Origin: Belliella baltica DSM 15883
Lineage (GTDB): Bacteria > Bacteroidota > Bacteroidia > Cytophagales > Cyclobacteriaceae
Direction of reading: 5' to 3'
Assembly: GCF_000265405.1 (NCBI RefSeq)
Contig: NC_018010.1
Coordinates: forward strand, 1,674,001 to 1,738,000
DNA: 64,000 nt
Positions 1-64,000 of this stretch are shown here, one piece after another; the first letter of the stretch is position 1; the number at the start of each line of letters is the position of its first letter. A program made the translations under genes and the position numbers. A model generated the notes under the pieces. It saw nothing but the letters and a program-made list of their open reading frames with translations. It was not told the origin of the DNA and made no database searches.

Positions 1-1
1 T

Positions 2-1174
2 CCATCTGTGGCAGCAGCATGGAGGGTAAGTGAGGAAGATTTTCTTATCAACAACAACGCCATCACAGACCTGAAGTTAAGGTTGGGATATGGAGTGACC
101 GGTCAGCAGGATATTGGCTCTTTTTTCCCTTTCCTTCCCAGATATACCTTCAGTGATGATGCGGCAAGGTACAGGTTTGGGAATAACTTCTTCAACACAT
201 TAAGGCCAGAAGGGTATGATAGAAACATCAAATGGGAAGAGACAGTAACCTACAATGCCGGATTGGATTATGAATTTTTTAATGGAAAGTTTTATGGTAG
301 CCTGGATTATTATTACCGGGTGACCAATGACCTTCTTGCCGTCATACCTGTTCCTGCAGGCACCAACCTTACCAATCAGCTTTTCACGAATGTAGGGAAC
401 ATAGAAAGTTATGGTTTTGAGGCAGGCCTGACATATAATGTCGTCCGTACCAATGAACTTAATTGGGATATAGGTGCCAACTTCACCTACAACAGGGTGA
501 ATATCCTCAGCCTGAGTAATGTGGAAGAGGATGCAGTTGGGATTCTTGTTGGTTCAATTGGAGGAGGAACCGGCAACACGATCCAGGTACAGACAGTAGG
601 CTTTCAGCCCAACTCATTTTATGTATGGGAGCAGGTATATGGAACAGATGGGGCTCCTCTGGAAAATGTATATGTGGATCAAAATGGGGACGGAATAGTC
701 AATGAACAGGACCTCATCAGAAGGGGATTCCCTGATCCAAGGTATTTTTTCGGGTTCAATTCCCAGCTTAGATACAGGAATTGGGATTTTGGATTTGTGC
801 TAAGAGGCAATATAGGTCAGACAGTATACAACAATGTCAGATCTGCGAATGGTGCCTATCAAAGCCTAAGATTCCCTGATTATCTGATCAATATGACTTC
901 GGATGTTTTGGAAACGAATTTTCAAAACTACAGGCTGAGATCCAGCCACTACCTTGAAGACGCCTCGTTTTTGAGAATGGAAAACATCAGCGTCGGGTAT
1001 AATTTCGGAAATGTCTTCGCTTCAAGGGTCAACCTTCAGGTGAATGCCACGGTACAGAATGCCTTTGTGATTACTGGGTATTCGGGAATAGATCCGGAAA
1101 TTCCGGGAGGGATAGACAATAATTTCTACCCTTTTCCTAGGATATTCTCTTTCGGAGTAAACTTTGGTTTTTGA
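2..1174 (+). CDS. SusC/RagA-family TonB-dependent outer membrane receptor, C-terminal part (5' end outside window)
   Basis: The reading frame is open from the first base (PSVAAAWRVSEEDF), so about 390 C-terminal residues of a protein that is normally about 1000 residues long are present. The segment AAAWRVSEED followed by LKLRLGYGVTGQQDI is typical of SusC-like beta-barrels. The end, FPRIFSFGVNFGF, finishes in the aromatic residue expected of an outer membrane barrel. In this family the barrel imports oligosaccharides with a SusD lipoprotein lid, powered by TonB. The SusD gene follows 34 nt downstream, then a SusE-like gene, giving a SusC-SusD-SusE operon. The plug domain and N-terminus cannot be seen. 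Family assignment is firm; the substrate is inferred only from the SusE-like neighbour (alpha-glucan). Confidence 0.93.
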   Translation, partial: PSVAAAWRVSEEDFLINNNAITDLKLRLGYGVTGQQDIGSFFPFLPRYTFSDDAARYRFGNNFFNTLRPEGYDRNIKWEETVTYNAGLDYEFFNGKFYGSLDYYYRVTNDLLAVIPVPAGTNLTNQLFTNVGNIESYGFEAGLTYNVVRTNELNWDIGANFTYNRVNILSLSNVEEDAVGILVGSIGGGTGNTIQVQTVGFQPNSFYVWEQVYGTDGAPLENVYVDQNGDGIVNEQDLIRRGFPDPRYFFGFNSQLRYRNWDFGFVLRGNIGQTVYNNVRSANGAYQSLRFPDYLINMTSDVLETNFQNYRLRSSHYLEDASFLRMENISVGYNFGNVFASRVNLQVNATVQNAFVITGYSGIDPEIPGGIDNNFYPFPRIFSFGVNFGF

Positions 1175-1208
1175 TTTAAACATGAAATCTAATTTGAATT
1201 AAGGATTC

Positions 1209-2822
1209 ATGAAAAAGACAGAAAAAATGAAAAAGAAATTTATCAAAAAGACAGCAATACTTCTGGTGACCATATTCGCCATCGGAGGATGTACAGATCT
1301 TGACCTTGAACCTTTCGGGGAGTTTACCTCAGTTCAGGTATATCAGGATTTTGATAACTACATACAGGTATTGGCCAAGATGTATGCAGGGCTTGCAACC
1401 AGTGGACAATCTGGCCCTGATGGACGTGGGGATATAGGTGGACAGGATGAAGGAGCATCTACTTATTTAAGGGCTTTTTGGAAGTTGCAGGAATTGCCTA
1501 CCGATGAAGCCATAATATCCTGGAACGATGAAGGGCTTCCTACTTTGAATACCCTTACCTTCTCTTCAGACAATGGCTTTATTGCAGCCATGTACTACAG
1601 GATTTTCTATCAGATTACCTTGGCCAATGAGTTTATCAGGGAGCTAAGTGATGAGAACCTTGATAGCAGAGGTATTTCTGAGGCCAACCAGCAGACAGCA
1701 AGACTGTACAGAGAGGAAGCCAGGTTTTTAAGGGCATTGAGCTATTATCATGCCTTGGATTTATTTGGCAATGTGCCATTCGTCACGGAGCAGGATGCCG
1801 TTGGATCCTTCTTTCCTGAGCAGATCAATAGGCAAGACCTGTTTTCTTACATTGAATCTGAATTGTTGGATGTCATACCCAACCTAGTGCCGGCCGGACA
1901 GAATGAGTATGCAAGAGCAGATCAGGCTGCGGCAAGAATGCTTTTGGCAAAAATGTACCTCAATGCAGAAGTATATACAGGCCAGCAAAGGTATTCTGAG
2001 GTAATTGCCCAGCTAAATGAAGTGTTGAATGCCGGATACTCACTAGAGCCGGATTACAACCACCTTTTCTTTGCAGATAATGATAAGTCTCCTGAGATCA
2101 TTTTCCCTATATCATTTGATCAGGCAAGTACCATGTCTTGGGGTGGAACAACTTTCCTTGTCAATGTAGCCATAGGAGGGACCATGCGAAACTTTTACAG
2201 CTTTGGTGTTCCAGGGGGGTGGCAGGGAATGCGGACAAGACCGGAAATCGTAAGGCTTTATCCAGGAACTGATGGTACCCCAGATGCCAGAGGTTGGTTC
2301 CATACTGATGAACAACAGATTGATATTGTTTCCATCAGCACATTTCAGGATGGGTACGGAGTCCTTAAATTCAGAAATATAACCAGAGACACAGAAGACA
2401 GGCCAGACGGTCCGGTAAGTGACCAAGTCAGTGTGGACTTTCCATTATTCCGATTGGCAGATGCTTATCTCATGTATGCCGAAGCGGTTCTCCGTGGAGG
2501 CTCAGGAGGCACCGAATCACAGGCACTCGATTATATCAATGCTTTAAGAGAAAGAGCTTACGGGAATTCAGAGGGAAATATCTCTTCAGGTGACCTTAAC
2601 CTTGATTTTATCTTAGATGAAAGGGCCAGAGAACTGAAATGGGAAGCTACTAGAAGAACGGATTTGATCCGTTATGGCAGGTTTACAGGTGGAGCCTATA
2701 TATGGCAGTGGAAAGGTGGAGTCTTTGAAGGTACATCTGTTCCTGAATTCAGAGACCTTTACCCACTACCACAGGCAGACCTGATAGCAAATCCAACATT
2801 ACAACAGAATCCAGGATATTAA
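1209..2822 (+). CDS. SusD/RagB-family nutrient-binding outer membrane lipoprotein
   Basis: A 537-residue protein, the usual SusD length. It has an N-terminal signal with a lipobox ending FAIGGC (Cys near residue 28), so it is probably a surface lipoprotein. Helical TPR-like segments (ARLYREEARFLRALSYYHALDLFG; ARADQAAARMLLAKMYLNAEVY) and the C-terminal RARELKWEATRRTDLIRYGRF are SusD hallmarks. It should cap the SusC barrel encoded just upstream and bind glycan. The start could also be the ATG at 1227 (MKKKFIKK), which gives a more ordinary signal peptide. Only 3 nt separate its stop from the next start, so the genes are probably cotranscribed. Confidence 0.94.
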   Translation: MKKTEKMKKKFIKKTAILLVTIFAIGGCTDLDLEPFGEFTSVQVYQDFDNYIQVLAKMYAGLATSGQSGPDGRGDIGGQDEGASTYLRAFWKLQELPTDEAIISWNDEGLPTLNTLTFSSDNGFIAAMYYRIFYQITLANEFIRELSDENLDSRGISEANQQTARLYREEARFLRALSYYHALDLFGNVPFVTEQDAVGSFFPEQINRQDLFSYIESELLDVIPNLVPAGQNEYARADQAAARMLLAKMYLNAEVYTGQQRYSEVIAQLNEVLNAGYSLEPDYNHLFFADNDKSPEIIFPISFDQASTMSWGGTTFLVNVAIGGTMRNFYSFGVPGGWQGMRTRPEIVRLYPGTDGTPDARGWFHTDEQQIDIVSISTFQDGYGVLKFRNITRDTEDRPDGPVSDQVSVDFPLFRLADAYLMYAEAVLRGGSGGTESQALDYINALRERAYGNSEGNISSGDLNLDFILDERARELKWEATRRTDLIRYGRFTGGAYIWQWKGGVFEGTSVPEFRDLYPLPQADLIANPTLQQNPGY

Positions 2823-2825
2823 CAA

Positions 2826-3875
2826 ATGGGAAATCTTATGAAAAATCTTAATATATTATTCTTACTTCTATTGGGAGCTGTAGCAGTATGGAGCTGTACA
2901 GAAGAAGAAAGGACAGTTATCTCAGATAATCCAGGTATCCCGGTTTTGAATAGTCCGGCATCAGGGCAATCAATTGTATTGTCGGAAGAAACAGGTTCCC
3001 AGGATCTGGTATTTAGTTTTGATCCAGCAGATTTCGGGTATTCCGCAGCAGTGAGCTATACCGTTCAGTTAGCTGAATCAGGCACTTCGTTCCAAAATCC
3101 TCTGGACGTGGGCACCTCCAATGGTTCGGATATAAGTATTTCTGAAGCCTCCCTGAACCAAAGGTTGATAGGAAGAGGATATGACCCTGATGAAAGTATT
3201 CAGATGGATGTCAGGGTTCGTGCCAGCGTCGGAGATGCTGTAGAACCTGTATTTTCTTCAGTATCCAATATTTCAGTTACACCATATTCCGAAGCATTGG
3301 TGTTTGCCAAAATGTTTGTGCCAGGTGATTATCAAGGTTGGTCTCCCGAGAATGAAAATACCGTGATCTATTCAGTAAATAATGACAATATCTTTGAAGG
3401 TTATGTGCATATCCTGGGAGGTTCGGGAGCTTTCAAAGTGACTGAAGAGCCCAACTGGGATATAAATTATGGTGGGGCAAACGGTACTCTGGAAAGAGAC
3501 GGTCCTGACTTTGTGATTTCAGAACCTTTCGGAACATTTAGGTTAAAGGTTGACCTGAACAGCCTTACCTATGAAATCGGAACAAGAAGAAGGTGGGGAA
3601 TAATAGGTGACGCTACTCCATTGGGATGGGACGGAGATACTCCTATGGATTTTGATTCTGATGAAAACGTGCTGACTATTACCATTGATCTGGTTGAAGG
3701 TAATTTTAAATTCAGAGCCGGAGATTTGGCCTTCAATTATGGAGATACCGGTCTGGATGGTATACTGGACCCGGATGGTGCTGACATTCCCATATCCGAA
3801 GATGGAAATTATACCATTACTATGGATTGGAAGATACCAGGAGAGATCAGCTATGAAGTAGTGAAAAATGACTGA
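2826..3875 (+). CDS. SusE/SusF-like surface glycan-binding lipoprotein
   Basis: A 349-residue lipoprotein with lipobox VAVWSC. Residues of about 35-155 look like the SusE N-terminal immunoglobulin-like domain (PVLNSPASGQSIVLSEE...VSYTVQLAES). Two carbohydrate-binding-like repeats follow: one starts around FVPGDYQGWSPEN, the other around WGIIGDATPLGWDGD. This WGIIGDATP...GW pattern is typical of SusE/SusF starch-binding modules, so the locus probably handles starch or maltooligosaccharides. The start may be the internal ATG at 2838 (MKNLNILFLL), which gives a cleaner signal peptide. The glycoside hydrolase usually found downstream is missing; see the remnant at 7093-7197. Confidence 0.85.
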   Translation: MGNLMKNLNILFLLLLGAVAVWSCTEEERTVISDNPGIPVLNSPASGQSIVLSEETGSQDLVFSFDPADFGYSAAVSYTVQLAESGTSFQNPLDVGTSNGSDISISEASLNQRLIGRGYDPDESIQMDVRVRASVGDAVEPVFSSVSNISVTPYSEALVFAKMFVPGDYQGWSPENENTVIYSVNNDNIFEGYVHILGGSGAFKVTEEPNWDINYGGANGTLERDGPDFVISEPFGTFRLKVDLNSLTYEIGTRRRWGIIGDATPLGWDGDTPMDFDSDENVLTITIDLVEGNFKFRAGDLAFNYGDTGLDGILDPDGADIPISEDGNYTITMDWKIPGEISYEVVKND

Positions 3876-4285
3876 TTTGCCTAAAGGAACAAGTTTGGAA
3901 ATTTCTGATGTGGTAATAAAATCATAGACTTGGTTTGTTGAAGTGAACAGGTGGCTAAAGAGGGATATTTAAAAGAATCACTTTCTTTGATTTTCCTTTC
4001 TTGGCCTCCTGTCACTTAACTGCCCTGAGAATTGCTATTGGCCGAATTTCTTATCCAAAAGTCTGATTTTTTTTAAGTCTTATCATGTGCTAAACATTAT
4101 TTGCATTGCAAAGAATAATCATATGTTTAAGGTTTATAATAGTATTTAGGCTTTAAAGGTCAATAGTTGGAATTTAAAATTCACTGATCCGCAGAATAGA
4201 AATCTATGATTTACTTTTTATTTATTTAGTCAAAAAACCAAGTAAGAATTAAGGTTTAGCTGAGCCATATGTTTGTTACAATATA
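3876..4285. other. Intergenic AT-rich spacer between SusE-like gene and split membrane-protein gene
   Basis: About 410 bases with no convincing gene, strong hairpin or repeat. Short open frames here have no recognisable protein features. The stretch lies where a glycan-locus hydrolase or regulator would often be found, so it may mark the edge of the accessory insertion region. Confidence 0.5.
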
Positions 4286-5278
4286 TTATGTAGTAGTTTG
4301 GTAGAAAGGTATAAGCTGTAGTACATCGAATTCTAATTTTATGTCATTGTCTAGTTCTTTGCCCAAACCCAATTGGTCGAAAAAGTTTTCCTTTCTACTT
4401 TCAATTTCCATTCTTTGACTGTCTATAGATGGTGGGACAGATTTTTTTCTTTTAGCATTTTCTTCGCTGACCTGTTTTAAATAGGCGTAAAAATGTTCTG
4501 TTGAATTGAAACCCTTGTATTTTAAGTCTTTTAGAATTCTAGTTATCCTTTCAGCTATCATGGAAAACTTAAAAAACATTGTATTGAAATCTCTCAATTT
4601 AATTTCTTTGTTCAAATCTTTATTTTTAAGGTGATCCAAAAAAACATCAATTTCAACATTTATATTTCTCAAAAGGAGTTCAAATTCATGTAACGAGTCA
4701 TAATTTTTTCCTGATGTTGTAAACTTGTTTATTCGTAAGTCTTCTGGTAATGATTTGAATTTCAAAATATGTTCTTCAGATGGATAGCTATTAAAATCAG
4801 CAGTTTCTAACTTGATTTTTAAGGTGTTCAGGATTATAAAGTTTCTATAATAATGCCTTAAAAGGTCTTGGAAAATGATTTTTTGAAACCGCTTGTTTAT
4901 TTGTCCCTGAGTGTAGACTTTGTGTACGCTCACAAAGGTGAAGATTGTACCAAATGCAGCAACAGTTGCAAGAAAAATCCCAAGTCATTCATCAAGATCT
5001 GTTTGGGTAAGTTCGGTAGGGATTGTATTTGACCTTACCTCATTGATCAAAGTGAATAACCTTGTATATACTTCTTCCTGATATGATGATAAATTCCCGG
5101 TAGTATCTTGTAGGTTTGTTCCTATAGGTTCTTCTAATTCGTCCATGTTTTCTGAATTCTGGGGATAAAACAAGATTAAAGTCAAGTTGAAAGTGAAAGG
5201 TGGTTTGGTCTTCTCCCATTCATTGATTCCAATTGAAATTTTATTTTTAATGGCATTTGGAAAATAAATAATTCCATC
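4286..5278 (-). pseudogene. Unknown single-pass membrane protein gene interrupted by one in-frame TGA
   Basis: On the minus strand one frame runs from an ATG at 5278 (MELFIFQMPLKNK) to a TGA at 4985-4987. It then continues in the same frame without another stop to 4286. The upstream piece is 97 codons ending LTQTDLDE. The downstream piece begins directly with LGIFLATVAAFGTIFTFV, a clear transmembrane helix, and goes on for about 210 mostly charged residues. The two pieces therefore make one natural protein of about 330 residues: N-terminal region, one membrane helix, coiled C-terminal region. The TGA most simply replaces a sense codon such as TGG. No family is recognised. The gene is AT-rich, and an IS66 insertion sits 8 bp upstream of its ATG. 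It could still yield a C-terminal product from GTG 4933. Confidence 0.75.
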
Positions 5279-5285
5279 AAGATTA

Positions 5286-5293
5286 TCTTATTT
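5286..5293. repeat. Left 8-bp target site duplication of IS66 element (TCTTATTT)
   Basis: TCTTATTT directly precedes the left terminal repeat, and an identical TCTTATTT follows the right terminal repeat at 6877-6884. Eight-bp duplications are characteristic of IS66-family transposition. A perfect copy indicates an undisturbed insertion. Confidence 0.93.
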
Positions 5294-6876
5294 GTAACTA
5301 CTCAGGTTGTAAATTAGCTATATGATTTAGATTTTCTAAGATATTTCCCGAACGTTTGATCAGGGTATCCACGACGGATCTTATAACACAGAAGTTTTCA
5401 GCTCCATTGTTGGATTTGAACTGTCCTGATATTTTTTGTTTCACCTTGATGTTGCGTATGGCTCTTTCAGAGGCATTGTTATCCGGTGGTACTTTTTGGT
5501 GATAGAGAAAAGTAAAAAGTGACTTTCTGTATTTCAGGAGTCTTTTTTGTAGGGATACTGCTTCTTTATGTTTTGACTCTACAGGTTGGGCGAGTAGGTT
5601 ATCCATCTTCTCTTCAATGGAAGCAATACTCCTGCTATTCTCTGGATCTGGTAGTTTTTTGAGTTTTCTCTTCAGTGAGATAGCTTCCCTGAACAGGGCC
5701 CTAAGGCTGTCAGCCCATTTAGATTTATAGCGTTCAACAATGTAGTTGAGCTCCCTAAGCAGATGTGCACAACAGAGCTGGTGCAGGTTTTCCGAATAGT
5801 TGAAGTATGCCCTCCATGCATCGTGGCACAATACTGCCTTTCCGAACCCATCGGGAAAATGTGTATTCATCGCCTTAAGTCCACGTGATTCAGATATAGC
5901 TAACAGGGTGAGTTCCTCGGTCTGATAAGTCCAGACCCACTGTTTGTTTCCATCCACTTTAGCCCCAGTCTCGTCAGCTCCTATCACAGGACTTTTAGAG
6001 ACTGCCGTCTTTATCTTTGCATATATTGGTGCAGACTTGCGGGCAAACCTACCGATAATGTTATCGATACTCCCCTCGCTGAGATTAATACCGAAGCAGT
6101 CCCTGAGAAGTTCTTTCATCCTTCTATAGGGAACATACTGTCTGGCATGCAGATAACCGACAATGGTTTCAACACCGCTCCCGTACTGTATGGGGGCATT
6201 GATATTGTCAGGGAATGACCCACTGATCTTTTCTCCACAGGAACAGTTTTTGGAAAAGATTCTATGCTCGGTACATACCACTTTAATCACAGGAAGATCC
6301 AGGACCTGTCTTTTGGAGGACAGTTCTGCTGGAACCGCCGACAGATCACCACCACAGCAGGTACAGAATAAAGGGATGTGGTTTTCTATTATGTCCGGGG
6401 AGGATGTCATTTCAAGGGTATGGCCTTTGTGTCCAGGCTGACCGCCGGTTTTGCGCCCTGTATCCTGACGGAGACTCTGATTTTTTTTGGGGCGGTTCTC
6501 GTCTTTTGAAGGGGGAACCGAGCTGTTGCGGCTGTTTTTGGGATTACGGTAACGGGCAAGCTCATTTTCCAAATCGGATACCCTAGATTTTAAAGACTTG
6601 ACCTGCTCCATAAGCTGGAGGTTCATCTTGATCAGTTCCTGAATAAGCGTATCCCTGTGGTCCAATATACTATAGAAATGTTTCCTGAATATCAGCACAT
6701 AATCCCATGAATACCAATAATCCACGCTGTTTTTCCCCACAAAAAAATGTGGATAAACCAACTTTAAAGCTGATTTTCGTACATTCACATACAAATACGC
6801 ATCAATACACCACAGAGGGCAACAAGACTCCAAATACTTGAATATTGGTCAGTAAATAATGTACCTGAGTAGTTAC
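5294..6876 (-). mobile_element. Complete IS66-family insertion sequence (1583 bp, single-transposase type)
   Basis: The ends are perfect 14-bp inverted repeats: GTAACTACTCAGGT at 5294-5307 and its complement at 6863-6876. Both are flanked by the same 8-bp direct repeat TCTTATTT (5286-5293 and 6877-6884). The only gene inside is a TnpC-type transposase on the minus strand; the tnpA and tnpB accessory genes of classic IS66 are absent, as in the ISBst12 subgroup. The intact ends, frame and target duplication mean the insertion is simple and probably recent. Rejoining the flanks puts the insertion in the leader of the split membrane-protein gene, 8 bp before its ATG. Confidence 0.95.
5298..6698 (-). 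CDS. tnpC: IS66-family transposase (TnpC type)
   Basis: DDE transposase of the IS66 element. Order of features: N-terminal coiled coil (MEQVKSLKSRVSDLENEL), the conserved YRNPKNSRNSSVPPSKDE linker, a zinc-binding segment with CxxC pairs (FCTCCGG; FSKNCSCGE), then the catalytic core with VIGADETG, LCHDAWRAYF and the Glu motif NNASERAIRNIKVKQK. The open frame extends back to a TTG at 6833. I prefer the GTG at 6698 because the region before it is not family-like; ATG 6626 is also possible. The stop codon overlaps the left terminal repeat. No frameshift is visible, so the enzyme should be active. Confidence 0.9.
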   Translation of the reverse strand: MLIFRKHFYSILDHRDTLIQELIKMNLQLMEQVKSLKSRVSDLENELARYRNPKNSRNSSVPPSKDENRPKKNQSLRQDTGRKTGGQPGHKGHTLEMTSSPDIIENHIPLFCTCCGGDLSAVPAELSSKRQVLDLPVIKVVCTEHRIFSKNCSCGEKISGSFPDNINAPIQYGSGVETIVGYLHARQYVPYRRMKELLRDCFGINLSEGSIDNIIGRFARKSAPIYAKIKTAVSKSPVIGADETGAKVDGNKQWVWTYQTEELTLLAISESRGLKAMNTHFPDGFGKAVLCHDAWRAYFNYSENLHQLCCAHLLRELNYIVERYKSKWADSLRALFREAISLKRKLKKLPDPENSRSIASIEEKMDNLLAQPVESKHKEAVSLQKRLLKYRKSLFTFLYHQKVPPDNNASERAIRNIKVKQKISGQFKSNNGAENFCVIRSVVDTLIKRSGNILENLNHIANLQPE

Positions 6877-6884
6877 TCTTATTT
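6877..6884. repeat. Right 8-bp target site duplication of IS66 element (TCTTATTT)
   Basis: Identical to the copy at 5286-5293 and placed directly after the right terminal repeat. Confidence 0.93.
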
Positions 6885-7035
6885 TATATAAAAAAATGTT
6901 TCTATTCAATTTATATGATAGAACCCTGTAGTCAACCTTCCATTCCGGGTACAGGCTCAATACAAATCATTGGCTTATTTGGAACTGCCGAATAGCTTGT
7001 CTATGATATTATTTATTTTGCTGCTTTAAAAAATG

Positions 7036-7073
7036 ATATAGCCAGGCATTTATTTAGTCCAGCCTGGCTATAT
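7036..7073 (-). terminator. Intrinsic terminator, minus-strand orientation
   Basis: Perfect 12-bp stem: ATATAGCCAGGC at 7036-7047 and its complement GCCTGGCTATAT at 7062-7073, with a 14-nt loop. Read on the minus strand it is followed by CATTTTTT, the expected U-run. It lies about 20 nt after a minus-strand stop codon at 7093-7095, which supports that stop as the end of a former gene. Confidence 0.85.
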
Positions 7074-7092
7074 TGGTGTTGTAATACAATTC

Positions 7093-7197
7093 TTAATTGC
7101 TACGGGACTTATAAACTCTGAATTCAAACCCTGAAAGTTCCAGTGCTTCATTTCCAAAAGCCCCATCATCTCCATAAATTGTAGTCCAGTCATGCTT
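7093..7197 (-). pseudogene. 3' tail of a lost gene, possibly a glycoside hydrolase
   Basis: On the minus strand 34 codons read KHDWTTIYGDDGAFGNEAL and end GFEFRVYKSRSN before TAA. The frame is closed upstream by TAA at 7198-7200. The stop is followed at 20 nt by a canonical terminator. A final beta-strand like GFEFRVYK resembles the end of the C-terminal domain of GH13 alpha-amylases, which would fit a starch-type Sus locus nearby. That resemblance is weak; the supported statement is only that this looks like a gene's 3' end without its body. Confidence 0.4.
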
Positions 7198-7398
7198 TTA
7201 GCTCGAATTGACATTCTCCTAATTAGCCTTTAGTCAACAAATCATCATTCAACGGGTGTTAACATTTTAAAAATCCAAAAAAAAGTAAGCCTCATAAGAG
7301 TTTAAGTATTTTCTTTAAGTTAGTTGGGTTTGTAAATGGATGCCAAAGTTTTATTATGTTGGTAATAAATCCTTTAGAATAATTTCACCGGAATTTAA

Positions 7399-7934
7399 TC
7401 ATTCAGAATCATTGAGTTTTTGGATCATTTTCTGGAGATCAGCATGATAATTTCTTCCTATCGGTATAATTTCCTCATTGATTTTCAATTCTTTGGCAGA
7501 AACAGCATCAATCCGATTGACATTTACAATATATGATTTGTGGACTCGCTTAAAATCAGTTTCAGGTAGATTTGGTGCAATGTCCTTAATTGGACTTCTG
7601 AGGGTAAAACTTTTTGATTCGGTAATTATATGGGTATAAGTACCCTCTGTTTTTATATATTGGATATCATGTATTTTTATTTTTCTCAGCCATCCTCTGT
7701 CTCGGATAAAAAAAGTGTCATCCATTTTATTAGAAGATTTATGGTGTCCGTAGTTTTCGTTTTCAGTATAAAATTTACTCAAGACCAATTCGATTGTGGT
7801 AGTCAATGTTTCCTGACTGAATGGCTTGAGGATAAAACCTTCAGGTTTGATTTCTTTTACCCTTTCGATTATTTGGGAATCTGAAAAAGAAGTAATAAAA
7901 ATAATGGGTACCTCTGCTTTTCTTCTGATTGCAA
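7399..7934 (-). pseudogene. LytTR-family response regulator truncated by IS21 insertion
   Basis: The minus-strand frame encodes the last part of a receiver domain (RRKAEVPIIFITSFSD, then GFILKPF with the conserved Lys-Pro). After it comes a LytTR DNA-binding domain (WLRKIKIHDIQYIKTEGTYTHI, RVHKSYIVNVNRID, IPIGRNYHADL). Everything before RRKAEV is missing, including the phospho-acceptor Asp and the acidic N-terminal pocket, because the IS21 element begins there. The N-terminal half is not found on the far side of the element, which instead carries an IS3-type transposase tail. So the locus was rearranged as well as inserted into. A short DNA-binding product from 7806 is possible but would be unregulated. 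Confidence 0.85.
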
Positions 7935-8078
7935 AAAATGATGAAGTTGACCCCCAGTTGACGATTTAAATTGACCCCCAGCTGGTGATGTAAACTGCCC
8001 CCCGTCAAAAGTTATTTTTTTGGAATGGAATAGGAAGCTTTTAAGTCCTGTTAGGAGTGCAAACAATTAAGCATTCCC

Positions 8079-9635
8079 ATGGCCAATCGCACTCTTACCA
8101 TGAACAAGATCAAACAAATTTTACGAGGCCATTTTGAAGGCCATGGCTCCAAGCAGCTCAGTAAATTAATGGGAGTCTCCCGCAACACTGTCAAGTCCTA
8201 TCTCAAAAGATTTAGACAAACAGGTCTATCCTTTGAAGAGGTTAATCAGCTTTCCGATGAAGGTTTAGCTGAATTAATATTAGGACCTCCATCTCCTGTT
8301 CAGCAAAGTGACAGGTTGGAAACACTACTTCCTTTATTACCTGGGATTGTAAAGAAGCTGCGTACAAAAGGTATGACACGTCAACGTCTCTGGGAAGAAT
8401 ATCGAGAGAAGCACCCCGACGGTTTTCAGTCAAGTCAGTTTCGAAAGCATATTCGGGAATACGTGGGTCGGCAGGGACTAACTATGCATTTTGACCATCC
8501 AGCAGGAGAGAAAGTTTTCATCGATTATGCAGGGAAAAAGCTCCATGTTACTGACCCTGAAACTGGTGAACATTTTCCAGTAGAGGTATTTGTGGCTACT
8601 CTAGGTTGTACTCAATACACTTATGTAGAAGCTACTTACACTCAGCAGAAACCAGACTTCATTGGAAGCTGCACAAGGATGCTGGAGTTCTTCGGCGGGG
8701 TTCCAAGGGTAATCGTGCCTGACAACCTCCGGTCTGCAGTTTCCAAAGGCAGTAAATACTCCCCAGTCCTCAACGAGACCTTCGAAACATTTGCTGAGCA
8801 TTACAATACCACTATTATTCCTGCAAGACCCCGACAACCCAGAGAAAAATCTCTTGTAGAAGGTGCTGTTAGATTGGTATATCAGAGGATTTATATGGAG
8901 CTACAAGGTAAAGTTTTCTTATCTCTTGAAAGCCTCAATGAAGCGCTCTTTACATTGTTAGCTAACTACAATGACTATGCGCTAAGAGGAGAGGAAAGTC
9001 GCAGAGAGCAGTTTGAGACACTTGAACGAAGCAGTCTGCTGGCTCTTCCTGAACTCCCTTACCAGTTGATGAGTGTAAGAGTATGCACAGTAATGAAAAA
9101 TACCCATATCTGTCTTGGAGAGGATAAACACTACTACAGTGTTCCCCATCAGTATATGGGAAAGAAAGTCAAAGTCCTTTTCAATGATGACCAGGTAGAG
9201 ATCTTTTACAAGTATCATCCTATAGCCAAACACAAACGCGATAAAAGGAAGCATAAGTACACGACACTAAGGGATCATCTGGCCGGAAACCAGAAGTATG
9301 TATCCGATTGGAGTTATGAATTCTTTGTAAGTGAAGGCAATAAGATCAGCAAGGAGGTAGGGAAATTCCTATCCAGCCTGATGGAATCTATTCCCCATCC
9401 GGAGCAAGGTTATAGATCCTGCTCCGGGATCCTTCATCTTGCCCGCAAAGTGGGTTCACAGCGGATCACTGGAGCCTGCAAAAGAGCGTCAGAGTATGGT
9501 GTTTACACCTATCCTATGATTGAACAGATCCTTTCCAAAAATTTAGACGCAATCAGTTTTTCCGATGAACAGCTGGATGAGTCTTCCCAGATGCCCAAAC
9601 ACCACAACATCCGTGGCAACAGATACTTCAGTTAA
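8079..9635 (+). CDS. istA: IS21-family transposase IstA
   Basis: 518 residues, the normal IstA size. The N-terminal helix-turn-helix is seen at LSKLMGVSRNTVKSYLKRFR. The integrase-like DDE core shows Asp in VFIDYAGKKLHV, Asp in RVIVPDNLRSAV, and Glu in REKSLVEGAVRLVYQRIY. A C-terminal domain follows. No internal stop or frameshift is present. It acts with the IstB ATPase encoded 15 nt downstream. Confidence 0.95.
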   Translation: MANRTLTMNKIKQILRGHFEGHGSKQLSKLMGVSRNTVKSYLKRFRQTGLSFEEVNQLSDEGLAELILGPPSPVQQSDRLETLLPLLPGIVKKLRTKGMTRQRLWEEYREKHPDGFQSSQFRKHIREYVGRQGLTMHFDHPAGEKVFIDYAGKKLHVTDPETGEHFPVEVFVATLGCTQYTYVEATYTQQKPDFIGSCTRMLEFFGGVPRVIVPDNLRSAVSKGSKYSPVLNETFETFAEHYNTTIIPARPRQPREKSLVEGAVRLVYQRIYMELQGKVFLSLESLNEALFTLLANYNDYALRGEESRREQFETLERSSLLALPELPYQLMSVRVCTVMKNTHICLGEDKHYYSVPHQYMGKKVKVLFNDDQVEIFYKYHPIAKHKRDKRKHKYTTLRDHLAGNQKYVSDWSYEFFVSEGNKISKEVGKFLSSLMESIPHPEQGYRSCSGILHLARKVGSQRITGACKRASEYGVYTYPMIEQILSKNLDAISFSDEQLDESSQMPKHHNIRGNRYFS

Positions 9636-9650
9636 CAAACACCAATTCCA

Positions 9651-10394
9651 ATGATACAAGAAACAATTGAAAAAATGAGAAAAATGAAGCTTTACGGCAT
9701 GTCACGAAGCTTCAGTCATGCCACAGAATCCGGCTCTCTGTCATCCCTTACACCGGATGAACTGATTAGTCTGCTCGTGGAAAACGAATGGGATGACCGT
9801 CAAAACCGCAGGATGGATCGAAGCCTTCGTGGTGCACGTTTCCGATACAAAGCCACTGTCGAGGAACTGGATTTTCGTCCCGGGCGTGAACTGGACAAAA
9901 ATCAACTATTGAGACTCGCAGACGGAGCATACATCCACAAAGGAGAAAACATTCTGATGACAGGAAGTACAGGCACAGGTAAGAGTTATCTTGCCTGTGC
10001 CTTGGGCAATCAGGCTTGTAGCAAGGGACACAAAGTCCTTTATGCGAATACGACTAAGTTGCTTACCCAACTGAAAATGGCTAAGGCTGATGGATCTTCT
10101 ATCAAAGAGATGCTCAAACTCGAAAAACTTGATGTGTTGATACTCGATGACTTTGGGATACAACCCCTAGATGTTCAGAGCAGAATGTTGCTGATGGAGA
10201 TTATAGAGGACCGACATGGTAAAAAGTCCACCATCATCACTTCGCAGTTACCGGTCAGTGCATGGTATGAAATAATCGGAGATCAAACTCTTGCAGATGC
10301 TATTTTGGACAGAATTGTGCACGATGCTCACCGGATAGAACTAAAGGGAGAATCCCTGAGAAGAAAACGTAATATTAATCCCGAAAAACAATAA
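9651..10394 (+). CDS. istB: IS21-family helper ATPase IstB
   Basis: 247 residues. Walker A is GSTGTGKSYLA near residue 105; Walker B is LDVLILDDFG near 163; the sensor region is STIITSQLPVSAWYE. This is the DnaA/DnaC-like AAA+ helper that selects targets and activates IstA. It is preceded closely by istA (15-nt gap) and appears full length, so the transposition module is likely functional. Confidence 0.95.
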   Translation: MIQETIEKMRKMKLYGMSRSFSHATESGSLSSLTPDELISLLVENEWDDRQNRRMDRSLRGARFRYKATVEELDFRPGRELDKNQLLRLADGAYIHKGENILMTGSTGTGKSYLACALGNQACSKGHKVLYANTTKLLTQLKMAKADGSSIKEMLKLEKLDVLILDDFGIQPLDVQSRMLLMEIIEDRHGKKSTIITSQLPVSAWYEIIGDQTLADAILDRIVHDAHRIELKGESLRRKRNINPEKQ

Positions 10395-10497
10395 CTTTAA
10401 CGCGATGTAAGTCCACTATTCCTGACCAAAAAAACTACTTAACTCCGGGGGGTCACTTTGCAGCGCTGATAGGGGGTCACTTTGACCGCTATATGCA

Positions 10498-10749
10498 ATC
10501 AATTACCTTGAAGGGCTGGATATCAAAGTATCAATGGACGGAAAGGGAAGGGCTTTGGACAATGTATATATTGAAAGGTTCTGGAAGTCGATCAAGTATG
10601 ATTACATCTATCTGAACCCAAGCGAGGACGGTTATGACCTGCTCAAAGGTGTCAAATGGTATGTTGAATATTACAACCAAAAGGTTCATCATACCACTAG
10701 GGAGAAGCCTGGGGAAAGATATTATGGGCCAACCCGAAAAGCATCATAA
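10498..10749 (+). pseudogene. C-terminal remnant of an IS3-family transposase (OrfB)
   Basis: About 83 codons reading INYLEGLDIKVSMDGKGRAL, DNVYIERFWKSIKYD and YVEYYNQKVHHTTREKPGERY. This matches the end of the IS3-group DDE integrase core (ISMDGKGRA-DN-ERFWRS-KYE pattern, with the catalytic Glu in IERFW). The first two catalytic Asp residues and all of OrfA are absent. The piece abuts the right end of the IS21 element, so IS21 or an associated deletion removed the rest. Confidence 0.8.
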
Positions 10750-10757
10750 AGTAAAAG

Positions 10758-10805
10758 TTAGTTGTTCTATTTCCCAAGGGTACCCTTGGGAAATAGAACA
10801 ACTAA
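10758..10805. repeat. Perfect 48-bp palindrome
   Basis: A 24-bp arm beginning TTAGTTGTTCTATTTCCC and reaching the centre GGGTACCC is followed without a loop by its exact complement ending GGGAAATAGAACAACTAA. It lies between the IS3-type tail (stop at 10749) and the convergent IS1182-type remnant (stop at 10872). It could serve as a two-way terminator for these genes, or be two abutted copies of an IS end. Confidence 0.9.
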
Positions 10806-10871
10806 AGAAGTATTAACAAATAAATAAATTAACTTAGCAACTGATACTTTTGGTCCAACAAATGGGGAGTG

Positions 10872-11100
10872 TTATAGTGGACTTTCTTTTGCTACTCTTC
10901 TTTTTGCAATCAAAACCGCATTTGCTGACTTAATCCCAAAAAATATCATCAATTTTTCTCTTTTTTCCCCTTTCACCTTGATTTTATCAAGCCTATAATG
11001 GTTTTTGATTGTTCCAAAAACACCTTCCATTTAAGTAGCCATCTGTCTGGAGATTTTAGAGTTTAGTGCAGAGTTCTCTGTAAAAAGTGAGAAAATTTCT
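10872..11100 (-). pseudogene. C-terminal remnant of an IS1182-like (DDE_Tnp_1) transposase
   Basis: On the minus strand the frame from about 11030 to 10872 reads MEGVFGTIKNHYRLDKIKV, KGEKREKLMIFFGIKSANAV and LIAKRRVAKESPL then TAA. EGVFGTIKN...Y.LD is the Glu-containing end motif of IS1182/ISNCY-type transposases. Directly upstream the same frame has a TAA stop (QMAT*MEGVFG), then remains readable as FSLFTENSALNSKISRQMAT. So the remnant is both truncated and decayed. Its upstream boundary with the GH19 gene is uncertain (about 11050-11100), since that region is also open on the plus strand. Confidence 0.72.
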
Positions 11101-11163
11101 ATTCCTGGATTCTTAGTAGATTCAGTTGATGATAAAAGTAAAATCAAAATCAAGCAAAGTGTC

Positions 11164-12363
11164 TTGTTTATAAAAAAGCTTGAAGGTGCAGAATATTCTC
11201 CGTTATTGGTTAGATTTTATAGTTTGCAAGAAAATATAGATCAGGTAAGTTATAACCATATCCCAAAGGATTGGAATGGAATCATAGAAGCTTTTGGCAT
11301 GAATGATGGACATTATATTACCTTTAGCTTTAAAGAAGGTCAAATGGTCAGTTATAGCAAAGTCTTATTAGAAGATACTAGAGCCTCAAAGCAGATAGGT
11401 GTAAATAAGAGCACGACATGCATTACTTCAATAGTAGAAAATCCTTCTTATGTGGTGTGTTATGAAAGTATTTATGATTGTACGATTTACAGTGGTGGTA
11501 CTAGTATTATAACTTATTGTGTAGATACAGGAAGCTCGGGGCCTGGAGGGTCTAGCCCTGGAGGAGATAGTTTTTGTGAAGAGTTTGATTGTTATGCTTT
11601 CCCTGGTGGTGGAGACTTGGGAGGAGAATTTGAAGAAGATGATCCATGTAAAACAAGCAAAGAAGACCTGAAAAATGCATTCCCTGATGCTCCTGATTCA
11701 TTTTTGGGGGAACTTGAGAAGTTTGTTAACAAGCATTCAAAAGATTTTGGTATAGATTCAAAAGAAAAGATGAATCATTTTTTAGCCCAAGCTGCGCACG
11801 AAAGCACTAACTATCTTGGAAAGACTTTCTCAGCTTTAGAGGAAAACTTGAACTATAGATGGGAAAAATTAGGTACGAAGGATAATTTTGAAACCTATTT
11901 TAACCCAATCTCAAACCCAACAGCAAACTCTTTAAAAGCTAATCCAAATGATTTTAAAAGATCTGAAAATTCTGATTTTGTAGATCCTGTAAAGCTTGCA
12001 AATTATGTCTATGCTCGTAAACAACTTGGAAATACTTCACAAGGTGATGGATATAAATATAGGGGAAGAGGAATTTTTCAAATTACAGGAAAATATAATT
12101 ATGAGCAATTCAACAAATTTTATAATGAAAAATTCAATGCAAACATTGATTTAATTAAAAACCCTGAAATGGTTTCGAATAACATTGAATTAGCAGTAAT
12201 CAGCGCATTATGGTATTTTGAAAATAAAGTTTTAAAAAAGATTGATATCAATGAATTTACAAACATTAAAAAAGTAACCCAATTAGTGAATGGCGGTGAG
12301 AATGGACTTCCACATAGACGAGAGTTATTCAATAAAGTAAAAGACATTATAAATTGTATATAA
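11164..12363 (+). CDS. GH19 chitinase/lysozyme-like protein, 5'-truncated
   Basis: The C-terminal half (about residues 170-399) is a GH19 domain: MNHFLAQAAHESTNYLGKTF with the catalytic HES Glu, then DGYKYRGRGIFQITGKYNY and a final QLVNGGENGLPHRRELF. Bacterial members cleave chitin or peptidoglycan. The N-terminal half is unrecognised, with a Gly/Ser/Cys-rich linker (TGSSGPGGSSPGGDSFCEEF). The only initiation codon is TTG at 11164, but the frame is open back to 11035 and reads naturally (SIPGFLVDSVDDKSKIKIKQ). So the real 5' end and any signal peptide were probably lost at the transposase junction. The next gene starts 11 nt downstream. It may be a cell-wall-active effector; that role is inferred. 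Confidence 0.78.
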   Translation: MFIKKLEGAEYSPLLVRFYSLQENIDQVSYNHIPKDWNGIIEAFGMNDGHYITFSFKEGQMVSYSKVLLEDTRASKQIGVNKSTTCITSIVENPSYVVCYESIYDCTIYSGGTSIITYCVDTGSSGPGGSSPGGDSFCEEFDCYAFPGGGDLGGEFEEDDPCKTSKEDLKNAFPDAPDSFLGELEKFVNKHSKDFGIDSKEKMNHFLAQAAHESTNYLGKTFSALEENLNYRWEKLGTKDNFETYFNPISNPTANSLKANPNDFKRSENSDFVDPVKLANYVYARKQLGNTSQGDGYKYRGRGIFQITGKYNYEQFNKFYNEKFNANIDLIKNPEMVSNNIELAVISALWYFENKVLKKIDINEFTNIKKVTQLVNGGENGLPHRRELFNKVKDIINCI

Positions 12364-12373
12364 AATAAAAGCC

Positions 12374-12781
12374 ATGAAAAGAATAAAGTTATTAGTTAAA
12401 GTAATTGTTCCTATTACAGTTGTAGCTTTGCTTGTTGGATTCAAGTTGTTTTTTTATCAACAGGATTCAGATGAAAGTCTCTTAGGAAAATATGTAAGTA
12501 CTGACGATCCTAATTGGGTTTGGGAATTTAAGTCAGATGGGAAATTAAATGAGTATTACGAAGGAGAGTTAAGTGATGTTTATTATTACTCTATTGAAAA
12601 GACAAGTCCTCAATGTGGATTTGAAGTTGATGAAGGTCCTCTTTTTAAATATTTGGTTAGAAAAAATGTAGTAAATACTTCTGAACAATATTGTTACGAA
12701 ATTTATTCTATGGGAAATGAATATCTTCAGCTAAGGTATTTAGGTGGAAGTGGATTTTTTAGTTTCAAAAAAACTAACTAA
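12374..12781 (+). CDS. Small membrane-anchored protein, candidate partner/immunity protein of GH19 gene
   Basis: 135 residues with a basic start (MKRIKLLVK), one hydrophobic segment (VIVPITVVALLVGFKLFFY), and a soluble domain of about 105 residues rich in beta-type segments (GKYVSTDDPNWVWEFKSDGK, ending FLGGSG-like FFSFKK). The arrangement resembles lipocalin-like small exported proteins, but no family is recognised. It begins 11 nt after the GH19 gene and would be cotranscribed. Membrane tethering facing the periplasm would suit protection from a wall hydrolase. This is inference from context; a lysozyme-inhibitor or unrelated function is equally open. Confidence 0.6.
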   Translation: MKRIKLLVKVIVPITVVALLVGFKLFFYQQDSDESLLGKYVSTDDPNWVWEFKSDGKLNEYYEGELSDVYYYSIEKTSPQCGFEVDEGPLFKYLVRKNVVNTSEQYCYEIYSMGNEYLQLRYLGGSGFFSFKKTN

Positions 12782-12906
12782 ACTATATAGAACCTACTTC
12801 GGTTTACATAATCTTTCAAGGAGATTACCTATCTAAGGACCGATTTGTTTTAAATCATAAGATTAAAGCCTTAGAAGTTCGTGTTACAGCAGATGAGCCG
12901 ATTTGA
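12781..12906 (+). pseudogene. Short coding fragment of unknown origin
   Basis: A 41-codon stretch (NYIEPTSVYIIFQGDYL, then RFVLNHKIKALEVRVTADEPI) ends in TGA with no start codon and is closed upstream by TAA. The composition is protein-like. It may be the tail of another gene damaged in this rearranged region. No family is recognised. Confidence 0.25.
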
Positions 12907-12938
12907 GGCATGTTTGCTTTGGGTGGGGTTATATTTAA

Positions 12939-13184
12939 ATGGATCAAAAGGATGAAATAGATTTCCACATTGACAAAGCTAACCTCTGTTTAGATACTAT
13001 TACCATAATAAAAGAATATAAAACGCCATTTATCTATTGGTTTAAAAATGATTCAAGTCTATTTGAAAAAACCTTGATTTTGATAGATAGTACTGATTGG
13101 ATAAGCAAAGAAAGTAATATCAAGGGAATAGGCGTACAAATTTATACAACAGGATCTTGCAAGGACCTGATAGAGGGAAATTAG
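12939..13184 (+). CDS. Small hypothetical protein
   Basis: 81 residues from ATG (MDQKDEIDFHIDKANLCL) to TAG, acidic, without signal peptide or membrane helix. The codon composition is plausible. No family is recognised, and the gene lies at the end of the damaged accessory region, so it may be a fragment. A hairpin that could end it follows at 13209-13235. Confidence 0.35.
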   Translation: MDQKDEIDFHIDKANLCLDTITIIKEYKTPFIYWFKNDSSLFEKTLILIDSTDWISKESNIKGIGVQIYTTGSCKDLIEGN

Positions 13185-13208
13185 GAGGTAGATATAAGTA
13201 TAAGAAGT

Positions 13209-13235
13209 ATCCCCAGAACAACGCTTTTTGGGGAT
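13209..13235. terminator. Hairpin between convergent genes
   Basis: ATCCCCA at 13209-13215 pairs with TGGGGAT at 13229-13235, followed by GCTTTTCTC on the plus strand. It lies 8 nt beyond the end of the DUF2461 gene and after the small gene ending at 13184, so it can serve both. Confidence 0.6.
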
Positions 13236-13242
13236 GCTTTTC

Positions 13243-13923
13243 TCACAACAACCCCTCCCCACTTTCAGCTTCATCCACCGCTTGATGCAGAAAATCGTGA
13301 AAGGGTTTCATCAGCTTGAAGGCATTGAGCGTTTTGTTTTTGAAATTGCCAGAAGAAATATCTTTGTCGGCCAAAGGCGTAGAGACAATAAAACTCTTGT
13401 ATCTCAGCAAATCAATATGTGGATGCTCAGCATCGTAATCTCTTGGGCTTGTTTTAAGTTGCTCGCCTTCTAAGCTGGAAAAATGTTTCTTGAAAGTAGG
13501 TTCATTGAGTATCTTAAGCAGTTCTTCCCCAGAGTAATCGATTTCTTGACGGATTTTCTTCAATACATCAGCCTGTGGCATCCAGATTCCTCCAGCGATG
13601 AAACTCTCTCCTGGTTGTAAATGCAAGTAATACCCAGGTCCATTGGATTTTTTTCCTCCTGTAGAAAAATATGCTGCAAAATTGGTTTTATATGGGGCTT
13701 TGTTTGCAGAAAAACGGATGTCTCTGTTTTGTCTGAAAACACAATCTTTGGCTTTAAAAGCCGTCAATGCAGGCTCCCAAGCGGTAATACCTCCTAACAT
13801 TTCTCCTACATCTTCAATAAACTCCCCTCTCACCTTCTGATACCAATCCCGATTGGCATCCATCCATTCTTTGGAGTTGTTATTGGCTAATTCTTTTAGA
13901 AAATCAAGGTATGGAGTTGGCAT
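13243..13923 (-). CDS. DUF2461 family protein
   Basis: 226 residues. The pattern FLKELANNNSKEWMDANRDWY at the N-terminus, RDIRFSANKAPYKTNFAAYF in the middle and GYYLHLQPGESFIAGGIWMP is diagnostic of the DUF2461 (TIGR02453) family of cytosolic proteins. The molecular function of the family is not established. Length is normal and no defects are seen. It marks the return to ordinary chromosomal sequence after the IS-rich region. Confidence 0.92.
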   Translation of the reverse strand: MPTPYLDFLKELANNNSKEWMDANRDWYQKVRGEFIEDVGEMLGGITAWEPALTAFKAKDCVFRQNRDIRFSANKAPYKTNFAAYFSTGGKKSNGPGYYLHLQPGESFIAGGIWMPQADVLKKIRQEIDYSGEELLKILNEPTFKKHFSSLEGEQLKTSPRDYDAEHPHIDLLRYKSFIVSTPLADKDISSGNFKNKTLNAFKLMKPFHDFLHQAVDEAESGEGLL

Positions 13924-14084
13924 ATTTTATATTTATTGAGATCTTTTAATTTAACCAAGAAGAAGTAAAATAGTTGGGAACCGTTGTTTTAAGTAAATCA
14001 CTTAAAATAATGCGAGTATGTTAAATATTGCTGATTAATAGTTATTTTGATCGAATGATGGTGAATTTCATTCTTGTTGATCCT

Positions 14085-15386
14085 TTAAATAAAATCAACC
14101 AACCCCTCCAATTTCATTCCCCTACTACCTTTGATCAGGATCAGATGATCTTCGAACTTGGAGTCTTGAAGCCAGTTTCGGAAGGAAAAAGGATCTGGAA
14201 AATAGAGTGCTTTCATCGGAGCTTTGGCCAAAGCTGCTTGCGTATGCTTGCCGGCAAAGCAAATTTTATCAAAAGCATATTGGCTGACCAATTCACCCAA
14301 TTTCTCGTGTTCAACTTGTGTGCTGTCACCAAGTTCATACATATCTCCTAAGATGATCATTTTGTATTTTTTGCCAGTCATCTCACCAAAAGTCTTGATC
14401 GCAACTTCCATGCTCGATGGGTTGGCATTGTATGCGTCTAGGATGATCAGGTTGCTTCGTTTTTCTACGAGTTGAGAACGCATATTGGAAGGCTTGTAAT
14501 TGACGATAGCCTGAACTGCCTTTTCTATAGAAACACCGAAAAACTTACCTAAAGTAATAGCGGTGGCAATATTCCCAAAGTTATATGCTCCTATCATGGA
14601 ACTAAGATGTGTTGCTTCGCTTCCTTCTACTTTGAATCTTACAAAGGGATTGGCATCCACAAACTCAACTTCACAAAAATCTCCTTTTGCAGGGTAGAGA
14701 ATTGGGTTTTCAAATCGCTTAGCCATATTGGAAAGGATAGGGTCCTGGGAATTGATAAAGACAGTTCCTTTGTGTGCTCTTAAGTGTTGAAACAACTCGG
14801 TTTTGGTTTTCAAGACTCCTTCTGGTCCTCCCATACCTTCCAAGTGAGCCTTTCCGATATTGGTGATAAACCCATGTGTAGGTTCTGCGATGTCACAAAG
14901 TTCTTTGATATCGCCTTGCTTGTTGGCGCCCATCTCTATAATCGCAATTTCGGTATCTTTTTCTATTGCGAGCAATGTTAATGGCACTCCAATGTGGTTG
15001 TTTAGATTCCCTACTGTGGCTGAAGTTTTAAATTTTTGCTTTAGAACAGCGTGGAGGAGTTCTTTGGATGTAGTCTTACCATTACTGCCTGTTAGTCCTA
15101 TGATGGGAATACTGAGTTGTCTTCTGTGATGCAGGGCTAGTTGCTGTAAAGCAGTCAAAACATCCTCAACTAGAAAATATCTCGTGTCATTATTCGGGAT
15201 TACTTCTGCTTCATCTACGACTACCAAAGCGGCACCAATTTCCAATGCCTGTGCTGCAAATGTATTGGCATTGAAATTCGGTCCTTTGAGTGCAAAAAAT
15301 ATATTTCCTTGATCAATTTTCCTTGTATCGGTGCTGACGCCTGTGGATTTGAGAAAGTGTAGGTAGAGAAGTTCGATGTTCATCAT
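14085..15386 (-). CDS. murF: UDP-N-acetylmuramoyl-tripeptide--D-alanyl-D-alanine ligase
   Basis: 433 residues, normal MurF length. It adds D-Ala-D-Ala to UDP-MurNAc-tripeptide in cytoplasmic peptidoglycan synthesis. Seen in order: N-terminal domain with STDTRKIDQGNIFFALKGPN, the ATP loop GLTGSNGKTTSKELL, the central EMGANKQGDIKELCDIAEP, and the C-terminal domain with DAYNANPSSMEVAI and LGDMYELG. Start ATG at 15386 (MMNIELLYLHF) or the adjacent ATG at 15383. It is divergent from the exported FG-GAP gene with a 75-nt shared promoter region. Here it stands apart from the main mur cluster. Confidence 0.96.
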   Translation of the reverse strand: MMNIELLYLHFLKSTGVSTDTRKIDQGNIFFALKGPNFNANTFAAQALEIGAALVVVDEAEVIPNNDTRYFLVEDVLTALQQLALHHRRQLSIPIIGLTGSNGKTTSKELLHAVLKQKFKTSATVGNLNNHIGVPLTLLAIEKDTEIAIIEMGANKQGDIKELCDIAEPTHGFITNIGKAHLEGMGGPEGVLKTKTELFQHLRAHKGTVFINSQDPILSNMAKRFENPILYPAKGDFCEVEFVDANPFVRFKVEGSEATHLSSMIGAYNFGNIATAITLGKFFGVSIEKAVQAIVNYKPSNMRSQLVEKRSNLIILDAYNANPSSMEVAIKTFGEMTGKKYKMIILGDMYELGDSTQVEHEKLGELVSQYAFDKICFAGKHTQAALAKAPMKALYFPDPFSFRNWLQDSKFEDHLILIKGSRGMKLEGLVDFI

Positions 15387-15461
15387 TTATTTTTTACGAA
15401 TAATCTTTAAAATTAAGATATTCGAAACATCTTTATCAAAATTCTGTCGTTATTTATATCC

Positions 15462-17567
15462 ATGATCAAGTATTTTACTTTTTTATTCCTTTTCACTTTG
15501 AGCGCGAGTTTAGCGCAAACTTCTTTTCAATTTGATCAAAATATAAATCTCACTCAAAATGGTGGGAATTTAGAATTGCCCTTTGCAGGAGGACTAAACG
15601 CCGCTCAGATCCAAACAATGGATGTGAATGGAGATGGTGAAGATGAAATGGTCATTTGGGATATCAATGCCCGTCAGATTTCTGTTTTTAAGATTGAAAA
15701 TGATGTTTACACTTTCTTCCCTGAGATGGCTTACTATTTTCCTTCTGATGTAAATGGGTTTTTGGTTCTAGCTGACTTTGATGGCGATGGGAAAAAAGAT
15801 CTTTTTACAAGTAGTCCTTTTGGAATTAGAGCTTATAAAAATGTTAGTCCTGTTGGAGCTACTTTCCCAAGTTGGGAATTGGCTCAGAACTTTCTAAGAC
15901 TTGACAACAACTCCAACCTTCAAGCGAACAATCTTGATATTCCATTGATTTTGGATGTAGATGGAGATGGAGATTTGGATATTGCCACTTTCAATTTCGC
16001 TTCAGGGGATTTTTTGGAGTTTTACAGAAATACATCCATCGAACGAAAAGGTTTTGCAGATGTTGATGGTTTTGCTTTTCCAGAGCCGAGATGGGGAGAA
16101 TTTGAGTTCTGCAGTTGCGGAAGCTTTAGCTTTGGAGTTACTTGTTCAGGATTACCTATTGGTAGGATTCTCGATGATGAAAATCAGAGAATTCAACATG
16201 CTGGAGGTCATTCGATTTTATACTCGGACTTCAATGGAGATGGTATTTTTGATTTGTTGATGGGTCAAGATGAATGTGATGTACTTTATTATTTGCCCAA
16301 CAAAGGAACGAATGCAACACCAATTTTTGATGAATTTGCGACTTCGCTTCCTAATATTGGAGATTTACCAGAGTTTCCTATTTTTCATGCTGCACAGCTC
16401 TGGGAAAATCAACTTTTAATAAGTACAAATTCTTCTGCTATTGCGGGTATCTTTCGAGCTGATTATGCTAAAAATATATTTTCTATTCCCCTAGAAGGAG
16501 GAAATATTCAGCCTTTTCTTCAAAATCGGATGTTGGATTTAGGAGAAAATACAAGACCTTTTTTTCAAGGAAATAAGTTAAATGGGTCACTTCTACTCTA
16601 GGCAAATTCTTTAATCGGGAATCGGGTTGTAGGGAATTTGAATCGGATATCTGTTACAGAACAAGCTTGGGAAGTCGTTGAGGAAGATTATTTAGGATTA
16701 TCGGAACTTGATTTGACTGATTTGCAATTCCAAGCTTTCAGAAATGCACAAGGGCAAGAGAGTTTTTGGTTGGCAGGAACAGATACTATGAATTTATCCT
16801 TAGTCAAAAAGTTATTTTACACAACACAATCAAACCTTCAAAATCTTCAAGAAACCAATGTTTCAGGTATTACACCAAGGCCTTTGGATCATTTTGAGTT
16901 TTTTTCTTTTGAAAATCAAGATTATGCCTTGTTGGCAAGGCAAACAGGGGAGTTGATTTTATTTGGGGTGAATTTTTTGAATGCTTTACCACAGCTTAGC
17001 CTCTTAGAAAGGAATTTCTTAGGATTCCAAGATAATCCTTCATCCCGTAATCTCAATGTTCATGTTGTTGCAGGGCAGCGACCGAGTTTGTATGCAGTAG
17101 ATCAGCGGGGTGGTGTATTATACATTTCCGATTTTATGGATTCAGCTGTTAGAGAAGAGGTTTTGGTTAGAATAGGAGAAGAGTTTCGACCTACAAGACT
17201 CGGTAGAAATACTTGGGTTAGCTCCATTCCTGATGCATTTGGATCTGATTATGATTTGCTTTTGGGGACGACAGCAGGAGGTTTGATTTATCTCAAAACT
17301 TCTGAGTCAGTAGATGGTCCTAGTTCTGAGGAGTTTTTAGTAAAGGTATTTCCTAATCCAACTGATGGCCCTATTCGCGTGATTGCGAATCAATCAGCAG
17401 TAGTTCAGTTGGTAAACAGTCTGGGACAAGTTTTATTAGATGATATAGAGATTCAAGCTAATCGAGAAGTTGAGCTGCAATCCAACGCTTTAGCTTCAGG
17501 TGTTTATTTTTTGAGCTTTAGAGTTGAGAAAGGTGCCGTTTATAGCAAAAAAGTAATAGTTCGATAA
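15462..17567 (+). pseudogene. T9SS-exported FG-GAP/VCBS repeat protein broken by one in-frame TAG
   Basis: A single frame from ATG 15462 (signal peptide IKYFTFLFLFTLSASLAQ) to 17567 would encode about 700 residues but has one internal TAG at 16599-16601 (KLNGSLLL*ANSLIGNRVV). No other stop or shift is present. Before the break are several Ca-binding FG-GAP style repeats (DVNGDGEDEMVIWD, LADFDGDGKKDLF, DVDGDGDLDIATF, DFNGDGIFDLLMG). The 3' piece ends in a type IX secretion type A sorting domain (KVFPNPTDGPIRV...LASGVYFLSF). A product stopped at TAG would lose its sorting signal and could not be exported by T9SS. CAG, AAG or TGG to TAG are the simplest origins; a sequencing error cannot be excluded. 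Confidence 0.85.
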
Positions 17568-17573
17568 TGACCT

Positions 17574-17590
17574 ATCCGTGCTAGTGGGTA
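17574..17590 (+). promoter_or_regulatory. 17-nt motif ATCCGTGCTAGTGGGTA, copy 1
   Basis: Identical to the sequence at 19585-19601. It lies 91 nt before the start of the exported protein gene at 17682. The second copy is 84 nt before a LuxR-type regulator gene, in the opposite orientation relative to that gene. Proposed operator for the regulator; see findings. Confidence 0.55.
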
Positions 17591-17681
17591 GATGAATATA
17601 CAATTTTTTGGGTATGGTGTTCAGGACTATGGTTTTGCAGTTTTGTAGAAAGAATTTTATCCCAACGAAACCAAAAAAATC

Positions 17682-18713
17682 ATGAAAAAAATCATCTTAT
17701 CTGCAGCGATCATCAGTTTATCTGTAGGATCTCTATTTGCTCAGGAAATGTTCAATGGATTTGGAGCTAAAGGCTTTTATAACAAATCTCTAAAAAATCA
17801 GGAATCATTTTATATTCCTCAAATGCAGATTGGGTTTGAAACTTATGTAGAAACCAAACAGGTAGAGAAGGAATCAAAACTCAGCGCTTTTGCAAATAAT
17901 ATGGCAGCTCATAGTAAAGGGGGGCAATATAGTGGAAGACAGTCTAGCTCAGCAAGGGTAACAACTATTTTGAATGCTGGAATGGAGCTTTCTGATTTTC
18001 AGTTACTTGCTGATGACTTTCATGAAATTTTAGAAAATGAAATTGAGAAAGCTGGATTTAATGTTTTGCAGATGGAAGAAGTTGATAAACTAGAAAGTTT
18101 TCAAAAGATAAAAGATAAATATTCTGATAAAACTGAGAAAAAACAAAGTAAAGCAGATCCAAATGATGTTGGGTTTGGTACTGTAAAAGTATATCCAAAT
18201 CATACATTATTTATGTTTGACGAAAAATCAGTGATGAAAGGTGGTGGTCCAGCTTTTTATGGAATGCTTAAAAAAGTTCATGCTGAAACAAATGCTGCTA
18301 TGATTTTGCAAAATCTAACAATAGATTTTTCAACGGTTGATTTGGAAGTTGAAATAGATGCAGGAACAAGAGGCAAAACCACAACTGCAGAAATGAAGAT
18401 ACTTCCTAAAATGCGAATAACTTATAATATCATGGATTTTATAACCCCGAAAGGAGGACCAAATTCTGCTCCAGCCAGCCTTTCTACTGAGTTTATTTCT
18501 AGCAAAGAATATAATGCTAATATTTATACTGATAAAGACAAAGCTGAAAGTTTGTTCAAAAAGTTTTTTGCGATTGGTGTTCCAAGTGTTGATTTTGATC
18601 CCAGAATAATAGAAATGTCTAAAGAAGACTATATGGCAGCAGCCAAAGACCTTTTTACCCAATACTCACAAGAGTTTGCAAAAGCATTGGTCGTTGGGGC
18701 CAAAGGGAAGTAA
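17682..18713 (+). CDS. Exported protein of unknown function
   Basis: 343 residues with a standard signal peptide (MKKIILSAAIISLSVGSLFAQ). No lipobox and no T9SS sorting domain is present. The mature part is lysine-rich, with a charged middle (SDKTEKKQSKADPNDVG) and beta-type segments near VDLEVEIDAGTRGKTTTAEM. It is probably periplasmic or surface-associated. No family is recognised. A 17-nt motif shared with the LuxR-type regulator locus lies upstream, and a strong terminator follows. It may therefore belong to the regulon of the two-component system encoded at 18.9-21.6 kb. Confidence 0.8.
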   Translation: MKKIILSAAIISLSVGSLFAQEMFNGFGAKGFYNKSLKNQESFYIPQMQIGFETYVETKQVEKESKLSAFANNMAAHSKGGQYSGRQSSSARVTTILNAGMELSDFQLLADDFHEILENEIEKAGFNVLQMEEVDKLESFQKIKDKYSDKTEKKQSKADPNDVGFGTVKVYPNHTLFMFDEKSVMKGGGPAFYGMLKKVHAETNAAMILQNLTIDFSTVDLEVEIDAGTRGKTTTAEMKILPKMRITYNIMDFITPKGGPNSAPASLSTEFISSKEYNANIYTDKDKAESLFKKFFAIGVPSVDFDPRIIEMSKEDYMAAAKDLFTQYSQEFAKALVVGAKGK

Positions 18714-18729
18714 TAAATTTACTGACCAG

Positions 18730-18754
18730 AGCCAAGGTGAGAGCCTTGGCTTTT
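18730..18754 (+). terminator. Intrinsic terminator of the exported-protein gene
   Basis: Stem AGCCAAGG (18730-18737) and CCTTGGCT (18744-18751) with a 6-nt loop, followed by TTT. It begins 17 nt after the stop codon. Confidence 0.85.
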
Positions 18755-18882
18755 ACTTTCTTCAACTTATTCAAAGGTATTTTTATATTTGGAATCTGAG
18801 ACATTTTTCAATTGAGGATATAAGCCACTTAAAGCCCAATGGATTAAACTGAAAAGTGGATTTCATTTTTGAAGTAGGTAAA

Positions 18883-19500
18883 TCAGATCAAATTATTGGC
18901 ATAAGCGAACTTGATTAAGCCTACAAGGGAGTTAGTCTTTGTCTTTCGGAATATATTTTTCCTATGGGTCTCTACAGTACGCTCGGAGATAAAAAGTTGC
19001 TCAGCAATTTCTTTGTTTGAGCATTCTTGTGCGATTAGTTTGAGAATCTCTCGCTCTCGATCAGTAAGCATTTTTTCTTCATCAGGAAACTGAAGGCTAT
19101 TGATGATAATTTTATTGATATCATTACTCAAATAAATTTTCCCTACTTTGACTGCAGAAATAGCTGATAAAAGTTCTTTGTGGCTATCATTCTTAAGAAT
19201 ATAAGCGTGGATTCCTTCTTTGAGGATTTCTTTTACCAAATGGACTTCATCATGCATGCTGAGCATGATGATTTTGGTTTCTGGGCTGATTTTTTTGACT
19301 AATCTGACCAATGCAAGCCCATCTAGACCAGGTAAGTTAAAGTCCGTTATCAGAAGATCTACAGCATTTTGTTTGATAAATTCCAAGGCTTTTTCTGCTG
19401 TGTTTGCTTCCCCAGTAATTTGAAGAGAGTCATCTCTTTCAAGTAAACTTTTAATCCCGTCTAAGAGGATGGCATGATCATCTACCAGAAATACTTTCAT
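18883..19500 (-). CDS. NarL/LuxR-family response regulator
   Basis: About 205 residues from ATG 19500 (MKVFLVDDHAILLDGIKSLL). The open frame extends further upstream, but this start places the receiver domain correctly. The receiver has the DD pair near residue 8, phospho-acceptor Asp in DLLITDFNLPGLDG, Thr/Ser in IIMLSMHD, and Lys in AYILKND. The C-terminal LuxR-type helix-turn-helix is LTDREREILKLIAQECSNKEI followed by SERTVETHRKNIF. It is the cognate regulator of the sensor kinase encoded 103 nt upstream on the same strand. A 17-nt motif lies in that gap. Confidence 0.95.
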   Translation of the reverse strand: MKVFLVDDHAILLDGIKSLLERDDSLQITGEANTAEKALEFIKQNAVDLLITDFNLPGLDGLALVRLVKKISPETKIIMLSMHDEVHLVKEILKEGIHAYILKNDSHKELLSAISAVKVGKIYLSNDINKIIINSLQFPDEEKMLTDREREILKLIAQECSNKEIAEQLFISERTVETHRKNIFRKTKTNSLVGLIKFAYANNLI

Positions 19501-19584
19501 GGCTTTAGGTTTATTGTTAAGTTTCAGAAATTGGTGTACCATTGCAATCATGAAGCAATTTACTTTTGGAAAAGCATATAGAAA

Positions 19585-19601
19585 ATCCGTGCTAGTGGGT
19601 A
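19585..19601 (-). promoter_or_regulatory. 17-nt motif ATCCGTGCTAGTGGGTA, copy 2 (plus-strand reading)
   Basis: Identical to 17574-17590. It lies in the 103-nt gap between the sensor kinase stop (19604) and the regulator start (19500). The spacing fits an autoregulatory operator feeding a promoter for the regulator alone. Confidence 0.55.
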
Positions 19602-19603
19602 TA

Positions 19604-21610
19604 TTATGAGACTAAGGTGGATTGCTCTATAGCTGACTTTTTCTCTAGTGGAAGATCGATTATGAAGCTACTTCCCGTTCGATCAGGGTGGCTGTCTATT
19701 TCAAAATCAGCCTTGATTCTATTTAGCCTTGATTGAATATTTCTCCAACCATTTCCTAAACTATTCTGGAGTATATTGATGTCAAATCCTTCTCCGTCAT
19801 CTTCAATTAACAAGTTGAGTTCATTATCATGTTGGACCAGCTGTATGGTTATTTTTTGAGCTTTTGAATATTTGATCACATTATTAACCCATTCCTGAAT
19901 GACACGATAAAGGGAGATTTCTTGAATTTCGCTTAGCCTTTTTGACATTTCGTGAGTGTCCACTATGACCTTAATTTTTCCAGAATTGTTGATTCGCTGC
20001 GCAAATTCATTTAGAGATTCTTTGAGACCATACTGTATTAGTGTAGCGGGCATCAAGTTGAAAGCAATGTTTCTGATTTCAGTGTGCATTTCTTTAAGAA
20101 TTTCTTCACTTTTGTCAACTATTGCAGCTTTATTTTCAAGATCTTTTGAATCGTTGTTTAGATTAGAAATTTGTAGTCTCAATGCTGAAATTAGCTGTCC
20201 GAAACCATCGTGGAGGTCTTGTGCAAAACGTTTTCTTTCAAGCTCTTGGGATTCAAGTGCCGAGTTAATGTATGCTTCTTTGATTTCGATTTCCTTTTGT
20301 TGTATCAGAAGTTGGCGTGCTTTTTTTTGTCTGCTCTGATTGAGGATAAAAAGGATGCCTATTAAAATCAAGATCACAAGCAGAGAGAATATGAAAATAA
20401 GGTTTCTCTGATTGCTAGCCTGCTGTCTTGAAAGTTCGGCTTCTTGTAGGATGATTTGGGCTTCTTTTTTTTCTGTCTCGTACTTAGTTTCGATATCAGC
20501 CAATAAGGCTGCCTTGTCTAGGTTGAAAATACTATCTCTAAAAGTTTGGGCGATTTTGAAGAAATTCAAAGCGTTTTTGAATTCACCTTTTTCTTGAAAA
20601 ATATCGCTGAGCACTGTGTGAGAGGATGTTAATAATTTATTATCCTTGATTTTTTCTGATAATTCTAATGACTTTTTTCCATAATCTTCTGCCAAAATAT
20701 AGTTTCCTAATTGAAGTTGGGCTTTGGCCATCGAATGAAGGAGCATAGCGTAGTCATAATCATTATTTAACCTTGATTGATAGATTTCTTGTGATCTGTC
20801 ATAATGAGTAAGCGCTTGATTTGGTTTGCCTTGATCCATATCCAAGTTTCCTAGATTTGTAGAAGCTATAGCCAATGCCTTGTAATCTCCAAGTTGCTCA
20901 GAAGCGATGACGCATTTGTCATAGTAGTATGCTGCAGAATCCAGCGCTTTGAGGTTATGAAAAGTTGATCCCAAATTCAAATAGATCTTTTGAAGATTAT
21001 GCTGGTCATTAACTTTGATTTTTGTTTTTAAAGCATTCTGGTAATAACTCAATGCTTTTGGATTATCTTCTAATAAATAATGGATATTTCCTACAGAGAA
21101 TAGAGAGTTGCCAATCATTTTTTCATCCCCGATTCTTTCAGCTGTTTCTAATGCTCGGATGGCATATTCCAGTGCTTTTCCATAGTCGCTTTTATTTTGA
21201 TAAACCATGGAGAGATTGTTGTAAACTGCTGAAAGTCCTTTGTAATCCTCTTTGGATGAGTAGGCTTTGGCTGATTTATCTAAATAATAAGCTGCCGAAT
21301 CATAAGATGAACTCACCCAATGGACTACTCCAATGACAGTATAAGCATATCCAGCAATGCGAAGACTCTTAATGTTTTCTAACGTCTCCAGACCTTGATA
21401 AGCCAGAGCAAGTGCTTCTTGGTTATCTGAATACATTTTTTGCCAAGCTAAATCCATCAAAGCCTCAGCCTTGATACTGTCTATAGAGGAAGTTTTGATT
21501 ACATTTTCCAAACTATCTAGAACTATAGCTTGATCCTGAGCTTGGCCAATAAGAGGAGTTAAAAAGAAACAGCAGAGTAGAGCTTTTAATTTGATGCTGA
21601 GATTTTTCAT
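19604..21610 (-). CDS. TPR-containing sensor histidine kinase (HisKA_3 type)
   Basis: 668 residues. Signal peptide (LLCCFFLTPLIGQAQ), then about 330 residues of tetratricopeptide repeats (units such as AAYYLDKSAKAYSSKEDYKG and KALEYAIRALETAERIGDEK). A coiled coil follows, then one membrane helix (LIFIFSLLVILILIGILFIL), the phosphorylation helix RKRFAQDLHDGFGQLISALR with its His, and a HATPase with VIQEWVNNVIKYSKA (N box) and IEDDGEGFD (G1). The TPR sensor is periplasmic and the kinase cytoplasmic. It pairs with the LuxR-type regulator downstream. The signal sensed is unknown. Confidence 0.95.
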   Translation of the reverse strand: MKNLSIKLKALLCCFFLTPLIGQAQDQAIVLDSLENVIKTSSIDSIKAEALMDLAWQKMYSDNQEALALAYQGLETLENIKSLRIAGYAYTVIGVVHWVSSSYDSAAYYLDKSAKAYSSKEDYKGLSAVYNNLSMVYQNKSDYGKALEYAIRALETAERIGDEKMIGNSLFSVGNIHYLLEDNPKALSYYQNALKTKIKVNDQHNLQKIYLNLGSTFHNLKALDSAAYYYDKCVIASEQLGDYKALAIASTNLGNLDMDQGKPNQALTHYDRSQEIYQSRLNNDYDYAMLLHSMAKAQLQLGNYILAEDYGKKSLELSEKIKDNKLLTSSHTVLSDIFQEKGEFKNALNFFKIAQTFRDSIFNLDKAALLADIETKYETEKKEAQIILQEAELSRQQASNQRNLIFIFSLLVILILIGILFILNQSRQKKARQLLIQQKEIEIKEAYINSALESQELERKRFAQDLHDGFGQLISALRLQISNLNNDSKDLENKAAIVDKSEEILKEMHTEIRNIAFNLMPATLIQYGLKESLNEFAQRINNSGKIKVIVDTHEMSKRLSEIQEISLYRVIQEWVNNVIKYSKAQKITIQLVQHDNELNLLIEDDGEGFDINILQNSLGNGWRNIQSRLNRIKADFEIDSHPDRTGSSFIIDLPLEKKSAIEQSTLVS

Positions 21611-21862
21611 CGTCTAGGTGATTACATAAACATCTAAACAATATAGCTGATAATTATACTTTTTTAAAAAAAATATGATGTGATTATCTGCTATGACACT
21701 ATTATATGAATATTTCCCTTATGATATTCTAGAAAATTATACACTTTCAATAGCAAGACAGTCCACATTGATGCTACATCGAAGCGCATTAAATTAAGAT
21801 TCTTTTAAGTTTTTACTGCCGTGAAAATATAAATTCATATAATATTCATCAAATGCGAAAAA

Positions 21863-22684
21863 TTAGTAGCTCTCACTTTCGTTGGGGAAGTCTTTTGATT
21901 TGACGTCAGTGATATAATCTTGTACTGCTTTTGTCATGATATTTTGAAGATCGGCGTATTGTCTCAAAAATCTTGGTTTGAACTCTTGTGTGATGCCTAG
22001 CATATCATGAACTACCAAAACTTGTCCATCGACATCGCCACCTGCACCAATTCCTATCACTGGAATAGTCACTGTCTCTGCTACTTTTTTGGCAAGTTTA
22101 GCAGGGATTTTTTCTAAAATCAATGCAAAGCAGCCAGTTTCTTCCAAAATCTTAGCGTCTTCAATCAGTTTGTTTGCTTCTTCCTTTTCCTTGGCTCTTA
22201 CAGTATAAGTTCCAAATTTATAAATGGATTGTGGTGTCAAGCCTAAGTGACCCATCACTGGCACGCCTGCACTCAAAATTCTGGTAATGGACTCTTTAAT
22301 TTCAGATCCTCCTTCTACTTTTACAGCATGTGCACCAGATTCTTTCATTATTCGAATTGCTGACCTTAGGGCCTCAGAACTATTTCCTTGATAGGAACCA
22401 AAAGGGATATCAACAACTACAAAAGCTCTTTTAACACCACGTACGACTGAGCTTGCGTGATAGATCATTTGGTCCATTGTAATAGGTAGAGTGGTTTCGT
22501 GACCTGCCATTACGTTGGATGCGGAATCACCTACTAAGATAATATCTACTCCAGCACCATCAACAATGGTTGCCATAGAATAGTCATAAGCTGTTAGCAT
22601 GGAGATTTTTTCTCCACGAGACTTCATCTCTTGAAGCGTATGTGTGGTGATTCTTTTGATATTGGAAGATTGATGTACAGACAT
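21863..22684 (-). CDS. panB: 3-methyl-2-oxobutanoate hydroxymethyltransferase
   Basis: 273 residues. It makes ketopantoate from 2-oxoisovalerate and methylene-tetrahydrofolate in pantothenate/CoA synthesis. Motifs: [39 protein letters not shown] (metal-binding Asp), [18 protein letters not shown] and the catalytic-Glu region LILEKIPA, then [18 protein letters not shown]. The next gene upstream (phosphoribosyltransferase) ends 7 nt before its start, so the two are coupled. Confidence 0.97.
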
Positions 22685-22691
22685 TTTGGGC

Positions 22692-23195
22692 TTAGTGAAG
22701 GTGGACTGAGTAATTGTCAGTGCTTAGATTGACAGAAATATGTTCGTTGAGGGTTGTTGAAAGTTCTAATCCAGTGTAGTCTGGAGACACAGGGAATAAT
22801 TTATGACTTCTGTTGACTAGAACTGCAAGCTCCATTTTTTTGATTGGAATTTCTAGAAATGGTTTCAGTGCATAGGCTAATGTTTTGCCTGTATTCAGTA
22901 CGTCATCGACTAATATGAGGCATTTATTATTCATATCTATACTTTCAGATAAAGTGACCTTACCTTGGACGATTGACATTTTATCTACGACAACTTCAAT
23001 CGACCCTACTTTTAATGGTGAAATTTCTTTTAATTTCTCTGCCAAAAGTTCAGCTAAGACCTTACCCATTCCCGATATTCCGGCAAAAATAATCTCATCT
23101 TCTGAGGAGTTGCGTTCGTATATTTCATAAGCCATCCGCGTTATTTTTTGTTGGATTTTGCGGTGGTTGAGAACCAGAGTTTTATGATCAATCAT
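22692..23195 (-). CDS. PyrR-like phosphoribosyltransferase family protein
   Basis: 167 residues from ATG 23195 ([19 protein letters not shown]). The frame extends back to 23252, but this start fits the family. The PRPP-binding loop [19 protein letters not shown] is intact. The protein resembles PyrR/hypoxanthine-type phosphoribosyltransferases, whose substrate is a purine or pyrimidine base. Which base, or whether it has a regulatory role, cannot be told from the sequence. It lies in a minus-strand group with panB, rsgA and waaA. Confidence 0.85.
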
Positions 23196-23290
23196 CTGAA
23201 TATTTTCGAAATTTTTAAAAAGGGAAATTACAGTAAATGAATTTGGTTTCAAACTTTTTTGACTGCGGAGACCAGATTTATTACCAAACG

Positions 23291-24214
23291 CTATCTGTGG
23301 TCGTCCTCTTCATTGAGAATATTGATATAGCTATCATAGCGATAAGGATGAATGTATCCTTCTTCCAATTTTTCTAAAACCATACATCCTGGCTCATTGA
23401 TATGTCTGCAATTATTATACTTGCACTTTCCGAGATATTTTCTCATTTCCGGGAAATAATGCGAAAGCTCAAAATCGCTGATGTCCAAAATTCCAAATTC
23501 TTTGATTCCAGGGGTGTCAATAAGATATCCACCTTTTGGAATCTCAAACATCTCTGCAAAAGTAGTTGTGTGAACGCCTTTAGCACTGAATTTTGATATT
23601 TCTTTTGTGACTTGATCTGCTTCTGGGATGATTTTATTAAGTAAAGTGGATTTTCCTACACCTGAGTGTCCTGAAAGTAATGTGGTCTTTTCTGTCAATA
23701 ATGGCATGAATTGTTCTTGGAGATCGCTTTCATCAAGAGCTGAAATTTCCAAAACATCATATCCCAAAATGTCATAAATGTCATGAATGTCTTGCAGGTA
23801 ATCAAGATCTTTTTCCTTGTACTCTAAGTCCATCTTATTGACTATGATAGTCGCAGGAATTCTGAAACTCTCTGTACTAACCAAAAATCTATCTATAAAT
23901 CCTAGTGAAGTTCGAGGATTGCGAAGGGTAATAATTAGAAATGCTTGATCAATATTTGAAGCAATGATATGTGAAAAATGTGTTTTTCGAGTTGATTTCC
24001 GGATGATGTAATTTTCTCTAGGTAAAATTTCATCTATCGTCCAAGTTGGTTGTCCTTCTTCCTTTGTGACAGTAACATAATCTCCCACAGCAATTGGGTT
24101 GGTGAGCTTCAGGTCATCTTGCTTGAATTTTCCTCTTAATCGGGATTTGACTAGACCATTTTCAGTCTTGACTATATACCAGCTTCCTGTAGATTTGACT
24201 ACCCTTCCGTTCAT
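23291..24214 (-). CDS. rsgA: Ribosome small subunit-dependent GTPase A
   Basis: 307 residues. Circularly permuted GTPase that helps 30S subunit maturation. Order: N-terminal OB-fold (MNGRVVKSTGSWYIVKTENG), G4 IIVNKMDLE before the P-loop GHSGVGKSTLLNKI, G3 LIDTPGIKEFG, and a C-terminal zinc-binding segment CKYNNCRHINEPGC. Start ATG 24214 directly abuts the waaA stop (24215), so translation is probably coupled. Confidence 0.97.
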   Translation of the reverse strand: MNGRVVKSTGSWYIVKTENGLVKSRLRGKFKQDDLKLTNPIAVGDYVTVTKEEGQPTWTIDEILPRENYIIRKSTRKTHFSHIIASNIDQAFLIITLRNPRTSLGFIDRFLVSTESFRIPATIIVNKMDLEYKEKDLDYLQDIHDIYDILGYDVLEISALDESDLQEQFMPLLTEKTTLLSGHSGVGKSTLLNKIIPEADQVTKEISKFSAKGVHTTTFAEMFEIPKGGYLIDTPGIKEFGILDISDFELSHYFPEMRKYLGKCKYNNCRHINEPGCMVLEKLEEGYIHPYRYDSYINILNEEDDHR

Positions 24215-25459
24215 TTAATTTTGATTTTTTGACATCACTAGGTTTACGATTTTCTCAGCTCCACCTAGATTTTCTTTTACCAATTTATTTGCCGCATTGC
24301 AAGCTTCTTGGTAAAGTTCCGGATCTTTCAATTCATTGATGATGGACTTCAGCTCCTCAAAGTTAGCAACTGAACAGCTAGCCCCATAATCTATGCTTAT
24401 TTTAGCTTCAGGAAATTTTTTTGCTTTCTTTAGTTTTCCGAAAATAACAGGAATTCCAAAAGCCAAAGGCTCCAAAATATTATGTAATCCTTTGCCAAAT
24501 GCACCTCCAACATAGGCGATATATGCATATTGATAAAGTGAAGAGAGCATTCCAATATTATCGATTATTATTACTTCTGCACTTTCGGTTGTAGTAATTT
24601 CTGAAAATCTAACTGTTGATTTATCAATTTTTCCTTCCCATTCTGCCATAGTACTTTCATGGATATCATGGGGAGCGATGATAAAAACAAAATCTTTTGA
24701 CTGATTGATAAAAGGAATCAACAGATCCATATCTTTTTGCCAAGCTGAACCAATAACTATCGTTTTTTGGTTTTCAATCAATATTTTAATTTGTTTGTAA
24801 TCAACCGGTTCTGACTTTATTTGAGAGACTCTATCGAACCTGGTATCTCCAGCAAGGCTGCTATTTTTGATATTAATTTGAAGTAGGAGATCAAGGCTTC
24901 TCTCGTTTTGAGTAAAGATATGATCAAATGATTTTAAAACTTTTCTAAAAAAGCCACCAAAGGGTTGGAAATACACTTGGTCTTCTCTCATAGCAGCAGA
25001 GAAGAGGTAAAGGTGAATATTTTGTTTTTTTGCTTCCAAAATATAATTTGCCCACAGATCATATTTCACAAAAAAGGCCATTTTTGGCTGAAGAATTTCA
25101 AGAAATTTTCTGGCATTTCTTGCTGTATCAATAGGTAAGTAAGTTATGAAGTCAACATTTTCTTGCTTCTTTTTTTGAGAATTTTCGTAACCTGAGGGGC
25201 TAAAAAAACTAACTATAATCCTTTGTTCTGGCTCTCGTTTTTTTAGCTGATTGATGACTGGCTTGGCTTGTTCATATTCTCCAAGTGAGGCAACATGAAA
25301 CCATGCGATTGGACTATTTGAATCGTTTTTGAATTGCTCTAATCCATTCCAGATATTTTTTCTTCCCTTGACAAAGAGCTTGAGTTTTGGACTAGTATTT
25401 TGGAGTAAGCACGTGATGATGGAAAAAAGCTCCATTGAAAAATTATAGATCAATTTCAT
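24215..25459 (-). CDS. waaA: 3-deoxy-D-manno-octulosonic acid transferase
   Basis: 414 residues (KdtA, family GT30). It transfers Kdo from CMP-Kdo to lipid A precursor at the inner face of the cytoplasmic membrane. Visible: an N-terminal hydrophobic anchor (MELFSIITCLLQ), the conserved WFHVASLGEYEQAKPVI with the catalytic-base Glu, IIVSFFSPSGYE, and the C-terminal nucleotide site AYVGGAFGKGLHNILEPLAFG. It is the first gene of a tight minus-strand run (waaA-rsgA, then the phosphoribosyltransferase and panB). The organism therefore makes Kdo-containing LPS. Confidence 0.96.
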   Translation of the reverse strand: MKLIYNFSMELFSIITCLLQNTSPKLKLFVKGRKNIWNGLEQFKNDSNSPIAWFHVASLGEYEQAKPVINQLKKREPEQRIIVSFFSPSGYENSQKKKQENVDFITYLPIDTARNARKFLEILQPKMAFFVKYDLWANYILEAKKQNIHLYLFSAAMREDQVYFQPFGGFFRKVLKSFDHIFTQNERSLDLLLQINIKNSSLAGDTRFDRVSQIKSEPVDYKQIKILIENQKTIVIGSAWQKDMDLLIPFINQSKDFVFIIAPHDIHESTMAEWEGKIDKSTVRFSEITTTESAEVIIIDNIGMLSSLYQYAYIAYVGGAFGKGLHNILEPLAFGIPVIFGKLKKAKKFPEAKISIDYGASCSVANFEELKSIINELKDPELYQEACNAANKLVKENLGGAEKIVNLVMSKNQN

Positions 25460-25535
25460 GTTTCAAAAATGGTTTAAATTTGGTTTATCAGGTCAGTGGA
25501 AAATTAAAGATAAAATCTCAGTTATTAAAATAAAT

Positions 25536-25569
25536 TGAAAAAGCCTCGATCAGAATTTGACCGAGGCTT
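25536..25569 (-). terminator. Intrinsic terminator of the peroxiredoxin gene
   Basis: AAGCCTCG at 25541-25548 pairs with CGAGGCTT at 25562-25569. On the minus strand the stem is followed by TTTTCAATTT. It begins about 25 nt after the peroxiredoxin stop. Confidence 0.82.
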
Positions 25570-25593
25570 CCTAATTTATTGAGTTCGCAAAGA

Positions 25594-26223
25594 TTAATTA
25601 TTAGTTAAATATGCAGACACACCTTCTTTTGTAGCAGTCATTGCTTCTTTACCTTCTTCCCAGTTTGCCGGACAAACTTCTCCGAATTTTTCTACGTGTT
25701 GTAGCGCATCTACCAATCTCAAAGTTTCGTCAATGCTTCTACCTAAAGGAAGATCATTGATTGTTTCTTGTCTTACGATACCATTTTTATCTATCAAGAA
25801 TGTCCCTCTATAAGCAACAGGTGTTCCTTCAAAAATTAGTTCACCTTCTTCATTGTAGTTCCACTCTCCAGCTAAGACACCAAAGTTGTGTGCGATAGTT
25901 TTTGCTGTATCAGCTACGATTGGGTAAGTTACACCCATGATACCACCTTGTTCTTTTGGGGTGTTTAACCATGCTAAGTGTGACTCCTCAGTATCTGTGG
26001 AAGCTGCTACTACGGCAACACCTCTTTTTTCGAATTCAGCTAATTTTTCTTGAAATGCAAGAATTTCGGTTGGACAAACGAAAGTGAAATCTTTTGGATA
26101 AAAGAAGAATACAACTTCTTTGTTGCCTATGAATTGCTCTAGTGAAAAACCCTCAACGATTTCTTCTCCATTGATTACTGCTGGAGAATTGAAAATGGGT
26201 GCTTTTTTTCCTACTAATGACAT
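25594..26223 (-). CDS. 2-Cys peroxiredoxin (AhpC/Prx1 type)
   Basis: 209 residues from ATG 26223 (MSLVGKKAPIFNSPAV); the longer frame to 26292 is not needed. Peroxidatic Cys in PKDFTFVCPTEILAFQ, conserved Arg in RGTFLIDKNGIVRQ, and resolving Cys in FGEVCPANWEEG. It reduces hydrogen peroxide and organic peroxides in the cytoplasm using a thiol reductant. Transcribed alone with its own terminator. Confidence 0.95.
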   Translation of the reverse strand: MSLVGKKAPIFNSPAVINGEEIVEGFSLEQFIGNKEVVFFFYPKDFTFVCPTEILAFQEKLAEFEKRGVAVVAASTDTEESHLAWLNTPKEQGGIMGVTYPIVADTAKTIAHNFGVLAGEWNYNEEGELIFEGTPVAYRGTFLIDKNGIVRQETINDLPLGRSIDETLRLVDALQHVEKFGEVCPANWEEGKEAMTATKEGVSAYLTNN

Positions 26224-26641
26224 AATGTTATTGTTTAATTGTGATAAGCTTTTTGTTTCTGAAATAAAATTTGGTAAAATCTCAAATTTCAATCTAAAAT
26301 AAAACGCCTTGATGGAGGCGGCTTTGTTTGATTAAAATATTGGTAATAATTAACCAGTTTGATTTCCAAATTGTTATGCAAATTTAACGATACTTACATA
26401 TCTTTCAAAATTAATACCAAATGAAATTTGGTGAATTTTGTAATTTAGAGAAAAGGCGTATTTAAATGTTGTCTGAAATGGAAAGAGGAGAAGTGAAATT
26501 TCGCTCTTAACTATACATCAGAATAAAATTTTTAGAAAAATTCCTCAATGCTATTTTTTGTGTCTTAAGTGTTTGACTTCCTTGTCAAAATTTATTTATC
26601 TTGTACCTTGCTTAAAGTTTCAAGGAAACATTAATTCATCA

Positions 26642-27127
26642 ATGGTTAAAGTATTATTCGTTTGTTTGGGGAATATTTGTAGATCCCCCCTTGCTGAAGC
26701 TATTTTCAATCAAAAGATAAAGGAAAATGGTCTTTCACAAAAGTTTAAAAGTGATAGTTGTGGAACTTCAGACTACCATATTGGTGAGTTGCCAGATGAG
26801 CGTACACTTCAGTGTGCAGCGGATAAGGGTATAAAAATATCTCATCGAGGGAGACAAATTAATAGAGTGGATGTGCGGGAATTTGATTATCTGATCGCTA
26901 TGGATAAATCAAATAAAGTAAATATTGAACGTTTGATAGATAGTAGTGGATTAAGCCACGAGCAGGTTTACCTGATACGCGAGTTTCAGCCTGATACAGA
27001 TCAAATTGAAGTTCCTGATCCTTATTATGGTGGAATTGAAGCCTTTGAAGAAGTTTATGATATTTTGAATGATTCGATCACGCACTTTTTAGAATTTTTA
27101 AAAGAAGAGCATAAAGTTTATGTTTGA
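26642..27127 (+). CDS. Low-molecular-weight protein tyrosine phosphatase
   Basis: 161 residues from ATG 26642 (MVKVLFVCLGNICRSPLAEA). The P-loop CLGNICRS carries the nucleophilic Cys and Arg, and the general-acid loop is VPDPYYGG. The frame opens further upstream, but the P-loop position fixes this start. A Bacteroidota-like promoter may precede it (TTTG at 26572-26575 and TATCTTGT around 26597-26604). Its end overlaps the next gene by 8 nt, so it forms an operon with the fructosamine kinase-like gene. Confidence 0.95.
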   Translation: MVKVLFVCLGNICRSPLAEAIFNQKIKENGLSQKFKSDSCGTSDYHIGELPDERTLQCAADKGIKISHRGRQINRVDVREFDYLIAMDKSNKVNIERLIDSSGLSHEQVYLIREFQPDTDQIEVPDPYYGGIEAFEEVYDILNDSITHFLEFLKEEHKVYV

Positions 27128-27992
27128 TTTAAATGCACGTTATGAACAAATACTTTTTTTAAGCTTTGGTAAAGAAATAGAAGTAAATCAAGCTCGGCTT
27201 GTAGCAGCTGGAAATGTCAATCAAGGGATACAGCTCATCACTGATAAAGGGTCTTATTTTTTAAAAGTAAATTTTGAAAACACCAAAGACATTTTTGAAA
27301 AAGAGGCTCTTGGTCTTCGCCTTTTATCTAAAAGTTGCCCTTTGACTGTTCCCGAAGTGATTTACTTTGGTGAAGTTGAAGATTTCAATTTTCTATTGAT
27401 GGAATGGATAGATTCAAGTGAAAGATCGATCGACTATTGGGAAAAACTTGGTGAAGGATTGGCTCAGATGCATATGACAACTCAAGAATCGTTTGGATTA
27501 ACTTATTCCAATTATATTTCTTCTCTATCTCAAAACAATCAATATACTTCGCTTTGGGCTGATTTTTTCATCGATCAGAGATTAGAGCCGTTGATTGGAA
27601 GGGCTTTTTTTGAAGGTCTAGTAGATGAAAGTTTTTTGAAGAAATTTAGGTTAATTTACCCAAAGCTTAGGGATTTTTTTCCGAAGGAAAGACCTGCATT
27701 GGTTCACGGGGATCTATGGTCTGGAAATGTAATGGCTGATAAAAATGGTCATCCCTCCTTAATTGATCCTGCTATTTATTATGGAAACAGAGAGATTGAC
27801 CTCGCTTTTTCTAGGATGTTTGGAGGTTTTGACCAAAGGTTTTATGATGCTTATAATGCTATTTTCCCACTTTCAGATGGATTTGAAGATAGAAAGGAAA
27901 TTTATAACCTTTACCCTCTATTGGTACATCTTTTACTTTTTGGAAAAAGTTATCTCTCGGGTATTCAGAAGACGGTTAATAAGCTAATTTAA
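27120..27992 (+). CDS. Fructosamine kinase family protein
   Basis: 290 residues with an aminoglycoside-phosphotransferase-like fold. Visible: N-lobe QGIQLITDKGSYFLKVNF, hinge LLMEWIDSS, catalytic loop PALVHGDLWSGNVM, and metal-binding SLIDPAIYYGNREIDLA. The family phosphorylates ketosamines for protein deglycation. It overlaps the phosphatase gene upstream by 8 nt. Its 3' end overlaps the convergent aspartate kinase gene by 4 nt. Confidence 0.93.
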   Translation: MFDLNARYEQILFLSFGKEIEVNQARLVAAGNVNQGIQLITDKGSYFLKVNFENTKDIFEKEALGLRLLSKSCPLTVPEVIYFGEVEDFNFLLMEWIDSSERSIDYWEKLGEGLAQMHMTTQESFGLTYSNYISSLSQNNQYTSLWADFFIDQRLEPLIGRAFFEGLVDESFLKKFRLIYPKLRDFFPKERPALVHGDLWSGNVMADKNGHPSLIDPAIYYGNREIDLAFSRMFGGFDQRFYDAYNAIFPLSDGFEDRKEIYNLYPLLVHLLLFGKSYLSGIQKTVNKLI

Positions 27993-29257
27993 AAGGGTTT
28001 ATAGATGATCTGGAAAGTTGTTCTTGTGACTTGTTCCAAAAGAATTTCTTTATTTTTCATCAGATCTTTCACTAATTTTTCATTTTGATTTTTCACTGTC
28101 AAAAGCTGTAATTTTTCATTATATCTTATGCTGAAAAAAGACTCTAATTCTTTGATCAATTTTTCTAATTTAAATAATTGTTCGTCTATTACGATAGAGA
28201 TGCTGATCGCAGAAGTCTGCAAGAGATTTACTTTGAGTTTGAGTTTTTCTAAAACAGTAAAAACTTGCTGAATATGAGATTCATTGATGAAAGTGAAGTC
28301 TGTCACTTTGAAACTGACTAAGACTTGATTGTCTTTTACAACAATGCAAGGAACAGTATTTAAGGATTTGACATGATGAATTTTGGTGCCAGCTCCTTCA
28401 GGTTTGAGAAAAGATTTAACAAAAAGTGGAATCCCTAAATTAGCAAGTGGCTTGATTGTCTTTGGATGAATGACAGATGCCCCATAATAGGTTAATTCAG
28501 CAGCTTCTTTGTAATCTAGCTCATCGAATTTGATTGTGTTATTGAATCTTTTAGGGTCTGCATTGAGTACTCCTTCCACATCTTTCCAAATGGTGACAGC
28601 TTCTGCTTGAAGACATGAAGCGAGGATAGATGCTGTAAAGTCAGAGCCTTCTCTTCCGAGTGTTGTAGTTTTTCCAGATGATTCTCTTCCTATAAAACCT
28701 TGAGTAATAATTGTAGTTTCCTCTAAAATAGGTCTAAGCTTTGATTTACAATGCTGCTCTGTCAACTCCCAATCTATCTTTGCAAATCTAAAATCATTAT
28801 TTGTAGCTATGATATCTCTGGCATCTTGCCAAATACATGGAATCTCCATTAAACTTAAATAAGCTTGAATGATGATAGTCGAGATTATTTCTCCATAGCA
28901 GATTATTTGATCATAATATTCATCGTAGTTTTCGGGAATTAGTGCTTGATTAAGCAAATCCTGCAGGTCTTTGAATTGATTTTCAAGTGTATTGAATATA
29001 GGATGATTTTGAGGAAATAATTCAGAACAAATCGATTTATGATAGTCTTTAAAAATTGTATAATTCGAAGAAAATGGCTTTTGTTCGATTTTTGATATCA
29101 AGATCTCTTCTAAGGCGTTTGTACTCTTCCCCATAGCTGATACCACTATTATGGTGGGGTTTTGCAATCGATTGAATATAATATTGAATAGGTTTTTAAT
29201 AGAATCGGCATCTTTTACAGAAGCTCCCCCAAATTTGAAAACATTTACTTTTGACAT
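27989..29257 (-). CDS. Aspartate kinase (monofunctional)
   Basis: 422 residues. First step of the aspartate pathway to Lys, Thr and Met. N-terminal VNVFKFGGASVKDADSI, central GFIGRESSGKTTTLGREGSDFTA, and VTIWKDVEGVLNADPKRF define the kinase domain. About 130 C-terminal residues contain ACT-like repeats, suggesting feedback control. No homoserine dehydrogenase domain is fused. Divergent from fbp with a 56-nt spacer. Confidence 0.95.
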   Translation of the reverse strand: MSKVNVFKFGGASVKDADSIKNLFNIIFNRLQNPTIIVVSAMGKSTNALEEILISKIEQKPFSSNYTIFKDYHKSICSELFPQNHPIFNTLENQFKDLQDLLNQALIPENYDEYYDQIICYGEIISTIIIQAYLSLMEIPCIWQDARDIIATNNDFRFAKIDWELTEQHCKSKLRPILEETTIITQGFIGRESSGKTTTLGREGSDFTASILASCLQAEAVTIWKDVEGVLNADPKRFNNTIKFDELDYKEAAELTYYGASVIHPKTIKPLANLGIPLFVKSFLKPEGAGTKIHHVKSLNTVPCIVVKDNQVLVSFKVTDFTFINESHIQQVFTVLEKLKLKVNLLQTSAISISIVIDEQLFKLEKLIKELESFFSIRYNEKLQLLTVKNQNEKLVKDLMKNKEILLEQVTRTTFQIIYKPF

Positions 29258-29313
29258 AGAGAATTATGTTGTAATTTCAATTGTTCAATTTACAATTTGT
29301 ACTTTTCTAATAT

Positions 29314-30339
29314 ATGAAAATTAAGCCCTATATTCACAATGAGTCCTCACTTGCCTATTCGGTTGGAGAGACATTAGACAGATTTATCAAGAAGAAGCAA
29401 GATGATTTCACCTATGCTTCAGGTGAACTTTCTCAGTTGCTTCGCGACATTGCTTTAGCGACAAAGATAGTAAATCGGGAGACCAATAGAGCAGGACTTG
29501 CTAATATTGGCGGTGCATTTGGACAAACCAATGTACAAGGCGAGGAGCAGCAGAAGCTTGATGTCATAGCTAATATCCGATTTACAAGAGCACTGACCAA
29601 AGGGGGGGAAGTTTGCGCTGTAGTTTCTGAAGAAGACGATGAGGTAATTGATCTCCAAAATAGTTCTGGAAAATATGTCGTTGCCATTGATCCTCTTGAT
29701 GGATCTTCAAATATTGATGTAAATATTTCAATTGGGACTATATTTTCGATTTATAGAAGAGTGACTCCAATAGGTAGCCCTATTCAGCTCGAGGACATCA
29801 TGCAGCCAGGAAATAAACAAGTAGCAGCAGGGTATGTGCTTTATGGTTCATCGACAATGTTGGTTTATACTACAGGTTGTGGAGTCAATGGTTTTACTTA
29901 TGAGCAGTCTCTTGGGGAGTTTTTTCTTTCACATCCAGATATGAAAGCACCTAATGATGGTAAGGTTTTTAGCATCAATGAGGGAGGCTACAATCAGTTT
30001 GATCAAGGTTTGAAAAATTATTTGAAAGTTTGTAAAGAAAGAGAGTATAGTGCTAGATACATTGGGAGTTTAGTGGCTGATTTTCATAGAAACTTACTCA
30101 AAGGAGGTATTTACATCTACCCTTCTAATCCTAAAAATCCTAATGGAAAATTGAGGTTACTTTATGAGGCGAATGCTTTGGCGTTTATTGCTGAACAAGC
30201 AGGAGCTTCAGCTACAGATGGAGAAAACCGGATATTAGATATCCAACCTACCTCGTTGCATCAAAGGACACCATTATTTATTGGGTCAAGTGTAATGGTG
30301 AAAGAAGCCATGAGCTATTTGGCAAAAGAAAAAGTTTAA
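29314..30339 (+). CDS. fbp: Class 1 fructose-1,6-bisphosphatase
   Basis: 341 residues, the normal class I length. It hydrolyses fructose-1,6-bisphosphate to fructose-6-phosphate in gluconeogenesis. Metal site EEDDEVI and [15 protein letters not shown]; substrate region [20 protein letters not shown] and [17 protein letters not shown]. Start ATG 29314 ([12 protein letters not shown]). No defects seen. Confidence 0.97.
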
Positions 30340-30356
30340 GCAATAATTCAAGAAGA

Positions 30357-30656
30357 TTAAGAATATCTTTTTCTGATTTCAATTTTCTTTATTTGTCGTT
30401 GAATAATTGCCTGGGCTAGTTCTCTTGCCATCGTCTCAGGGTTGGCATGATGGAGTATCTCTTTTAGTAGATTTTCACCTAAGTCAATTCGGTAGCAGAT
30501 TTGAAGCAATCTTTCGAAATCTCGATTGAGCATTCTATGAATGATAGGAGTAAGAAGATTCAAAAGTTGGTCTTCAAAACCCACTTCATACTTTGATTCT
30601 ATATCAAAATCTTTTTTGATCAATTCGAAAGTTTCCTGAATAACTTGATTTTCCAT
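30357..30656 (-). CDS. Conserved small hypothetical protein
   Basis: 99 residues, mainly helical (LNLLTPIIHRMLNRDFERLL; NPETMARELAQAIIQRQIKKI), cytosolic, no signal peptide. It lies between fbp and the DUF5606 gene with terminators around it. No family assignment; the composition is that of a genuine protein. Confidence 0.75.
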   Translation of the reverse strand: MENQVIQETFELIKKDFDIESKYEVGFEDQLLNLLTPIIHRMLNRDFERLLQICYRIDLGENLLKEILHHANPETMARELAQAIIQRQIKKIEIRKRYS

Positions 30657-30679
30657 AAAATAGCATTAAAGTGAAATAA

Positions 30680-30717
30680 AAAACTCGCAGTTGTTTTCAA
30701 ACAGGCTGCGAGTTTTT
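30680..30717. terminator. Strong terminator between two minus-strand genes
   Basis: AAAACTCGCAG at 30680-30690 pairs with CTGCGAGTTTT at 30706-30716 (11-bp stem) with T-runs on both sides. It ends the DUF5606 gene (minus strand), leaving the 99-residue gene to its own promoter. Confidence 0.9.
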
Positions 30718-30740
30718 TTGATTTTTACTGCAAGAAGATA

Positions 30741-31175
30741 TTAAGCATCCTTCTCTTCTTGATTAGGTTCTTCTTTTTGCTCCTCAAGTACTTCAGGGGC
30801 ATAATTTCTTATGATTTTGTACCAGGAAACAAGTTTTTTGATGTCTGATGGATACACTTTGTCTTCGTCAAATTCAGGCAAGACATGCTTTAAGAAGGCT
30901 TTTAATTCCTCTCCATCGGCTGTATTGTCTAAGCCAAGATCTCCTTTGAATTCAGCTTCAATTTTGATCATTATATCTTCAAGAGGAGAGGCACCTTCTT
31001 CTGTCATCGTGTAAATTGAAATTTCGCTCAATACAGATACACGTTGGTTAGCGCCAACTACCAATTTCCCTTTTTTATCATCCATAGATTCTAAAATCAC
31101 TCCACTTCGAGTAGGTTTCAAAATCTTATAAAGGCCTGCTTTGCCTGATACTGTCGCTATTTCGTTAAATTTCAT
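30741..31175 (-). CDS. DUF5606 family protein
   Basis: 144 residues, cytosolic. N-terminus MKFNEIATVSGKAGLYKILKP and DKKGKLVVGANQRVSVLSEI match the Bacteroidota-specific DUF5606 family. It ends in an acidic tail (EEQKEEPNQEEKDA). Function unknown. It follows engB on the same strand with a 57-nt gap. Confidence 0.85.
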   Translation of the reverse strand: MKFNEIATVSGKAGLYKILKPTRSGVILESMDDKKGKLVVGANQRVSVLSEISIYTMTEEGASPLEDIMIKIEAEFKGDLGLDNTADGEELKAFLKHVLPEFDEDKVYPSDIKKLVSWYKIIRNYAPEVLEEQKEEPNQEEKDA

Positions 31176-31232
31176 AGTCAGATTTTCTTAATAAGTTTGC
31201 AAATATAGGACTTAGGTTTAAAAGCCCAAGCC

Positions 31233-31850
31233 TTAGTTTTTCTCCACTTGATATTCTTCTACTTGCTCTTCTATAAAGTTCACTACCTCGGTTTTTCCAT
31301 CTCCTGAAGTTGCAGAAGTCACAAAGTATAGGGGAGCTTCTTCAAAAATTGCCTTGGAGGCTTTTAGAAATTTTGCTACTGTAGATTGGGTTTTTGGCCT
31401 AGATTGTTTGTCTGCTTTGGTAAAAAGTAAAACGATGGGAATGTTGCTTTCCCCACACCAAGTAATGAATTCCAAGTCGATTTTCTGCGGCTCAAGTCTG
31501 CTGTCTATCAGTACAAAAAGCGCTACAAGATTATCTCTATTTACCAAATAATCTTTGATCATGCCTTCCCAATCAGCTTTCAAGCTTTTACTCACTTTTG
31601 CAAAGCCATACCCTGGTAAATCTACCATATACCATTTATTGTCCACAATAAAATGATTTATCAATTGCGTTTTTCCAGGTTTTCCTGATGTTTTTGCAAG
31701 GTTTTTATTGTTAGCAAGCATGTTGATCAAGGAGCTTTTGCCTACATTAGATCTACCTATGAAAGCAAATTCAGCTTTGTCTGGTGCGGGACATTTGTTG
31801 TAGTCCGTATTACTAATTAAGAAAGTTGCATTTTTGATCATGATATTCAT
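31233..31850 (-). CDS. engB: Ribosome biogenesis GTP-binding protein YihA/YsxC
   Basis: About 205 residues from ATG 31850 (MNIMIKNATFLISNTDYNKC). ATG 31841 is equally good, and the frame opens back to 31880. GTPase motifs: G1 FIGRSNVGKSSLIN, G3 VDLPGYGFA, G4 LLFTKADK. It assists 50S assembly and often essential cell-cycle functions. Nothing unusual is seen. Confidence 0.95.
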   Translation of the reverse strand: MNIMIKNATFLISNTDYNKCPAPDKAEFAFIGRSNVGKSSLINMLANNKNLAKTSGKPGKTQLINHFIVDNKWYMVDLPGYGFAKVSKSLKADWEGMIKDYLVNRDNLVALFVLIDSRLEPQKIDLEFITWCGESNIPIVLLFTKADKQSRPKTQSTVAKFLKASKAIFEEAPLYFVTSATSGDGKTEVVNFIEEQVEEYQVEKN

Positions 31851-32021
31851 TTTTGTACAAAGGTAATCCTTTCCAGTCAAATTTTAGGGATTGATAGCTT
31901 AGACTTCCCTTTGTCGTCATTTTTCAGGCACCTAAAAGCTATAACTTTATGCATTAATGTTCAACATTTTTCGAATGTTCGGGTTTACTTAGTAATATTG
32001 TAACTTCAAATATTTGAATTT

Positions 32022-32744
32022 ATGTCAGTAGTACCATACAAAGAGAAAGACTCAGGTAAAAAAGAGCAAGTAGCAGAGATGTTTAACAACATCAGTAAGA
32101 AGTATGATTTCCTGAATCACCTTTTGAGCTTGGGTATTGATATCATTTGGAGAAAAAAAGCCATCAAGCTATTACAAGCTGATCAACCAAAGTTTATTTT
32201 GGATATTGCTACTGGAACTGGTGATTTTGCTATAGAAGCATTAGCACTCAATCCTGAAAAAATCATAGGAGTTGATATCTCAGCAGGGATGTTGGAAGAA
32301 GGGAAGAAGAAAATGAAAAAGCGTAAGCTCGATCATATCATCGATATGCAAATGGGGGATTCAGAAAAGCTGCTTTTTGATGATAATAATTTTGATGCTG
32401 TGATCGTTTCATTTGGTGTTAGAAACTTTGAGAATCTTGAAAAGGGTTTAGCAGATATGTATAGGGTTTTGAAGCCGGGGGGAAAAACCGTCATTGTAGA
32501 GTTTTCTAAACCGAAAAAATTTCCAATGAAACAAGGATATAATTTTTATTTCAAATATATTTTACCTCAAATTGGTAAACTCGTTTCAAAGGATAACTCA
32601 GCCTACACGTATTTGCCAGAATCAGTACAAGCTTTTCCTGATGGGAAAGATTTTCTTAACGTTTTGGAAAAAGTTGGCTTTAAAAACACAAAATGCAAAC
32701 CATTGACATTCGGTATCAGCTCAATTTATATTGGAGAAAAATAA
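32022..32744 (+). CDS. ubiE: Demethylmenaquinone methyltransferase
   Basis: 240 residues (UbiE/MenG). SAM-binding motif [15 protein letters not shown], then [40 protein letters not shown] and [16 protein letters not shown]. It carries out the last methylation in menaquinone synthesis, the quinone expected in Bacteroidota. Its 3' end overlaps the porT frame by 52 nt, an arrangement common in this phylum. Confidence 0.95.
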
Positions 32745-33469
32745 TTGTTTTAGGTTTTCTTCTCCTTATTTCTTTTAGTTCGACTTTTGCCCAAGCAAGG
32801 TTCAAAGAAATAAGCCAATCAGGTCAGGATGATAAATTGGTTTCTTATGGATTTTTTCTAGCCACTCATACAAGTTCTTGGAGATTGAAATATACTGAAG
32901 CTTTTGTCTCTGATCCTGCGGCGGCCAATATTCAAAGTATCATGCCCGTTTTTACACCGGGTTTTTCCTTAGGTTTTTTGGCTACTTTACGCATCCATGA
33001 TCAACTGAATCTAGTTTTTACTCCAAAGGTGGCTTTTTACGAATTCAGGACAGATATTAATACGTTTAGCAATGTTCCTGATGCGGAAATTAATGAAACG
33101 AATTTTTACACTACTGAAACAGTGATCAATGAGGCTACTATGGTGGAGTTTCCATTGTTTTTCAAATACAAAGCACAGCGGTTCAACAACTCCAGAATGT
33201 TTTTTACTGCTGGTGGGTCGGCTATGTTTCGAACTAAAGACCAAGAGGAAGCAGACATTGAGTCTATTGCTACTTTAGGAAGGGACTTTACAATTGATCT
33301 CGGACTTGGATTTGATATGTATTTCAAATACTTTAAGTTTTCGCCTGAAGTGAGATTCTCTCACGGCTTACTCGATATGTATAAGCCAGAAGCGACGGAT
33401 CCAGCATATGCAAGTTCTATCCAATCCTTGAGAAGAAAAAGCATTACTTTATACCTTAATTTCCAGTAA
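32693..33469 (+). CDS. porT: PorT-like outer membrane protein of the type IX secretion system
   Basis: 258 residues. Signal peptide ([18 protein letters not shown]) followed by beta-strands of an outer membrane barrel ([47 protein letters not shown]) and an aromatic C-terminus LYLNFQ. Size, pattern and location directly after ubiE fit PorT, a T9SS component. The ATG at 32693 lies inside ubiE and leaves a long N-region before the signal core, so the true start may be later. The T9SS-sorted FG-GAP protein at 15.5-17.6 kb would be a client. Confidence 0.85.
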
Positions 33470-33558
33470 TAGAAACTATAAAATACTGTCATCGATACGG
33501 ATAATTTATTCAAATAATAGCAGGTTTTTTAAGAAGAGATGGAAGTGTTTTAATTTTT

Positions 33559-34599
33559 TTAGTGATGATTTGATAATGATTCTCTTTTCTCTTCAATAAT
33601 ATATTGCACATCAACTTCTCTAATCCATCCTTGAGCAAGTGCATCTTCCGCAGCTTCAACGGTGTCAGAAACTAAAAGCATTTGCACACCAAGTTGAAGC
33701 ATGGTAGCTTGAATTTGGAGAACCTCTTCCTTTCTTTTTTCAGCGACATGTCGAATGTAAATTCGCTTGACTCGCCCGGGAAAATCCTTAATGACTTCTA
33801 AATAAATCTCTGGATCATATTGTCCTGAATCACCGATTAATATAAATGAAATGTCAGGAATAAGTCTAAAAATCTTTTCTACTTGATTGAGTTTATGGTC
33901 GAAGTGGCTTCCTGCGATAAATTGCTCTCGGGACAAACCCAAATCCCGAAGCATCAGTGGTCCTTTTGGAATCTGGTGTACCACCAATAATTCCAGCAAA
34001 AAATCATATAAATTCCATGGGCTACTAGAAACATAAAACAAAGGATTGTTTTCTTTCCCATCAGTTCCTTTTGCCAATGCCTGATAGAATGCAGCCACAC
34101 CAGAGAATGGGATTCTTGAATAAGCATTACCAAGAAAAGTAGTTTTGACCATTTCCCAAAATCTTGTTGCTCCAGTGGGTACGATGGTGTCATCCACATC
34201 TGAGATGATACCATATTCTACGAGCTTGGTTGGGACAAAAACATTAGTTTCGGATTTTACTTCTCCTTGAATTGTCAAAACTTGATCGATAAGTTCTAGT
34301 TCAAATACTTTCCAAGAATAGTCGGTTTTAGGAAAAGAATGGTCTTTTATCTGAAACTCAAAGTACCCTTCTTCATCAGTTAATGTCGTCCAATATTTCC
34401 CTTCAAAACTCGCTCTGATTCTGACGTTTGGGATTTTCCAAGTCATAAATCGCTTATACATTTTCTTGAAATTTTTGAAGCTACTATCGTCTTTTGTTGC
34501 GGATCCGACATCTCTATTTCGAATCACTCTTCCTAACAGATACACCTCTTTTTCATTACCAAAGCCAATGTAAGGCATGATGATAATGGATTTTACCAA
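33559..34599 (-). CDS. App1-like phosphatidate phosphatase (DUF2183)
   Basis: About 346 residues; the start may instead be ATG 34578 (MPYIGFGNEKEVYLLGRVI). Residues 40-115 form a beta-rich N-terminal domain. The catalytic HAD-like domain follows: YGIISDVDDTIVPTGATRF (DxDxT), FYVSSSPWNLYDFL, and FILIGDSGQYDPEIYLEVI. Yeast App1 dephosphorylates phosphatidate; bacterial homologues are assumed to act on lipids. Position before rlmN, divergent. Confidence 0.88.
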   Translation of the reverse strand: MVKSIIIMPYIGFGNEKEVYLLGRVIRNRDVGSATKDDSSFKNFKKMYKRFMTWKIPNVRIRASFEGKYWTTLTDEEGYFEFQIKDHSFPKTDYSWKVFELELIDQVLTIQGEVKSETNVFVPTKLVEYGIISDVDDTIVPTGATRFWEMVKTTFLGNAYSRIPFSGVAAFYQALAKGTDGKENNPLFYVSSSPWNLYDFLLELLVVHQIPKGPLMLRDLGLSREQFIAGSHFDHKLNQVEKIFRLIPDISFILIGDSGQYDPEIYLEVIKDFPGRVKRIYIRHVAEKRKEEVLQIQATMLQLGVQMLLVSDTVEAAEDALAQGWIREVDVQYIIEEKRESLSNHH

Positions 34600-34782
34600 G
34601 CCTAGAGCTATTCCAATTCGAAGTTTGACCTTTGAAAGAAATAGTTTAATTGAGTAGAGAAATGAAAGAATTTGAAGTTTGATACGATAGAATTTTAGTG
34701 AAATTTAAAAATAGAGAATTAACGAGAACATTGCTAATACTAAGATTTTTCCATCTTCAACTTATCCCAAGTCTAATTTGCT

Positions 34783-34790
34783 TACCTTTG
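34783..34790 (+). promoter_or_regulatory. TAnnTTTG -7 promoter box before rlmN
   Basis: TACCTTTG matches the Bacteroidota -7 consensus exactly. It ends only 4 nt before ATG 34795, so transcription would begin at or after that codon. This favours ATG 34804 as the working start, or a leaderless message. No clear -33 box was identified. Confidence 0.55.
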
Positions 34791-34794
34791 TAGC

Positions 34795-35859
34795 ATGGGA
34801 AGTATGGCAAAACAAGACATTAGAAAACTGACTTTAAATCAACTAGAGGAGTTTTTTGTTAGCAAAGGAGATAAAAAATTTCGAGCAAAGCAGGTTTACG
34901 AATGGCTTTGGCATAAATCTCTCAAAAACTTTGACGATATGACCAATATCTCCAAAGAGACAAGAGAGATGCTGAAGGATAATTTTGCGATCAATCATAT
35001 AATGGTTGATTTGATGCAGCATTCATCAGATGGGACTATCAAAAATGCAGTGAAGTTATATGATAGCAAAATTGTAGAATCTGTCCTTATCCCCACTTCA
35101 AAAAGAATTACGGCTTGTGTTTCTTCACAAGTTGGCTGTAGCTTAGATTGTAATTTTTGTGCGACTGCTAGGTTGAAAAGAATGAGAAATCTAAATCCGG
35201 ATGAGATTTACGATCAGGTAGTCGCGATCAAGGATGAAGCAGAAATTTACTTCAAAAGGCCATTAACAAATATTGTTTTTATGGGGATGGGAGAGCCACT
35301 TCTGAACTATAATAATGTCATTGAAGCAATTGATAAAATTACTTCTCCAGAAGGGCTTGGAATGGCACCAAGGAGGATCACACTTTCTACGGTGGGGATT
35401 CCTAAGATGATCAAAAAAATGGCTGATGATGGAGTTCGATTTAATCTAGCCATTTCTCTACACTCTGCAATAAATGAAACCCGAAGCAGATTGATGCCTA
35501 TCAATAATGTCAATCCAATAGAAGATTTGGCGGATTCTTTGAAATATTGGTATGAAAAGACCAAGCGCAAAGTAACCTATGAATACGTCATCTGGGAGGG
35601 AATCAATGATGATGAAGCTCATGCGAGAGCCTTAGCCAAATTTTGTAAAATCATCCCTTCCAAAGTCAACATCATTCAATACAATCCAATTGATGAAGGG
35701 GAATTTAGACAAGCTTCACAAGAAGCTGTAGAAATGTACGTGAGAATTTTAGAAAATCAAGGAATCATAGCCAAAGTCAGAAAGTCAAGAGGGCAAGATA
35801 TCGATGCCGCATGTGGTCAATTGGCCAATAAAAATGAAGTGGCAGAATTGGAAGATTAG
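34795..35859 (+). CDS. rlmN: Dual-specificity 23S rRNA/tRNA (adenine-C2) methyltransferase
   Basis: 354 residues (radical SAM). N-terminal KGDKKFRAKQVYEWLWHKS, Fe-S cluster motif in SSQVGCSLDCNFCATARL (CxxxCxxC), FMGMGEPLLNYNNV, and the methylation Cys in DIDAACGQLANK. It methylates A2503 of 23S rRNA and A37 of some tRNAs. Start ATG 34804 (MAKQDIRKL) is preferred over 34795 because of the adjacent promoter box. Confidence 0.97.
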   Translation: MGSMAKQDIRKLTLNQLEEFFVSKGDKKFRAKQVYEWLWHKSLKNFDDMTNISKETREMLKDNFAINHIMVDLMQHSSDGTIKNAVKLYDSKIVESVLIPTSKRITACVSSQVGCSLDCNFCATARLKRMRNLNPDEIYDQVVAIKDEAEIYFKRPLTNIVFMGMGEPLLNYNNVIEAIDKITSPEGLGMAPRRITLSTVGIPKMIKKMADDGVRFNLAISLHSAINETRSRLMPINNVNPIEDLADSLKYWYEKTKRKVTYEYVIWEGINDDEAHARALAKFCKIIPSKVNIIQYNPIDEGEFRQASQEAVEMYVRILENQGIIAKVRKSRGQDIDAACGQLANKNEVAELED

Positions 35860-35909
35860 CTAGATTTGAGACTATCTTAGAATAAGAATTTTATAAGCAT
35901 ATTTTGAAT

Positions 35910-35961
35910 CCTCAGTAAAGCCTATTAATTTATCGAAAATTTTAGGCTTTACTGAGGGTTT
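35910..35961 (+). terminator. rlmN terminator
   Basis: Perfect 14-bp stem CCTCAGTAAAGCCT (35910-35923) and AGGCTTTACTGAGG (35944-35957), followed by GTTTT. It lies between rlmN and the next plus-strand gene. Confidence 0.85.
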
Positions 35962-35975
35962 TAATTTTAACTTCT

Positions 35976-36446
35976 ATGAAAAAAATAATATTGATTTTAT
36001 GTTTCTCTTTTTTGGTAGTATCACTTCAGGCACAAGAACAAGGTGAAGCAAGGTTGATGGCAGGAGGTGATTATCGCTTGACGATCAAAGAATTGGGGAC
36101 TTTTATAGGTGCTGAGTATTTTTTTATTGACAAGTTTTCTTTATCACCAACTTTTACAGTTTGGTTTCCTGAAATTGGGAATTCCCTTAATCTCAATGTT
36201 GATTTGAAATATTATCTTACTGAAGGGGTTTCACAGGTCTATTTATTGGCTGGATATAGTAATTATTGGATCAATACACAACCTGGTGACGCTGGTCTCC
36301 TTCAAACACGGCCTGGAGGGAATTTCGGTGCAGGTGCTTTTATCAAAGCGACGGAGCAATTTGGTTTTATAACCGAATTCAAAATGCAAAGTCAAAATAC
36401 CCGTTGGCCAGTTTTGAGAGTTGGAGCAGTGCTGAATTTGAATTGA
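35976..36446 (+). CDS. Small outer membrane beta-barrel protein
   Basis: 156 residues. Signal peptide (IILILCFSFLVVSLQAQ) and alternating beta-strands (YRLTIKELGTFIGAEYFFID; GFITEFKMQSQNT; LRVGAVLNLN) typical of OmpW/porin-like small barrels. No specific function. Its stop lies 3 nt from the stop of the convergent rhomboid gene. Confidence 0.8.
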   Translation: MKKIILILCFSFLVVSLQAQEQGEARLMAGGDYRLTIKELGTFIGAEYFFIDKFSLSPTFTVWFPEIGNSLNLNVDLKYYLTEGVSQVYLLAGYSNYWINTQPGDAGLLQTRPGGNFGAGAFIKATEQFGFITEFKMQSQNTRWPVLRVGAVLNLN

Positions 36447-36449
36447 TTT

Positions 36450-37379
36450 TTACTTTTTGCTAAATTCAAAGAGCTTACGCTTTTCTTCTTTACTCAGGGC
36501 CTCGTAGCCTTTCTCTGCTATTTTGTCCAAAATCTGATCAATTTCCTCTTGTGTTGCATCAGCAGATTTAGAATAGGAAGTAGACGGGTTTTTAGAGCTA
36601 CTATTTGTAGTTTTTTGTTCAGTGTAACTTTTCTTCCTATATGTAACTTTTACTTTTCTTTTTGCTGAGAAAAGTGATTCAAAGAATTGTCCAATAGCTT
36701 GGATTGGTCTTCCCCAATCAGAGCCATTTCTCAATTGAAGAATATAAAAATATCCCATTGCAGCTCCTCCAAGATGTGCTAATTCACCTCCTGCATTACT
36801 TCCAGCAGAATTAGCAAATGCGATCACCACATAAAAAATCGCTATATATTTGATCTTTACATCTCCAATGAAGATCAGTCTGAATGTCGTATTGGGGGAT
36901 AAAGTAGCTGCACCAACGACTATTGCGTACACCCCAGCACTTGCGCCTAGCATTTTCGAAGCAGAAATGACATCCGAAAAAAGAGGAGAAATGTTATACA
37001 TCAATACATAAAATAAAGCTCCAGCGATACCTCCCAAAATATATAAATTGGCAAGTTTTCTACTTCCAAGATATTCATTGACTAACATCCCAAACCAATA
37101 CAAGAAAAGCATATTGAAAAGGATGTGAAATATACCTTCATGCAAAAACATATAGGTAAGGATAGACCATGGTTGAAGGATAAAGATCCCTAAATCAGCT
37201 GGCATCATTATAAACCCTAAAAGCATTTTGTAAAGCTCTCCTGCACCAGATAGGCTTAGAATAATTCTTGCTACTAAAATCCCAGCAAATGTCAAAAGAT
37301 TGATTGCAATAAGCTTGTAGAGGCTATTGTTGTTGTATTTGAATGCATTTCTAAGATTGTCCCAAAATCCTCCGTACAT
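36450..37379 (-). CDS. Rhomboid family intramembrane serine protease (1)
   Basis: 309 residues with six or seven membrane helices. Rhomboid signature: FLHEGIFHILFNMLFLYWFG (HxxxN), nucleophile Ser in MLGASAGVYAIVVG, and catalytic His in ELAHLGGAAMGY. A polar C-terminal tail of about 80 residues (TYRKKSYTEQKTTNSSSKN, ending EALSKEEKRKLFEFSKK) extends beyond the usual core. It is tandem with a second rhomboid gene 12 nt upstream and near mutL. Confidence 0.93.
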   Translation of the reverse strand: MYGGFWDNLRNAFKYNNNSLYKLIAINLLTFAGILVARIILSLSGAGELYKMLLGFIMMPADLGIFILQPWSILTYMFLHEGIFHILFNMLFLYWFGMLVNEYLGSRKLANLYILGGIAGALFYVLMYNISPLFSDVISASKMLGASAGVYAIVVGAATLSPNTTFRLIFIGDVKIKYIAIFYVVIAFANSAGSNAGGELAHLGGAAMGYFYILQLRNGSDWGRPIQAIGQFFESLFSAKRKVKVTYRKKSYTEQKTTNSSSKNPSTSYSKSADATQEEIDQILDKIAEKGYEALSKEEKRKLFEFSKK

Positions 37380-37391
37380 AGTTTCTAGATT

Positions 37392-38183
37392 TTAATAAAA
37401 ATTGTTTCTGCCTTTTTTCCAATAATAAACCAAACCTGCTCCAATTACTAAGCCACTAAGATGTGCAAAATGAGCTACGTTATCTGTAGGATTATTTATA
37501 ATTACGTTATAAATAGTGTACAGACCGTAGAATAAAATTAAATATTTAGCCTTAACTGGCATAGGAGGAAACAATAAAAGAAGCTCGGTGTTTGGGAAAA
37601 ACATGCCAAAAGCAATCAAAATTCCAAATAATGCACCTGAAGCTCCAACCATTGGGATATTGATTTGAAAATCTCTTATTCCCATAAAATTTTCCTTTGC
37701 TCTTTGGATTAATGAGGGGTTTTCTGGATTTCTACTGTATTCATCTATAAAATCAAATACGCCAGGCTTAAATAAATGTCGATTTTCACTCACAAAATCA
37801 TTGAATTTTTCTGGACTTGGATTTTCATAAAACGCTTCGATTTTATTGTCCAATTGATTTATTTTAAATGCATTGTATCCGGAATACAACAGTCCACTAC
37901 CTATTCCACATACCATCCAAAGTATGAGAAGTTTTTTTGGTCCTAAGAACTGCTCAAGCAAGGGGCCAAAAACAAATAACCCAAACATATTGCTAAATAG
38001 ATGCCATCCATTGGCATGCATAAACATATATGTGAGAAATTGGGTCGGTAGAAAAAGGCTGCTTTGGACAAAATAAAGTGCAAATACTCTCTCCAGTTGA
38101 GGCATGAGGTAACTAGCCACGACAAACATGGCAATATTGATCAAGAGTAAATTTTTAACAACGGGTGTTAAGTTTCTAAACAT
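37392..38183 (-). CDS. Rhomboid family intramembrane serine protease (2)
   Basis: 263 residues. HANGWHLFSNMFGLFVFG (HxxxN), VGASGALFGILIAFG (Ser nucleophile) and NVAHFAHLSGLVIGAG (catalytic His) are all present, with an inserted soluble loop of about 70 residues (IDEYSRNPENPSLIQ) between helices. It ends 12 nt before the next rhomboid and begins 3 nt after mutL, so the three genes are likely an operon. Confidence 0.94.
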   Translation of the reverse strand: MFRNLTPVVKNLLLINIAMFVVASYLMPQLERVFALYFVQSSLFLPTQFLTYMFMHANGWHLFSNMFGLFVFGPLLEQFLGPKKLLILWMVCGIGSGLLYSGYNAFKINQLDNKIEAFYENPSPEKFNDFVSENRHLFKPGVFDFIDEYSRNPENPSLIQRAKENFMGIRDFQINIPMVGASGALFGILIAFGMFFPNTELLLLFPPMPVKAKYLILFYGLYTIYNVIINNPTDNVAHFAHLSGLVIGAGLVYYWKKGRNNFY

Positions 38184-38186
38184 GGC

Positions 38187-40070
38187 TTATCGGTTGAAAA
38201 AAGCGTGTATTTTATGTAAATCAAGTTTGACAAAGGTTTTGTTCCCACCAAGTCCGTAATTTGGATTTTGACAGGCAAATAATTGACCCACTAAGGTTTC
38301 CATTTCTGTTGAGTCCAATCGAACACCTTTTTTAATAGCAGATTTTTTAGCTAAAGATCTTGCAAGATTTTCACGATTATCAAGAGAAAGTTCTGATTTG
38401 AAATGCTTAAATTGCTCTAATAAGCCTTCAAAAAGTGCTTTCTCGTTTGTGACTTGAATATCTGCTGGAACTCCTTGAATGAGAATTGTCTCTTTCCCAA
38501 ATTCAACAATTACAAAGCCCAAGCTGTTTAATTCTTCTTTGATATCCATCACAAGCGCAAAATCTGATTGGCTGAGTTGAATGTGCTGAGGAAAAAGACA
38601 CTGCTGCGAAATTCCAGCTGCATTTTTCAATTGCTTCAAATAACGCTCGTACAGGATTCTCTCGTGGGTAGCCTGCTGATCTAAAATCAATAAGCCAGAA
38701 GACATTTGGGCGATAATGTAGCTCAATTCCACTTGGAATGTTGTCCCGGTATTTTCTTGTTCTATCGGAAAGATTTGTTCTCTTTGATGACTGTCATTTG
38801 CCTTAGAGGAAAAAGTAAGAAAATCTGAAGGTGAGTCTATGACATCTTTTTGTTCAAAGTCAGGAGAGATCGTCTTTTCACCCCCTTCAAATAATCTTTC
38901 CCATCCGGAGACATCCTGCTTTCTGAAACTTGGAGTCTGGAAATTTTTATAACTGTTTTCCTTCCCCAAATCATCGGGTTTGTAGGTGTTTTCTAATCGT
39001 ACATCACTTTTCCTAATCTCGTCATTTTTCCAATTTTCAGTGAAGTTCACATCCATATTGAAGTCCAAAGCAGGAACCACATTGTGCGCTCCTAAGGATT
39101 GCTTTACGGCTGATCGAATTACGGCATATACAGTACGTTCATCATCGAATTTAATTTCTGTTTTGGTCGGATGTACATTGATATCAATGTGCGAAGGATC
39201 AATTTCTAAAAATAACACATAGAAGGGCTGCATGTCCGAGGGCATCAATCCTTCATAGGCGTTGGAAACGGCATGATGTAGATAATTGCTTCTGATAAAT
39301 CTATTGTTGACAAAGAAGTATTGTTCTCCCCTTGTTTTTTTGGCGTTTTCAGGCTTCCCAATGTAACCTTTGATATTAAGATGTGGTGTCTCTTCCTGAC
39401 AAGTCACCAGTTGTCCTTGATAGTTTTTGCCAAAAATCCCTACAATTCTTTGACTCAATTTTCCTGGAACTAAGTTGAAAAGCTCCATGTCATTTTGAGT
39501 AAATTTAAATCCAATTTCAGGGTAGGAGAGAGCTACTCTCTGAAATTCATCTACGAGATGTTTCATTTCTACTGCATTGGATTTGAGAAAATTTCTGCGA
39601 GCAGGTACATTAAAAAACAGGTTTTTAACGGCAATAGAAGTTCCTTGAGGACATGAAATAGGTTCTTGTTTCTTAAACTCAGAACCTTCTATTTGGATTA
39701 GGGTACCCAGTTCATCCCCAGCTTGACGAGTCTTCATCTCTACTTGCGATACTGCTGCTATAGAAGCCATAGCCTCTCCGCGAAATCCAAAAGTGTGGAT
39801 GGCAAAAAGGTCTGCGGAAGTTCTGATTTTAGAAGTAGCGTGTCTTTCAAAGCACATTCTTGCATCAGTCAAAGTCATGCCTTTGCCATTGTCAATGACA
39901 AGCATTAAAGCTTTTCCAGCATCTTTGACCACTACTTGAACTTGGGTGGCGCCTGCGTCCACGGCATTTTCAAGCATTTCCTTCAAAGCAGAAGCAGGTC
40001 GCTGAACTACTTCACCTGCTGCAATTTGATTGGCAATTGCATCGGGAAGAAGTTGTATGATGTCGTTCAT
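38187..40070 (-). CDS. mutL: DNA mismatch repair protein MutL
   Basis: 627 residues. N-terminal GHKL ATPase: ALKEMLENAVDAGATQVQV, VIDNGKGMTL, HTFGFRGEAMASIAAVSQV. Then NVHPTKTEIKF. The C-terminal dimerisation domain carries LDQQATHERILYERYL where endonuclease-type MutL has DQHA-x2-E-x4-E, and ACQNPNYGLGGN where the zinc motif would be. Both motifs are degenerate, so endonuclease activity is doubtful. Its start overlaps the stop of the upstream small gene by 4 nt. Confidence 0.96.
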   Translation of the reverse strand: MNDIIQLLPDAIANQIAAGEVVQRPASALKEMLENAVDAGATQVQVVVKDAGKALMLVIDNGKGMTLTDARMCFERHATSKIRTSADLFAIHTFGFRGEAMASIAAVSQVEMKTRQAGDELGTLIQIEGSEFKKQEPISCPQGTSIAVKNLFFNVPARRNFLKSNAVEMKHLVDEFQRVALSYPEIGFKFTQNDMELFNLVPGKLSQRIVGIFGKNYQGQLVTCQEETPHLNIKGYIGKPENAKKTRGEQYFFVNNRFIRSNYLHHAVSNAYEGLMPSDMQPFYVLFLEIDPSHIDINVHPTKTEIKFDDERTVYAVIRSAVKQSLGAHNVVPALDFNMDVNFTENWKNDEIRKSDVRLENTYKPDDLGKENSYKNFQTPSFRKQDVSGWERLFEGGEKTISPDFEQKDVIDSPSDFLTFSSKANDSHQREQIFPIEQENTGTTFQVELSYIIAQMSSGLLILDQQATHERILYERYLKQLKNAAGISQQCLFPQHIQLSQSDFALVMDIKEELNSLGFVIVEFGKETILIQGVPADIQVTNEKALFEGLLEQFKHFKSELSLDNRENLARSLAKKSAIKKGVRLDSTEMETLVGQLFACQNPNYGLGGNKTFVKLDLHKIHAFFNR

Positions 40071-40477
40071 CGGCTATGCTTTCTTTTCAATCTTAAAAAT
40101 AATCCAAAAAGGAATCCACCACCAGTGAGGTAAAGTAAGCCATAGAGTACAATAGGTCCATAGAAAATATAACCTCCAAGTCCTCCAATTAAGAGTAAAA
40201 ATATGATAAATCGAAGTAGGCCAGCGGAAGTTACAGGTGAAGTTTGCCTTCCTTTGATTTGCCCTCCTTGCGTAAAAGCTCCCTTAATCGAAGATCCATA
40301 ATCTCGCATGAATGATTCTGAAAGCTCTTCATCTGATTTAATCAACCCTTCAGCCTGAAGATTTCTTTTTATTCTTGCCGTTCTTTGTTCAATTTCTTCA
40401 CGCACAGGATCATAATATCTTGGCTTGATATCAAAGCTCATCGGTTTGGCTGTTCTAAAGATTGAAGGGAATTTCAT
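40067..40477 (-). CDS. Small membrane protein upstream of mutL
   Basis: 136 residues. Charged N-terminal part (FDIKPRYYDPVREEIEQRTA), then two adjacent membrane helices (LLRFIIFLLLIGGLGGYIFY; GPIVLYGLLYLTGGGFLFGL) and a basic tail. The ATG at 40441 is an alternative start. It overlaps mutL by 4 nt and heads the mutL-rhomboid group. No family name is recognised. Confidence 0.8.
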   Translation of the reverse strand: MKFPSIFRTAKPMSFDIKPRYYDPVREEIEQRTARIKRNLQAEGLIKSDEELSESFMRDYGSSIKGAFTQGGQIKGRQTSPVTSAGLLRFIIFLLLIGGLGGYIFYGPIVLYGLLYLTGGGFLFGLFLRLKRKHSR

Positions 40478-40641
40478 ATTGAGATAGATTCTTTTTTAAT
40501 ATTTCTCGTTGTATAGAAAACATACGTCCTTTTATCAAAATTGATACAAGACCATTGGAAAATTCCTATATGTTTGCAAAATACAATGTATATTCATACA
40601 AAGTTATTTTAAAAATTAAGCAATAAAAATTTAACAGCAGG

Positions 40642-43600
40642 ATGCGAATAAAAGTTTGGAGCTCACTTTTAGGTTTAGCCTTGATTTTTCAGGCTGATGG
40701 GGTTTTAGGTAGGGATATACCGAACATATTTTCAAATGAGAAAAGTTTTGAGATCGAAGGCTCAAGAGTTGAAAACGATACATCTGAATTTTTCAGAGAA
40801 AAAAAAGACCCATTAATGGCAGAAGATTATAGAAGGCAAATGGAATGGGTGGATTCCGTTTTCAATAATCAGACATTTGAGCAGCGTTTAGGCCAGCTTT
40901 TTATGGTTGCTGCCTACTCAAATAGGGACTTCAGACATAGAGAAGAAATTGCCAAATTAATAAAGGAACAAAATCTCGGAGGCTTGATTTTTTTTCAAGG
41001 AGGACCAGTAAGGCAAGCAAATCTTACTAATTATTATCAATCTATTTCAGACACCCCGTTATTTATAGCTATGGACGCAGAATGGGGAATCAATATGAGA
41101 CTAGATTCAGTGATTACTTTTCCCAAAGCAATGACCTTGGGGGCACTTCCTGATGAGAGATTGATTTATGAAATGGGGAAAGAGATTGCGAGGCAATTTA
41201 CTGAGTTGGGAATGCATATTAATTTTGCTCCCGTGGTAGATGTTAATTCTAATCCCAACAATCCTGTAATTGGATATCGGGCTTTTGGAGAAGAGAAGAG
41301 GCTTGTAGCAAGGAAGTCGATGGCTTATATGAAAGGCCTTCAAGAAAATGGAATAATTGCCAATGCAAAACATTTCCCAGGTCATGGAGATACAGAGTCT
41401 GATTCTCATTATACTTTACCAGTCATCCGTCATTCTCAAAGTAGAATATTAGATATCGACCTTTACCCTTATCGAGAGCTGATAAATGAAGATTTGATGA
41501 GTGTGATGGTAGCACATTTACATATCCCAAGCCTTGATAGTGAGAAAAATAAAGCCACTACACTATCAAAATATGTAGTCACAGATCTACTTAAGGATCA
41601 AATGAAATTTGATGGATTGATTTTTACTGATGCACTGAATATGAAAGGTGTGAGTAGTTATTATAAGCCTGGGGAAGTTGATTTGTTAGCATTGGAAGCA
41701 GGGAATGATATTTTGCTCTACTCAGAAGATGTCCCTAAAGCGAAACAATTGATCATTGAAGCCATCAGAGAAGGGAGGCTAAGTCAAGAAGAAATCGATA
41801 ATAGAATCATAAAAGTACTAAAGGCTAAATATTGGGCAGGACTACATCAAAAGCCAAAAATCAAGGTTGAAGGGCTTATTGATAGATTGAATACAAAAAA
41901 AACGGCACTTTTGGTTGAGCAACTTTTTTCAAATTCAATCACAGTAACTTCCAATAAGAATAGTTTTCTTCCTTTACGAAATTTAGACTTGCTGAATATT
42001 GCATCTTTGACCATTGGGGGTGATGGACAAGTTTTTCAAGATAAAATTGACAAATATGCTAAAGTGGATCATTTTAATATTGACAAGGGCACCAATGGGA
42101 GTTCACTCAATCAGATCAAGGAAAAACTAGCAAATTATAATACTGTAATTGTAGGGTTGATGGGCGTGACGAATAGCCCCTCAAGAGATTTTGGCGTTAA
42201 TCAATCTGACATCGAGTTTATTAAGGAGTTGAGTAAAGAGAAATCTGTTGTTGTATCACTTTTTGGAAATACCTATGCTTCCAAAAATCTTAATGGTTTA
42301 CCTCACAATATTCTGACTTTTGAAAATAATGAATTTACTCAAAAACTCGTGCCTGAAATCATATTTGGTGGAAGATCAGCTAGAGGTATGATGCCTGTTT
42401 CAATAAGTGAAAATATTAAAATTGGAAGTGGGGGTTATCTTGAAGGTTTGAAAAAATTATCTTACAGCTATCCTGAAAGTCAAGGCATGAACAGTTCTGT
42501 TTTGGCAGAGATTGATCAAATCATGGAGGTTGGAATTAGAAAAAAGGCAACTCCTGGAGGAGTGGTTCTAGTAGCAAAAAATGGTCAAGTAGTTTTTGAA
42601 AAAGCTTATGGGCACCTAGATTACAATAAAACGCAAGAAGTCAACACCAGAACTGTCTATGACCTAGCTTCGATAACTAAGGTATTGGCAACTACTCAGG
42701 CTGTCATGTTTTTGGCGAGTAGAGATATTATTGATATGGACAAGCCTATATCAAGGTATTTGCCTGAATTGAAGCAGACCAATAAGGGGGATTTACTATT
42801 GAAGGATATCATGGCTCACGAGGCTGGACTAGTGGCTTTTATACCTTATTATGTCAATACAGTAGAGTCAGGTTCTTGGAAAAATGAATATTATCGAGAT
42901 TCTGCCTTCGAAGATTTTAACATTCCAATTTCTAATGATATGTATGCGAAACAAAGCTTGAGGGATAGCATTTGGAATTGGACAATCAAATCTAATTTGA
43001 GAAAACTCGATCCAAATCGCAAAAGATATAGTTATGTTTATTCAGATTTGACTATGTATTTGATGCAAGCAGTCGTAGAGCGATTGACCAATCAGCCGAT
43101 GGATGAATTTTTGGATCAGAATTTCTACGCTCCACTTGGTTTGCATACCTTGACTTTCAAGCCCCACAATAAGATAGCTTTACAAAACATTGCTCCAACA
43201 GAGGATGATATTGCCTTCCGAAAAAGGCTAGTGCAAGGGTTTGTTCATGATCCTGGAGCAGCGATGTATGGAGGTGTTGCAGGCCATGCAGGATTGTTTG
43301 GGACGGCAAACGACCTTGCAGTCATGATGCAAATGATGCTCAATGGTGGAAAATACGGTGATGTGAATCTTTTGGATGAAAAAGTTATCAATCAATTTAC
43401 AAAAAGACAATCCAATCAAAGCCGAAGAGGTTGGGGTTGGGACAAGCCCGAGCCGGAGAAAGGTAAAGGTGGGGGAGCTGGAGTATTGGCACCCAAAAGC
43501 ACATTTGGCCACACAGGTTTTACTGGTACAGCAGTTTGGGCAGATCCAGAAAATGATTTGATTTATGTATTTTTATCAAATCGAGTACATCCAGATGCGA

Positions 43601-43704
43601 GCAATAACCTATTGCTCAAAGAAGGGATTCGGACTGAAATTCATGATGTTATCTACCGATCTATAAATAAGCCCGAAAGGGCGCAGAGATTGATTGAGGA
43701 ATAA
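40642..43704 (+). CDS. Exported fusion of GH3 beta-N-acetylhexosaminidase and class C beta-lactamase-like domain
   Basis: 1020 residues with a signal peptide (LLGLALIFQADGVLG). About residues 70-420 are a GH3 NagZ-like domain: GGLIFFQGGPVRQANLTN, FAPVVDVNSNPNNPVIG, and the GlcNAcase signature AKHFPGHGDTESDSHYTLP, with the nucleophile region LIFTDALNMKGVS. A GH3 C-terminal domain follows to about 610. Residues about 620-1010 form a serine hydrolase: SITK (SxxK) near 676, YSD in YSYVYSDLTMYL, and HTGFTG near the end. Both domains act on peptidoglycan, so a role in wall turnover is likely. This fusion is known in Bacteroidota. Confidence 0.94.
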   Translation: MRIKVWSSLLGLALIFQADGVLGRDIPNIFSNEKSFEIEGSRVENDTSEFFREKKDPLMAEDYRRQMEWVDSVFNNQTFEQRLGQLFMVAAYSNRDFRHREEIAKLIKEQNLGGLIFFQGGPVRQANLTNYYQSISDTPLFIAMDAEWGINMRLDSVITFPKAMTLGALPDERLIYEMGKEIARQFTELGMHINFAPVVDVNSNPNNPVIGYRAFGEEKRLVARKSMAYMKGLQENGIIANAKHFPGHGDTESDSHYTLPVIRHSQSRILDIDLYPYRELINEDLMSVMVAHLHIPSLDSEKNKATTLSKYVVTDLLKDQMKFDGLIFTDALNMKGVSSYYKPGEVDLLALEAGNDILLYSEDVPKAKQLIIEAIREGRLSQEEIDNRIIKVLKAKYWAGLHQKPKIKVEGLIDRLNTKKTALLVEQLFSNSITVTSNKNSFLPLRNLDLLNIASLTIGGDGQVFQDKIDKYAKVDHFNIDKGTNGSSLNQIKEKLANYNTVIVGLMGVTNSPSRDFGVNQSDIEFIKELSKEKSVVVSLFGNTYASKNLNGLPHNILTFENNEFTQKLVPEIIFGGRSARGMMPVSISENIKIGSGGYLEGLKKLSYSYPESQGMNSSVLAEIDQIMEVGIRKKATPGGVVLVAKNGQVVFEKAYGHLDYNKTQEVNTRTVYDLASITKVLATTQAVMFLASRDIIDMDKPISRYLPELKQTNKGDLLLKDIMAHEAGLVAFIPYYVNTVESGSWKNEYYRDSAFEDFNIPISNDMYAKQSLRDSIWNWTIKSNLRKLDPNRKRYSYVYSDLTMYLMQAVVERLTNQPMDEFLDQNFYAPLGLHTLTFKPHNKIALQNIAPTEDDIAFRKRLVQGFVHDPGAAMYGGVAGHAGLFGTANDLAVMMQMMLNGGKYGDVNLLDEKVINQFTKRQSNQSRRGWGWDKPEPEKGKGGGAGVLAPKSTFGHTGFTGTAVWADPENDLIYVFLSNRVHPDASNNLLLKEGIRTEIHDVIYRSINKPERAQRLIEE

Positions 43705-43777
43705 AATGAGATTAATTGAACATTCTATAGGCGATCGAGTGTTAATGTGCTATTGATTTCCAATTGAGAAAAATATT

Positions 43778-44923
43778 ATGAAAATAGGAATTGTCTGTTA
43801 TCCAACATTTGGAGGTAGTGGTGTCGTAGCTACTGAATTAGGAAAAGCTTTGGCCAAAGAAGGGCATCAAATTCATTTTATTACATACAGGCAGCCCACT
43901 AGGTTGGATTTTTTTAGTGAAAACTTATTCTATCACGAAGTAGATATCAAAAGTTATCCATTATTCGAACATGCTCCCTACGAACTTGCATTAGCTAGTA
44001 AAATGGTCAATGTTGTCAAGTATGAACAGCTTGATTTACTGCATGTTCACTATGCCATTCCTCATGCTTCTGCGGCTTATATGGCTAAGCAAATCTTAAA
44101 GGAAGAAGGTATTTATATTCCTGTAGTGACAACCCTTCATGGAACAGACATTACCTTGGTAGGCAAAGACCCTAGCTATGAACCTGTAGTGACTTTTAGT
44201 ATCAATCAGTCTGATGGTGTCACAGCGGTATCAGAAGATTTAAGAAAAGCGACTTATGAGCTTTTTCCTGTAAAGAGAGATATTGAAGTAATTCCAAATT
44301 TCATAGATCTTGACCGATTCAAAAAACAGAAAAAGGATCATTTCAAACTTGCCATCTGTCCTCATAATGAGAAATTAATCGTTCATACATCTAATTTTAG
44401 AAAAGTGAAGAGGGTGGAGGATGTCATTAAGGTTTTCTTTGAAGTGAGAAAAGTAATCCCTGCCAAATTACTTCTAGTAGGAGATGGGCCTGAAAGAGAC
44501 AAGATGGAAAGACTATGTCGAGAACTGGGCACATGTGATGACATTAGGTTCTTAGGTAAATTAGAAGCAGTTGAGGAAGTCTTGTCTGTTGCGGATTTAT
44601 TTATGATGCCATCTGAAAAGGAAAGTTTTGGTCTAGCAGCATTAGAGGCTATGGCCTGTGAGGTTCCTATTTTATCTTCGAACGCTGGTGGGATTCCTGA
44701 ATTGAACATCGATGGAGAAACAGGCTATGTATGTAATGTAGGTGATGTTGAGACAATGACGGAAAGAGCTTTGGAGATTTTGAAAAATGAAAATCTTCCA
44801 GGTTTTAAAGATAGAGCTTTGAAGAGAGCTAAAGAATTTGATGTGACGAATATTCTACCGATGTACGAGGCTTTTTATCACCAAACTATAGAAAAATCTA
44901 AGGCTCTCTTGGCTAAAATTTAA
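43778..44923 (+). CDS. bshA: N-acetyl-alpha-D-glucosaminyl L-malate synthase (bacillithiol synthesis)
   Basis: 381 residues. GT4 glycosyltransferase: MKIGIVCYPTFGGSGVVATE at the start, HVHYAIPHASAAYMAKQIL, TLHGTDITLVGKDPSY, and the sugar-nucleotide site PSEKESFGLAALEAMACEVP. BshA joins UDP-GlcNAc to L-malate, the first step to bacillithiol. A YpdA-type bacillithiol disulfide reductase gene lies 9.4 kb downstream; bshB and bshC are not in the window. Confidence 0.96.
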   Translation: MKIGIVCYPTFGGSGVVATELGKALAKEGHQIHFITYRQPTRLDFFSENLFYHEVDIKSYPLFEHAPYELALASKMVNVVKYEQLDLLHVHYAIPHASAAYMAKQILKEEGIYIPVVTTLHGTDITLVGKDPSYEPVVTFSINQSDGVTAVSEDLRKATYELFPVKRDIEVIPNFIDLDRFKKQKKDHFKLAICPHNEKLIVHTSNFRKVKRVEDVIKVFFEVRKVIPAKLLLVGDGPERDKMERLCRELGTCDDIRFLGKLEAVEEVLSVADLFMMPSEKESFGLAALEAMACEVPILSSNAGGIPELNIDGETGYVCNVGDVETMTERALEILKNENLPGFKDRALKRAKEFDVTNILPMYEAFYHQTIEKSKALLAKI

Positions 44924-45061
44924 GATTATGAAATTTTAACTTTTTGAAGTTTTGTTCGTTATATAATCCATTGGTATTAAATTTGAACCGAACATGTACA
45001 AAAGTTGAAGTCATTCTTACATGAAAATTTCAAATCTCAGGTCTTAAAAAAATCTGCAATT

Positions 45062-45697
45062 ATGAGTGCCACAATGAAAAAAATAGGAAGATTGGATAGA
45101 CCAGACAATAATGGGTCAGCTCATATGTTTGATAATCCACTTTTAGAAAGAATTTCAAGAACACATATTAGTATTCCTATTGTTATGTTTCTCAGCATTA
45201 GTGCAGTTTCATTTTATTATGCACTCACTAGTACTTCAATTAACTTATCTATAGGCTTATTACTTCTGCTTGCAGGATTATTTGTATTTACATTTGTAGA
45301 ATACATGATGCACAAACATTTCTTTCATATGGAACCGGATACCCCTGCCAAAGATAAGTTGCAGTATTCCGTTCATGGTGTTCATCATGACTATCCTAAG
45401 GATAAAGACAGGTTGGCAATGCCTCCTTTTATAAGTGCTTTTTATGCCTTGGTATTTTATTTGGTATTTACCTTAATCATGGGAGATTATGCCTTATATT
45501 TCCTTCCTGGGTTTTTATTAGGTTATTCAGCTTATTTAGGAGTTCACTACATAGTACACGCCTATCAGCCACCAAAGAATTTTTTAAAAGTGCTTTGGGT
45601 AAACCATGCAGTTCATCATTATAAAGATCCGGATGTAGCTTTTGGAGTAAGCTCACCGCTGTGGGATTATATTTTAGGTACAATGCCGAAAAAATGA
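45062..45697 (+). CDS. Fatty acid hydroxylase/sterol desaturase family membrane protein
   Basis: 211 residues from ATG 45062 (MSATMKKIGRLDRPDNNGS). The frame opens at a TTG (45005), but that start is unlikely. Di-iron His clusters: YMMHKHFFHME, HGVHHDYPKDKDRLAMPP, and HYIVHAY...VNHAVHHYKDP, among four membrane helices. The family hydroxylates lipid acyl chains; in Bacteroidota these may be sphingolipid or fatty acid 2-hydroxylases. Exact substrate unknown. Confidence 0.9.
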   Translation: MSATMKKIGRLDRPDNNGSAHMFDNPLLERISRTHISIPIVMFLSISAVSFYYALTSTSINLSIGLLLLLAGLFVFTFVEYMMHKHFFHMEPDTPAKDKLQYSVHGVHHDYPKDKDRLAMPPFISAFYALVFYLVFTLIMGDYALYFLPGFLLGYSAYLGVHYIVHAYQPPKNFLKVLWVNHAVHHYKDPDVAFGVSSPLWDYILGTMPKK

Positions 45698-45710
45698 TAA
45701 ATAAATTTAA

Positions 45711-45737
45711 CCCTCTTCTTTTGAAGAGGGTTTTTTT
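45711..45737 (+). terminator. Terminator of the hydroxylase gene
   Basis: CCCTCTTC (45711-45718) and GAAGAGGG (45723-45730) with a TTTT loop, followed by seven T. Confidence 0.93.
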
Positions 45738-45752
45738 ACTTGAAAATTTATT

Positions 45753-46568
45753 ATGAAAATTTCAATAGTAGGATTAGGTTGGCTGGGCCTCCCATTAGCA
45801 GATCACTTGATGAATCTTGGTCACCAGGTGATAGGTAGTACGACAACCATAGAAAAATCAATTTTCTTAACAAAAAAGGGCTACAACAATGCAGTTTTGA
45901 AATTTAATCCACACCCAGAAGGAAGTGAATTTCAAAGACTTTTTCAAGCAGATTTGATTGTAATAAATATTCCTCCTCGAACACGCACTGCTGACCCCAC
46001 ATTTCATCCAGAGCAGATCAAATATTTAAAGGAATTGATCAATCAATCGGGGATTTCAAAGGTTATTTACGTCTCGGCAACATCAGTTTATCCAGACGAA
46101 AATCAGGTTGCAAGAGAAGCAGATTTACTTTCCAAAAAGAATACAGGTAATATTGCTTTGTTTGATGCAGAAAACTTACTTTGGAAAGATAAGCAATACG
46201 ATTTAACCGTAGTTAGGTTTGGAGGCTTGCTTGGTGTAGATAGGATTCCTGGCAGGTATTTTTCAGGGAAAGAAAATGTGGAGGGGGACTCTCCCGTGAA
46301 TTATATTCATAGAGATGATGCAGTAAACTTATTGTCTTGGATCATTGAAAAAAATCTTTGGAACGAGACTTTTAATGGAGTGACACCTTTACACCCTCAG
46401 AGAAAAGAAGTCTATGAAAAGAATGCTAAGGAGCTAGGTTTTGATCCTCCCAAATCTTATGACAAGTCCGAAACTAAATTATGGAAAAAAATCTCTTGTA
46501 ATAAAATCCTCGAAACAGGTTTTGAATTTAAAATTTCAGATCCTTTAGATTTTTGGGATCAGGTATAA
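45753..46568 (+). CDS. NAD(P)-dependent epimerase/reductase-like SDR protein
   Basis: 271 residues. Rossmann start MKISIVGLGWLGLPLADHL with GxGxxG; INIPPRTRTADPTFHPEQIK; SDR-like active region VIYVSATSVYPDE. The protein resembles the YeeZ-like extended SDRs of unknown substrate. Transcribed alone between two terminators. Confidence 0.85.
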   Translation: MKISIVGLGWLGLPLADHLMNLGHQVIGSTTTIEKSIFLTKKGYNNAVLKFNPHPEGSEFQRLFQADLIVINIPPRTRTADPTFHPEQIKYLKELINQSGISKVIYVSATSVYPDENQVAREADLLSKKNTGNIALFDAENLLWKDKQYDLTVVRFGGLLGVDRIPGRYFSGKENVEGDSPVNYIHRDDAVNLLSWIIEKNLWNETFNGVTPLHPQRKEVYEKNAKELGFDPPKSYDKSETKLWKKISCNKILETGFEFKISDPLDFWDQV

Positions 46569-46570
46569 AA

Positions 46571-46605
46571 AAAAGAGGCCATTCAAGATCAGAATAGCCT
46601 CTTTT
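46571..46605. terminator. Two-way terminator between SDR and sugar dehydrogenase genes
   Basis: AAAAGAGGC (46571-46579) pairs with GCCTCTTTT (46597-46605), with A-run before and T-run after. The inner bases ATTC and GAAT can extend the stem. It separates two convergent genes. Confidence 0.9.
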
Positions 46606-46620
46606 TAATTTATTCTTTGA

Positions 46621-47778
46621 TTAATTCTGAGGAATGAGTTTTACCATCAATCCAGTTGCTTCTACAATAGCATAAAGATATCCGTCAGGACTTTGAGATA
46701 TTTGTCTCACTCTTCCAATTCCATCAAGAAGCTTTTCTTGTCCAAGATAGTTTGTACCATCCAATTCTACTCTTGCAACCTGTTGACCAGCTAAGCCAGC
46801 TACAAGTATATTACCTTTCCAATTCGGATATTTATCAGAAGTAACTAATGTCATACCACAAGTCGCTATGGATGGGACCCAGTAAGTAACTGGTTGTACC
46901 ATTCCCTCTTTCTCTGTTTCTTCTGTGATGATAGAACCATCATAGTCGATGCCATAAGTGATCTCTGGCCAACCGTAGTTTTTTCCTTTTTCGATCAAGT
47001 TTAATTCATCACCACCTTTAGGGCCATGTTCTACTGCCCAAAGTCTGTTGTTTTCTTTATCAAAAATGATTCCTTGAGGATTTCTATTCCCATATGTCCA
47101 AATCGTTGGGATAGCACCAGCTACATCTACAAAAGGATTGTCAGATGGGATTCTTCCATCATCATGGATTCTATGAATCTTACCATGTGAATTATCTAAT
47201 TCTTGAGCATTTTGTGGTCTATTTCCTTTATCTCCATTTGAATAATAAAGATAATTTTCATTGTCAAAAACGATTCTTGTCCCGAAGTGTCTTCCGCCTT
47301 TCCATTCTGGCATATTGACTGCGAGCTCTTCCAAATTTACCAAAGCGTTGCCTTCTAGCTTGGCTCTTGAAATCACCAAAACACCGCCTTCACCCATATC
47401 TTTGGCATAAGCCAAGTAGATCCAGCCATTGTTTGCATAATCTGGATGAACAGCGATATCCAAAAGTCCAGCCTGATTGACTTCATGGACAGCAGGAACC
47501 CCCGTTAGTTTTTCGCCAGTGAATTTGTCGTCTTTAAAAATCAGGATTTCGCCCTTTCTCTCTGTGACAAGCATTCTTCCATCAGGAAGCCAAGTCATTC
47601 CCCAAGGGTTTTCAAAGTCTGTGAACAAGGTATCAACAGAGAAAGTCAATTTTTCAGACGTCACCGCAAATGGGTCAGGTTCTATTGTTTCTACTTTATC
47701 TGATGGTTCTGAGCAAGCAATTATTCCTGAGAATAAACTGGCACTCAAAATAAAAGCTAAATTTTTGTGTAATTTCAT
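46621..47778 (-). CDS. PQQ-dependent sugar (aldose/sorbosone-type) dehydrogenase lipoprotein
   Basis: 385 residues with signal peptide and lipobox SGIIAC. Six-bladed propeller signatures of the GSDH family: LFTDFENPWGMTWLPDGRML, GLLDIAVHPDYANNGWIYLAY, IWTYGNRNPQGIIFD and AVEHGPKGGDELNLIEKGKNYGWPEITYG. It oxidises sugars in the periplasm using PQQ, passing electrons to the respiratory chain. No PQQ synthesis genes are in the window. Confidence 0.93.
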   Translation of the reverse strand: MKLHKNLAFILSASLFSGIIACSEPSDKVETIEPDPFAVTSEKLTFSVDTLFTDFENPWGMTWLPDGRMLVTERKGEILIFKDDKFTGEKLTGVPAVHEVNQAGLLDIAVHPDYANNGWIYLAYAKDMGEGGVLVISRAKLEGNALVNLEELAVNMPEWKGGRHFGTRIVFDNENYLYYSNGDKGNRPQNAQELDNSHGKIHRIHDDGRIPSDNPFVDVAGAIPTIWTYGNRNPQGIIFDKENNRLWAVEHGPKGGDELNLIEKGKNYGWPEITYGIDYDGSIITEETEKEGMVQPVTYWVPSIATCGMTLVTSDKYPNWKGNILVAGLAGQQVARVELDGTNYLGQEKLLDGIGRVRQISQSPDGYLYAIVEATGLMVKLIPQN

Positions 47779-47927
47779 ATCTACGAAGTTGGTTTTCTTA
47801 CAAAATTAATCAATTTCCCATTCAATTGTTTGTGATATTATGCAAATGGCATTCCATTGTCTTCATTTAGGAGGTAGAAGTAGTTTGCATTGACGAGTCA
47901 TTTAAAATTATTTTAAAAGATAAAAGT

Positions 47928-49055
47928 ATGATGAAGAATCAAATTTGGATCATGACCTCTGCATTTGATCAGTTGGATCTGGATCAAACCATAGCCAAAG
48001 CAAAAGAAGCTGAGGTACAAGGCTTAGATGTCTGTGTATTTAGAAGGGATGGGACGCGAGATGACTTTGTTGCTACTCATATAGATTATGAAAACTTTGA
48101 TTTAAATAGTGCCGGTCAACTTATTGATAAATTTAATCAAGCAAAATTAAGATTGTCAATTGGAGCCTTTGATAATTTAATTGGTGGAGCTGAAGATCAG
48201 AAATTAAAAAATCAAAACCATCTCTTGAAATTAATCCGAATGGCACATCTTCTCGGAGGGGATGAGAATGATGTTAAGGTTGGAACTTTCGTCGGCTACA
48301 ATCATGAATTGGGAAATTTGGAAAATGGTTTTGAAAGAAATCTAGAAGAATATCAAAGAATTTTCACACCTATTATTAAGTATGCAGAGAGTCTGGGAGT
48401 GACGGTTTTGTATGAAAACTGCCCAATGGAAGGTTGGCGATCTTCGGGCTATTCCACCACTTTTAATAATCTAACAGGAGTATTGGCAGCTCGGAAAATT
48501 ATGTATCAATTGATTCCAAGCCATGCACATGGAGAGATATATGACCCATCACATGATGTTTGGCAGAACACTGACCCTGTAGAAGTAATCAAGCATACCG
48601 AGTTAACAAGACTAAAAAGAATCCATGTCAAATCCACTAGGAATATTTCTGATCCATTTTGGGGAAATATGTATCCTATGCAAAGGGTTAAAGCGGAGTG
48701 GGCCGAGAAAGCAGGGATTCCTAACAGTACCAATGAATGGGATAGACACCATTATGAAGCAACTTTACCTGGCTTTGGACTGGGTGATTCGATGGATTGG
48801 AGGAAGTTTGTAATGGCATTGAGAGAAAAGGGCTTTGAAGGACCCTTTGAAATCGAAAATGAAGCCAAGCTCTCAAAGCAAACGGGCAACATGGCTGCTA
48901 TCATGCAAGGGTGCAAAGCAGCAGTTCAAAATCTTGCCCCATTACTTTGGTCTTTGCAAGAAGATGGATATACTTATCTGCAGTCTGATATTAAACCTTT
49001 GAAAAATTTGAATAAAAAAGAGATTCCGATTATGACGATGAAAGAACTTTCTTGA
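47928..49055 (+). CDS. Sugar phosphate isomerase/epimerase (TIM barrel, AP endonuclease family 2)
   Basis: 375 residues. TIM-barrel signatures: IAKAKEAEVQGLDVCVF, VTVLYENCPMEGW with metal-binding Glu, EIYDPSHDVWQNTDP, LKRIHVKSTRNISDPFWG and GPFEIENEAKLSKQTGN. The family isomerises sugars or cyclitols. The substrate cannot be told. Its neighbour is a convergent peptidase gene beyond a hairpin. Confidence 0.9.
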   Translation: MMKNQIWIMTSAFDQLDLDQTIAKAKEAEVQGLDVCVFRRDGTRDDFVATHIDYENFDLNSAGQLIDKFNQAKLRLSIGAFDNLIGGAEDQKLKNQNHLLKLIRMAHLLGGDENDVKVGTFVGYNHELGNLENGFERNLEEYQRIFTPIIKYAESLGVTVLYENCPMEGWRSSGYSTTFNNLTGVLAARKIMYQLIPSHAHGEIYDPSHDVWQNTDPVEVIKHTELTRLKRIHVKSTRNISDPFWGNMYPMQRVKAEWAEKAGIPNSTNEWDRHHYEATLPGFGLGDSMDWRKFVMALREKGFEGPFEIENEAKLSKQTGNMAAIMQGCKAAVQNLAPLLWSLQEDGYTYLQSDIKPLKNLNKKEIPIMTMKELS

Positions 49056-49156
49056 TTTCTTTCGAAGTAGAAATCTTAAAAAAAATCACTCTATTTAAGA
49101 AATATGTTATTTCTGATTTACATAAAATAGTAACTTTTGTTAAGTGTAAATAACAA

Positions 49157-49216
49157 ATTTCCAAAACCGAGAATACATTCCTTTTGATGGATAACATGGA
49201 AATCGGTTTTGGAAAT
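49157..49216. terminator. Long-stem hairpin between convergent genes
   Basis: Perfect 14-bp arms ATTTCCAAAACCGA (49157-49170) and TCGGTTTTGGAAAT (49203-49216) with a 32-nt loop. It lies between the isomerase stop (49055) and the BlaR1-like gene end (49253). There is no T-run directly after the stem, so it could be a weak two-way terminator or an RNA structure. Confidence 0.6.
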
Positions 49217-49252
49217 AGGATACCACTTGGGTTGTTCGGATTCTTATATTAA

Positions 49253-51778
49253 TCAGTTGTTTTCTTTCTTTATTTTCTCTTCAAGCTCTTTTTGGAGTTC
49301 TTGCATTTTGAGTGAATGCTCTTTTTGCCACTCTTTCATTTTTTGATGAAACTCATCTATTTTTGGCTGATTGGCTTTCTGCCATTCTTCCATTTTTTGC
49401 TGATATTCTTGCATCAAGGGTCTGGCTTCTTCTTCGAACTGCTTCATTTTAGCCTGATATTCTTCCATTAATGGTTGAAGTTGCTTTTCATAAGCCTTCA
49501 TTTTTTCTTGATATTCTTTCATTAATGGCTCGTATTGCTTTTGCCATTCTGCCATTTCTTTAGCATATTCTTCCATCAATGGCTTCAAAGATTCCGCTTT
49601 TAACTTTGCCATTTCGGCTTGTTTTTTAACTAGAGAAATAATCGAATCATTTTGGTTAACATTTGCCATCCGCTTTCTTGATTCTGATAATGCCGCAATT
49701 TTTTCAGTTAGGACAGAAATCTCTTTCATTGCCTCCTCCTTTTCTTCTTTTGTCTTTGCCTTACTCAGTTTTTCTGCAGCTTCTCCGAGTGCTTTAGCAT
49801 AGAAATCTGTGGTATCTCCTATACTTGGGTAAAAGATGGTAGGGTTGGTATAAAATCCAACTTTTGGAGTGCTTTGGATTTTAGCTAAATTAAAAGTCTG
49901 AATTTGTTTGGCCCCAGCAGTCTTAACCCGAGCAAGTTCTAATTCAGCCAATGTGAGTTCATTCAAATCTTGACCAATTCTAATTTTTGCAAAACTAGGA
50001 TTTAGTTTTTTAATAGAATCTATGCTAATATGAGGAATAATCATTTTATCAGAAAGTGTTAGTAGAGGCATCGCACTGAAATCATCCCCTTGAAATTCCA
50101 ATGGAGCAACTCTTAAAGTATGAGTTATACCTTCGTTATTTTTGAATTTTTCATCAATTGATTCAATTTTCAAATTGGAGTTGTTCAGTTTAAAAATTGA
50201 ATTATTATTCATTTTAAATGAAAGTAAAGAGTCAGCCTTAATATTGGGGCTATTAAGTAATTTCAAAAGTATAGTAGAATCTCCTTTAAACTCCTTGATA
50301 ATGATTGGAGAGCTTTGTGATGACTTTAGTTTTTCACCTTTGCTATTTAGATTTTGAAAGTCAGACCAAACATGAAGCGTATCTCCAATGAATTTATAAT
50401 TATCAAAACTTGATAAAAGTTTAGATTCCATCTCTTCAGAAATATCTTCAAAAGAGAAAGGTTTTCCATCTTCAGAAAAACTCACTTTGAAATCATAGGA
50501 TTTTGGATTTTCAGACTTGTCAGAAAAACCAGAGAAGGCTTTTGACATAAAGGATAAAGACTGGTTAAGTTCTTTGAGTGATGTTCCTAGATTTTGTTTT
50601 AGGCCCTCAGCAATCTCCTTTTCTAGAATTTTTCCTGAATTTTCATCTTGCTCAAAATTCAGCCAAAAATCACTTTCCAAGTTTATTTCAGATTGAATCT
50701 GAGTGAGCATTAGATCTGATTTTGAGTCAGCGGATTTATCTGCATGGGCGCCAAGAATCAGTGAGGCGCTGAGAATTAATGTAATCATCATGGTAAAGCT
50801 GGTTAAAGTGGAAGTTTGTTTGTGGGAGGTGTGAAAACCCATAATTCTTTTAATTCTATCTAAAGTAGGAGTCTTTGATTTCGCAGCCGCCAAAGCGAGT
50901 TGTTGTTGTGATTGCTTGGCATGGTTGACAATTATAACAAGTGCCTTAGCCAAATCGCGGGCATGGACACCTACTTGGATAGCTGCATCATCGCAAGCAT
51001 GTTCGCGTTCAGTTTTGATAATGGAATTGATATACCAAAAAACGGGATGGAAGAAAAAGATCACTTCCATAGCTGATTGCATCAGATTGACCAGATAATC
51101 ATATCTTTTGATATGTGCCAATTCGTGTGCAATGATGGCCTCCAATTGATTTGGGCTGAGTTGAAAAATCAATCCTGCGGGAATCAATATGACAGGTTTA
51201 AAAACTCCGTAAGTCACTGGTGAGTAGACAAACTTGCTTTGAAATAGTTTGACAGTTTGTTTTACCTTAAGTTTTTGGGAAAAGTCTATTAAAGCAGTCT
51301 TCCATTTTCCATCAATCTCCTTTTTGGGTTTTGAACTTAAACTCCTTAGCTCCGCCAATGAACCACCAAACTTGACCATAAAGAGGATTGCTCCGATTAG
51401 CCAAAGATTAACAAGTGCTGGGATTCTCCTTTCTATTTGTTCAGAGAGGACTTCAAAGGTTGTTTGAGAAGTCTGAGGAGCTTCAAAATCTGTGGGCAAA
51501 TAAATCGCAGCATTTTCTGGAATAAAAATCTCCTGTGTAGCGGTCGATTCACTTGCAGGTTCAAAATAGAAAATCGAAGTACTTATGCTACTCAGAACAA
51601 GAACAAACAAGGAAATAACTCCCATTCGGTATTTGAAGGCTGCAGATTTATTTTGTAAAAATCCAAGCGAAAACCATAAAACTACACCAAGTCCCGCAAT
51701 CTGCCAAAGTGAATGTACGAGCATCCAACCTATTGCATAGAGGTAGTTTTCCGGTATGATTTCATTGATCCATTCCAT
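49253..51778 (-). CDS. BlaR1/MecR1-type M56 peptidase with 18-residue repeat tail
   Basis: 841 residues. N-terminal membrane helices flank a zinc protease with IIAHELAHIKRYDYLVNLMQ (HExxH) and the region EREHACDDAAIQVG. After a last helix (TSFTMMITLILSASLILGA) follow about 370 residues of sensor-like region. Then come about 110 residues built of 18-residue units (PLMEEYAKEMAEWQKQYE, PLMKEYQEKMKAYEKQLQ, and three more), forming a charged coiled coil. No penicillin-binding transpeptidase sensor was recognised. It overlaps the BlaI-type repressor gene by one base, so the two form a cleavage-controlled repressor pair in this family. Confidence 0.92.
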   Translation of the reverse strand: MEWINEIIPENYLYAIGWMLVHSLWQIAGLGVVLWFSLGFLQNKSAAFKYRMGVISLFVLVLSSISTSIFYFEPASESTATQEIFIPENAAIYLPTDFEAPQTSQTTFEVLSEQIERRIPALVNLWLIGAILFMVKFGGSLAELRSLSSKPKKEIDGKWKTALIDFSQKLKVKQTVKLFQSKFVYSPVTYGVFKPVILIPAGLIFQLSPNQLEAIIAHELAHIKRYDYLVNLMQSAMEVIFFFHPVFWYINSIIKTEREHACDDAAIQVGVHARDLAKALVIIVNHAKQSQQQLALAAAKSKTPTLDRIKRIMGFHTSHKQTSTLTSFTMMITLILSASLILGAHADKSADSKSDLMLTQIQSEINLESDFWLNFEQDENSGKILEKEIAEGLKQNLGTSLKELNQSLSFMSKAFSGFSDKSENPKSYDFKVSFSEDGKPFSFEDISEEMESKLLSSFDNYKFIGDTLHVWSDFQNLNSKGEKLKSSQSSPIIIKEFKGDSTILLKLLNSPNIKADSLLSFKMNNNSIFKLNNSNLKIESIDEKFKNNEGITHTLRVAPLEFQGDDFSAMPLLTLSDKMIIPHISIDSIKKLNPSFAKIRIGQDLNELTLAELELARVKTAGAKQIQTFNLAKIQSTPKVGFYTNPTIFYPSIGDTTDFYAKALGEAAEKLSKAKTKEEKEEAMKEISVLTEKIAALSESRKRMANVNQNDSIISLVKKQAEMAKLKAESLKPLMEEYAKEMAEWQKQYEPLMKEYQEKMKAYEKQLQPLMEEYQAKMKQFEEEARPLMQEYQQKMEEWQKANQPKIDEFHQKMKEWQKEHSLKMQELQKELEEKIKKENN
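49313..49582 (-). repeat. 54-bp tandem coding repeat in the BlaR1-like gene
   Basis: Five 18-codon units in frame, each starting with PLM or a variant (PKI in the fifth) and containing Y/F...KM..W/Y/F. A sixth degenerate unit completes the C-terminus. The amino acid pattern is better preserved than the bases. Units may contract or expand by recombination. Confidence 0.8.
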
Positions 51779-52152
51779 TATTTTTCATTTTCAATCTGAT
51801 CTAAAAAAGCACGAATTTCATCTAACTCCTCTTTCGAAGGATTCCCTTGACCCAAGGCCTGCATTACTAGATTTTTTGCTGAGCCACCGAAGGCACTTGC
51901 CATAAAATTTTGCACCAAGTTTTTTTGTGTTGCCTGCTCTTCGATTGCAGCAGTATAAGTGTGCGTTCTATTTTGTTCGTCTCGATGGAGCAAGCCCTTT
52001 CCATGCATATTCTGCATTTGTTTTAAGGTAGTCGTGTAGCCGGTATCTTTGATAGATGCAAGATGTTCATGAACTTCCCTTACGGTAACTTTTTCTTTTT
52101 GCCAGACGACTTGAAGAATTTCCAGTTCAGATTCAGTGGGTTTCGCTTTCAT
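51778..52152 (-). CDS. BlaI/MecI/CopY-family transcriptional repressor
   Basis: About 124 residues from ATG 52152 (MKAKPTESELEILQVVWQKE); the frame opens further upstream but this start is family-like. Winged helix: VTVREVHEHLASIKDTGYTT, followed by LKQMQNMHGKGLLHRDEQNR and a C-terminal dimerisation helix. In this family the repressor is removed by the partner M56 peptidase, encoded next. Three inverted repeats of one pattern stand just upstream of the start codon. Confidence 0.95.
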   Translation of the reverse strand: MKAKPTESELEILQVVWQKEKVTVREVHEHLASIKDTGYTTTLKQMQNMHGKGLLHRDEQNRTHTYTAAIEEQATQKNLVQNFMASAFGGSAKNLVMQALGQGNPSKEELDEIRAFLDQIENEK

Positions 52153-52160
52153 AATTCTGA

Positions 52161-52236
52161 TGTACGATATGTTTCGTACAAAGTTATACGAAGAATATCG
52201 TATTCCAAATTTTAATACGATTTTTTTCGTATTAAA
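52161..52236 (-). promoter_or_regulatory. Three operator-like dyads TACGA-N6-TCGTA
   Basis: Three copies of TACGA-N6-TCGTA: 52163-52178, 52187-52202 and 52216-52231. Outer arms extend to TGTACGA/TCGTACA in the first and to 10-bp TTTAATACGA/TCGTATTAAA in the third. Centres are 24 and 29 bp apart. The first copy begins 10 bp before the repressor start codon. They are the obvious binding sites of the BlaI-type repressor, giving autoregulation of both genes. Confidence 0.85.
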
Positions 52237-52353
52237 ATTAAAGTACAAGAAGATAGTTGTTTACGATGCTTCCAATATTCTAAAAACTGATCTTGGAACG
52301 AAGCTTGTTTAATAATAGTTGTATATACATTAAATCAAAAACCAATTATTAAA

Positions 52354-53460
52354 ATGAATAAGCAACCACTTTTAGAAAAATTAGAAAAAGGTAATCTTCA
52401 ATTATCGAATAGAGTTGTCATGGCGCCCATGACTAGAAGTAGAGCGACAAATGAAGAAAAAGCACCATTTGACATTCATGTAGAATACTACCGTCAGCGG
52501 GCTTCTGCAGGTTTGATCATTACCGAAGGAGCTCAAATTTCCGAAAAGGCTGTCGGGTATATCAACACTCCGGGTATCCACACAAACGCGCAAGTAGAAG
52601 GCTGGAAAAAGGTTACTGAAGCTGTGCACGAAGAAGGAGGGAAGATTTTCATCCAACTTTGGCATGTAGGCAGAATGTCGCATCCGGATTTTCATGGAGG
52701 CGAATTGCCGCATGCTCCATCTGCAATCAATCCAAATTCAAAATCCTTTACACCTGAAGGATTTAAAGATACAGAGACTCCTAAAGAGATGACACTTGCA
52801 GAAATTAAGCAGACTATCTTGGATTATCAGTTAGCAGCAAAAAATGCAGTGGAAGCAGGTTTCGATGGGGTAGAAATTCATTCTTCAAATGGCTATCTTT
52901 TACATCAGTTTTTCAATAAAACTTCAAATATCCGTACAGATGAATATGGGGGAAGCATTGAAAACAGAGCAAAAATTTTATTTGAAGTAATAGATGCGAT
53001 CAAAGAAGTAATGCCTGAGGAGAAAATCGGATTAAGATTGAATCCATCTCTCAACGGCATATTCGGAATGACGATGGACGAGGAGACGATTCCAACTTTC
53101 GATTATATCATAGAAAAATTGAATGCATACAATTTAGCATACCTTCATTTGTCAGAACCTTTTAACGATGTTTCAGACATTCCATATGCAGTAACGAAAA
53201 TTGCAGAGCGCTATAGACCTGTTTTTAAAGGAACTTTAATCATCAATGCGAATTTTGACCAAGAAAAAGGGAATCAATATATTTTAGAAGGCTTGGCCGA
53301 TGCAGTAGCTTTTGGTAAGCCTTTCATCTCCAATCCAGATTTAGTGGAGAGATTTGAGCAAAATGCTCCTTTAGCAGATTGGGATACAGATACTTTCTAC
53401 ACTCCTGGAGAAAAGGGCTATACTGATTATCCTAAATTATCTGTCTCAAAATCGATTTAA
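52354..53460 (+). CDS. Old Yellow Enzyme family alkene reductase (NemA type)
   Basis: 368 residues. FMN TIM barrel: N-terminal VVMAPMTRSRATNE, FIQLWHVGRMSHPDF, substrate region HSSNGYLLHQFFNKTSNIR and GGSIENRAKILFEVIDAI, and AYLHLSEP. It reduces activated double bonds using NAD(P)H. A 22-bp palindromic terminator follows. It is divergent from the BlaI-type gene, so the operator region could also affect it. Confidence 0.95.
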   Translation: MNKQPLLEKLEKGNLQLSNRVVMAPMTRSRATNEEKAPFDIHVEYYRQRASAGLIITEGAQISEKAVGYINTPGIHTNAQVEGWKKVTEAVHEEGGKIFIQLWHVGRMSHPDFHGGELPHAPSAINPNSKSFTPEGFKDTETPKEMTLAEIKQTILDYQLAAKNAVEAGFDGVEIHSSNGYLLHQFFNKTSNIRTDEYGGSIENRAKILFEVIDAIKEVMPEEKIGLRLNPSLNGIFGMTMDEETIPTFDYIIEKLNAYNLAYLHLSEPFNDVSDIPYAVTKIAERYRPVFKGTLIINANFDQEKGNQYILEGLADAVAFGKPFISNPDLVERFEQNAPLADWDTDTFYTPGEKGYTDYPKLSVSKSI

Positions 53461-53469
53461 ACAGTTAAG

Positions 53470-53496
53470 AAGGCCGAAATATTTCGGCCTTTTTTA
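53470..53496 (+). terminator. Terminator of the alkene reductase gene
   Basis: Perfect palindrome AAGGCCGAAAT/ATTTCGGCCTT (53470-53491) followed by a T-run. It starts 10 nt after the stop. Confidence 0.93.
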
Positions 53497-53508
53497 TATT
53501 TTGCAGGT

Positions 53509-54279
53509 ATGTGTTTAATAGCTTTTAATTGGAATAATCACCCTGAGTACAAGTTGATACTCGTGGGAAATAGAGATGAGTTTTTTGAGAGACCTAGTGC
53601 CAGTTTAGGCAAATGGGAGCAAGGTTTTTTTGCTGGAAAAGATCTCAAGGCTGGAGGAACGTGGATGGGAATGCATCCCAATGGTAGATTTGCCGCTTTG
53701 ACTAATTACAGAGATCTAAAGAATCCAAAAATAAACCCTAAAACTAGAGGTGATTTGGTTAAAGATTTTCTGGAAAGTCAAATTCCTCCATTAGAATATC
53801 TGAAAGAAATTGAAGCTGAAAAGCACAATTATGAAGGCTTTAATCTTCTAGTAGCTGATCAAGAACATTTATGTTATTTGTCCAATTATAAAGATGGCAT
53901 CGAAGAACTTCAGCCAGGACTTTATGGGTTGAGTAATGCTCTTTTGGACACACCTTGGACAAAGCTAAATATGGCTAAAAATCGCTTGTCAAAAAACATT
54001 GAGGAAGGTCAATTGGATTACAATTCAATGTTTCAAGTCGTTCATTCAAAGAAAATGGATCCCGACGAGTTGCTTCCTGATACAGGTGCCACATATCACC
54101 AAGAGAAGCATTTATCCGCACAATTCATCAGAATTGATGACTACTATGGAACAGTAAATTCTACTGTTTTGCTTTGGAAACATTCAGGTCATGTGATGAT
54201 GTTGGAGCGTACTTTTGATCAATTGAAAGAAGAAATCTCAGATTCTAAAGTAGAATTTGAAGTACTCAATCCTTTATAA
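53509..54279 (+). CDS. NRDE/TANGO2-family protein
   Basis: 256 residues. The start MCLIAFNWNNHPEYKLILVG, the name-giving NRDEFFERPSA, AGGTWMGMHPNGRFAALTN and GLYGLSNALLDTPWTKL identify the family. It has an Ntn-hydrolase-like Cys at position 2, but the biochemical role is unsettled. The next gene starts 31 nt later on the same strand. Confidence 0.92.
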   Translation: MCLIAFNWNNHPEYKLILVGNRDEFFERPSASLGKWEQGFFAGKDLKAGGTWMGMHPNGRFAALTNYRDLKNPKINPKTRGDLVKDFLESQIPPLEYLKEIEAEKHNYEGFNLLVADQEHLCYLSNYKDGIEELQPGLYGLSNALLDTPWTKLNMAKNRLSKNIEEGQLDYNSMFQVVHSKKMDPDELLPDTGATYHQEKHLSAQFIRIDDYYGTVNSTVLLWKHSGHVMMLERTFDQLKEEISDSKVEFEVLNPL

Positions 54280-54310
54280 AACAGGTTTTTATAAGAGTAG
54301 TTAATATAGT

Positions 54311-55291
54311 ATGATGACAAATCAAAAAGAGATTTTAGATGTGCTGGTAGTTGGAGCTGGCCCGATTGGATTGGCATGCGGGATTGAGTGTGAAAAAGCA
54401 GATTTGAAATACATAATTGTTGAAAAAGGTGTATTGACAAATTCGCTTTACAATTATCCGTTGAACATGACATTCTTCTCCACTTCTGATAAATTGGAAA
54501 TGGGTGGAATTCCTTTTATGTCTGTTTCTCATAAACCAACTAGGACTGAGGCCTTGGAATATTACCGTAGGGTAGCTCAAACATGGAAGCTCAAAATCAG
54601 GCTTTATGAAGAGGTAAAGACTTTGAACAAAAAGCAAGATGTTTTTGAAATCGTCACTACCAAAGAAACCTACTTGACAAGAAATATCATTATGTCCACT
54701 GGCTTTTATGATCTTCCCAATTTGATGAATGTTCCGGGTGAGGATTTGCCGAAAGTTTCCCATTATTATAAAGAGCCTTGGCCGTATATTGGTCAAAAAA
54801 TCATTGTGGTTGGTGGTGCAAATTCAGCTGTAGATGTTGCACTCGAAACATGGAGAAAAGGCGCTGACGTCACCATGGTTTTGAAGAATAACGGGATTGA
54901 TGAAAATGTCAAATATTGGGTGAAACCTGATGTAGAAAACAGAATAAAAGAAGGATCTATCAAGGCTTTCTCAAATTCAATGATCAAGGAAATTAGAGAA
55001 ACTGAAGTTGTAATCATTACACCTGATGGTGAAATAGTCGTCGAAAATGATTTTGTCTTGGCGATGACAGGTTATGTTCCTAATTTTTCGTTGTTGAATC
55101 AACTGGGAGTAGAATTGAGTTTGGATGATAAACGACAGCCTTGCTACGATCAAACCAATCAAGAATCAAATATCCCTGGAGTTTATTTGGCTGGAGTAGT
55201 TTGTGGAGGGTTAAATACCAGGGAGTTTTTTATTGAAAACTCCATCGTCCATGCAGAGAATATAGTAGGACATATTTTGGGGAAAAGATGA
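54311..55291 (+). CDS. ypdA: YpdA-family bacillithiol disulfide reductase
   Basis: 326 residues. FAD-binding start DVLVVGAGPIGLACGIECE, then IIVEKGVLTNSLYNYPLNM, NADPH site IIVVGGANSAVDVALETWR, and FAD-contact VYLAGVVCGGLNTREFFIEN. The pattern without a CxxC redox pair is that of YpdA/Bdr, which reduces bacillithiol disulfide. With bshA in the same window, this supports bacillithiol use. Confidence 0.93.
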   Translation: MMTNQKEILDVLVVGAGPIGLACGIECEKADLKYIIVEKGVLTNSLYNYPLNMTFFSTSDKLEMGGIPFMSVSHKPTRTEALEYYRRVAQTWKLKIRLYEEVKTLNKKQDVFEIVTTKETYLTRNIIMSTGFYDLPNLMNVPGEDLPKVSHYYKEPWPYIGQKIIVVGGANSAVDVALETWRKGADVTMVLKNNGIDENVKYWVKPDVENRIKEGSIKAFSNSMIKEIRETEVVIITPDGEIVVENDFVLAMTGYVPNFSLLNQLGVELSLDDKRQPCYDQTNQESNIPGVYLAGVVCGGLNTREFFIENSIVHAENIVGHILGKR

Positions 55292-55339
55292 TAAGCAAAA
55301 ACATGATATTTTGCTATCTTTATTAAAAAAACTGGCACT

Positions 55340-55561
55340 ATGGATATTCAGACTATAAAATTAGATCTAATACTCTGGCTTTCTCAATTGCAAGATGCTT
55401 CAGTTTTGCAGAAGTTACAGTCGGTAAAAGAAGAGCATGGATTTACTTTATCGGAAGCTCAGAAGAATCTTTTAGATGAAAGGCTCGAATCTTACAAAAA
55501 TAATCCTGACGATTTATTAGATTGGGAAGACCTTTTAAAAGAATTAGAAGATAGGTTATGA
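55340..55561 (+). CDS. Antitoxin of a type II toxin-antitoxin pair (putative addiction module component)
   Basis: 73 residues, acidic and helical (TLSEAQKNLLDERLESYKNN, ending DLLDWEDLLKELEDRL). The pattern matches the family of addiction-module antitoxins that accompany RelE/ParE-like toxins. Its stop overlaps the toxin start by 4 nt (ATGA), so the two are translationally coupled. Confidence 0.9.
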   Translation: MDIQTIKLDLILWLSQLQDASVLQKLQSVKEEHGFTLSEAQKNLLDERLESYKNNPDDLLDWEDLLKELEDRL

Positions 55562-55863
55562 TCTTCAAAGTAAAATTTTTACCTGCTTCAAAAGGAGATA
55601 TTGATGAAATTTTTTCTTGGTATGAAAAACAAAACAAAATAGCAGCGAAGAAATTTTTAATCGGCTTAAGATCAAAATTAAAATACATACAAAAGCACCC
55701 TTTGCATTGTCAAGTTGTATACAAAGGAATTAGAAGTATTTTAATTGATAAATTTCCATATCAAATACATTTTTTGGTTGAGGAGGACACTAGTTTAATA
55801 ATTGTTTTTTCTATTACTCACACAAGTAGAGATCCTGAGGTTTGGAAGAAAAGGTTGAAATAA
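55558..55863 (+). CDS. RelE/ParE-family toxin
   Basis: 101 residues. MIFKVKFLPASKGDIDEIFS with WYEKQN, GLRSKLKYIQKHPL, KGIRSILIDKFPYQIHFLVE and the end HTSRDPEVWKKRLK. This is the usual layout of ParE/RelE toxins (beta-strands plus basic C-terminus). Targets in the family are either ribosome-bound mRNA or gyrase. The pair appears complete. Confidence 0.92.
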   Translation: MIFKVKFLPASKGDIDEIFSWYEKQNKIAAKKFLIGLRSKLKYIQKHPLHCQVVYKGIRSILIDKFPYQIHFLVEEDTSLIIVFSITHTSRDPEVWKKRLK

Positions 55864-55893
55864 CTCTCTTTAACGAAATTATAATTAGCGTTT

Positions 55894-57225
55894 TTACCCC
55901 CTCTTTTTAGTCAAACTATGAACCATAAAAATCACTAATCCCGCTCCCGTCCAGATCAAGGTATCAATGATTTCTTCTGCTTGTGTTCCTGAAAGAAGCC
56001 AAACGGTAAGCAAAATCCCTGCAATTGCCATTTGATTGCCATATCGGATTTTGAAGAATTTCTTACTAGAAGGTTGGTTTTTGCGAAGTTTGATTAAGGA
56101 TGCACAAACCAAGGCATAAAGCAAAAGTCTAGAAATAACCGATACGGCAAGAGAATTCATAAATCCCCAAAATATGGCGACAAAGGCAACAAGTCCAGAA
56201 AAAAACAATAGCGAGATGTAGGGAGTAGCAAATTTGGGATGGATTTTCCCGAAAATTTTTGGAAGTTGATCTTCCTCACTCAAGGCATAGGGCAATCTTG
56301 ATCCACTTAATATTTGGACATTGAGCGTGCCTAAAATAGAAATTACCGCACCAATAGTGATAAATACGCCTCCCCACCAGCCCATAAATCTTGTTGCAGC
56401 ATCAGCAAGTGGCTTGTCAGAACTTGCCAATTCTGGTAATGTGCCAATGGATACGACTTGTATCAAAATATAAATTCCTGCAATTACTGCCGAAGCGGTA
56501 ATCAACCCGAATGGAAGATTTTTTTTAGGATTTACGATTTCGCCACTGTTGACTAGGCCGGCTTCAAAACCCCCAAAGGCAAAAATCAATAGGAGAGAAG
56601 CTGCTGAGAAGTCATTTAAAGTTGGAGTAGGGCCATCCTTAAAGTTTTCAAAATCAATAAAAAACAGCCCGATTAGGATAAAAACCAATAAAGGAAAGAG
56701 TTTTGCTATTGTCAATATATTACTGACTTTAGCCGTATTCTTGATCCCAATCCAATTGAAATAGGTGATCAATACAGTGATTAATAGAATCATTCCTACT
56801 CTCACTTCAGGTTGATTAAATGCCTCTGAGAAAAAGGAGAGATACAAGACCAAGAGGTTGATCAAGGTCGCGTAGCTAAAAAGACGGGTCAACATTAAAA
56901 GCCAGCCAATTACAAAAGCAGGAATGCTTCCGAAAGCTTTGTAAACGTAAAGATAAGGGCCACCAGTCTGTTCAAACCTAGAACTCACTTCTGCAAAGAC
57001 CAAGATCAATACCATCATCACGAAAGCACAAACCAAAAAAGCTAGAATAGAATAAGTGCCTGACAAAGCAAAAACTTTTGCTGGTAACGCAAAAATTCCT
57101 GCTCCAATCACTGAGTTGATAATCAAAAATACGAGATCCCATCTCTGAATTCCTCTTTTGAGGGATAGTGGATTTTTCAAAATTCTAGATTTTTTTGAAA
57201 TTGATTGGTTCTGATTCAAAATCAA
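55894..57225 (-). CDS. APC-family amino acid permease
   Basis: 443 residues with about 12 membrane helices. Start of the core LVFLIINSVIGAGIFALPAKVF, then FEQTGGPYLYVYKAFGSIPAF, FGGFEAGLVNSGEIVNPKKN and SGSRLPYALSEEDQLP. It is an amino acid-polyamine-organocation transporter in the cytoplasmic membrane; the substrate is not predictable. No neighbour hints at a pathway. Confidence 0.92.
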   Translation of the reverse strand: MILNQNQSISKKSRILKNPLSLKRGIQRWDLVFLIINSVIGAGIFALPAKVFALSGTYSILAFLVCAFVMMVLILVFAEVSSRFEQTGGPYLYVYKAFGSIPAFVIGWLLMLTRLFSYATLINLLVLYLSFFSEAFNQPEVRVGMILLITVLITYFNWIGIKNTAKVSNILTIAKLFPLLVFILIGLFFIDFENFKDGPTPTLNDFSAASLLLIFAFGGFEAGLVNSGEIVNPKKNLPFGLITASAVIAGIYILIQVVSIGTLPELASSDKPLADAATRFMGWWGGVFITIGAVISILGTLNVQILSGSRLPYALSEEDQLPKIFGKIHPKFATPYISLLFFSGLVAFVAIFWGFMNSLAVSVISRLLLYALVCASLIKLRKNQPSSKKFFKIRYGNQMAIAGILLTVWLLSGTQAEEIIDTLIWTGAGLVIFMVHSLTKKRG

Positions 57226-57280
57226 TTCTCAATCAGGCTAAAAAATATACAATTTCCAAATCTGAATACACCAATGGTTC

Positions 57281-58348
57281 TTACAAGAAATCTACATCTA
57301 CACTGAAGGGATATTTCATCAAATATTGAAGCGCATCTTCAATTTGTAAATCCTCAAATAGTACTTTGTACAGATTCTCTGTAATTGGCGCTCGCATGCC
57401 TGTTCCTTCTACAAATGTTTTCATTAGCCTGATTGTATTGATTCCTTCTGCTACTTCCTGCATGGTGTTTTGGATGATCTCTAGACTTTCTCCCTGTGCA
57501 AGCCTGAATCCCACTGTGTAGTTTCTGGATAATGTGGAGTTACATGTTGTCACCAAATCTCCAATTCCTGCCAAGCCTACAAATGACTTTAAACTTCCAC
57601 CTAATGCATTTCCCAGATAAATCAATTCCACCATTCCTCGAGAAATCAACAAGCCCTTCGCATTTTCACCAAGACCCAAACCCGCCAATGCGCCTGCAGC
57701 TATAGCGATGATATTTTTCAATACCCCACTTAGCTCCACGCCGATGATGTCAGAGTTGCCATAAACTTGGAATTTGTCAGAACGCAATAGGTTTTGACCA
57801 TGATGAATGACTTCATTGAATTTGCTTGCTACAACAGTTGCAGCTGGTTGACCTTTTGCAAGCTCTTTTGCTAAGTTGGGACCCGCAAGGCAGCCAACTC
57901 TTACTACGACAGTTTCTTTCAGAATGACTTCACTCATTGTAAGAATATGTTCTCGCTTGATGACTTCCATTTCTGCGAGTGTTTTACCCTTCGGTAAATT
58001 CAGACAAAGACCTTTTGTGCCATGAATGATAATATGATATGGGTACAAATAAGGGGAAAATGCCTTCACTACTTCCTGAAAAGCACTGGAAGGAACCATA
58101 AAAAACAAGATTTCACAAGATTTGCAAAGCATTTCTGGATCTTGTGTAGCAAGGATATTTTCACTCACCGGAGATCCGTCTACGCTATGCTCTTGGTTGA
58201 TCTCGTCAACAAGTTCGGCTCTTCTCGCATAAGCTACAACAGGGTTTTTCTCGGCAAGCATGTTTGCAATGGCAGTTCCGAAACTACCCATCCCTACTAC
58301 GCCGATTGATTTTTTTTTAGAAGAGTTTTTCGAGGTCATATCCATCAA
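57281..58348 (-). CDS. gpsA: Glycerol-3-phosphate dehydrogenase [NAD(P)+]
   Basis: About 352-355 residues; start 58348 or 58339 (MTSKNSSKKKSIGVVGMG). NAD site GVVGMGSFGTAIANMLAEK, LAGPNLAKELAKGQPAATV, catalytic Lys in GVLKNIIAIAAGALAGLGLG, and GIGDLVTTCNSTLSRNYTVG. It makes sn-glycerol-3-phosphate for phospholipids. Its 5' end overlaps the 3' end of the acyltransferase gene by 23-32 nt, and the two enzymes act in successive steps. Confidence 0.96.
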   Translation of the reverse strand: MMDMTSKNSSKKKSIGVVGMGSFGTAIANMLAEKNPVVAYARRAELVDEINQEHSVDGSPVSENILATQDPEMLCKSCEILFFMVPSSAFQEVVKAFSPYLYPYHIIIHGTKGLCLNLPKGKTLAEMEVIKREHILTMSEVILKETVVVRVGCLAGPNLAKELAKGQPAATVVASKFNEVIHHGQNLLRSDKFQVYGNSDIIGVELSGVLKNIIAIAAGALAGLGLGENAKGLLISRGMVELIYLGNALGGSLKSFVGLAGIGDLVTTCNSTLSRNYTVGFRLAQGESLEIIQNTMQEVAEGINTIRLMKTFVEGTGMRAPITENLYKVLFEDLQIEDALQYLMKYPFSVDVDFL

Positions 58349-60014
58349 GTCGGTTGTGGTAAAAATACAGAAGACTCATATCCTCTGTAATGATATTTTC
58401 TTGGCTGTCTTTTACTAAAGGGCGTTTTGCATGATACATGCCGACATTATCCAAGCCATGTGCTATGATTTCATCGATTCCTTTTCTCAAATGAGGGGCA
58501 ACATGGATTTTATTGTTGGCTTTTAATTCAAAAATCTGATCCAAAACACGCTGGCACTCACTTTTAAATTCACCGTAAGGAATAATGATATCCTCTTCAG
58601 GAAGTCTGAGTAGATTAAATAAATCTAATTTTTTATTGGCTCTCTTGATCATCTGAAAAGCAGTAAACGCCACCAAATGTGAGCTAAAGACTCTATTAAT
58701 TAAGTGAAATTCCTGTACAATTCTATTCCCAAGCCTGTTTGTATATTCCTCTTCTCTTTGGGTATCTACATTGACTTTTCCGTCTGCAATGAAGTAATCT
58801 CTTGTTTTGATGATTCTTCCATTTTTATCCAAACTTTTCCCGTCTTTATCCACATAATGGCCGAGCACGTCCATGGCTTTTCCTACTGACACAGAAATAT
58901 CAGATCCTTTAGTGAAAAATTTGAGGAGAAACTTCGAAATTTTGTAGGAAGTAGAAAACTCATCTGATTCAGCATAATACCTTTCCTGGCCTGTCATACT
59001 TAAATATTCTTTGATGAGGCTTGGGGCTTCTAGGACAAAATGGTAATTGATCGTAACTGGGACAATGAAAACTTTTCCACTGATATCATTGATTCCTTTT
59101 TGGTAGTTTGCTCTTTGTGCCTCTACAGCGGTACTGAGCAACCCAAGTTTGAGTTTAGACTCGATTTTACCACTTCGAGATCGTGTGCCTCCTGGGAAAA
59201 ATAAACTGTGAACTCCAAATTGTATTGCCTCGGAAGAATAGGTTTTCAATGTCTCCAGATAGGGGAGGTTTTTTTTTCGGCGATCTACTTTATAAGCTCC
59301 TAGTGAATTCATAAAGTATGCGAAAATGTCAATATTAAAGAGATTCAGTCCCGCTCCATAAATGAAAGGCGGGAGCCCCAATACTGAAATAATCCACCCG
59401 ATCAGGATACTGTCTAAGTTAGAAAAATGTGTAGGTACCATAATAATGGTTCCCTTTGATGCCAAGTCCCGAAGTTGTTCTGTTTCTCCTATTATTTGAA
59501 TCTTATCCTGTAAAGAATACTGATTGCTAAAAAGCCTTTTAATCCCTTTTACTCTTGCAGCATTGAGTAGCCTTGCAAAACCTGTGGTAATGATGGTTCT
59601 GGTGAATTTATAATGAGTATGTTTGAAATTACTGGCGATTTCTTCCGCATAGCGCTTTGTAATGTCGTCTAATATGGCAACATATCTTTTTTTCTTTTCA
59701 GATTTATTGGTCGAAGTATCAGCACTGAGTTGAAGAAGTGAGGATTTGACTGTATTCCAAAACTCATATTCATCATCTGGATCTACAGCCCACGGATTCT
59801 GCTTGATTCTTAGCTTTTCTCTATAAAGTGTCGTTTCAAGTTCTTCTTTGAGTACAGCTACATTTCCTCCAGTGAGTTCTAAAATTCTTTTCTTACTAGC
59901 TTCAGCTACATTTTTTACGAACTCCTTCCTGCTTTTGCTGAGTCGGACTACAGGCCATTCATCCTTTTGAGGAAGTATAGGTTCGTATCTACGTTTAATA
60001 TAGTCGTCTGTCAA
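58317..60014 (-). CDS. PlsB-like 1-acyl-sn-glycerol-3-phosphate acyltransferase
   Basis: 565 residues. Acyltransferase box I VPTHFSNLDSILIGWI (HxxxxD variant), YKVDRRKK (box II), FFPGGTRSRSGKIESKLKLG (box III) and VPVTINYHFVLEAPSLI (box IV). This is the layout of PlsB-type glycerol-3-phosphate acyltransferases. It precedes and overlaps gpsA, which supplies the substrate. The start ATG 60014 is clear. Confidence 0.9.
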   Translation of the reverse strand: MTDDYIKRRYEPILPQKDEWPVVRLSKSRKEFVKNVAEASKKRILELTGGNVAVLKEELETTLYREKLRIKQNPWAVDPDDEYEFWNTVKSSLLQLSADTSTNKSEKKKRYVAILDDITKRYAEEIASNFKHTHYKFTRTIITTGFARLLNAARVKGIKRLFSNQYSLQDKIQIIGETEQLRDLASKGTIIMVPTHFSNLDSILIGWIISVLGLPPFIYGAGLNLFNIDIFAYFMNSLGAYKVDRRKKNLPYLETLKTYSSEAIQFGVHSLFFPGGTRSRSGKIESKLKLGLLSTAVEAQRANYQKGINDISGKVFIVPVTINYHFVLEAPSLIKEYLSMTGQERYYAESDEFSTSYKISKFLLKFFTKGSDISVSVGKAMDVLGHYVDKDGKSLDKNGRIIKTRDYFIADGKVNVDTQREEEYTNRLGNRIVQEFHLINRVFSSHLVAFTAFQMIKRANKKLDLFNLLRLPEEDIIIPYGEFKSECQRVLDQIFELKANNKIHVAPHLRKGIDEIIAHGLDNVGMYHAKRPLVKDSQENIITEDMSLLYFYHNRLDGYDLEKLF

Positions 60015-60198
60015 GGCTTTCAGGTTTTAAGGATGTGCAAAGATAGCAAAAATTAGATTTGCCTTAGGTGACAATTTAGTCAAAGTAAACTTGTTTTTAG
60101 CAAACGTTTTCCCTTTTGAGGAGTTTCATATAGGAATTATTAAACCAACGGCTTTGTCTAACATGGAATCCGTCGTATTATTGCAGCACCAAAGCGCT

Positions 60199-61173
60199 AT
60201 GAAGCCTGACCTCAAACAAATACAGCAACCTATTGCCACCGAGATGGCGGAGTTCGAGAAGAAGTTTAGAGACTTTATGAAAAGTAAAGTCAAGCTACTC
60301 GATCATATCACCAATTATATTGTAAAGAGGAAAGGAAAGCAAATGCGTCCTATGTTTGTTTTTTTGACAGCAGGTGTAAGTGGTCAGATTTCAGAGTCTT
60401 CATACAGGGGTGCAGCACTGATAGAATTGCTTCATACAGCGACATTGGTGCATGATGATGTAGTAGATGATGCCAATTATCGTCGTGGATTTTTTTCTGT
60501 CAACGCACTGTGGAAAAATAAAATCGCTGTTTTAGTTGGTGACTATCTCTTATCCCGAGGATTATTGCTAAGCGTTGATAACGGAGATTTTGACTTGCTG
60601 CGAATTGTTTCACACGCAGTTAGAGAAATGTCAGAAGGAGAATTGTTGCAGATTGCAAAAGCAAGAAAACTCGATATTACCGAAGAAGTTTATTACACCA
60701 TCATTCGTCAGAAAACAGCAAGTTTGATCGCCTCCTGTTGTGCTGTTGGTGCTGCTACTTCGGGTGCAGATGCCGTGATGGTTGAGAAAATGCGAGATTT
60801 CGGAGAGAAAGTTGGAATGGCTTTTCAGATCAAAGATGACCTTTTTGATTATGGTGAAGACGAGATTGGGAAACCTGTAGGAATTGACATCAAAGAAAAG
60901 AAAATGACTCTTCCGCTAATCTTTGCGCTCAATAATGCTAGTTGGTTGGACAAAAAAAGAATCATTTATATGATTCGTAATAGGAATGAAGACAAAAAGG
61001 CAGTGAATGAAGTGATCGATTTTGTAAAAAAATCAGGGGGATTGGAATATGCCAATAAAGTCATGAATACCTATTTCGAAGAGGCGCTGACTCTACTCAA
61101 TGAATTCCCCGATTCAGAATACAAAACTTCCCTTGAAGGATTGGTGAGGTACACGATAGAGCGGAAGAAGTAG
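60199..61173 (+). CDS. Polyprenyl synthetase (octaprenyl/heptaprenyl type)
   Basis: About 324 residues from ATG 60199 (MKPDLKQIQQPIATEMAEF). The frame begins at TTG 60091, and ATG 60163 is also possible. First Asp-rich motif LVHDDVVDDANYRRG, second FQIKDDLFDYGEDEIGKP, and GKQMRPMFVFLTAG with the conserved Arg. It makes the long isoprenoid tail, probably for menaquinone. Confidence 0.95.
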   Translation: MKPDLKQIQQPIATEMAEFEKKFRDFMKSKVKLLDHITNYIVKRKGKQMRPMFVFLTAGVSGQISESSYRGAALIELLHTATLVHDDVVDDANYRRGFFSVNALWKNKIAVLVGDYLLSRGLLLSVDNGDFDLLRIVSHAVREMSEGELLQIAKARKLDITEEVYYTIIRQKTASLIASCCAVGAATSGADAVMVEKMRDFGEKVGMAFQIKDDLFDYGEDEIGKPVGIDIKEKKMTLPLIFALNNASWLDKKRIIYMIRNRNEDKKAVNEVIDFVKKSGGLEYANKVMNTYFEEALTLLNEFPDSEYKTSLEGLVRYTIERKK

Positions 61174-61184
61174 GGAGATTTTTT

Positions 61185-61416
61185 CTAAGCGTAGATTGCA
61201 TCTCCGCTTCCATATCCATGGAATTTGAAATTCCACTTTCAAATAAAATGACTCACGAAGTCAAGATATTTAGGGTGTAGTTGCAAACTACACCTAGATG
61301 GTTAGTAGTTGGTTTTAAGGTTTTCTCAAAAAATGGGTGTGTGCCCCTAAGCGTAGATTGCATCTACGCTTACCTATCCTTGGAATTTGAAATTCCGCAT
61401 TCAAATAACACCCACG
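61185..61416. repeat. Palindromic repeat cluster (two ~70-bp copies plus a third hairpin)
   Basis: Copy A (61185-61256) and copy B (61347-61416) both run CTAAGCGTAGATTGCATCT, then TGGAATTTGAAATTCC and TTCAAATAA..CACG, about 80 percent alike by eye. Each contains two hairpins: AAGCGTAGAT/ATCTACGCTT (perfect in copy B with loop TGC) and GGAATTT/AAATTCC. Between them lies GTGTAGTT-GCA-AACTACAC (about 61275-61293). The layout resembles REP-type elements. The whole 61174-61693 stretch has no gene. Confidence 0.85.
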
Positions 61417-61587
61417 CTGCTGTTAATCAAATTGAAAAACCTCAAAGACTTTCAATTTTTCTCAAACTAAAAAAATCAAGTACGAACAAATGAAATATCA
61501 CTTTAAATAGTTTAAATATGTAAATAACTGTCATTTTGTTGTTTTTATAAACTTAAATTATTCAAAATATTTTAAACTAAAAATTTG

Positions 61588-61621
<34 letters not shown>

Positions 61622-61693
61622 GTTACCAGCTTTATTAGTAGTCAAACTTTTAGAGTCAATGAAAATCATATTTTAACCAAAACAAAAATTGTT

Positions 61694-61933
61694 ATGATGA
61701 AAAAATGTTTAAATTTTATCGCGGCTTTTTCCTTACTGATTGCATTCAGTGGAATTAATTTAACATTCGCAGAATGTCCTAGCGGGGCCATAATGAATGG
61801 GAAGTGCTCGTTGTCGAAAATGTGCTTTGCTGCTATTGGTTATACTGACTGTGATCCAACAACTCCACAAAATGGTCAGCCCGGTACTGGAGGAGGTTCT
61901 GAACTTCCGCCACCTCCTACCTTAGAGCCGTAA
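61694..61933 (+). CDS. Small secreted Cys- and Pro-rich peptide
   Basis: 79 residues. Signal peptide (CLNFIAAFSLLIAFSGINLTFA) cleaved before ECPSG. The mature peptide of about 53 residues has four Cys (ECPSGAIMNGKCSLSKMC, then TDCDP), a Gly/Pro-rich end (PGTGGGSELPPPP). The size, signal peptide and neighbouring DUF4221 lipoprotein resemble the NVEALA-type peptide loci of Bacteroidota, but the name-giving motif is absent. Function unknown. A terminator follows at 62016. Confidence 0.75.
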   Translation: MMKKCLNFIAAFSLLIAFSGINLTFAECPSGAIMNGKCSLSKMCFAAIGYTDCDPTTPQNGQPGTGGGSELPPPPTLEP

Positions 61934-62015
61934 GAGGATAATATTTTTTATAAGTCAATGATAGTTCAAAAAAACTTAGTTTAATGAAATCTGACTTGTA
62001 AAACTTTCTAAATAT

Positions 62016-62053
62016 AAAGAGGCTGATCTAATTTTGACGACAGCCTCTTTTTT
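62016..62053 (+). terminator. Terminator after the small peptide gene
   Basis: AAAGAGGCTG (62016-62025) pairs with CAGCCTCTTT (62041-62050), followed by TTT. It would end or attenuate transcription before the DUF4221 gene at 62074. Confidence 0.88.
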
Positions 62054-62073
62054 AAATTCTTTATTCTATCTAC

Positions 62074-63249
62074 ATGTTTAAATTTACTAAACTAATTATT
62101 CTAATGCTTTCATGTTTGATTTTGGTTTATTGTAATCAAAAATCTATTGATAGTAGTGATTTCCAAGACAGGTTTGCCCTAACTGAAGAAGACGGACTAG
62201 TCATCCCATTAGATAGTGTCAGCCCACCCAAAGCTCCTTTTATTCAATTATTAGAAGAAGATAATATCCTAACTTTTTTCAATGCCTACAACACCTCAAT
62301 TTATTGGTACGATTTAAGTCAAAATGAATACCTGGAAAGAACGGTTCTTACATCTGAGGGAGAGAATCAAGTACTAAGACCAGTGGGATACCATATCTTG
62401 AATAGAGATTCAATATTTGTCTTCGATATGCTCAAGAATGACTTGGTTTTGTTAAATGATAAAGGAAAAAAGTTAAGTGTAACTTCGCTGATAAACAATG
62501 CACCAATGAATGATAATAATTGGATATTATCTTATCCGCAGTTTTTCCCTAAAACCGTTACCCCATTCATTAAGGTCGATAACAAATTGGTTTTTTCGGG
62601 TAGTTTCATGTGGGCTATTCCTGATAATATCTTGAATTCTTTCAAATTCACGGCTTCTTTGAGTTTAGACAACAATGAAATAGTTTATAACCACTCTTAT
62701 CCAAAAACTATATATGGTAGCAAGTTCAATTGGGATGATCCTTACTATACCACCGTACATTATGATTGGAACCCAATTGAAAAATTAATGGTCTATAGTT
62801 TTCCGATATCCAATAGCCTATTCACTGCTTCCCTTGAAAGTGAAGATTTGAATGAAATCAAGGCGCTTGAAAGTGGTTCAAAAACGGTAAAGCCCATCTC
62901 AAATAAGAGACCTACTAGAGAAATGATGCTCAATCACTTGATCGAATCAGATATCTATGCAGGGATCAAATTTGATAAATATAAAAATGTATATTATCGG
63001 GTTTTGATGAATGGATTGTCAGATACTGGAGGTTTTAAAGATTTATCTGGAAAGTCGATCAGCATCATCATTTATGATCACAAGTTCAATTTATTGGGAA
63101 AAACGAATATTGGGACATTAAAAAACTGGAATGTTGATAATATGATGGTGTCTCAAGATGGACTTCTTATAGAGTACATTGATTTTCAATCAAGCAATGA
63201 AGATTATATGATTTTTAAACTATTTAAGCTAATAGAGAATGAAAATTAG
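62074..63249 (+). CDS. DUF4221 family lipoprotein (propeller-like)
   Basis: 391 residues with signal peptide and lipobox CLILVYC. Repeated beta units (TFFNAYNTSIYWYDLSQNEY; SIFVFDMLKNDLVLLNDKGK) and SFMWAIP match DUF4221 lipoproteins of Bacteroidota, related to six-bladed propellers. It is probably anchored to the outer membrane. It overlaps the next gene by 11 nt (63239-63249) and forms an operon with the CxxC lipoprotein and the MG2-type gene. Confidence 0.85.
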   Translation: MFKFTKLIILMLSCLILVYCNQKSIDSSDFQDRFALTEEDGLVIPLDSVSPPKAPFIQLLEEDNILTFFNAYNTSIYWYDLSQNEYLERTVLTSEGENQVLRPVGYHILNRDSIFVFDMLKNDLVLLNDKGKKLSVTSLINNAPMNDNNWILSYPQFFPKTVTPFIKVDNKLVFSGSFMWAIPDNILNSFKFTASLSLDNNEIVYNHSYPKTIYGSKFNWDDPYYTTVHYDWNPIEKLMVYSFPISNSLFTASLESEDLNEIKALESGSKTVKPISNKRPTREMMLNHLIESDIYAGIKFDKYKNVYYRVLMNGLSDTGGFKDLSGKSISIIIYDHKFNLLGKTNIGTLKNWNVDNMMVSQDGLLIEYIDFQSSNEDYMIFKLFKLIENEN

Positions 63250-63700
63250 GTTATTAAGTTCAGTATTCATTATCTGTGCCTCAATTTGTTTTTTATTTTC
63301 TTGTGAAAGTAAAGACGAAGGCAAAGTGTATTACGAACAACAATTAACAAAGCTGGATGGAATTTCGTCCTATAAATATGTGATAATACTCCCGGGACTA
63401 GGTTGTCAAGGGTGTATCTCAGGTGTAGAAGAATACATTAAAAATAACATTGAGAGAAATGATATTTTTTTTATACTCACAGCTATTGAATCATTGAAAA
63501 TGTTACAAAATAAAATAGGTGTTGATTTAAGAAATAGAGATAATGTATTGATTGATTTAGATAATGAGTTTTTATTAACTTCAAATAAAAGTATTTACCC
63601 CATTGTATTGAGGTTGGAAGGGTCACATATCAAAGCATTGGATTATATATCACCAGAAACAGACAAAACATTAGTAGATATAGTAACTTGGGATGATTAA
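63239..63700 (+). CDS. Small lipoprotein with CxxC motif
   Basis: 153 residues with signal peptide and lipobox CFLFSC. After a short linker comes YKYVIILPGLGCQGCISGVE, a CxxC after a beta-strand in the position used by thioredoxin-like folds, then IYPIVLRLEG with a cis-Pro-like Pro. The rest is too divergent to name. It may be a redox or metal-binding lipoprotein. Overlaps DUF4221 and the next gene at its ends. Confidence 0.75.
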   Translation: MKIRLLSSVFIICASICFLFSCESKDEGKVYYEQQLTKLDGISSYKYVIILPGLGCQGCISGVEEYIKNNIERNDIFFILTAIESLKMLQNKIGVDLRNRDNVLIDLDNEFLLTSNKSIYPIVLRLEGSHIKALDYISPETDKTLVDIVTWDD

Positions 63701-64000
63701 ATACCGCTTTATTTTATATTTAATTTTTTTAAGCTTGAGCAATTTTGTTCAAAGCCAAACTTTGTACGAGAAAGTATTGGTTGCAGAATTTGAAGAAAAA
63801 GCAAGGAAAAATGCCAGACCTATTGAGTATTTGCAGACAGACAAAGATATCTACGAGACTGGAGAGCAGCTTTGGTTCAAATTTTTGCAACTTGATGGAC
63901 AATTTTTAAGTCCATACCAAGGAGATAGCATCTTGTATCTAAGATTAGTGAATCAAATAAGTAGGGAAGTTTTTTGGGAAGAGAAGTATGGCATTTACTC
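63693..64000 (+). CDS. Exported MG2-domain-like protein, N-terminal part (runs off the window)
   Basis: The frame starts at ATG 63693, 8 nt before the end of the CxxC gene, and is still open at the window edge (about 102 residues). Signal peptide (FILYLIFLSLSNFVQSQ) is followed by IEYLQTDKDIYETGEQLWFK, the strand pattern of MG2-type domains found in large Bacteroidota surface proteins, some fused to TonB receptor plugs. The rest cannot be seen. Confidence 0.8.
   Translation, partial: MIKYRFILYLIFLSLSNFVQSQTLYEKVLVAEFEEKARKNARPIEYLQTDKDIYETGEQLWFKFLQLDGQFLSPYQGDSILYLRLVNQISREVFWEEKYGIY

Follow-up and report, generated by a model that had tools for sequence, protein, structure and literature searches.

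A 17-nt sequence that stands before an exported-protein gene and before a nearby response regulator gene in a Belliella species (family Cyclobacteriaceae) is very probably (we put it at about 0.85) the core of an 18-bp operator for a dimer of the regulator encoded at 18883–19551, as judged from comparison of related genomes. In the window, that is, the whole 64,000-nt stretch of DNA analyzed here, ATCCGTGCTAGTGGGTA occurs exactly on the + strand at 17574–17590 and 19585–19601, and these coordinates, given in an initial annotation of the same DNA, were borne out by our scan. No further match with up to 3 mismatches was found in the window, and 100 dinucleotide shuffles of the window gave a mean of 0.01 matches. 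Furthermore, the two window copies are the only matches with up to 1 mismatch in the genome, a single contig of 4,196,595 bases, so that the annotation was right to consider a chance repeat unlikely, and the dispersed repeat that it had named as a refutation is excluded. Its suggestion that the 17-mer is the binding site of the regulator, with the exported-protein gene as target, gains support from the comparative evidence described below. Beyond that first idea, our comparison points to a dyad with variant forms, a second tandem element, a family of exported proteins, a two-site regulon and a corrected regulator start.

Table 1. Features of the kinase–regulator–exported-protein cluster. Positions are those of the window unless a locus of a relative is named.
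Feature	Position	Strand	Basis
FG-GAP / Por_Secre_tail gene, in-frame TAG at 16602–16604	15462–17567	+	domain search, relatives
Operator O1 (17-mer plus one base), asymmetric dimer site ATCCGT-N5-TGGGTA	17574–17591	+	predicted; aligned promoters
Operator-like element O2, ATACAATTTTTTGGGTAT, 6 bp downstream of O1	17598–17615	+	aligned promoters
Candidate promoter: TTTG (17607–17610), 19 nt, TGGTTTTG (17630–17637)	17607–17637	+	by eye
Exported protein, 343 aa, signal peptide by eye; predicted target gene	17682–18713	+	homology searches
Hairpin followed by T-rich stretch, between convergent exported-protein and regulator genes	18728–18753	.	−17.0 kcal/mol, z −3.77
LuxR/NarL-type response regulator (receiver + GerE), 222 aa from 19551 (205 aa from 19500)	18883–19551	−	domain search
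Operator OR, second copy, in the kinase–regulator gap; ATACCCACTAGCACGGAT on the regulator strand	19585–19602	.	predicted
Sensor histidine kinase, 668 aa: signal peptide, TPR repeats, one TM segment, HisKA_3, HATPase	19604–21610	−	domains; by eye
Extra ORF of about 250 aa in relatives	L022:6017–6769, L024:5670–6422, L025:5256–6008, L027:5954–6712		

As shown in Table 1, copy 1 of the 17-mer is flanked by the FG-GAP/secretion-tail gene and the exported-protein gene, whose ATG (17682) follows after 91 nt, and copy 2 lies 84 nt before the regulator start at 19500 and 33 nt before an in-frame start at 19551. On the regulator strand, copy 2 starts 2 nt past the kinase stop codon (19604–19606) and thus sits within the kinase–regulator gene pair. 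Sequence identity between the two copies is limited to the 17-mer, their flanks being different, and copy 1 has the orientation of the exported-protein gene while copy 2 is on the strand opposite to the regulator gene. The matched promoter distance on which the initial annotation relied holds for the 91 and 84 nt to the starts that it named, but it is a weaker argument than it seemed, because the copies are oppositely oriented and the regulator gene probably begins 51 nt upstream of the start assumed there.

The arrangement is conserved in those members of the genus that have the genes. Specifically, the exported-protein gene (E ≤ 0.001) and the regulator (E ≤ 1e-60) were found together in 5/8 genomes (G000, G003, G004, G005 and G007), and both were absent from the remaining 3/8, in which the only site with up to 1 mismatch lay within a coding frame (G006). 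The relatives G003, G004, G005 and G007 carry the motif with 0–2 mismatches at both positions, where one copy precedes the exported-protein gene and the other separates the TPR-kinase gene from that of the LuxR/NarL-type regulator; this gap site is also present in many other relatives. G008 and G047 have the motif at the exported-protein gene only, G041 has a 1-mismatch motif at the regulator and a degenerate copy (4 mismatches) at the exported-protein gene, and G039 has it at neither position. A clear homologue of the exported protein (best E ≤ 1e-50) was present in 18 genomes, and 15 of them had the site upstream, degenerate in 2. For the 3 without it (G039, G157 and G294), the regulator was not found in the fetched 12-kb stretch, nor was it found at E ≤ 1e-50 in the whole genomes of G039 and G294. 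Against the operator reading, G157 has a regulator (52% identical) on another contig and no site before its exported-protein gene. G107 speaks both ways: in favor, it keeps the site before the exported-protein gene although its regulator is on another contig, 45.7 kb from the contig start; against, it has no site near that regulator.

In the 15 aligned exported-gene promoters, O1 was present in every case (with a degenerate right half in 2 and as a near-perfect inverted repeat in 2) and stood 90–101 nt before the ATG. All 15 also have, after a 6-bp gap, an 18-bp element that ends in GGGTAT or a close variant, with the consensus.T.C....T..AGGG.AT at fixed spacing; this element, O2, is probably a second and weaker dimer site. 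The flanks diverge more than the motif itself, the mean majority fraction over 13 promoters being 0.46 for the left flank, 0.85 for O1, 0.64 for the gap, 0.73 for O2 and 0.54 for the sequence after it. By eye, TTTG-N19-TGGTTTTG resembles the Bacteroidetes TTTG/TAnnTTTG promoter type. Base-for-base conservation of this candidate promoter is absent in the relatives; if used, it would put O1 near −61 and O2 near −37.

The relatives also indicate what kind of site this may be. When a 9-site matrix was scored over the regulator neighborhoods, inverted repeats of the type ATCCGTRCYRGYACGGAT were obtained, and at the orthologous position of the exported-gene promoter a near-perfect inverted repeat is found in G068 (8/8 half-site bases) and G071 (7/8). 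We therefore read the window's own sites, in which half-site symmetry is 3/8 bases for O1 and 4/8 for OR, as asymmetric forms of a dimer operator; the dyad is read from the relatives and not from the symmetry of the window sites. Each site would then be a quasi-symmetric pair of the half-sites ATCCGTRC and ATACCCAC that can work in either orientation, and such an asymmetric dimer operator would explain the opposite orientation of the two copies. More remote regulators have a third form, for example ATACCGTGAAAACGGTAT. Among 69 regulator loci, with up to 1 mismatch and within 3.5 kb, the form a/a occurred in 15, a/b in 33 and b/b in 32, proportions that lean upwards because some of the loci had been fetched for holding a motif, and none of the three was found in 9/69. 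With eight scrambled patterns per form, searched over the initial 9 kb per locus, 0–5 loci were obtained for a/a, 0–2 for a/b and 1–10 for b/b. In 68/69 regulators, the recognition helix shows little or no variation (the exception, L174, was missed by the search pattern), consistent with one shared half-site core.

The regulator itself has both domains above cut-off (PF00072, E 1.5e-25; PF00196, E 5.6e-21), and its best PDB match is NarL (1a04, E 1.9e-29), in alignment with which the DDH and D-x-N-x-PG motifs match, and the phospho-acceptor Asp and the acidic pair are conserved. In many of the related regulators, the N terminus is extended in frame by about 14–25 residues. Together with the position of the gap site about 29–36 nt ahead of the extended start in the window's closer relatives, and with the short-form start of relatives that have no gap site (e.g., G008, G113, G125, G068 and G071), this makes 19551 the likelier start, so that translation probably begins there rather than at 19500. 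The extension (19551–19501 in the window) is of the type MNLLSF..K in remote relatives and is perhaps amphipathic.

From the domains, we propose that the TPR kinase senses a signal and phosphorylates the regulator, whose dimer would then bind O1, and probably the weaker O2 too, upstream of the exported-gene promoter. The regulator would also bind OR between the kinase and regulator genes and adjust its own expression. Activation of the exported-protein gene from O1 seems fairly likely. The opposite sign, in which the regulator represses at both places, with OR blocking its own transcription and O1 silencing the exported-protein gene until the signal arrives, is compatible with the operator claim, and we consider it rather unlikely. 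OR, at 33 nt before the likely start codon, is awkwardly placed for a classical activator site and more like a repressor or road-block; it may serve an internal promoter, a repressor or a road-block. On the other hand, the position of O1 at 91 nt before the ATG and the adjoining O2 recall the tandem NarL sites that activation requires at the E. coli ogt promoter, where the spacing is different (PMC7419079).

The association of site and regulator was then examined over the family. In 295 Cyclobacteriaceae genomes, the asymmetric pattern ATCCGTRSYAGWGGGTA with up to 1 mismatch gave 131 sites in 92/295 genomes, 22 of them with zero mismatch, and the regulator (E ≤ 1e-50, up to 10 candidates scored per genome) was found in 99/295. 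All 22 zero-mismatch sites were in the 99 regulator-bearing genomes, and none was found in the 196 regulator-less genomes; sites with up to 1 mismatch were present in 60/99 regulator-bearing genomes versus 32/196 regulator-less ones, family counts to which we attach no p-value since the genomes are not independent. As many as 39/131 sites lay within 3.5 kb of the regulator gene, against 0.15 expected as computed for 5.2-Mb genomes (16/22 zero-mismatch and 23/109 one-mismatch sites), and these 39 were distributed over 30 genomes and 13 genera with differing neighbors. Many of the remaining one-mismatch sites are probably background, and a reversed control pattern also matched many genomes in the family scan.

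The palindromic pattern ATCCGTRSYRSYACGGAT gave at least 75 sites. Among the matches listed, 27 had zero mismatch, all 27 in regulator-bearing genomes and 13 within 3.5 kb of the regulator, and 48 had one mismatch, with 26/48 in regulator-bearing and 22/48 in regulator-less genomes and 12 within 3.5 kb. Against the operator reading, among regulators 60–70% identical to that of the window only 11/47 had an asymmetric site with up to 1 mismatch within 3.5 kb, or 18/47 when palindromic sites were included. A search for the regulator outside the family, at E ≤ 1e-60 in 194 genomes drawn from the order, matched 10, all of which belong to the same family.

These counts bear on the possibility that the sites are operators of another, co-occurring transcription factor, with the adjacent regulator merely among its targets. 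Auto-regulation by the adjacent regulator is indeed assumed in our reading, and the 9 loci of 69 without a recognizable site nearby would fit such a factor; however, the recurrence of sites beside this type of regulator in 13 genera among differing neighbors, and the lack of any zero-mismatch site in the 196 regulator-less genomes, make it improbable. A transcribed RNA element at both places (terminator, attenuator or sRNA target) is more improbable still. OR does lie between genes that are probably co-transcribed, but one copy has the sense of its gene and the other the opposite sense, no unusual fold was obtained (z 0.16 to −1.42), no Rfam match was found in 15000–23000 at gathering thresholds, and the relatives have a DNA dyad. 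Finally, a chance or mobile repeat is refuted by there being two copies only in 4.2 Mb at up to 1 mismatch and by their being kept in place across genera.

Within the window's own genome, the operator for the adjacent regulator would have a narrow reach. With up to 2 mismatches, the 17-mer gave 6 matches (the two sites included) versus 6 for the reversed control, and the palindromic form gave 51 places, none exact, versus 79 control places. A larger regulon in this genome was therefore rejected, and with only two sites above background the system would be a small, clean circuit to test. In other genomes, genes near such sites code for a PQQ-propeller protein, a barrel protein of the outer membrane and a DUF6252 protein. 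G041 and G124 have a common zero-mismatch site at a distant locus (L101:5887 and L112:5519) near similar exported-type genes, for which no Pfam match was obtained (three scanned in L101); this suggests that, in that genus, some targets lie at a distance from the regulator gene.

The kinase has TPR_12 (5.1e-33) followed by HisKA_3 (1.6e-10) and HATPase_c (4.3e-9). By eye, its translation shows a signal peptide and a single TM segment, so that the TPR part is probably periplasmic. For the exported protein, no family was found in Pfam or NCBIfam and no convincing relative in PDB by sequence (best E 0.12), and its 22 homologues gave weak single matches only in Pfam (best E 0.0023). Its AlphaFold model is moderate (pLDDT 71.4, pTM 0.74). 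A relationship to CsgG was considered and, at the level of sequence, rejected, as the profile gave an hhalign probability of 0.1 against six CsgG homologues and there was no Pfam CsgG match. Iterative searching of 774 ORFs from the fetched loci with the 22-homologue profile enlarged the family to 41 members; 36 of them are in regulator loci, and for 35 of these the regulator is no more than 2.8 kb away. Upstream of 24/41 members, within 260 nt, there was an O1-type or palindromic site (up to 2 mismatches), and 17/41 had none. A direct match to the 22-sequence profile was obtained for only 2 remote members (E 4e-8 and 4e-6); when aligned separately, the remote group of 22 matched this profile with an hhalign probability of 98.1%, although drift is possible for single members, since this group was chosen with the enlarged profile. 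The exported protein belongs to a family that lacks annotation and is found repeatedly next to regulators of this kind.

Several further observations concern the cluster. The exported-protein genes of G005 and of G003/G007 have an identical leader directly before the ATG, and their proteins are 86% and 60% identical, respectively, to that of the window; these are signs of coding-region allele replacement (window 17682–18713; L022, L024 and L025). The extra ORF, with an exported-type start, lies between the exported-protein gene and the regulator in G003, G005 and G007, with a putative counterpart in G041, and is absent from the window and G004. The hairpin between the two convergent genes is probably a terminator shared by them. 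The FG-GAP / Por_Secre_tail gene, which adjoins the cluster in the genus relatives too, is open in G003, G004, G005 and G007 (701–715 aa), and the split copy in the window is either a recent pseudogene or a sequence error.

On a more speculative reading, which we consider less likely than not, this would be an undescribed family-wide module, in which a periplasmic-TPR kinase and a NarL-type regulator with a nearly fixed recognition helix, through a common 18-bp operator made of two interchangeable half-site types with cores shifted by 1 bp (a/a, a/b and b/b), would induce a fast-diverging exported partner, maybe a ligand of the TPR sensor or a feedback factor. A literature search, at the level of search results, gave no publication on the 17-mer motif or on a Cyclobacteriaceae TPR-kinase regulon. 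To our knowledge, few operators of response regulators have been described in Bacteroidota, and the search gave none of such kind. The exact repeat yields a testable operator, regulator and target that recur in many genera of Cyclobacteriaceae, and it offers an approach to the function of an exported protein family that has no annotation.

Two known systems are the closest for comparison. The NarL element has the consensus TACYYMT, from which the main half-site ATCCGTRC differs, whereas the other half, TACCCAC, matches it at 6/7 positions. Like NarL, the window regulator consists of a receiver and GerE. NarL binds as a dimer to two 7-bp elements in inverted orientation with 2 bp between them, and activation at the E. 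coli ogt promoter depends on a tandem pair of NarL sites (PMC7419079); sites in relatives have inverted 8-bp half-sites on either side of 2 bp (8-2-8 as against 7-2-7), and the exported-gene promoter has O1 and O2. Unlike the NarL system, the one described here has a kinase with TPR repeats, other targets and a host of another phylum. In the second system, FimS has TPR repeats and FimR is of LuxR type. This pair is, like ours, a sensor kinase and response regulator of Bacteroidota, and in Porphyromonas gingivalis FimR is a direct activator of mfa1 that binds to its promoter (PMC1974823, the main text of which has 0 occurrences of “motif” and “palindrom”). Against the NCBIfam FimS model NF053520, the window kinase scored 94.8 bits (residues 163–614), below the equivalog cut-off of 600 bits, and we therefore rejected its assignment as FimS. 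The target also differs, being an exported protein without annotation here and a fimbrial gene in the FimS/FimR system.
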